IMG/VR virus record: IMGVR_UViG_3300036651_001726
Span: 1 to 21,745 of that record
Length of the DNA: 21,745 nucleotides
Reading direction: 5' to 3' (one strand)
Source: a virus
Shown: positions 1 through 21,745 of the stretch, one piece after another
How positions within the stretch are numbered: position 1 is the first letter of the stretch
How the letters are laid out: every line of letters starts with the position of its first letter
Notes under the pieces: generated by a model
Seen by the model: the letters and a program-made list of their open reading frames with translations, nothing else
Databases searched by the model: none
Told to the model about the DNA's origin: nothing
Program-made: the position numbers and the translations under genes

Positions 1-2578
1 AGATGCCGAAGCGCAGCTCGAAGGCACGCCCGAAGACGCCCTTGAGGTCGTTGCCGTAGTCCACGAGGGTCTTGACCTGCTTGGCCGCGGAGCCCGCCGA
101 CTTGGCGGCCTTGGCGCTGCCGGTGGCGATGCCCTGGAACAAGGAGCCGTAGGAGATCGTGGCCGCCGCGACGGCGCCCCCGGACTGCCGGGTGAGGGTG
201 GCGATGATGTTCTGCAGGAAGATGAGCTGGTCGGCCGAGACGCCGGCACCGTTGACCAGCTTCTCGAAGAGGCCCTGCAGGTTCGCGGCGATGGCTGCGG
301 CGTCGCCCGGGGTCTGGGCGGCGATGGCGTCGATGGCCTGCAGCAGGTTCGAGAGGTTGGCCCGGCCCTCCTCGGTGGCGTCGGAGAAGTCGAGGCTCTC
401 GCCGATGCTCTCGCCGAGCCCGTACAGCGCGTTCTGGGTGTCGACCCCGGCCTTGCTCGCCTCGGTGAAGAGACCGATCGTGTCGGCGAGGATGGCGGCG
501 AGGTCCTCGCCGGAGCCTGCCGCGTTGTCGGCCTGGGTGGCGACGCTGCCAAGCGCGTCCGAATACTGGGGCAGCAGCGAGAGCACATCGGCGGTGCTGG
601 CGCCCTGGGCGGCCTCACTCTGCAGCAGCGCGTTGAACGCCGCCTTGGCTGCCTCGATGTTGCCGTTGGAGACGGCGGCGGCCAGTGCGGTGTCGATCTC
701 CTTGAGGTTGTCGCGCACCCGGCTGAGTGAGGTGTCGACCAGGCCGAAGCTGCCGATCTCGGCGAGCCCGCCGATCGCGCCTTCGATGTCGGCCTGCAGG
801 TTGGCGAGGCCACCGAAGGTCTCATCGGTGAGGTTCTTGATCGAGGATCGGAGCCCCGCCTCATCGATGCCGCCGCGGCTGAAAAGCCCCTGGATCTTCT
901 TGGTGAGGTCGTCGCCCTTGAGGCCCTCGATGTCCTTCTGCAGTCCGGCCGCCTCGCCGCGGATGCCGCGGAAGGACTCGATGCTGTTGCGCGCCCAGTT
1001 CGCCAGCTCGGTTGCGATGAGCAGCAGGGTGGCGGCGTGCAGCGCCTTCATGCCGACCGACAGGCCGTTGACGGCGATCGTCGTGCCTCGAGCGGCGACG
1101 CCAGTCCCGGCGATCGAGGCCCAGAGGCCCCGCATGCTGAGCGCGCTCGAGGCACTGGTCACACCGAGTTCGGCCATCGCCGTGCGCAGCGCGAGGGAGG
1201 CGGCGGCGGTGCGAACCATGATCGAGAACACCAGCAGCAGCGCGCCGGAGAGTACGCCGGCCACCAGGGCGAGCGAGGCGATCGAGGAGGCGATCGGGTT
1301 CTCGGCGATGCGCTGCAAGATCTGCAGGAAACCGATCGCCACATCCACCAGGCTGCCGAGCCCGGTGGCGGCCTCGCCGAGCTTGGAGATGAAGAGGGTG
1401 AAGTTGTTCACCAGCACGGTGAGCTTCTCGGCCACGGTCGAGGAGATGATGCCGTACTGCTTCTCGGTCTCGCCCGCCGAGTTGGTCGCGTTGTCCATGG
1501 AGGCTGCGAGCAGGTCGGTGTTCTGGGCAAGCTTCTGGAACACGGGCAGGTCGCGCGAGGCGGTGATGCCGAGTTCGCGCAGCACGAGGCCCATGTTGCC
1601 GCCGCTCTCGCCGACGCCCTCGAAGACATCCTGGATGACGGTGAAGGAGTCGGAGCCCCAGTCCTGCTTGAACTCCGCCGCGGTGCGCCCCGAGACGGCC
1701 GCGAAGGCGTTGAGGCGCTCGCCACCGCCAGCGATGGCGGTCTCGATGTTGGAGAAGAGGCGGGTGATGGCACCGCGGGCGAGTTCGGGGGCGGTGCCGA
1801 GCGAGGCGAGCGTGCCGGAGAGCGCGATGAGTTCGGTGCTCGACAGGCGCGCGGTGGTTGCCACACCCGCGAGCTGCGAGGCGATGGCGATGATCTGCGA
1901 CTCGGTCGCCACCGAGTTGACGCCCACCTTGAGCACGGCGTCGGAGAGCTTCTGATAGTGACCCTGCACATCGGGGAGGAGCTGGTCGAGTCGACCGAAC
2001 GCGGTTGCGGCGGCCTCGACCGAGACATCCGAGGTGGCGGAGAACTTGGCGACCTGCTCGGTGAACTCGGCGAGGCGGTCGCTCGAGATGTTGAGCTGAC
2101 CACCGATGGTACTGATGCGGGTGAGCGCCTCGAAGGAGACCGGGATGCTCGAGTAGAGGTTCTCGAAGTCGCTGCGCAGCTTCTCGAGCGCGCCGCCCGT
2201 GGCGCCGGAGGTGCGCTGCACGTCGGCGAATTGCCGCTGGAACCGGATGGCGACGGCCGCGGTCGCCACCGAGAGGCCCAGCATGGCCGTGCCCGCGATG
2301 AGGGCCGTGTTGGAGATGTCGTAGAGCGCGTAGCGCAGGCGGGGGAGCGACTGCTCGGCAACGGCGACGCTGGCGGAAGCCTTCTTGGTCGAGTCGGCGA
2401 AGGTGCCCATCGAGCGACCGGCACCCGTGAGGTTGGTGGCCGCCTTCTCGGCCTTGCCTGAGACCTCGGTGAACTGCGCGCCGAGATGGCCGAGCAGCGT
2501 GACGGTCTGCTGGACCGCCTTGTCGACATCGCTGGTGTCGATGCCGAGGGCTGCGAGATACTCTTCGGAGCCGCCCAC
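1..2578 (-). CDS. Tail tape measure protein (3' end outside window)
   Basis: This is the long scaffold protein around which the tail tube polymerises and which sets tail length. The minus frame is open from GTG at 2578 to the window edge (859 codons, no stop seen). GTG is chosen because an in-frame TAG lies just upstream and GAGAGG sits about 6 nt before it. The N-terminal 400 residues resemble the TP901-type tape measure core, with Ala/Ser/Thr-rich helices (for example IAIASQLAGVATTARLSS). Hydrophobic segments occur near residues 80-107, 426-455 and 509-526; such segments in this family are thought to help DNA passage through the host membrane. It follows the frameshifted chaperone gene by 15 nt, its conserved place in siphoviruses. 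The product is confident; the C-terminus is unknown. Confidence 0.93.
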   Translation of the reverse strand, partial: MGGSEEYLAALGIDTSDVDKAVQQTVTLLGHLGAQFTEVSGKAEKAATNLTGAGRSMGTFADSTKKASASVAVAEQSLPRLRYALYDISNTALIAGTAMLGLSVATAAVAIRFQRQFADVQRTSGATGGALEKLRSDFENLYSSIPVSFEALTRISTIGGQLNISSDRLAEFTEQVAKFSATSDVSVEAAATAFGRLDQLLPDVQGHYQKLSDAVLKVGVNSVATESQIIAIASQLAGVATTARLSSTELIALSGTLASLGTAPELARGAITRLFSNIETAIAGGGERLNAFAAVSGRTAAEFKQDWGSDSFTVIQDVFEGVGESGGNMGLVLRELGITASRDLPVFQKLAQNTDLLAASMDNATNSAGETEKQYGIISSTVAEKLTVLVNNFTLFISKLGEAATGLGSLVDVAIGFLQILQRIAENPIASSIASLALVAGVLSGALLLVFSIMVRTAAASLALRTAMAELGVTSASSALSMRGLWASIAGTGVAARGTTIAVNGLSVGMKALHAATLLLIATELANWARNSIESFRGIRGEAAGLQKDIEGLKGDDLTKKIQGLFSRGGIDEAGLRSSIKNLTDETFGGLANLQADIEGAIGGLAEIGSFGLVDTSLSRVRDNLKEIDTALAAAVSNGNIEAAKAAFNALLQSEAAQGASTADVLSLLPQYSDALGSVATQADNAAGSGEDLAAILADTIGLFTEASKAGVDTQNALYGLGESIGESLDFSDATEEGRANLSNLLQAIDAIAAQTPGDAAAIAANLQGLFEKLVNGAGVSADQLIFLQNIIATLTRQSGGAVAAATISYGSLFQGIATGSAKAAKSAGSAAKQVKTLVDYGNDLKGVFGRAFELRFGI

Positions 2579-2593
2579 GCCAAGCCTCTCTGG

Positions 2594-3106
2594 CTATGCA
2601 GGGTTGGTCAGACCATCTCCGTACTCAGCGGGGTCGTACCCGCCTTCCGGCCGATCACGGTCGATGTCAATGTCATCGGCGCGATCCTGCGTTTCCTGAA
2701 TGGCCGCCCGGTGGAAGTCCTGGCGCGTGAGGCCACCATACTCCATCCGGTTCCCGTCGGCATCCAGGACCACGGCGTAGCGCGAGACTCCGCGCTTGTT
2801 CTTCTTGTCGCCGTTCTCGGCATCCCACTTGGCGAGGGCCGTGTCGGCGTAGTCTTTGCGCTCCTCCACGACGATGAGAATGGCCGGGTCGATGTTCCGG
2901 GTGATCCAGTACGGCAGCCCCGAGTTCTTGGAGAACTCGTCATCGTAGATGCGATACGCCTGGTAGAGCAGCCGGTCGAGGTCGGTCCATTCGGAGTCGG
3001 GCTGCTCGCCGAAGATCAGGAAGGTCGGGCGGTGGTTTCCGAGAATCGCCGCCCTGAGCATGCCCAGGATGCCGGCGTTCTCGCTCCGGTGAAACTCGCC
3101 TGCTAG
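2594..3106 (-). CDS. Tail assembly chaperone, frameshift-only T domain of GT
   Basis: This is the C-terminal extension of the tail assembly chaperone, made only when ribosomes shift -1 at the end of the G gene. In the minus frame the new reading starts with CTA at 3106 (LAGEFHRSENAG...) and runs 170 residues to TAG at 2594, giving a GT fusion of about 421 residues. No convincing independent start with a Shine-Dalgarno sequence exists in this frame; the apparent ATG at 3187 lies inside G. The segment is charged and compact (ERKDYADTALAKWDAENGDKKNKRG). In lambda-like phages G and GT bind the tape measure protein and recruit tail tube subunits, and position directly before the tape measure gene supports the same role here. 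Sequence alone would not identify it; the architecture does. Confidence 0.88.
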   Translation of the reverse strand, partial: LAGEFHRSENAGILGMLRAAILGNHRPTFLIFGEQPDSEWTDLDRLLYQAYRIYDDEFSKNSGLPYWITRNIDPAILIVVEERKDYADTALAKWDAENGDKKNKRGVSRYAVVLDADGNRMEYGGLTRQDFHRAAIQETQDRADDIDIDRDRPEGGYDPAEYGDGLTNPA

Positions 3107-3858
3107 AAACCCGGCTCCTCGGTGGCCTGCTGCGAGATCTGATCGCTCTGGGTGAGCGCGAGGTACTCGTCGTAGAGCCGGAGCCACTGACTCGGCGGCA
3201 GGGTGTCCTTGAACGTGTAGAAGAGGCTCGAGCGCTTGCCGAGATCCATCTTGGCCCCGGAGGCGTCGACCACCTCGAGCACGGTCTGCCCGAACAGCAG
3301 CGAGTCGATGTAGTCGCTGAACTGCTGCACCCGCTCGTGGGGCACCTGCTGGATGGCCGGGTCCACGAAGCGCTTGAGCGCCTTGCGCCGCGCGACGTCG
3401 GCCGCGATCATCGGGAAGGCACGCATCCGCACCACGAGGGCGCCCTTGAGCATCTCGGCGCGGGCGGCCTCGAGTTCGACCTCGACCTCCTCGAAGCGGG
3501 CCGTCAGCTCGGCGTGCGTGGTGCTGGCGATGTCGAAGGCGATCGTCTCCTGCTCGGCGGAGCCGGCGACCGCCCCGTTGCCCTCGAGCGCGGCGTCGAG
3601 CGCCTTGCGCTTGTCTGCGAGCCCGACCCGGCCGAGCTGGTCCGCCAGGGTGCGCGCGCGGTCGTTGACGGCCTGGTAGGCGTCCACCGCCTGCAGGTCG
3701 GTGTAGAGGATGACCTTGCCCTCGCGGTGCTTGATCCCGCGGAGGCGCTCAGTGAGCGAGAAAGTCTTCTGGGCCTCGGCCGCGATCTCGTCGGGGGTCT
3801 GGGGCGCCTTGGGCTCTTCCGGGTCGATCAGGGGGGCGTCGTACACGTCGTCGGTCAC
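3103..3858 (-). CDS. Tail assembly chaperone G
   Basis: This is a 251-residue chaperone that keeps the tape measure protein soluble and helps recruit tail tube subunits; it is not expected in mature virions. The start is GTG at 3858, preceded by CGGAG about 6 nt upstream. The protein begins with an acidic, Pro-rich stretch (MTDDVYDAPLIDPEEPKAP), then long charged helices, and ends QISQQATEEPGF before TAG at 3103. The last two codons form the slippery site used to make GT. It lies between the tail tube genes and the tape measure gene, the standard order. A TGTATGCT box and strong hairpin lie 31 nt or more upstream, so it may open its own transcription unit. Recognition rests on context and the frameshift rather than on a motif. 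Confidence 0.88.
   Translation of the reverse strand: MTDDVYDAPLIDPEEPKAPQTPDEIAAEAQKTFSLTERLRGIKHREGKVILYTDLQAVDAYQAVNDRARTLADQLGRVGLADKRKALDAALEGNGAVAGSAEQETIAFDIASTTHAELTARFEEVEVELEAARAEMLKGALVVRMRAFPMIAADVARRKALKRFVDPAIQQVPHERVQQFSDYIDSLLFGQTVLEVVDASGAKMDLGKRSSLFYTFKDTLPPSQWLRLYDEYLALTQSDQISQQATEEPGF
3106..3112 (-). promoter_or_regulatory. Programmed -1 ribosomal frameshift site (G GGT TTC)
   Basis: On the minus strand the last sense codons of G read CCG GGT TTC TAG. GGGTTTC fits the X XXY YYZ rule for tandem -1 slippage: GGT re-pairs on GGG and TTC on TTT. It lies directly before the stop, and the -1 frame then stays open for 170 codons. This matches the G/GT arrangement of siphoviruses. 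Efficiency cannot be judged from sequence. Confidence 0.9.
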
Positions 3859-3889
3859 GTTCTACTCCGTTCGGTGGGGATGTCGCGCC

Positions 3890-3930
3890 AGCATACAGCA
3901 GAGACCCCCGGCCGTGGAGCCGGGGGTCTC
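3890..3930 (-). terminator. Strong hairpin followed by TGTATGCT box
   Basis: Arms GAGACCCCCGGC (3901-3912) and GCCGGGGGTCTC (3919-3930) form a perfect 12-bp stem with a 6-nt loop, just downstream of the Ig-domain tail protein gene in the minus direction. There is no U-tract, as is common for actinobacterial terminators. Three bases later on the minus strand is TGTATGCT (3890-3897), a possible -10 box for the chaperone gene, whose GTG is at 3858. The remaining gap up to 3975 shows nothing else clear. Confidence 0.72.
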
Positions 3931-3975
3931 GCTGCCTACTGCGCCTTCGGGTTGACCGCGCGCGCCGGAGGCGGA

Positions 3976-4731
3976 TCAGGAAACGGTGGTGGCGAAGGTG
4001 ATCGGGGTGGCGCCGGGGATCGAGGCGGTGATGGTGGCGGAGCCCGCGGCCACGCCCTGCACGATGCCCTTGCCGACGATCTTGGCCTTGGTGGCGTCCG
4101 AGGTGGTCCAGATCGCGCGGGAGGTGACCACGTCGCCGCCGAGGGCCGCGCCGCGGAGCGCGATGGCCGTACCGGTGATCGTGATGGTCGCGCCGCCGAT
4201 CTGGGTCATCACCAGCGGCGAGGCCGCCTTGACCTTGGCCCACGGGTAGGTGGTGCCCTGCGGAATCATGTTGAACAGGCCCGCGTAGCCGCCCGTGCCC
4301 TCGGTGTCCGGCGCGAAGCCGTCGACCATGACGAGGTAGGTGTTGACGTTGTCGCCGGCCGCCCATGCCTGGTTGGTCGACTTGAACCCGACGCGCTCGG
4401 CGATGACGAGCGGGGTGCGGTTCGTCTTCACGAGGTTGAATACCTGACGCAGGATCGAGGTGGTGTCGGTGACCTTCGGCAGGAAGAACGGGATCGCTCC
4501 GCCGAACTGGGCGAAGCCGCGGAGGACCGAGGCTGCGTCGTCGTCCAAGGAGCGGTCGTCCACCTGCTCCGACGCCTGGGCGCCGAAGTCGAGGCCGTCC
4601 CAGCGGATCGCCGGGCTGGCCTGCAGCATGGCGTTCAGCTCGGTGTCGAGCGGCTGGGAAAGGTCGGCGATGGCGTTGGCCGCACCGATGGCGATAGTGA
4701 TGCGCTTGTTGGCGAGATCGCGCGTGGGCAT
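3976..4731 (-). CDS. Major tail (tube) protein with C-terminal Ig-like domain
   Basis: This 251-residue protein is the likely main tail tube subunit. Residues 1-165 form a tube-like domain starting MPTRDLANKRITIAIG. Residues about 170-251 look like a bacterial Ig-like (BIG_2) domain, with the typical pattern IWTTSDATKAKIVGKGIVQG followed by VAAGSATITA. Such domains are common add-ons to tail tubes and probably decorate the tail surface and bind cell-surface glycans. The start ATG has AAGGAG 8-9 nt upstream. It follows the paralogous tail gene at 4744-5328 by 12 nt and is followed by a strong hairpin, so it ends a unit. Residues 111-165 align with 137-186 of its neighbour. Assignment as tube protein comes from order, size and Ig domain. 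Confidence 0.82.
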   Translation of the reverse strand: MPTRDLANKRITIAIGAANAIADLSQPLDTELNAMLQASPAIRWDGLDFGAQASEQVDDRSLDDDAASVLRGFAQFGGAIPFFLPKVTDTTSILRQVFNLVKTNRTPLVIAERVGFKSTNQAWAAGDNVNTYLVMVDGFAPDTEGTGGYAGLFNMIPQGTTYPWAKVKAASPLVMTQIGGATITITGTAIALRGAALGGDVVTSRAIWTTSDATKAKIVGKGIVQGVAAGSATITASIPGATPITFATTVS

Positions 4732-4743
4732 TCGTCCGTCTCC

Positions 4744-5328
4744 TTACGAAAGCAGGGTGTAGAGGGTGTTGACCACACCCGTCGGGAGGGGGTTCTGCTG
4801 GATCTTGAGGTTGCCCCGATCCTCCTTGACATCCACCGGGTTGTCGGTGAACACCTCGTAGATCGAGACGATCTGGCCAGAGGCGAAGGCCGCAGTCGAT
4901 GCGTACCCGAGCCGGTCGACCGCAGCGTAGCGCACATCCGGCGCGTTGAGGAGCTGGGTGGCGAGATTGAACACCCCGGTATCGGCCTGGTTCTTGTCGC
5001 GCAGCGCGACCAGCTCGGCGTCCACGTTGTAGAAGGTCGGGGTCTCCTCGTTGCCGATGGAGCAGACCGTCAGCTCGGTGTCGGTGTCGGAGGCCGCGAG
5101 GCCCAGCGTCACGTCATCCAGCAGCGCACACGAGATGTTGCCGCCCGATCCGGCGCCGGTCGCGGAAGTCGTGATGACCGAGCGCCAGGTGTCGAGGACG
5201 GCGGAGGTGGGGGCGCTGATCGGGCAGGTCGTGCCCGCCGTCCCGACGAGCAGGGGCTCGGTCGCGCCGTCGATGACGGGGACCAGCATGATCGTCCGGT
5301 TGGCCCGGAGAAGGCGATCGATGGGCAT
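4744..5328 (-). CDS. Tail tube-like protein, paralogue of the neighbouring Ig-domain tail protein
   Basis: This is a 194-residue protein in the place of the major tail protein. Its N-terminus MPIDRLLRANRTIMLVP resembles MPTRDLANKRITIAIG of the next gene. Residues 138-163 (DRLGYASTAAFASGQIVSIYEVF and following) match ERVGFKSTNQAWAAGDNVNTYLVMVD there, so the two look like diverged duplicates. This copy lacks the Ig-like domain. The ATG follows the upstream TAA with no gap, and GGGAGAG lies about 7 nt before it. It could be a second tube subunit, a tail-tip or terminator-proximal tube protein, or the original tube gene with the other copy specialised. The paralogy is read by eye from a short alignment. 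Confidence 0.72.
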   Translation of the reverse strand: MPIDRLLRANRTIMLVPVIDGATEPLLVGTAGTTCPISAPTSAVLDTWRSVITTSATGAGSGGNISCALLDDVTLGLAASDTDTELTVCSIGNEETPTFYNVDAELVALRDKNQADTGVFNLATQLLNAPDVRYAAVDRLGYASTAAFASGQIVSIYEVFTDNPVDVKEDRGNLKIQQNPLPTGVVNTLYTLLS

Positions 5329-5703
5329 TTACTTCTCTCCCTGCTCGGTGGCGGCCGGAACGCCGGCATCCTTGGCGGCGGCTTCTGCCTGCTCCTGGGC
5401 GGCCTTCGCGTCGGCCTCGGCCTGCTCCGCTGCGGCGCGTGCCTCGCGGGCGACCTTCGAGTTTGGGGCGCTGGTCTCGAGGATGGCGTCGAGGTTGGCC
5501 TGGGCTTCGATCTCGGCGTCCGTGGGGGGCTCCGGGTTGTCGAACTCTCCGACCTTGCCGGGCTTGAACATGCCGGGCTCGTAGGGCTTCGCGTCGTCCG
5601 GGACGATCTGCAGATACTCCGGGTTGGTGGAGATCTGGTCCTCCGTGAGTCGCGCGAGCCGCCCTGTCATCGTGTTTCGCGTGTTGAAGGTCTGACCGCT
5701 CAT
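5329..5703 (-). CDS. Unrecognised protein with Ala/Glu-rich coiled coil
   Basis: I do not recognise this 124-residue protein. The N-terminal half (residues 1-65) is polar and Pro-rich (for example PYEPGMFKPGKVGEFDNPEP). Residues about 65-120 are a run of A, E, Q and K with heptad-like spacing, as in AEQAEADAKAAQEQAEAAAK, which suggests a long helix or coiled coil. It sits between the tail terminator and tail tube genes, so a virion or assembly role is likely but unproven. The ATG at 5703 has no Shine-Dalgarno sequence; instead TAGACT lies 7 nt upstream, suggesting a leaderless transcript. The low-complexity C-terminus makes homology searches unreliable. Confidence 0.7.
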   Translation of the reverse strand: MSGQTFNTRNTMTGRLARLTEDQISTNPEYLQIVPDDAKPYEPGMFKPGKVGEFDNPEPPTDAEIEAQANLDAILETSAPNSKVAREARAAAEQAEADAKAAQEQAEAAAKDAGVPAATEQGEK

Positions 5704-5710
5704 GGGGGTG

Positions 5711-5716
5711 AGTCTA
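5711..5716 (-). promoter_or_regulatory. Possible -10 box (TAGACT) for leaderless start at 5703
   Basis: On the minus strand TAGACT is followed by 7 nt (CACCCCC) and then ATG. There is no purine-rich ribosome site in the spacer. No clear -35 is seen. Confidence 0.4.
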
Positions 5717-5754
5717 GGGCATATTCCAGCCCGGGTATGTATTGGCGCGAAAAA

Positions 5755-6198
5755 TCAGGGCTGGTCGGTCGCCATGTTGAGCAGCATCTCATTCGGCACG
5801 GTCTGCAGGTAGCGGGTGGGGCGCCCCTCGGCGTCCGTCTGGGTGAAGCGGCCGCCACGTCCGAGGCGCACCTGCGTGGAGTTGGGGCCCGCCGACCAGC
5901 CGACCAGAAGCCCCCGTACTGCACCGGCCGTTCGTCGGACTTGGCCCATCGTGGCGCCCCAGCACTCCACCACGGTCACCATGAGCTGCGGCTGGTCCTC
6001 CTCGCCGGCCAGGCTGCGGTCCTCGAAGGTGGGGGTGACGTCGCCGAACGAAACCACGATGTAGGGCTTCACGAGCTGCGAGTCGTCGTCGCGCTCAAGC
6101 TCCTCCTCCTCGGGGACGGAGTCATAGATCCGTCCCCCGCACAGCACGCTGAGTCGGGTGATGATGGCTTCCTGCTCTGCGATCCCGTCGAGACTCAT
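5755..6198 (-). CDS. Probable tail terminator protein
   Basis: This 147-residue protein occupies the tail terminator (tail completion) slot, fourth gene after the capsid gene and before the tail tube. Proteins of this role form a ring that stops tube growth and joins the tail to the head. The sequence has the usual mix of an N-terminal helix (GIAEQEAIITRLSVLCG), a strand such as KPYIVVSFGDVTP, a second strand PQLMVTVVECWG and a helix with RRTAGAVRGLL. The ATG at 6198 is preceded by TAGGATGCCCGC; TAGGAT may serve as a -10 box or its AGGA as a weak ribosome site. The TAG of TAGGAT is also the stop of the upstream gene. Function is inferred mainly from position. Confidence 0.65.
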   Translation of the reverse strand: MSLDGIAEQEAIITRLSVLCGGRIYDSVPEEEELERDDDSQLVKPYIVVSFGDVTPTFEDRSLAGEEDQPQLMVTVVECWGATMGQVRRTAGAVRGLLVGWSAGPNSTQVRLGRGGRFTQTDAEGRPTRYLQTVPNEMLLNMATDQP

Positions 6199-6204
6199 GC
6201 GGGC

Positions 6205-6210
6205 ATCCTA
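6205..6210 (-). promoter_or_regulatory. TAGGAT box 6 nt before ATG
   Basis: TAGGAT-N6-ATG on the minus strand overlaps the stop of the upstream gene. The same arrangement precedes the gene starting at 7610. It may be a -10 element of a leaderless start, but AGGA could also act as a weak Shine-Dalgarno sequence. Confidence 0.3.
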
Positions 6211-6669
6211 CCGCGGGCTCTCGCCGCGATACATGATCCCCTCGAGCCGTTCGCGCAGCCGCTCGCGCGCGATGACGTAGGCACGCGGCAACGCCTTCGC
6301 GGGCGGGATGTTGCCGGGGCCGAAGCCGGGCTCGTCCTGCTCCCGGAAGTAGCGCTCGAAATTGGCGCCCCACCAGCCGAACACGCCCCAGGTGCGCTTG
6401 GCCTTGCGGTCGCGCACCTCGTAGGAGATCGAGCCGACCATGTTGCCGGTGTCATGCCGGCCAGGGAACCCGCCGCGCTCCTCGCGCTCGCGGCCGGTGG
6501 GAGTGACGGCGTCTTCCAGGAAGTCCTGGGTGAGAATGGCACCCTCCTCGATGCTCATCTCGAGCGCATCGATCGCGCTCGACTTGAGCACCTGGGCGCG
6601 CTCGGAGATGCGGCGGCCGAGCACCTGCGGGGTGCGTCCGCCCTTCCAGCCCGAGGTGACCTTCGCCAT
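6208..6669 (-). CDS. HK97 gp10-like neck / minor head protein
   Basis: This 153-residue basic protein fits the gp10-like head-tail connector group. It shows a long N-terminal amphipathic helix region (ISERAQVLKSSAIDALEMSI), then the segment FPGRHDTGNMVGSISYEV, typical of gp10-like proteins in which a DTG(N/R)(M/L) motif precedes a beta strand. The C-terminus is Arg-rich (AYVIARERLRERLEGI). Members act in the neck or as tail completion factors. It starts immediately after the head-closure gene (one base between stop and start) and ends where the tail terminator's upstream signal begins. Assignment is moderately confident from motif and order. Confidence 0.68.
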   Translation of the reverse strand: MAKVTSGWKGGRTPQVLGRRISERAQVLKSSAIDALEMSIEEGAILTQDFLEDAVTPTGREREERGGFPGRHDTGNMVGSISYEVRDRKAKRTWGVFGWWGANFERYFREQDEPGFGPGNIPPAKALPRAYVIARERLRERLEGIMYRGESPR

Positions 6670-6670
6670 C

Positions 6671-7138
6671 TCAGCGGCCCGTCAAGACGGTGGCCTCGAA
6701 GATGTGATCCCAGGCCAGGCTGCTCGAGAACGCATCCCCCAGGGAGAATACGAGCGCCTCGAGCTGCGGATCGTTGCCGCCGTTGAGCACGCGCAGCCGC
6801 AGCCCGCCGCGGAGGGTGGTACCCAACTCGGGGGCGATCCGCTTGAGCTGGAAGCGGATGCTCTGGATGCCGGTCGCCTGCTGACCGACCGTGACCCGCC
6901 CGGGGCTGCGGATCGGCTGCACGATCGCGCCGTTCTCGCCGGAGTCGTAGACCAGAGCCGCCGTGGGGAAGCCGCCCGTATCGGCGGTCGGGTCGTAGTT
7001 GCCGAGCGTGCCGGCGCGCTTCGGGTCCCAGATCTGCACCCGGGCGCTCATCCACGCCTCGAGCGCCGGGCGCATCGCCTCGGCGATGCCCGGCAGGTCG
7101 ACCGAGGTGGCGCTCGGCCCGAACGCGAAGACGCCCAT
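6671..7138 (-). CDS. Probable head closure (stopper) protein
   Basis: This 155-residue protein lies between the adaptor and gp10-like genes, where siphoviruses place the head closure protein that plugs the portal-adaptor channel. The pattern of a short N-terminal helix (IAEAMRPALEAWMSARVQIWDP) followed by beta strands (GAIVQPIRSPGRVTVG, IQSIRFQLKRIAPELG, GLRLRVLNGG) recalls the DUF6093-type proteins common in actinobacteriophages. The start codon follows the adaptor stop closely (TGAGATG), so translation is probably coupled and no separate ribosome site is obvious. The family name is from memory and not checked; the positional assignment is stronger. Confidence 0.65.
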   Translation of the reverse strand: MGVFAFGPSATSVDLPGIAEAMRPALEAWMSARVQIWDPKRAGTLGNYDPTADTGGFPTAALVYDSGENGAIVQPIRSPGRVTVGQQATGIQSIRFQLKRIAPELGTTLRGGLRLRVLNGGNDPQLEALVFSLGDAFSSSLAWDHIFEATVLTGR

Positions 7139-7139
7139 C

Positions 7140-7610
7140 TCAGATGACCAGCGGCAGCGTCGGGTCGAGCGGGACGTCGCGGATCGTCAGCGGGTGCTGC
7201 GGGAAGAGGGCGGGCTGCCCCATGGCGGGGCCGACCGAGACGATCTTGATGAACTCGCTGGCGGCCTCCACGTCGCCCGCGGCGTCCGCCTCCTCGATGT
7301 CGGCGATCAACTCACGGAGCGCCCGCGTGATGGCGGCGCCGTCCACCGAGAGGTCGGCCGAGGACCACTTCTTGAGCTGCATCGCCGGGGTCATGGCGAC
7401 CATGCGAAGCACGCGGATGGCGACCTTCGCCGGGCTGAGTCCCAGGCTCAGGAACGCGGTGATCTCGTCGTCCGAGATCCACAGGTAGGTGCCGGTCTGG
7501 TTCGGGTCCGTGCCGGTGATGTCGGTGGCGTCGGTGTCCTGGATGAGGAGCCGCGTCTTGCCGATGTCGGTGGTGAAGTCGACGGGGACGTGCCCGATGT
7601 TGGCTGCCAT
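7140..7610 (-). CDS. Head-tail adaptor (gp6-like connector)
   Basis: This 156-residue protein is first in the neck cluster after the capsid gene, where the adaptor that docks on the portal is encoded. It contains the typical features of this helical family: a start region with TDIGKTRLLIQDTD, a tyrosine/aspartate segment LWISDDEITAFLSLGLSPAKVAIRVLRMVA, and further helices through residue 110. The motif DDEI followed by a long helix is common in gp6-like connectors. The ATG at 7610 is preceded by TAGGATGCCGCC without a strong ribosome site, and by a 152-nt gap holding two hairpins, so it probably begins a new transcription unit (adaptor through tail). Confidence 0.72.
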   Translation of the reverse strand: MAANIGHVPVDFTTDIGKTRLLIQDTDATDITGTDPNQTGTYLWISDDEITAFLSLGLSPAKVAIRVLRMVAMTPAMQLKKWSSADLSVDGAAITRALRELIADIEEADAAGDVEAASEFIKIVSVGPAMGQPALFPQHPLTIRDVPLDPTLPLVI

Positions 7611-7616
7611 GGCGGC

Positions 7617-7622
7617 ATCCTA
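7617..7622 (-). promoter_or_regulatory. TAGGAT box 6 nt before ATG
   Basis: Minus strand GGGTAGGATGCCGCC precedes ATG at 7610, nearly identical to the sequence before the gene at 6198. It is a candidate -10 of a leaderless promoter; the embedded AGGA is an alternative weak ribosome site. Confidence 0.33.
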
Positions 7623-7634
7623 CCCTGGAACGGC

Positions 7635-7679
7635 GGAACCCCCGCGGATTGCGTGTGACCGACTACCTGCGGGGGTTCC
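7635..7679 (-). repeat. Long-loop inverted repeat after a TTGACA
   Basis: GGAACCCCCGC (7635-7645) and GCGGGGGTTCC (7669-7679) form a perfect 11-bp stem with a 23-nt loop. On the minus strand it begins immediately after TTGACA (7680-7685), which could be a -35 box, though the hexamer 17 nt on (TCGGTC) is a poor -10. It may be a second terminator, an RNA structure in the leader of the neck genes, or an operator. Confidence 0.5.
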
Positions 7680-7707
7680 TGTCAAACGGAGTAGGTTCGA
7701 CGGCGCC

Positions 7708-7746
7708 AGCATACACGAAGGCCCCCCACCTTTCGGTAGAGGGCCT
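7708..7746 (-). terminator. Terminator hairpin after major capsid gene, followed by TGTATGCT
   Basis: On the minus strand GGCCCTCTACC and GGTGGGGGGCC (arms 7735-7745 and 7720-7730 in plus coordinates) make an 11-bp stem, extended by one A-T pair, with a GAAA tetraloop and two G-U pairs. It starts 17 nt after the capsid stop. The 3' flank reads TTCGTGTATGCT; the octamer TGTATGCT (7708-7715) is shared with other hairpins in this window. Confidence 0.75.
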
Positions 7747-7762
7747 CGCGTGTGGATGCTGG

Positions 7763-8914
7763 TTACGAACCGGCGCCCGTGGTGTAGCCGATGGCCGTGT
7801 TCCAGAGCGAGGACGCTCCGGTGACGTGGCGGACCTTCGACACGACCGAGTCGCTGTCGAAGTCGCCGTCGGCCTCGGGGTTGATGTCCCCACCACCGTT
7901 GGCGCTGCGGGCATTGGAGTCCTTGATCCAGAAGGACGGCTCCGGGTAGCCCTGCAGGCGGTTGCGGGTGAGGACGGGCAGGTCGTCGGCACCGGCGACG
8001 GGAACGATGATCGCGCCCTTGCCGATGGCGGGCCAGATCGACCGCAGCCACTTCCAGCCGATGACCTCGACCTCGGCGCCGTAGTCGACCGTCTCCTCCC
8101 ACGAGTAGCCGCTGGTGGCGCCCGGGTTGCGGACGATGCGGCGACCCTGGATGCCCTGCCGGATGAGCGGGGCGTTCGGGATGGAGGTGAGCACGACGAA
8201 CTTGGCGTAGTCGACGTCCTGGCCTTCGACCTGGACCGCCTGCAACTGCGCGATGGCAGCCGCCAGCTCGACCGGGTCGAGCAGGTCCGGGTTGCTCGTC
8301 AGCGCCGTGGCGCCGTTGAGGCCCTCGCCCGCGGCCGTGGCGAAGCCCGCGGGCTTGACCAGCAGCTTGGCGACGCGGATCTCGTTCTCGTTGGCGGCGT
8401 GCCGACCGAACATGGCGATGCCGTCGCGGAGGAGGTTGACGTTGGTCCCTCGGGAGTTGACGATCGCCTCCCAGTCCACGCCGAACGCCTCGCCGGCCTT
8501 GGTGACCTTGCCCTTCTTGCCGGACGCCTGCAGTCCGATCTGGGGGTAGCCCTCACGACGGCCGATCTGCGGGAGTCCGCCCTTGACGAACGTCTCGCCA
8601 TCGTTGGTGGCGGGGATGTTGTCCTGGTTGAACCCGTAGAGGTTGTACTCCTCCTCCTTGTCGATGCCGCTCAGTTCCCAGAGCGTCGTGAAACGCTCCG
8701 CGACCTGGGGGATCTCCTTGTAGTAGGAGCGCAGGCTCCGCACGAGCGCGGGCTGGAGCTGCGTGGGCAGGTCTCCGTAGGCGATCGACTCGGAGAACTT
8801 GATCTGGGCCTGCTCGACCTGGCGACGAGTCGGCAGCGGGCCGTTCGGCGTGGCCGACTTGCCTTCCGCCAGACGCCAGAGCTGCAGAGCCTCGAGCTGC
8901 TTGAGAGTGGGCAT
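7763..8914 (-). CDS. Major capsid protein
   Basis: This 383-residue protein is the likely HK97-fold shell subunit. It directly follows a protease/scaffold gene and a decoration-type gene and precedes the neck genes, the invariant position of the major capsid gene. It has no separate N-terminal delta domain of its own, consistent with a separate scaffold. Visible segments include an N-terminal helix rich in charged residues, YGDLPTQLQPALVRSLRSYY, the Gly-rich strand region YPQIGLQASGKKGKVTKAG, a spine-like helix around DPVELAAAIAQLQAVQVEG, and a C-terminal region ending IGYTTGAGS. The ATG has AAGGAG 8-9 nt upstream. The gene is followed by a strong terminator, as expected for a highly expressed gene. 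Motif-level recognition is weak, but context is strong. Confidence 0.85.
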   Translation of the reverse strand: MPTLKQLEALQLWRLAEGKSATPNGPLPTRRQVEQAQIKFSESIAYGDLPTQLQPALVRSLRSYYKEIPQVAERFTTLWELSGIDKEEEYNLYGFNQDNIPATNDGETFVKGGLPQIGRREGYPQIGLQASGKKGKVTKAGEAFGVDWEAIVNSRGTNVNLLRDGIAMFGRHAANENEIRVAKLLVKPAGFATAAGEGLNGATALTSNPDLLDPVELAAAIAQLQAVQVEGQDVDYAKFVVLTSIPNAPLIRQGIQGRRIVRNPGATSGYSWEETVDYGAEVEVIGWKWLRSIWPAIGKGAIIVPVAGADDLPVLTRNRLQGYPEPSFWIKDSNARSANGGGDINPEADGDFDSDSVVSKVRHVTGASSLWNTAIGYTTGAGS

Positions 8915-8926
8915 GTTCGTGTCTCC

Positions 8927-9337
8927 TTACACAGCCTGCACGATGGCGGTTCCGGGAACGAGCTGAACCCAGGCGTCGTCACCGGTTGCGACCTTGGGCC
9001 GATCGAGGAATCCGATCGGGATGTTGTTGCCGACCGTGAGGGTCGGTGCGCCTGCGATGCCGGCTGCCTTGAGGACGGTCTGGCCGTCCGTTCCGGTGCC
9101 GGACATGCCGGAGATGCGGACCAGCGCGGCCATGTCGACCGTGGCCCAGTAGTTCCCGTCGGCCCGGAGAACCGGGGTGTCGAGGACGACTCCGACCTTG
9201 GCGCCGACCTGGGTGATCTTGCCGATCGCGGCTGCGACCGAGCCGCCCGGGAGGGAGGCCGGCGTCGCGCCGAGGTTGACTTCCTTGACCCAGATGGATG
9301 CCCAGTTGGCGGAGTCCTTGACGACGTTCTGTGCCAT
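8927..9337 (-). CDS. Probable capsid decoration / head-stabilising protein
   Basis: This 136-residue, beta-rich protein lies between the scaffold and major capsid genes, the usual place of head decoration proteins such as lambda gpD analogues. It has repeated short strands with Gly/Ala/Val (VGAKVGVVLDTPVLRADGN, PTLTVGNNIPIGFLDRP) and ends AWVQLVPGTAIVQAV, a pattern common to small capsid cement proteins. Such proteins bind the expanded capsid and resist internal DNA pressure. A good AAGGAG lies 8-9 nt before the ATG, overlapping the end of the scaffold gene, so expression should be high and co-ordinated with the capsid gene 12 nt downstream. No single motif proves the family. Confidence 0.62.
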   Translation of the reverse strand: MAQNVVKDSANWASIWVKEVNLGATPASLPGGSVAAAIGKITQVGAKVGVVLDTPVLRADGNYWATVDMAALVRISGMSGTGTDGQTVLKAAGIAGAPTLTVGNNIPIGFLDRPKVATGDDAWVQLVPGTAIVQAV

Positions 9338-9340
9338 GGC

Positions 9341-9763
9341 TTACTCCTTCTCGCTCACGAGGGCGTCGAACGCCTCATCGATCTTGCCCTGGTCGACGCG
9401 CGACTCGGTCCCCAGGGGGTTGCCGGTCGTGTCGTCGCTGGTGTAGCCGAACTCGAAGACCGAGCCCGACTTCTGCTCGGCGAGCTTCTCCGCCAGGCGG
9501 CGCTCCACCTCCGCATCGATTCCGGCCTCGCGCGCCTTCTCCGCGGCGATGGCGCCCTCGAGCGCCTCACCCCGGGAGAGTCGTGCGTAGACCTCTGCGC
9601 GTCCTGCCTCGGACAGCCCCGCCGTGATGACGGCCTCGGTCTGCTGACCGAGGGAGGGCTGCTCGGGAGCGGGATCGCTGGTGCGCAGAGCTTCGGCGAC
9701 CGCGGTGGCGGCAGCGGCGTTTGCCGTGCGCTCCACGAGAGCCTGGATCTCCTTGTCGTCCAT
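9341..9763 (-). CDS. Nested scaffold protein from internal in-frame start
   Basis: Within the protease-scaffold gene, codon 240 is ATG at 9763 and is preceded by AAGAGGAG 6 nt upstream, one of the better ribosome sites in the window. Initiation here would give a 140-residue scaffold (MDDKEIQALVERTANAA...) without the protease domain. This parallels lambda C/Nu3, where the scaffold is made from an internal start in the protease gene. The protein is highly charged, with predicted helices (residues about 60-105) and an aromatic-containing C-terminal segment VFEFGYTSDD. The Thr/Glu/Pro/Asn-rich linker before it (TSEATPPRNTQEENS) is typical between domains. The start is inferred from sequence only. 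Confidence 0.68.
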   Translation of the reverse strand: MDDKEIQALVERTANAAAATAVAEALRTSDPAPEQPSLGQQTEAVITAGLSEAGRAEVYARLSRGEALEGAIAAEKAREAGIDAEVERRLAEKLAEQKSGSVFEFGYTSDDTTGNPLGTESRVDQGKIDEAFDALVSEKE

Positions 9764-10480
9764 CGAGTTCTCCTCTTGGGTATTCCGCGGCGGGGTTGCC
9801 TCGGAAGTCTTCTCACGCTTGCCGGCGAGGTCGACGGCGAACGTCGCGGCCTCTCGGATCGTGGTGTGTTCGACCAGTTCCTTCGCGCTCTCGAGAGCGA
9901 GCGACACGATCGCGCCGTCCGCGCCGGGAGCCTCTACGAAGTCGACCGAGTTGTAGGGCGATTCGCTCATGGACAGGAACCGCTTCACGATCGGCACGCC
10001 GCGCTCGCTGCGCTTGGTGACCATAACCGGCTCATCGCGCGAGTCGCGGATGATCTCGCCATCCTCGTCAGTGGCGGGGATCTGCTCGAGTTCGACCGCG
10101 GCCGAGATGCTGGTGCCGATCACGTCGGCGAACTGGCGCAGGAAGTCGGTGGCCTCGCCCTCACGGACGCGGGCCTTGGCGTACATGCCATCCTCGCGCT
10201 TGGTGGGGACGGAGGTCGTCTTCGCCATGATGCGGCGCACGTCGCCACCGGCCTCGCAGAGCCCGTCGTGATTGGCGCGCATGCGGGTTCCCGGGGGGAA
10301 CGCCTCGGCGAAGTCGCGGGCGATGGCGGCCACCGGGTAGTCGCCGCTTGAGCCTTCCACGACGTCGGCTCCGGGCTCCCAGCCCATGAGGCGGACCTCG
10401 ATCTCGGCACCGCTGCCTTCGGGGACCACAGCCCGGGTGCCCTGGCGGTAGCCCGTGCTCTCGTGGATGACCGTGCTCAT
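9341..10480 (-). CDS. Capsid maturation protease fused to scaffold domain
   Basis: This is a 379-residue two-part protein. Residues 1-200 look like a capsid maturation serine protease: H71 in RMRANHDG and Ser124/Ser126 in IGTSISAAVE fit the catalytic His and Ser of phage prohead proteases, and the end of the domain, SVDFVEAPGADGAIVSL, matches the signature common in actinobacteriophage proteases. Residues about 240-379 are acidic and helical (AAIAAEKAREAGIDAEVERRL), like scaffold or delta domains that guide shell assembly and are then digested. The start ATG at 10480 lacks a ribosome site but has TATGCT 8 nt upstream. An internal ATG with its own Shine-Dalgarno sequence marks a nested scaffold product. 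The exact catalytic serine and acid are inferred. Confidence 0.84.
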   Translation of the reverse strand: MSTVIHESTGYRQGTRAVVPEGSGAEIEVRLMGWEPGADVVEGSSGDYPVAAIARDFAEAFPPGTRMRANHDGLCEAGGDVRRIMAKTTSVPTKREDGMYAKARVREGEATDFLRQFADVIGTSISAAVELEQIPATDEDGEIIRDSRDEPVMVTKRSERGVPIVKRFLSMSESPYNSVDFVEAPGADGAIVSLALESAKELVEHTTIREAATFAVDLAGKREKTSEATPPRNTQEENSMDDKEIQALVERTANAAAATAVAEALRTSDPAPEQPSLGQQTEAVITAGLSEAGRAEVYARLSRGEALEGAIAAEKAREAGIDAEVERRLAEKLAEQKSGSVFEFGYTSDDTTGNPLGTESRVDQGKIDEAFDALVSEKE

Positions 10481-10488
10481 AGACCCAG

Positions 10489-10512
10489 AGCATACATGCC
10501 GACACCGGCATG
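10489..10512 (-). promoter_or_regulatory. Hairpin abutting TGTATGCT upstream of the protease gene
   Basis: CATGCCG (10495-10501) and CGGCATG (10506-10512) form a 7-bp stem with a 4-nt loop in the gap after the portal stop at 10529. On the minus strand it runs straight into TATGCT (10489-10494), which lies 8 nt before ATG 10480. This could be a -10 box for a leaderless protease mRNA, with the palindrome as operator or weak terminator. Confidence 0.45.
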
Positions 10513-10528
10513 CGTGAGCGCCACGCGA

Positions 10529-12100
10529 TTACTCGTCGTCGTCGTGGTCGTCCTTCGAGCCGCCGCTGCCGTCGTCGGCGCCCTGGCCGGAGCCCGTGGT
10601 CGCGCCGGCATTGCCCGCCGTGCTGTCGGTGATGGCCCCACGTTCCGATCGCGGCTTCCAGTGCTTCGGCAGCTCACCCGGGTCCGCGATGTCCATGACG
10701 GCCGCCACCGCCTTCTGCAGCGTCTCGCCCTCGAAGACCTCCATGGCGTCAACCAGGGTCCATGCCTGCATGATGCGCTGCAGCGTGTCGGTCGGGAGAT
10801 CCCGCCAGGTGGTGACGAGCTGGCGATCGAGGCCGTAGAACCGGAACAGCCGCACCATCTCGTCGTCCCACTCGCCGCGTCGCACGGCGGCCGTGGCCTT
10901 GGCGATCGGGTCGAGCGTCTGCGCGGCGGCGTTGGAACCGGTGGCTGCCGACGGGTTCGACAGCAGCGCGAGGAGGGAGACGCCGAGGCCCGCCGCGATG
11001 GCGCCGGCCAGGCCGTTGCCGCTGGCGAAGTCGTAGCCCTTGCCCGCCGAGGCGAGCGGGGTGAGCGTGTTGCCGGAGCCTTCCAGATAGGCCGAGCCCG
11101 CCTGTCCGGGGGCGGCCACCTCGGCGGAGGCATTGGCTCCGGCCTTCGCGTTGTTGACCGTGATGCGCCACGCGAGCTTGGCGAGGGAGCGGCTCATGAC
11201 GTAGCCGTTGACCAGGAACTCCTTGTAGAGCCGAGCCCAGGCGATCACGCACAGCGCATCCGGCACGCCGAACGCCCAGCCGACCTGGCGGTTGAATGCG
11301 AAGTCGAGCATGGTGTAGCCCAGCTCGGCGGTCTCGGGGCCTCGGCCCGCGGTGCTGATCGTGGGGCGCCGGTCCTCGACCGGGAGCATGTCGGTGTAGT
11401 ACCACCGGGTGCGGGTCTTCGGGCTCTCGGTCTGGTCCTGCGGGTTGATGGTCCAGGTGCGCCGGTAGGCCCAGATCTCCTCGGAGTTGTTCGGGTTGTG
11501 CAGCGCCCCGGTGATCTCCTGCAGTTGCACCCGCTGGATGCGCTTGTCGGAGTCGCGGCCGAGCAGGAAGACCGTGCCGTCGGTGAAGGCCGCGCGCTCG
11601 AGTTCGGCGTGCGCCTTGTTGCCGAAGATGTAGCGGGTCGCCCACGGGGTGCGGGTGAGGTCGTCCACCCGGGCGGTGAGCGGCTTGATCGCGCGCGGGG
11701 CGGTCTTGTTCCGGCAGGAATACTCCACACCCCCAGCCCAGACGTGGGCGGCGCGGATGCGGGCGCCGTTGCCGATGAACGGGTTGCCCGCCACCAGCTC
11801 GCGGAGCTGCTTGGAGGCTTCCTTCACCTGGCGCAGCGTCAGGCCGGCATCCTCGTCATACTCGAAGATGTTGGTCCAGCCCTGCGCGTCGAGCATGAGG
11901 TCGATGTTGGTGAGCGCCTCGTGCATGGAGATGCGGCTGCCGTCGGCCCCGTCGATCTGGAAGTTCTCGTGCTTGAGGGCCATCTGATCGAAGAGGCCCT
12001 CGATCTCGCGCAGCTCGTGCTCGAGGTGCTGCTCCCGCGGGCTGGGTCCCAGAATCCGATCGATCACACGGGTCTTGGGCGCTTCGCGGGCGGGGCTCAT
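10529..12100 (-). CDS. Portal protein
   Basis: This protein of about 523 residues is the dodecameric ring at the capsid vertex through which DNA is packaged and to which the neck binds. It lies between large terminase and capsid protease, as expected. The sequence has typical portal features: an acidic N-terminal helix, the segment NPFIGNGARIRAAHVWAGGV, a wing region with FTDGTVFLLGRDSDKRIQRV, a segment RLYKEFLVNGYVMSRSLAKL near the stem, and a helical C-terminus after an Ala/Gly-rich stretch. The tail is acidic and low-complexity (SKDDHDDDE). I prefer ATG 12100 over an in-frame TTG at 12157 because the TTG lies beside a hairpin, and TACAAT sits 6 nt before the ATG. There is no Shine-Dalgarno sequence at either. 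Confidence 0.87.
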   Translation of the reverse strand: MSPAREAPKTRVIDRILGPSPREQHLEHELREIEGLFDQMALKHENFQIDGADGSRISMHEALTNIDLMLDAQGWTNIFEYDEDAGLTLRQVKEASKQLRELVAGNPFIGNGARIRAAHVWAGGVEYSCRNKTAPRAIKPLTARVDDLTRTPWATRYIFGNKAHAELERAAFTDGTVFLLGRDSDKRIQRVQLQEITGALHNPNNSEEIWAYRRTWTINPQDQTESPKTRTRWYYTDMLPVEDRRPTISTAGRGPETAELGYTMLDFAFNRQVGWAFGVPDALCVIAWARLYKEFLVNGYVMSRSLAKLAWRITVNNAKAGANASAEVAAPGQAGSAYLEGSGNTLTPLASAGKGYDFASGNGLAGAIAAGLGVSLLALLSNPSAATGSNAAAQTLDPIAKATAAVRRGEWDDEMVRLFRFYGLDRQLVTTWRDLPTDTLQRIMQAWTLVDAMEVFEGETLQKAVAAVMDIADPGELPKHWKPRSERGAITDSTAGNAGATTGSGQGADDGSGGSKDDHDDDE

Positions 12101-12106
12101 GGGCCG

Positions 12107-12112
12107 ATTGTA
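12107..12112 (-). promoter_or_regulatory. Likely -10 box (TACAAT) for leaderless portal start
   Basis: On the minus strand TACAAT is followed by CGGCCC and then ATG 12100. The hexamer is close to the consensus TATAAT and there is no ribosome site, which suggests transcription starts at or next to the ATG. No good -35 is visible. Confidence 0.48.
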
Positions 12113-12160
12113 GGGGATTTCAGGCCGTTTGCCCGTTTTCGGCGCGATTCCGGGCAATGA

Positions 12161-12199
12161 GAACGCCCCTCCGGCGTGGATTGGCCGCGAGGGGCGTTC
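12161..12199 (-). terminator. Inverted repeat between large terminase and portal
   Basis: GAACGCCCCTC (12161-12171) and GAGGGGCGTTC (12189-12199) form a perfect 11-bp stem with a 17-nt loop. A small second hairpin, CCGGC/GCCGG with a 3-nt loop, lies at 12223-12235. The 226-nt gap 12101-12326 holds no ORF I believe. It is probably a terminator region after the terminase gene and before the portal promoter. Confidence 0.58.
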
Positions 12200-12326
12200 G
12201 GGAGCCTTGACAGGGTTCTCTACCGGCTAGGCCGGGTGGGAGTCCTTTGGACGGAAGATCCTTAGCCGCCGCTCCTGACTGCAATCATGACGAGCGAGCA
12301 AGCCCGCATCGGTTCCCACAGTAGCG

Positions 12327-13961
12327 CTAGACGGGCATCCCCGCCATGGATTCGATCTCATCCCACGGGTCCTGCAGCACGACGTCGCCGACGTCCTTGC
12401 CGGCCAGCGGGTCATCGATCAGGGTGCGGGCCTTCACGCCGTAGCTGAACACGACTGCGTCGAGGTCGTCAGGGCTGGTGACGCCGCGCTTGCGGGCGTC
12501 CTTCTTCGACTCGATCTGGATGGCTCCGCGGGTGTCGAAGTCGTAGCGCACGGCGAGGAGCTGCGTCTTGAGATCCTTGCCGATCTTGCGCCCCTTGTCG
12601 TCCTCCTCGGTGTAGTCGAGATCGACCTCGTTATTGAGCATCCCCTCGCGGAGCATGTCGTACCAGTAGGCGCGCGCGTTGTGCCACCGGGAGGGGTCCG
12701 GGCTGCGCTCTGACGCCTTCGCGCGCACGGCGAAGTAGTAGCGGTCGCTGCGCGCCTGGATCGCGCGTGAGGGGCCGGCGCCGACGCCGATGGCGTCCAT
12801 GACGACGATATTGGCGTCCGTCTTGATGGCGATGGCGTGGGTGCGCTCCACGTTCTGCTCGCCATCGTTCCAGGTGCCCTTGTGGCGGATGCGCCCGCCC
12901 AGGTTCAGGAACGCCTTCGAGTCGTCGTCGCCACCGTCGGCGAAGTCGACGCCGAGGATGCGGTCCTCGCTGTCGGGCTCGGTGATCTGGGTGTTGGAGG
13001 CCCGGTTGATCGCCACCTGGGAAAAGAAGCACCAGTCCGCGGTGGTCGGGAACTCGCCCATCACCTTCGAGGCGTAGCGTGCCGATTCCAGCCCCCACTG
13101 GCGCTCGGCGGTGGCGACCCAGGCGGGGTCGATCATGCCGGAGGTGAGCATCTCCTCCTGCAGCGTGGGGTCCTCGTAGACGATCTCGCCCGTGAAGGTC
13201 GGCAGATCCTTTGCGGCGATGGTGGTGGTGACCCAGTCGGTCTCGTACTTGTCGTCCTCGAAGAGGGCCTGGAAGCGCGTGCCGGTCGTGTCGGGGTTTC
13301 CGATGACGGCGATCTTGTTGTCACCGGCACCCGTCGTGACGGCCTCGGCCGCGTCGAAGAGGTCATCGTGGACCGCACCACCCTCATCGATGAAGACCCA
13401 GGTGGAGGTGTCATTGTCGGCGACGGCGCGGATGCCCTGGAAGGTGCCGACGATGTTGGTGCGGGGCGGGGTGCGACCGAGAACCAGCGTCTTCGCCTTG
13501 CTCTTGGAGTCCTGCCGCCAGTTCCAGCGGTTCGAGTCGGTGAGATAGCCGGGAAGCTCGAAGCCGCGCGATCGGGCACGGCGCATGTTCTTGTCGATGT
13601 AGGAGAACAGGCCCGACTTGATCTGCTCCTCGGTCGGTCCCGACATGATGATGAGCAGCTCGCCCGGCTCGTGGACGTCGATGCCCCAGGTCGCCAGCTC
13701 GGCGTAGAGGCGGGTCTTGCCCGTACCGTTCGCTGACTTGGTGGCGGTGCGGATGTGGGTCAGGAAGTTGGCGACGATCTCGCGCTGCTTCTCGTGCCAG
13801 CGGTAGCCGAGCCGGTCCCACAGCCACGCCTCCGGGTCGCGCCGGTAAAGGTTGCGCAGGGCCGCCTTGCGCACCCCGGTCATGACCGAGTTCTCGAGGC
13901 CGATCACATATCCGGCCGCGTCACCGTTGAGGTCGATCTGCGGCCCCAGCTCGAGGCTCAC
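12327..13961 (-). CDS. Terminase large subunit (packaging ATPase and nuclease)
   Basis: This 544-residue enzyme pumps phage DNA into the prohead and cuts it. The N-terminal ATPase has a Walker A-like loop at residues 76-83 (SANGTGKT), a Walker B at 188-193 (WVFIDE, with catalytic E193) and a coupling-type motif near 219-223 (VIGNP). The C-terminal RNase H-like nuclease has acidic residues in ILGVDFADGGDDDS (D339), IVVMDAIG and SPDDLDAVVFSYG. The GTG start at 13961 overlaps the small terminase TAG by one base (TAGTG), and AAGG lies about 7 nt before it. Longer forms starting upstream would just read the small subunit gene in another frame. It is followed by a 226-nt gap before the portal gene. 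This is the most secure call in the window. Confidence 0.96.
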   Translation of the reverse strand: MSLELGPQIDLNGDAAGYVIGLENSVMTGVRKAALRNLYRRDPEAWLWDRLGYRWHEKQREIVANFLTHIRTATKSANGTGKTRLYAELATWGIDVHEPGELLIIMSGPTEEQIKSGLFSYIDKNMRRARSRGFELPGYLTDSNRWNWRQDSKSKAKTLVLGRTPPRTNIVGTFQGIRAVADNDTSTWVFIDEGGAVHDDLFDAAEAVTTGAGDNKIAVIGNPDTTGTRFQALFEDDKYETDWVTTTIAAKDLPTFTGEIVYEDPTLQEEMLTSGMIDPAWVATAERQWGLESARYASKVMGEFPTTADWCFFSQVAINRASNTQITEPDSEDRILGVDFADGGDDDSKAFLNLGGRIRHKGTWNDGEQNVERTHAIAIKTDANIVVMDAIGVGAGPSRAIQARSDRYYFAVRAKASERSPDPSRWHNARAYWYDMLREGMLNNEVDLDYTEEDDKGRKIGKDLKTQLLAVRYDFDTRGAIQIESKKDARKRGVTSPDDLDAVVFSYGVKARTLIDDPLAGKDVGDVVLQDPWDEIESMAGMPV

Positions 13962-14554
13962 TACGCGACCTTGGACTGGATGACCTGGAACGCCTTCGGG
14001 ATCGACGCCTCGACCAGATCGTCCAGCTCCTTGCGGGTGATCTCGGGGTGGTTCTTGCCGAGTTCGATGGCGAACCGCTCGCCGAAGATGGCGATGGCGG
14101 CCACCATGACGTCGGCGTGGCTCTGTCGGAGTTTGGCCGATTCCCCGTCGACCTCCTCCTGCATCTCCTTGACGGTGACGCGCCACTCGCGCAGCACCCG
14201 CACGAGCGCGTTGGCGAAGGCGGCGTTGGAGCCGACCTCCACGATCTCGCCGTCCTTGCCGATCTTGATGTCTGTGCCCTTGACGCGCTCGAAGAGGACG
14301 TTACGCAGCTCGATCAGGTCGCGCAGCAGCAGCGCGTTCTGCCCGGTACGGCCGAGCCAGTCCTGCGCGTTGAGAATCTCGCGCACCCGCTGGGCGCAGC
14401 GCTCCGGCGACATCGTCTCGATGTTGAGCTGCTCGGCCAGCTCGTTCGGGGTGATGCGGTGGTTGGAGGCCACGATCTCGAGGAGGCGGGCGTCGAGCCC
14501 CGACAGCTCGCCGTTCTCGCCGGGCTTGTGGTAGAGGTCGACGGTGTCGGTCAT
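13961..14554 (-). CDS. Terminase small subunit
   Basis: This 197-residue protein lies directly before, and overlaps by one base, the large terminase, which is the standard place for the DNA-recognition subunit. Residues about 18-65 (LDARLLEIVASNHRITPNELAEQLNIETMSPERCAQRVREIL) look like a winged or HTH DNA-binding domain; a long helical middle (RDLIELRNVLFERVKG, LVRVLREWRVTVKEMQEEVDG) would form the oligomer core. The C-terminal 50 residues may contact the large subunit. ATG 14554 lacks a clear ribosome site; TAAGAT lies 6 nt upstream, overlapping the TAA stop of the preceding gene, so a promoter for the packaging genes may sit inside the end of that gene. Confidence 0.85.
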   Translation of the reverse strand: MTDTVDLYHKPGENGELSGLDARLLEIVASNHRITPNELAEQLNIETMSPERCAQRVREILNAQDWLGRTGQNALLLRDLIELRNVLFERVKGTDIKIGKDGEIVEVGSNAAFANALVRVLREWRVTVKEMQEEVDGESAKLRQSHADVMVAAIAIFGERFAIELGKNHPEITRKELDDLVEASIPKAFQVIQSKVA

Positions 14555-14560
14555 GCCGAG

Positions 14561-14566
14561 ATCTTA
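14561..14566 (-). promoter_or_regulatory. TAAGAT box 6 nt before small terminase ATG
   Basis: On the minus strand TAAGAT-CTCGGC-ATG precedes the small terminase, with TAA also being the upstream stop. It matches the TAnnnT-N6-8-ATG pattern of other unit starts. No -35 is evident. Confidence 0.36.
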
Positions 14567-14827
14567 CAGGTCGTCCTCGTTCATAGGCTCGACTTCGGAC
14601 TCGAATGCCTCGGCGGGCAGCGGCGCCGGCCGATCGCCCTCGCGGATGGTCACGACCCCCTTGCGGGCGATGGTGGTGTGCATCGGGCTGGTGGCGGCGG
14701 TCTCGGCAGCCGAGACGGGCTCGGGGATGGCGAGCGGCATACTGACTCCTTCGACGGGTCCGTAGAGCTTCTCGAGCGCGTCGGCGATCCGCTCGAGCGC
14801 GACCACCTGGCGGTGCTGCAGCGTCAT
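14564..14827 (-). CDS. Unrecognised 87-aa protein
   Basis: I do not recognise this protein. Residues 1-30 (MTLQHRQVVALERIADALEKLYGPVEG) form a likely amphipathic helix of the kind used for oligomerisation. The middle is Ala/Pro/Thr-rich and probably flexible, and the end is acidic (ESEVEPMNEDDL). The ATG overlaps the stop of the upstream gene by 4 nt (ATGA), so translation is coupled. The gene is the last before the small terminase in a run of small co-directional genes, but that does not fix its role. It is supported as real by tight packing and absence of any better ORF. Confidence 0.7.
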   Translation of the reverse strand: MTLQHRQVVALERIADALEKLYGPVEGVSMPLAIPEPVSAAETAATSPMHTTIARKGVVTIREGDRPAPLPAEAFESEVEPMNEDDL

Positions 14828-14994
14828 GAGCCGGACTCCTCGAGATGGCCAGTGACCTCGAAGGCGCGCACCTCGAGCTTGAACCGCCCGCCCATGTCGT
14901 CCAGCATGATCGTGTCCTCCTCGAGAGTGACGAGGCCCGCGGCCACCATCTCTCCGGTCAGCAGGTGGACGGCGAGGTCTTCGCGCGTGGTCAT
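14824..14994 (-). CDS. Unrecognised 56-aa acidic protein
   Basis: This small gene is framed by ATGA overlaps on both sides: its ATG at 14994 overlaps the stop of the upstream gene and its TGA at 14824-14826 overlaps the next ATG at 14827. The product begins MTTREDLAVHLLTGEMVAAG and continues with alternating strands (LVTLEEDTIMLDDMGG, FKLEVRAFEVTGH). It could be a small compact beta or alpha/beta protein. I see no catalytic or binding motif. It belongs to the coupled run 15461-14564 and no function can be given from the sequence. Confidence 0.66.
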   Translation of the reverse strand: MTTREDLAVHLLTGEMVAAGLVTLEEDTIMLDDMGGRFKLEVRAFEVTGHLEESGS

Positions 14995-15206
14995 GGGGTC
15001 TCTCTCTCGATGGGGTGATGGCGCAGCCGCTTCACGGCCGCGACGATGGTGCGCCCGGACAGCCCGGACTTGAGGATGGCCTTGGTGTTGCCGTGCGGGT
15101 CGAGCTTGAGCGCCTGGACGATCCAGTGGACCGAGCCCTTGCCGTAGTAGACGGTCTGCAGCACCTCGATCGCGCGACCGTCGGCTCCGGTGTTGTCGAG
15201 GCTCAT
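14991..15206 (-). CDS. Unrecognised 71-aa protein, possible winged-helix fold
   Basis: The 71-residue product is basic at its C-terminus. The stretch AIEVLQTVYYGKGSVHWIVQALKLDPHGNTKAILKSGLSGRTIVAAVKRL reads like two or three helices; GLSGRTIVAAVKRL resembles a recognition helix of a small HTH or winged-helix protein, so DNA binding is possible but unproven. Its ATG overlaps the stop of the upstream membrane peptide gene (ATGA) and its TGA overlaps the next ATG. That coupling places it firmly in the same transcript as the two small membrane proteins and the genes leading to the terminase. Confidence 0.68.
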   Translation of the reverse strand: MSLDNTGADGRAIEVLQTVYYGKGSVHWIVQALKLDPHGNTKAILKSGLSGRTIVAAVKRLRHHPIERETP

Positions 15207-15331
15207 CGGATGCTCACGAGGTACTCGGAGAACATGCCGGCTGCGACGCAGATGGCGATGGGGACGACGGGGATGAGCCAGAGCTTGCTCCGCTTCGGCG
15301 GGCGCTGGTAGAGGCGGTCACGGCTCATCAT
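15203..15331 (-). CDS. Very small single-span membrane protein
   Basis: This 42-residue ORF begins MMSRDRLYQRPPKRSKLW, a basic N-terminus that would stay in the cytoplasm, then one hydrophobic span (LIPVVPIAICVAAGMF), then a short tail ending YLVSIR. AGGAG lies about 6 nt before the first ATG; a second ATG directly follows (15328). It overlaps the end of the previous membrane protein gene and its stop overlaps the next ATG by 4 nt. Pairs of tiny membrane proteins in phages are sometimes lysis or superinfection-exclusion factors, but nothing here identifies which. The ORF is supported by overlaps, ribosome site and membrane signature. Confidence 0.72.
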   Translation of the reverse strand: MMSRDRLYQRPPKRSKLWLIPVVPIAICVAAGMFSEYLVSIR

Positions 15332-15461
15332 CGGGCTCCTGATCTTCGGCGATCTCGGCGCGGCCCGCGGCCTGCGGGAGAACGTAGGCGAACACGATGT
15401 AGAAGATCACGAGGGCGCCAGCGAGAAACGCTGCCGCGCCGACCAACCACCAGATGCTCAT
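15318..15461 (-). CDS. Very small membrane protein with acidic C-terminus
   Basis: This 47-residue ORF starts at ATG 15461 and has a single hydrophobic segment at the extreme N-terminus (WWLVGAAAFLAGALVIFYIV), followed by a short acidic tail (RAEIAEDQEPDDEP). No charged residue precedes the span, so it could be a signal-anchor with the tail in the cytoplasm or outside. It overlaps the next membrane protein gene by 14 nt, and the ribosome site for that gene lies in its own last codons. It starts just next to the stop of the upstream gene. A holin-like, anchoring or exclusion role is possible; nothing in the sequence decides. Confidence 0.7.
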   Translation of the reverse strand: MSIWWLVGAAAFLAGALVIFYIVFAYVLPQAAGRAEIAEDQEPDDEP

Positions 15462-15462
15462 G

Positions 15463-15798
15463 TCAGCCCCGCTTCTGCTCGTCGTGGCGGAGCTGCTCCA
15501 CGATCGCGCCGCCGAGGTCGAAGCCCGACTCGTGCGCGAAGCGGAAGCAGGCGATCACGGCCTGTGCGATGTCGTTCGGCACGCCGACGATGTCCGGGAT
15601 CGTGCCGACCGAGTCCACAGGCAGCACGATGTCGTTGACGCGAGGATCGTAGCCGAGGGCCAGGTGATCCATCGATTCGATCACGCACTCGAGGATGACC
15701 TCCGGGGTGGCAGCCCCACCCGGGCGACCGATGACGTCCTGCATCACGGTGGCGACCTCCATGAAGTCGGCCGCGAATGCAGGACTCATCGTGGTCAC
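15463..15798 (-). CDS. Unrecognised 111-aa protein
   Basis: I do not recognise this product. From GTG 15798, which overlaps the upstream stop in a GTGA arrangement, it has 111 residues; an ATG at 15789 would make it three residues shorter. It contains several probable helices (ADFMEVATVMQDVIG, ATPEVILECVIESMDHLALG, IVGVPNDIAQAVIACFRFAHESG) and ends with charged helix GGAIVEQLRHDEQKRG, so it looks like a compact all-alpha cytoplasmic protein. It is part of a coupled run from 16618 leftwards. The start choice follows the 4-base overlap habit of neighbouring genes. Confidence 0.68.
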   Translation of the reverse strand: MTTMSPAFAADFMEVATVMQDVIGRPGGAATPEVILECVIESMDHLALGYDPRVNDIVLPVDSVGTIPDIVGVPNDIAQAVIACFRFAHESGFDLGGAIVEQLRHDEQKRG

Positions 15799-15992
15799 AG
15801 CCAGATCCCACCCTCGATGACGTTGCGGAACGGTTTGCGCTGACCCACGAGCCGGCGACCCCGCGCCAGGCGGAACATCTGCCGGGCATCGGGCAGCAGG
15901 TCGCCGCGGTCGATTCGCTCCTGGGCCACCTCGCGCGCGAAGGTGCGCCGATTGGCGCGACCCTGGCGGCGGTAGCGGGTCCGGGTGCCCAT
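15795..15992 (-). CDS. Small Arg-rich protein
   Basis: This 65-residue protein is very basic, with an Arg-rich N-terminus (MGTRTRYRRQGRANRRTF) and scattered Arg throughout (REVAQERIDRGDLLPDARQM, FRLARGRRLVGQRKPFRN). Nucleic acid binding is plausible on charge alone, but there is no recognisable domain. Its ATG overlaps the stop of the preceding gene (TGATG) and its TGA overlaps the next start. A shadow frame is unlikely, because overlaps on both ends and the lack of an alternative ORF support it. Confidence 0.65.
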   Translation of the reverse strand: MGTRTRYRRQGRANRRTFAREVAQERIDRGDLLPDARQMFRLARGRRLVGQRKPFRNVIEGGIWL

Positions 15993-16618
15993 CAGAAGCC
16001 GTCGCCCAGGTTCGGGTCCTCGGCGCCACGCGGGTCGCTCGAGGCAGGGATGGCCGGGCCGCTGCGGGTCGGGGCGCCGATCGGGTTCGTGAGAGCGGGG
16101 ACCAGCTTGGTCTCCTCCACCTTGTAGAGCGGCTCGTCCTCGGCCGACGGCTCCTCGACGGAGTCCGGGGCGACCACGATGGTGTCGCCACCGGAGGTGA
16201 CGATCTCCTCCACGCGCGGCTGCTCGGCCGGGGTCTCGGCCTTCGGCGCCGAGGTGCGCTTGGCGCGGGGAGCCTTGGCGGGTGCGTCGTCTTCGGAGAG
16301 TTCGAGCTGGCGGGCGGTGAGCGAGTTGACCGAGATGACCGCGCGCTTGCCTGCGGTCTGCAGGGCCTTGAACGCGGCCAGCGCGTCGGCAGGGGTGCCG
16401 TCGGCCACGCCGTTCTGCTGCAGCCGGGTGGCGGCGTCGCGGATGATCGCCTGCACCCGCTCGACGCGGCGCTCGCGCTCCTTCTCGACGGCCGACTTCT
16501 GCGGGGCCGGTGCCGGCTCGAACTCGGCGAGCAGCGCGGTCACGTCGCGCTTGGTGGGTGCGGCGGTCTTCTTGCCGGCTTCGGTCTGGGCGGTCTCGAC
16601 GCCATGGGGATCGGTCAC
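15992..16618 (-). CDS. Unrecognised protein with Pro/Ala-rich linkers
   Basis: This product of about 208 residues is not recognised. From GTG 16618 it reads VTDPHGVETAQTEAGKKTAA. A charged coiled-coil-like helix follows (KSAVEKERERRVERVQAIIRD), then a small helical domain to residue about 110, a basic Pro/Ala linker (APAKAPRAKRTSAPKAE), and an acidic, disordered tail. GTG is chosen over the longer ORF because AAAGGA lies 8-9 nt upstream and the longer form would overlap a promoter-like TTGACC-N17-CAGGGT. The composition is that of a scaffold or DNA-associated accessory protein, but no function is claimed. It heads a coupled run of small genes ending at the terminase. Confidence 0.68.
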   Translation of the reverse strand: MTDPHGVETAQTEAGKKTAAPTKRDVTALLAEFEPAPAPQKSAVEKERERRVERVQAIIRDAATRLQQNGVADGTPADALAAFKALQTAGKRAVISVNSLTARQLELSEDDAPAKAPRAKRTSAPKAETPAEQPRVEEIVTSGGDTIVVAPDSVEEPSAEDEPLYKVEETKLVPALTNPIGAPTRSGPAIPASSDPRGAEDPNLGDGF

Positions 16619-16662
16619 GGGGTGGTCCTTTCGTTGGCCCGCGTCTGCGGGGTGTGGCTCAC

Positions 16663-16691
16663 ACCCTGGCACGCCTCCGCGGGGCGGTCAA
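16663..16691 (-). promoter_or_regulatory. Promoter-like TTGACC-N17-CAGGGT
   Basis: On the minus strand TTGACC (16686-16691) and CAGGGT (16663-16668) are 17 nt apart. The gene starting at GTG 16618 would have a leader of about 38 nt carrying AAAGGA. The -35 is good; the -10 is poor. The same TTTGAC core occurs at 17304 on this strand. Confidence 0.42.
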
Positions 16692-16710
16692 ATGCCGTGT
16701 CGGGAATGTG

Positions 16711-16920
16711 TTACGAGATGCCGCCCGGGAAGAAGAACTCGCTGGGTTTGAGCCTCACCTGCGCCGCGTATCGCGCGCTCATCACCAGCTTGTCGATGTC
16801 GCGGAATGCTTCACTGGCGTACTTCTCATCGAAGAATCGGTAGCCATCCTTCGGGAACGGCTTCGGCAGCGTCGTCACCACCGGGGCGACCCCGGGCGGC
16901 GTCTCGCGCGCGTCGATCAT
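16711..16920 (-). CDS. Unrecognised 69-aa protein
   Basis: This small protein is not recognised. It has a Pro/Val-rich N-terminus (TPPGVAPVVTTLPKPFPKDG) and an aromatic, charged centre (YRFFDEKYASEAFRDIDKLVMSARYAAQVR), ending FFFPGGIS. The ATG at 16920 overlaps the upstream TGA (ATGA), and GGAGATGGGG upstream supplies a ribosome site. The stop at 16711 is followed by the promoter-like region of the next unit. Its reality rests on coupling and good packing. Confidence 0.66.
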   Translation of the reverse strand: MIDARETPPGVAPVVTTLPKPFPKDGYRFFDEKYASEAFRDIDKLVMSARYAAQVRLKPSEFFFPGGIS

Positions 16921-17273
16921 CGCCCCATCTCCCCGATGGCACGCCGCAGGCGCTCGATGGCGGTCTCTTCGGCGGCCTTACGGCGGCGCTGCTCGAGGTG
17001 GGTCTTCACCATCTGGCGGCTCAGCTTGAACACCTGATCCTCCCGGTACACGGGCTGGGTTGTGTGCATGCCTTCGTGCCACCCGTAGTCGTGGGTCCTC
17101 TTCTGCCGGAGCTTCTTGAGGTGCCGTTTCAGCGCGGCGGCGTCCCAGAGCTGCAGGTTGCCGAGCGGCCGGTTGCCGTTGTGGTCTACGAGGAGGCTGG
17201 GCAGCGAATCCACCTGGAAGCGCCAGGTCATGCCGGCGGGCGGGTCGATGGGGATGCTCTTGTCACGGTTCAT
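16917..17273 (-). CDS. Unrecognised 118-aa basic protein
   Basis: I do not recognise this protein. From ATG 17273 it begins MNRDKSIPIDPPAGMTWRFQ. A short strand-rich part (VDSLPSLLVDHNGNRPLGNL) is followed by a Lys/Arg-rich helix (ALKRHLKKLRQKRTHDYG) and a long charged C-terminal helix (LEQRRRKAAEETAIERLRRAIG). The basic helices suggest nucleic acid or protein binding. ATG 17273 is preferred because a TTGACG-N17-GATGCT promoter-like sequence ends 7 nt upstream; a GGAGG 12 nt upstream might also serve, and an in-frame ATG 12 nt upstream is possible. The frame stays open further upstream through a hairpin region, which I do not regard as coding. Confidence 0.68.
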   Translation of the reverse strand: MNRDKSIPIDPPAGMTWRFQVDSLPSLLVDHNGNRPLGNLQLWDAAALKRHLKKLRQKRTHDYGWHEGMHTTQPVYREDQVFKLSRQMVKTHLEQRRRKAAEETAIERLRRAIGEMGR

Positions 17274-17280
17274 GCCGGCC

Positions 17281-17309
17281 AGCATCCTCCGCCTCGGGGA
17301 CGGCGTCAA
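17281..17309 (-). promoter_or_regulatory. Promoter-like TTGACG-N17-GATGCT
   Basis: On the minus strand TTGACG (17304-17309) and GATGCT (17281-17286) are exactly 17 nt apart, and ATG 17273 lies 7 nt beyond the -10. A transcript from here would begin at or next to the ATG. The GGAGG just before GATGCT is an alternative ribosome signal, so leaderless initiation is not certain. Confidence 0.45.
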
Positions 17310-17330
17310 ATGCCTCGGGCGGCATGAGAA

Positions 17331-17374
17331 GGCCCCTGGGCGAGCATCGGGGGGAAGCTCGAGCACCAGGGGCC
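17331..17374 (-). repeat. Inverted repeat with inner palindrome
   Basis: GGCCCCTGG (17331-17339) and CCAGGGGCC (17366-17374) make a perfect 9-bp stem; the 26-nt loop holds GAGCATC and GCTCGAGC. It lies between the tRNA terminator and the promoter-like site at 17281. It may be a second terminator or a processed RNA structure. Confidence 0.48.
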
Positions 17375-17427
17375 GGGGAATCCCCATTCCCGCGATCTGT
17401 CCCGTGACGGCCGGATCGGTTGCGGCC

Positions 17428-17481
17428 AGGGTACACGAAACCCCCGGACTTTGCGGGGCCATTTCGCATCCGGGGGTTTCG
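17428..17481 (-). terminator. Terminator hairpin downstream of tRNA, followed by TGTACCCT
   Basis: CGAAACCCCCGGA (17436-17448) and TCCGGGGGTTTCG (17469-17481) form a perfect 13-bp stem with a 20-nt loop, 38 nt past the tRNA 3' end in the minus direction. The stem ends directly at TGTACCCT (17428-17435), the same octamer as before the gene at 18529 and close to TGTATGCT at three other hairpins. Confidence 0.7.
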
Positions 17482-17519
17482 TTGCCTGGTGAGAGCAGGC
17501 GTGACAGTGGCGACCGTCG

Positions 17520-17592
17520 CTCGCTCCGCAGGACTCGAACCTGCAACCTACTGGTTAACGGCCAGTTGCTCTGCCAATTGAGCTAGGGGCGA
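17520..17592 (-). tRNA. tRNA-Asn (GTT)
   Basis: The minus strand folds as a tRNA: acceptor TCGCCCC/GGAGCGA (one C-A mismatch at the fifth pair), D stem GCTC/GAGC, anticodon stem ACTGG/CCAGT around loop CCGTTAA (anticodon GTT, Asn), variable AGGTT, T stem GCAGG/CCTGC with loop TTCGAGT, and discriminator G. No CCA is encoded. Single tRNAs are common in actinobacteriophages and may supply a codon or serve as a remnant integration site. Confidence 0.93.
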
Positions 17593-17681
17593 ATGGAGCC
17601 CAGGCCCGCGAGGTGTTGATCCTCGTTCCTCCACGAATGGTGTTGCCTCATCACCGCAACTCCGGGTCCGCGCTCTCGACC

Positions 17682-17710
17682 ATCATGCCGCGCAGCGGCT
17701 TCGGGGTCAA
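17682..17710 (-). promoter_or_regulatory. Promoter-like TTGACC-N17-CATGAT before tRNA
   Basis: On the minus strand TTGACC (17705-17710) and CATGAT (17682-17687) are 17 nt apart, just after the stop of the gene ending at 17707. It would give a tRNA precursor with a 5' leader of about 80 nt. The 17593-17681 stretch otherwise holds only tiny ORFs that I do not accept. Confidence 0.45.
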
Positions 17711-17904
17711 GCCGTCGGCGAGAGCGGCGCCAGTGGCCAGGTGTCGCGGGGGCCGTCGTAGAAGTTCCACGGGATGACCATCTGCCGATCGAACGCCAGC
17801 CAGCCCACGTTGTGTACGACCTGCCAGAACCGCCGCGAGGCCAGCCCCGGGCGGTAGCCGGCGCGGCCGTAGCGCAGCCCGGCGATCACCTCTTTCCGAC
17901 TCAC
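17707..17904 (-). CDS. Unrecognised 65-aa Trp/Arg-rich protein
   Basis: This small basic protein begins MSRKEVIAGLRYGRAGYRPG and has many aromatic residues (FWQVVHNVGWLAFDRQ, PWNFYDG, TWPLAP). It could pack against another protein or nucleic acid, but nothing identifies a family. The ATG at 17904 overlaps the stop of the upstream gene by 4 nt, and the stop overlaps the promoter-like sequence of the tRNA. It is the last protein gene of the short unit that starts at 18529. Confidence 0.66.
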   Translation of the reverse strand: MSRKEVIAGLRYGRAGYRPGLASRRFWQVVHNVGWLAFDRQMVIPWNFYDGPRDTWPLAPLSPTA

Positions 17905-18299
17905 GGGCTCACCGTCCGGTACTTGGCCGCCTGCTCCGGCGTCAGCGGCCGGGTGATGGTGTCGTACACCCGTTCCCGGCTGTAGGTGATCGCCGGGCGC
18001 CCGTCCGGGTCGAACACCATCTGGCGGTAGGTGATCGTCGCGGCATGGTCGGGGCCTTCCACCTCGAAGCCCTCCTCGAATACGAGGGTGGCATCCACCG
18101 GGGGCTCGAGGGAATCCAGCAGCTCGATCGCCCGCGCGTTGTGGCGAAAGCGCCCCAGCACCGGATTGTCGGTGGGCGTGTTCGCCGCCACCAGGGACGC
18201 GATGCGGCCCTTCACCTTCCGCAGGCTCCGGGCGTTCTCGGCGTGGATCTCCTCCGGCGTGGTGGGCGGCGCCGGGACGGCCGGCGCGATGTCGCTCAT
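17901..18299 (-). CDS. Unrecognised 132-aa protein
   Basis: From ATG 18299 (ATGA overlap with the upstream stop) the product is 132 residues: MSDIAPAVPAPPTTPEEIHA, then a helix (ENARSLRKVKGRIASLVAAN), another helix (RFRHNARAIELLDSLEPP) and a beta-rich C-terminal part (ATLVFEEGFEVEGPDHAATI, RVYDTITRPLTPEQAAKYRT). It looks like a soluble phage accessory protein. A longer in-frame form upstream would overlap the zinc-ribbon gene and is rejected. It lies between that gene and the Trp/Arg-rich gene in a coupled set of three. Confidence 0.7.
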   Translation of the reverse strand: MSDIAPAVPAPPTTPEEIHAENARSLRKVKGRIASLVAANTPTDNPVLGRFRHNARAIELLDSLEPPVDATLVFEEGFEVEGPDHAATITYRQMVFDPDGRPAITYSRERVYDTITRPLTPEQAAKYRTVSP

Positions 18300-18529
18300 C
18301 GGTTCGCCCCCGCGATCATTCCCGCGATGCAGGGCGGGCAGAGCTCCCCGTCGTTGCCGGAGTACCATCCCACCTCGCCGCGCACCAGCAGGGCGAACGG
18401 GTTGTAGTCGGGCTCCGTGGTGCGGACCTTGCCGCAGTCGTCGCAGGTGACCGCCTCGGCTGCGGGTTCGGTGGTGCCCTCATCGGGCGTGGTCGTGATC
18501 TCGGTCATGTTGTCGTTGCTCTCCGTCAT
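18296..18529 (-). CDS. Small zinc-ribbon-like protein
   Basis: This 77-residue protein has two Cys pairs, CDDC (near residue 29) and CPPC (near residue 64), about 35 residues apart, so it probably binds one zinc ion as a zinc ribbon. The N-terminus is Thr/Glu-rich and flexible (MTESNDNMTEITTTPDEGTT). Between the Cys pairs lies PDYNPFALLVRGEVGWYSG. Proteins of this kind in phages often bind DNA, RNA or host polymerase, but no specific role can be read here. The ATG at 18529 lacks a ribosome site and has TACCCT 7 nt upstream with ATGACA 18 nt further, so the unit likely starts as a leaderless mRNA. A second ATG seven codons in is possible. Confidence 0.74.
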   Translation of the reverse strand: MTESNDNMTEITTTPDEGTTEPAAEAVTCDDCGKVRTTEPDYNPFALLVRGEVGWYSGNDGELCPPCIAGMIAGANR

Positions 18530-18536
18530 GGGGGCG

Positions 18537-18566
18537 AGGGTACACCCCGGGTGGGGGTGGTGTCAT
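18537..18566 (-). promoter_or_regulatory. Promoter ATGACA-N18-TACCCT, leaderless start
   Basis: On the minus strand ATGACA (18561-18566) is 18 nt from TACCCT (18537-18542), and ATG 18529 lies 7 nt beyond. CACCCC/GGGGTG within the spacer forms a small hairpin that ends at TGTACCCT. No ribosome site precedes the ATG. Confidence 0.52.
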
Positions 18567-18874
18567 ATGTCGATGAGGGGATGCTTCGCGCGTCCCAGTC
18601 CATCGCTCAGGCGCCAATGCACCCCGGCCTGCTCATACTCGGCCCGGCTCGGGTATGCCGCCCGCAGCGGCCCCCAGAAGGCGCTGGATTTGCCGATGAA
18701 CAGCCCGGCCATCAGACCGCCCCACCCCTCGGGCTCGATGACGCTCATCAGCCGCACCGTGCCGTAGCAGATACCGCCGAAGAACACCGTGCTGCCCACC
18801 TGCAGCCGCCTCTGGCGTGCTCGCTCCATGGCGACAGGCCGCAGCCTGCGGGCTACTCGCGTGGGGATTCGCAT
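18563..18874 (-). CDS. Unrecognised 103-aa protein, first of the minus-strand block
   Basis: This protein has a basic N-terminus (MRIPTRVARRLRPVAMERARQRRLQ), then a Gly/Phe-rich moderately hydrophobic stretch (VGSTVFFGGICYGTVRLMSV, GGLMAGLFIGKSSAFWG) and a polar end (RAEYEQAGVHWRLSDGLGRA). The hydrophobic part is not long enough or clean enough to be a sure membrane span. ATG 18874 has no Shine-Dalgarno sequence; TATCCT lies 6 nt upstream. It is the rightmost gene of the leftward block and faces the divergent intergenic region. No family is recognised. Confidence 0.65.
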   Translation of the reverse strand: MRIPTRVARRLRPVAMERARQRRLQVGSTVFFGGICYGTVRLMSVIEPEGWGGLMAGLFIGKSSAFWGPLRAAYPSRAEYEQAGVHWRLSDGLGRAKHPLIDI

Positions 18875-19171
18875 GAGGGGAGGATAGCCCGGTTGGGGGT
18901 GATTTGGGCGTTTTCCGATTTGAAAATCTACTCAGGGGCTAGATGCCGGCCGCAAGGCCATATCTGAGGATCTTTCCGATTCTTTCCCTGCCCGCGAAAG
19001 CTTTCGAGCGTGCCCGGTCTATAGCCCACGGCCTATGGGTGGCGCCCTCTCGCCATGCCGGCGCCCTATGTAACGGAATGGTAACGGTTATGCTGAATGG
19101 GTGGTGCTCCCCATGCCTAGGGCATAGGATGGCTGTAAGCCAACCGGCCCCAACCAACCCTAGGGAGAGTC
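18875..19171. promoter_or_regulatory. Divergent intergenic control region
   Basis: This 297-bp gap separates the leftward and rightward blocks. It holds TATCCT at 18881-18886 (minus, 6 nt before ATG 18874), a perfect 12-bp palindrome CGAAAGCTTTCG (18995-19006), a GATTT-N2-AAATC element near 18918, two TAACGG direct repeats 11 bp apart (19071 and 19082), and TATGCT on the plus strand (19089-19094). Three CCTATG copies, the last inverted, lie at 19032, 19065 and 19123. I see no gene in it. Confidence 0.6.
19071..19094 (+). promoter_or_regulatory. TAACGG repeats beside TATGCT, likely rightward promoter
   Basis: Two TAACGG copies start 11 bp apart and the second is followed one base later by TATGCT, the hexamer used at leftward sites. 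The position, 77 nt before the first rightward ATG, suits a promoter whose missing -35 might be replaced by an activator bound to the repeats. Confidence 0.42.
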
Positions 19172-19354
19172 ATGACCACCTATCGCAACGCGCGCCCGTC
19201 GCGCGCTCAGCGTGACCCCGGTACGGATGCCGCCATGCGCGCGCGTCGTGCTGAGCGTGCCAACCGTGAGGCTGAGCGCACCACCACCACCACCCCCGAC
19301 TGGGATGCACTCGCTGCCGAGCTGCACACGCTGCCCGTGGGGGTGGCCCGATGA
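19172..19354 (+). CDS. Unrecognised 60-aa basic protein
   Basis: This first rightward gene encodes a 60-residue protein with a strongly basic, Arg/Ala-rich first half (MTTYRNARPSRAQRDPG, AAMRARRAERANREAERT), a short Thr run, and a compact end (PDWDALAAELHTLPVGVAR). GGGAGAG about 4-6 nt upstream is a good ribosome site. Its stop overlaps the next ATG (ATGA). The Arg-rich helix could bind nucleic acid, but this is only charge-based. It opens a very compact five-gene unit. Confidence 0.65.
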   Translation: MTTYRNARPSRAQRDPGTDAAMRARRAERANREAERTTTTTPDWDALAAELHTLPVGVAR

Positions 19355-19623
19355 ACGCGCGCGCCCGGTCCTACGTGGTGCTGCCCCATGGGGGCTACCC
19401 CGACACGGCATCCGACTACATCGAGTGCGCCACGCGCGCCGACGTCGAGGCGCAACTCATGGACTACGGCTGGATGTACAACCCCGCGGTGACAGTCTTC
19501 ATTGTCACCAAGGATGAGACCCCCGCGGATGTCATCCACGAGTTGATCCAGTCGAGTGACCCCTACCCCGATTGGGTAGTCGAGCGTGGCCCCCGTGGCG
19601 GCATCCGTTGGGAGCGTGCCTGA
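19351..19623 (+). CDS. Unrecognised 90-aa protein
   Basis: This 90-residue product reads MNARARSYVVLPHGGYPDTA, then SDYIECATRADVEAQLMDYG, strands such as YNPAVTVFIVTKDE, and a short helix PADVIHELIQS; it ends GPRGGIRWERA. The alternation suggests a small alpha/beta fold. The start overlaps the previous stop (ATGA) and its own TGA overlaps the next ATG (TGATG). No family is recognised; the protein is probably an early phage accessory factor by position. Confidence 0.68.
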   Translation: MNARARSYVVLPHGGYPDTASDYIECATRADVEAQLMDYGWMYNPAVTVFIVTKDETPADVIHELIQSSDPYPDWVVERGPRGGIRWERA

Positions 19624-19721
19624 TGTGTGAGGCGTGCGCCTACCGGGCAACCCATGGGTACGGCTTCCCCGCTGTCGACCCCTGCCCCCACCGGCTCGAC
19701 CCGTGGCACGGCTCCCGCTAA
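19623..19721 (+). CDS. Tiny Cys/His peptide (32 aa)
   Basis: An ORF of 32 residues starts at ATG 19623, overlapping the preceding TGA by one base. It begins MCEACAYRATHGYGFPAVDP and continues CPHRLDPWHGSR. The CxxC and CxH spacing (C2, C5, C21, H23) is that of a minimal zinc knuckle. Translational coupling supports it. It is small enough that chance cannot be excluded, and no family is known to me. Confidence 0.5.
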   Translation: MCEACAYRATHGYGFPAVDPCPHRLDPWHGSR

Positions 19722-19742
19722 TCCGGTTCACTAGTCTGCCTC

Positions 19743-19764
19743 CCCATGCCCCTACCGGCATGGG
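19743..19764 (+). terminator. Small hairpin between rightward genes
   Basis: CCCATGCC (19743-19750) and GGCATGGG (19757-19764) form an 8-bp stem with a 6-nt loop after the 32-aa ORF. It lacks a U-tract and may attenuate rather than end transcription into the next gene. Confidence 0.4.
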
Positions 19765-19813
19765 TGGGCGGGCGGGCTAACCGGCCCATACTCCAAACAG
19801 AATGGATCTCACC

Positions 19814-20467
19814 ATGAGCACCCGAACGATCGTAGAGCGCACCATCCCGGCGCGCGACCTGCCCCGCTATGTCGGATGGCAGGCCAACGGCATCATGCGA
19901 AACGATGGCCGTTTCGCGTGGGGGCCGATTCTCGAGGCCACAGACCACGAGAGCCCGTCGCCCTATTACCCGGGTGAGGTCATCCGATCCGTCAACCTCG
20001 TTATCAACCGCACGGTACAGAACCCCGGCCATGGCGTGACAACCGTTCCCGACGGTGCCCTCGTGCCCCTAGTCAATCCCAGCGGCGAGAACATGGTGAC
20101 GGTCTCCCACGGTGCCGAGGTCGAGACCGCGGGCGATGAGCACCCTGCCACCTGCCGACTCTGCTACCCCGTGGCCGTCATCATGCCGGACGCTTTCCCC
20201 GGCTACGTCTTCCCGTGCGAGTCGATCGACCCCGTGCGGTGGAACGGTTGGGCATGCCCCAATTTCACCCGCGAGCAGGGCATGGCACTCGTGGCAGCGT
20301 CGCTCGATCCGGAATGTGAGGGTGACCCCGTCACCTATGACGCCGAGCGGGATCTCTTCATCGTCACCAGTGAGGGCTACCCCGACGAGCCCGACGAGTA
20401 CGGCCCCATGGCGAACGGGCTCTACCCGATCGGTTCATGGGCGTGGTGCTGGGAGAACGCGCGATGA
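19814..20467 (+). CDS. Unrecognised 217-aa protein
   Basis: This is the largest complete rightward gene. From ATG 19814 (MSTRTIVERTIPARDLPRYV) it has 217 residues; an ATG at 19802 would add MDLT. Neither start has a strong ribosome site, though GGAT lies about 9 nt before the second. It is rich in Pro, Gly, Asp and aromatic residues, with one CxxC (ATCRLCYPVAVIMPD), a further Cys pair, and an acidic C-terminal part (EGYPDEPDEYGPMANGLYP). The pattern suggests a compact beta-rich protein. Its stop overlaps the next ATG. No function is claimed. Confidence 0.7.
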   Translation: MSTRTIVERTIPARDLPRYVGWQANGIMRNDGRFAWGPILEATDHESPSPYYPGEVIRSVNLVINRTVQNPGHGVTTVPDGALVPLVNPSGENMVTVSHGAEVETAGDEHPATCRLCYPVAVIMPDAFPGYVFPCESIDPVRWNGWACPNFTREQGMALVAASLDPECEGDPVTYDAERDLFIVTSEGYPDEPDEYGPMANGLYPIGSWAWCWENAR

Positions 20468-20775
20468 TCGCCGGATACCGGTCGCGCACCTATGACGGGC
20501 GCGCCGTAACCGGTCTGGATGGTGCCGAGATCGCCGACACTCTCGAGGGTGGCACGACGTTCTATCGCACCCCCCGGGGTATCTCCACACTCATCCCGCA
20601 GGATCGCACCCCACGCCGCGCCCGCATGCGCGCCGGTACCGTCGACCACGTCGACCGCTGGGGTAACTCCACTCGTTTCCGTGTGGTCGAGATCCTCCGA
20701 GCCGAGAGCGTGTGCGGCCCGCGTCCGACAATCTACGGGTGGCGCGCGGCGGATGCCGTTGAGGTGCTCGCATGA
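20464..20775 (+). CDS. Unrecognised 103-aa basic protein
   Basis: This 103-residue protein starts at ATG 20464, overlapping the stop of the previous gene by 4 nt, which decides the start over an ATG 27 nt upstream. It reads MIAGYRSRTYDGRAVTGLDG, then a probable strand/turn region (TTFYRTPRGISTLIPQDR) and Arg-rich segments (TPRRARMRAGTVDHVDRWG), and ends YGWRAADAVEVLA. It resembles a small beta-barrel-like protein in its strand pattern, but I cannot name a family. Its stop overlaps the start of a 46-aa ORF. Confidence 0.68.
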   Translation: MIAGYRSRTYDGRAVTGLDGAEIADTLEGGTTFYRTPRGISTLIPQDRTPRRARMRAGTVDHVDRWGNSTRFRVVEILRAESVCGPRPTIYGWRAADAVEVLA

Positions 20776-20912
20776 TCTCCCACCCGCCCGGCGTGCCCAT
20801 TCCGCCCCGCAGCACTCCCGCCCCCCGGGTCATCCACCCGGCGCCGGCCAGCCATAGCTCTCAGGCCGGCATCGCGTCCTGGTTGTACCCCATTTACCCG
20901 ACGGGCGGATAG
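20772..20912 (+). CDS. Pro-rich 46-aa peptide
   Basis: This ORF begins with the ATG overlapping the previous stop (ATGA) and ends with TAG at 20912, just before the AT-rich region. The product is Pro/Ser/Ala-rich (MISHPPGVPIPPRSTPAPRV) and ends WLYPIYPTGG. The composition suggests an unfolded peptide; the coupling argues that it is translated. It could equally be a chance ORF in GC-rich DNA. Confidence 0.45.
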   Translation: MISHPPGVPIPPRSTPAPRVIHPAPASHSSQAGIASWLYPIYPTGG

Positions 20913-20940
20913 ATCCCGGATTTCACGCGGTTGAGGGTCT

Positions 20941-21040
20941 CTTACAACATACCTATGTGTATATATAGCGATCATATACGTGTGATTACATATACATATG
21001 ATCTATATATAACTACATAACTATAAAGAGAATAGACAAT
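20941..21040. other. AT-rich island (26% GC)
   Basis: By direct count this 100-bp stretch has 26 G or C bases, in a window otherwise strongly GC-rich. It contains many TATA and ATAT steps and an inverted repeat GATCATAT (20970-20977) / ATATGATC (20996-21003). Such DNA melts easily and fits an unwinding element or a strong regulatory region. Confidence 0.85.
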
Positions 21041-21051
21041 GTATCTGTCAA
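21022..21051 (-). promoter_or_regulatory. Leftward promoter TTGACA-N18-TTTATA
   Basis: On the minus strand TTGACA (21046-21051), inside the palindrome, is 18 nt from TTTATA (21022-21027). This is the closest match to a consensus promoter in the window. It would drive transcription into the AT-rich island, where no leftward gene is seen, so it may make a non-coding or primer RNA. Confidence 0.5.
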
Positions 21052-21062
21052 CAGTGTTGACA
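21046..21062. promoter_or_regulatory. Perfect 17-bp palindrome, operator candidate
   Basis: TGTCAACAGTGTTGACA is a perfect inverted repeat of two 8-bp arms around one base. Both arms contain TTGACA in opposite directions. Length and symmetry are those of a dimeric HTH repressor site, overlapping the -35 of the leftward promoter. Confidence 0.62.
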
Positions 21063-21083
21063 CCCCGTAATCACTGGCAACCA

Positions 21084-21112
21084 CCCCTCCCCAGCAAACC
21101 CCCAGAATCCCC
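21084..21112 (-). other. G-quadruplex-type motif
   Basis: The minus strand carries four runs of G (4, 5, 4 and 4 bases; plus-strand C runs at 21109-21112, 21099-21103, 21089-21092 and 21084-21087) separated by loops of 5, 6 and 1 nt. This meets the usual G4 pattern. It lies within a tract (21061-21180) with 55 C and only 11 G on the plus strand. Confidence 0.58.
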
Positions 21113-21326
21113 GTAAACTCAACTCCACACACCAACCCTTATGGTCCACTGACCTAGCAACCCCAGACAATTTCCCCAAACGTATGGACAGACCGCATAC
21201 ATGGGGGTAACCTGGCACCAGGCCATAAGCGATAGCAGCCGAAACGGGGTTTAGCACCATTTCCCGATTTCGGCCCTACAACTCCACACCATCCCGCAGT
21301 ACCCCACTCACAAAGGAGATAGCACC

Positions 21327-21745
21327 ATGACCAGCACGACGAGCATCAAGGATGTACGGCAGGCTTTCGAGGCCCTGCGCACGGCGGTGGCAGCCGCAGG
21401 CATCACCCAGGCGGTGCGGTTCGAGAACTACAACGCGCCGCAGGGCACGCCGGAGCGTTACGGGGAGGTCACGCTCACGGCGGAGAACCTGAGGATGCAG
21501 GAGGGGAGCCCGACCTACGGGCGCGCGTTCCGCCTCTACTTCGTCGGGCCGCACGGGGCGCACTACAACACCACCCCATTCAGCGAGTACCTGGGATGGA
21601 CACGAGCCGAGGCAGAGGACAAGCTGCGCGGCATCGCCCAGGGGATCTACGCGGCACGCGAGGCGGCGCCGACGATCTCGGAGGATCTCATCACCCGGGC
21701 ACGCGCCGCGGTCGCATCCGACGCGCAGCTCCACAGCACGGACTT
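21327..21745 (+). CDS. Unrecognised protein, 3' end outside window
   Basis: An open frame runs from ATG 21327 to the window edge (139 codons, no stop). A good ribosome site, AAGGAG, lies 8 nt upstream. The protein begins MTSTTSIKDVRQAFEALRTA, has alternating strands and helices (YGEVTLTAENLRMQEG, RAFRLYFVGPHG, EDKLRGIAQGIYAAREAA) and looks like a soluble phage protein. I do not recognise a family. It is downstream of the control region, so it may be the first gene of a further rightward unit. Confidence 0.72.
   Translation, partial: MTSTTSIKDVRQAFEALRTAVAAAGITQAVRFENYNAPQGTPERYGEVTLTAENLRMQEGSPTYGRAFRLYFVGPHGAHYNTTPFSEYLGWTRAEAEDKLRGIAQGIYAAREAAPTISEDLITRARAAVASDAQLHSTD

Follow-up and report, generated by a model that had tools for sequence, protein, structure and literature searches.

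The perfect 17-bp palindrome in the main intergenic gap of this phage fragment has, in our estimate, about an even chance of being the site of a dimeric regulator in an origin or early-operon control region, with a role other than the production of a leftward non-coding RNA. We propose that a dimeric helix-turn-helix regulator would bind positions 21046-21062, whose sequence is identical to one apparently used by Microbacteriaceae TetR-family regulators. The site would lie in the main intergenic control region, with a probable AT-rich origin on one side and, on the other, the leader of the rightward early operon, which begins at 21327. A protein bound there would most likely regulate transcription entering this operon and might also influence melting of the AT island next to it; we do not expect the site to drive a leftward non-coding RNA of its own. 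As an argument, the sequence of the palindrome is stronger than its dyad symmetry.

Surroundings of the palindrome

The window analysed here is an entire IMG/VR record of 21,745 bases, an incomplete phage fragment. Its late genes (tape measure, capsid, portal and terminase) are read leftward, with the start of the final one at 18874, and small rightward genes span about 19172 to 20912. A 414-bp gap, with the palindrome inside it, separates the end of this rightward run from the next rightward gene (Table 1). The AT island reported in the preliminary description was borne out, at 26% GC within a 67.5% GC genome; it contains an imperfect dyad (20949-20977 / 20996-21024, 76% complementary), and its folding is somewhat more stable than that of shuffled sequences (z -1.9).

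The same description held that the palindrome had no gene to express. This is correct for the leftward direction, in which the nearest convincing minus-strand gene is the one starting at 18874, but not for the rightward direction, in which the gene at 21327 lies about 265 bp away and has a good ribosome-binding site (AAAGGAGA, 21312-21319) ahead of its ATG. The product of this gene gave no family match and has a weak relative in OX376641. The fold of the leader was considered as an attenuator and rejected, its stability being indistinguishable from that of shuffles (overall fold z -1.3, not significant). Elsewhere in the window, a lone tRNA-Asn gene (17519-17592) sits amid late-strand genes, and a strong 12-bp inverted repeat, GAGACCCCCGGC...GCCGGGGGTCTC (3901-3930), lies between two late genes and is probably a terminator or processing site.

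Table 1. Features in and around the intergenic gap, in window coordinates
Feature	Position	Strand	Remark
Small ORF, 46 aa	20772..20912	+	last ORF of the rightward run that precedes the gap, and border of that gap; from sequence
AT island	20941..21040	no strand	26% GC; synteny makes it a probable origin/control region
Perfect 17-bp palindrome TGTCAACA-G-TGTTGACA (= TGTCAACAGTGTTGACA)	21046..21062	no strand	operator-type, predicted
Leftward TTGACA	21046..21051	-	exact -35 word; spacings of 16-19 nt offer no acceptable -10
Rightward TTGACA	21057..21062	+	exact -35 word; no -10 downstream
C-rich, G-poor stretch	21063..21200	+	GC skew near -0.6; perhaps an untranslated leader to the rightward early operon
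Leader inverted repeat GCCGAAACGGGG / CCCGATTTCGGC	21238..21274	+	stem with one bulge
First rightward gene past the gap	21327..21743	+	at least 139 aa, cut by the record end

The 17-mer beside TetR genes and in other viruses

The phage probably has its hosts in the Microbacteriaceae; the contig of one close relative, L104, comes from a metagenome bin of this family. We refer to it as the probable host family. Of 199 genomes of the family, 5 contain the exact pattern and none the reversed control; when one mismatch is allowed, the counts over 398 genomes are 34 and 1. An open reading frame with a TetR_N domain lay within 1.5 kb of the site in 20 of the 31 loci examined, a search that used the N-terminal domain only, and Pfam confirms TetR at L120 and L123. 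Most of the TetR-linked sites accompany one TetR type and others, for example L143-L146, a second type; an amidohydrolase gene is often close by as well, confirmed as Amidohydro_3 at L120, L121 and L123. Across all loci, TAnnnT stands 16-19 nt from TTGACA in 29 of 66 flanks, compared with a background of 0.2%, and the TTGACA halves at the TetR-linked loci are commonly -35 boxes. Judged from position and enrichment, a role as TetR-linked operator is very likely for the 17-mer in Microbacteriaceae. The recurrent form TGTCAACASTGTTGACA beside one TetR type was seen at L120, L121, L123, L139-L141, L152-L154 and L156-L162.

The phage copy is identical to the Microbacteriaceae sites at 17 of 17 positions. 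It overlaps or abuts no recognizable promoter, since TAnnnT is missing at 16-19 nt from the TTGACA of either half, and no TetR gene was found beside it or elsewhere in the window, a fragment of the phage genome. Neither the window nor the sequences examined of the close relatives L052 and L053 contain the TetR domain (PF00440), and a tyrosine integrase was found in none of the three. The suggestion that a repressor is encoded elsewhere in the phage finds no backing in these relatives; with the window record incomplete, a phage regulator may be encoded beyond its ends. For a lambda-type immunity operator, neither a repressor gene nor signs of a temperate lifestyle were found. The capsid protein has matches in 3 of 398 Microbacteriaceae genomes, strong only in the bin of L104, a distribution that does not point to a common prophage. 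That a metabolite-sensing repressor of the host TetR family times phage early transcription or replication through an exact copy of its operator is, in our view, quite unlikely.

Beyond the host family, 43 viral stretches, some of them near-duplicates, contain the exact 17-mer with any centre, TGTCAACANTGTTGACA, compared with 0 and 11 stretches for two palindromes scrambled from the same bases. It lies in L002 between divergent P22_Cro-like and HTH_3 CI-like genes (both Pfam matches just under the curated cut-offs), and in L019 its TTGACA forms the -35 of a perfect TTGACA-N17-TATAAT promoter. The L007/L020 contig holds three copies and L026 four, the latter inside 3 kb of one viral contig (85-2947), which suggests a phage regulon. 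The term operator-like was thus well chosen in the preliminary description: other phages carry this 17-mer as an apparent operator, and in the probable host family it lies beside TetR genes. As L002 suggests, an operator over two inverted TTGACA boxes could arise by convergence. The bacterial regulation literature that we searched yielded no match to the 15-base core.

Other phage sequences gave observations on separate subjects. In Clavibacter phage CMP1 (L047, NC_013698), positions 1691-1710 at the end of gene CMP1-02 read GATGTTTCACGTGAAACATC, which contains TGTTTCACGTGAAACA, presumably an exact parS-type centromere consensus. Microbacterium phage Cassita (L046) has several small leftward early genes at 200-1360, seemingly with their own TTGACA-N17/18 promoters and with TAGACT, CATACT or TACTAT as apparent -10 words.

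The AT island in related phages

Single-protein scans of viral contigs with the neighbours of the palindrome returned no relatives, and none were found at the DNA level among annotated phages. Alignment of the terminase identified the close relatives L052 (59% identity, a 53.8-kb contig), L053 and L104. In all three, the equivalent gap before the early operon likewise holds an AT island, so that an intergenic AT-rich region suited to unwinding, 26% GC in the window, is syntenic in four phages. In L052 the only two perfect DnaA boxes (TTATCCACA) of the whole 53.8-kb contig flank the lowest-GC island, in L053 the island is flanked by the only two perfect boxes of the stretch examined, and L074, a more distant relative, has four DnaA boxes within about 300 bp of its island. 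The genes of early direction on the L052 contig include those for a primase, a helicase, an annealing protein and an exonuclease. Because DnaA boxes flank the islands of two relatives and the L052 contig carries replication genes, we regard the AT island as probably an origin, or an origin-linked control region ahead of the early operon. No DnaA box at up to one mismatch lies near the island in the window or in L104, and the call for the window island consequently rests on synteny. In L056 and L060, further distant relatives, clusters of four to five DnaA boxes (407-541 and 229-332, respectively) lie 4-5 kb from the lowest-GC island.

These data bear on a reading in which the palindrome is the site of the phage's own replication initiator and the AT island the melting region, with no role in transcription. 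We hold this as a tentative possibility. The island is conserved in place, L052 and L053 have boxes on both sides of it and L074 a cluster nearby, the window island contains an imperfect dyad and folds better than most shuffles, and the L052 contig encodes a primase and a helicase. The palindrome itself fits the proposal less well: it is a single copy rather than part of an iteron array, L052, L053 and L104 do not have it at their syntenic islands (nor is there a 17-mer within two mismatches anywhere in the 53.8 kb of L052), and its arms, which we considered as DnaA boxes and rejected, differ from that box at two positions, the core C included.

Chance, the leftward promoter and comparison with known systems

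The claimed dyad is present and perfect, at 21046-21062, with 8-bp arms around a 1-bp centre (8+1+8). A palindrome as good as this one nevertheless turns up in 1.5-3.5% of dinucleotide shuffles of the gap (1.5% with a spacer of up to 1), and the whole window holds 13 palindromes with arms of at least 8, against 5.7 expected; as the window is palindrome-rich overall, the dyad by itself is modest evidence. A neutral palindrome, arisen by chance in an AT-biased intergenic region and bound by no protein, would agree with these frequencies and with the lack of conservation in relatives. We consider this rather unlikely in view of the full 17-bp identity to a motif strongly enriched beside regulator genes of the probable host family, and of the TGTCAA...TTGACA dyad, which shuffling the gap by dinucleotides produced just once in 3000 trials.

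The preliminary description placed the palindrome over a near-consensus leftward promoter, repressible and starting at about 21020, whose product would be a non-coding RNA, an antisense RNA or a replication primer. The leftward -35 word is exact, but TTTATA (21022-21027, minus strand, N18) matches TATAAT at 3 of 6 positions (T1, T3 and A4) and lacks the conserved A2 and T6, and TTGACA-N18-TTTATA was not among the promoters reported by our scan. With TAnnnT missing at 16-19 nt, the pair of suitably spaced hexamers of a sigma-70 type promoter is lacking on the leftward side; the best leftward -10 word is TATAGT, at a spacing of N20. A transcript from there would enter the AT island with its somewhat stable fold, and a replication-primer role is conceivable because DnaA boxes surround the island in two relatives. 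Given the poor -10 word, the absence of the palindrome from the syntenic islands of the three close relatives, an Rfam search of the region that returned sub-threshold matches only (mostly microRNA families on AT repeats) and a direction of transcription that would run against the early genes, we judge the leftward promoter and its RNA improbable.

Several observations also count against the dimeric-regulator site that we favour: the palindrome is unconserved at the islands of three relatives and present in one copy, neither side has a good -10, the window island has no DnaA box at up to one mismatch, and a TetR gene is absent from the window and its relatives. The comparison defines TGTCAACASTGTTGACA as a recurrent TetR-linked motif in Microbacteriaceae, and the AT island flanked by DnaA boxes is a likely replication origin for a little-studied group of actinobacterial phages. 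Were a host TetR-family regulator to bind the phage site, phage early control would be wired to host metabolism in a directly testable way.

Among known systems, the stoperators of mycobacteriophages, as described in PMC9283540, are present in large numbers, lack symmetry and bind a monomeric repressor. The likeness to that account is a regulator site in an actinobacterial phage, here a predicted one; the difference is that ours is one symmetric site. A stoperator-like array of many copies, as in Cluster A, was rejected, there being one copy in the 21.7-kb fragment record and no further 17-mer in it at up to three mismatches. Lambda-type CI/Cro operators share the 17-bp dyad with one central base, and the L002 copy lies between Cro-like and CI-like genes, whereas the phage site is single, is not located between divergent genes and comes with no repressor or integrase that we could find. 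An oriC-type origin flanked by DnaA boxes likewise has an intergenic AT island of about 100 bp, with two perfect boxes each in L052 and L053; it differs from the window in its boxes, of which the relatives have few and the window none at up to one mismatch. In the Microbacteriaceae, the TetR-linked sites beside YtcJ-type amidohydrolase genes (for example L120, L121 and L123) adjoin a TetR gene and a likely target, and their TTGACA halves act as apparent -35 boxes with TAnnnT. Unlike them, the phage site has neither promoter nor TetR gene in view, yet it shares with them an intergenic position and the same TGTCAACASTGTTGACA, identical or with one mismatch.
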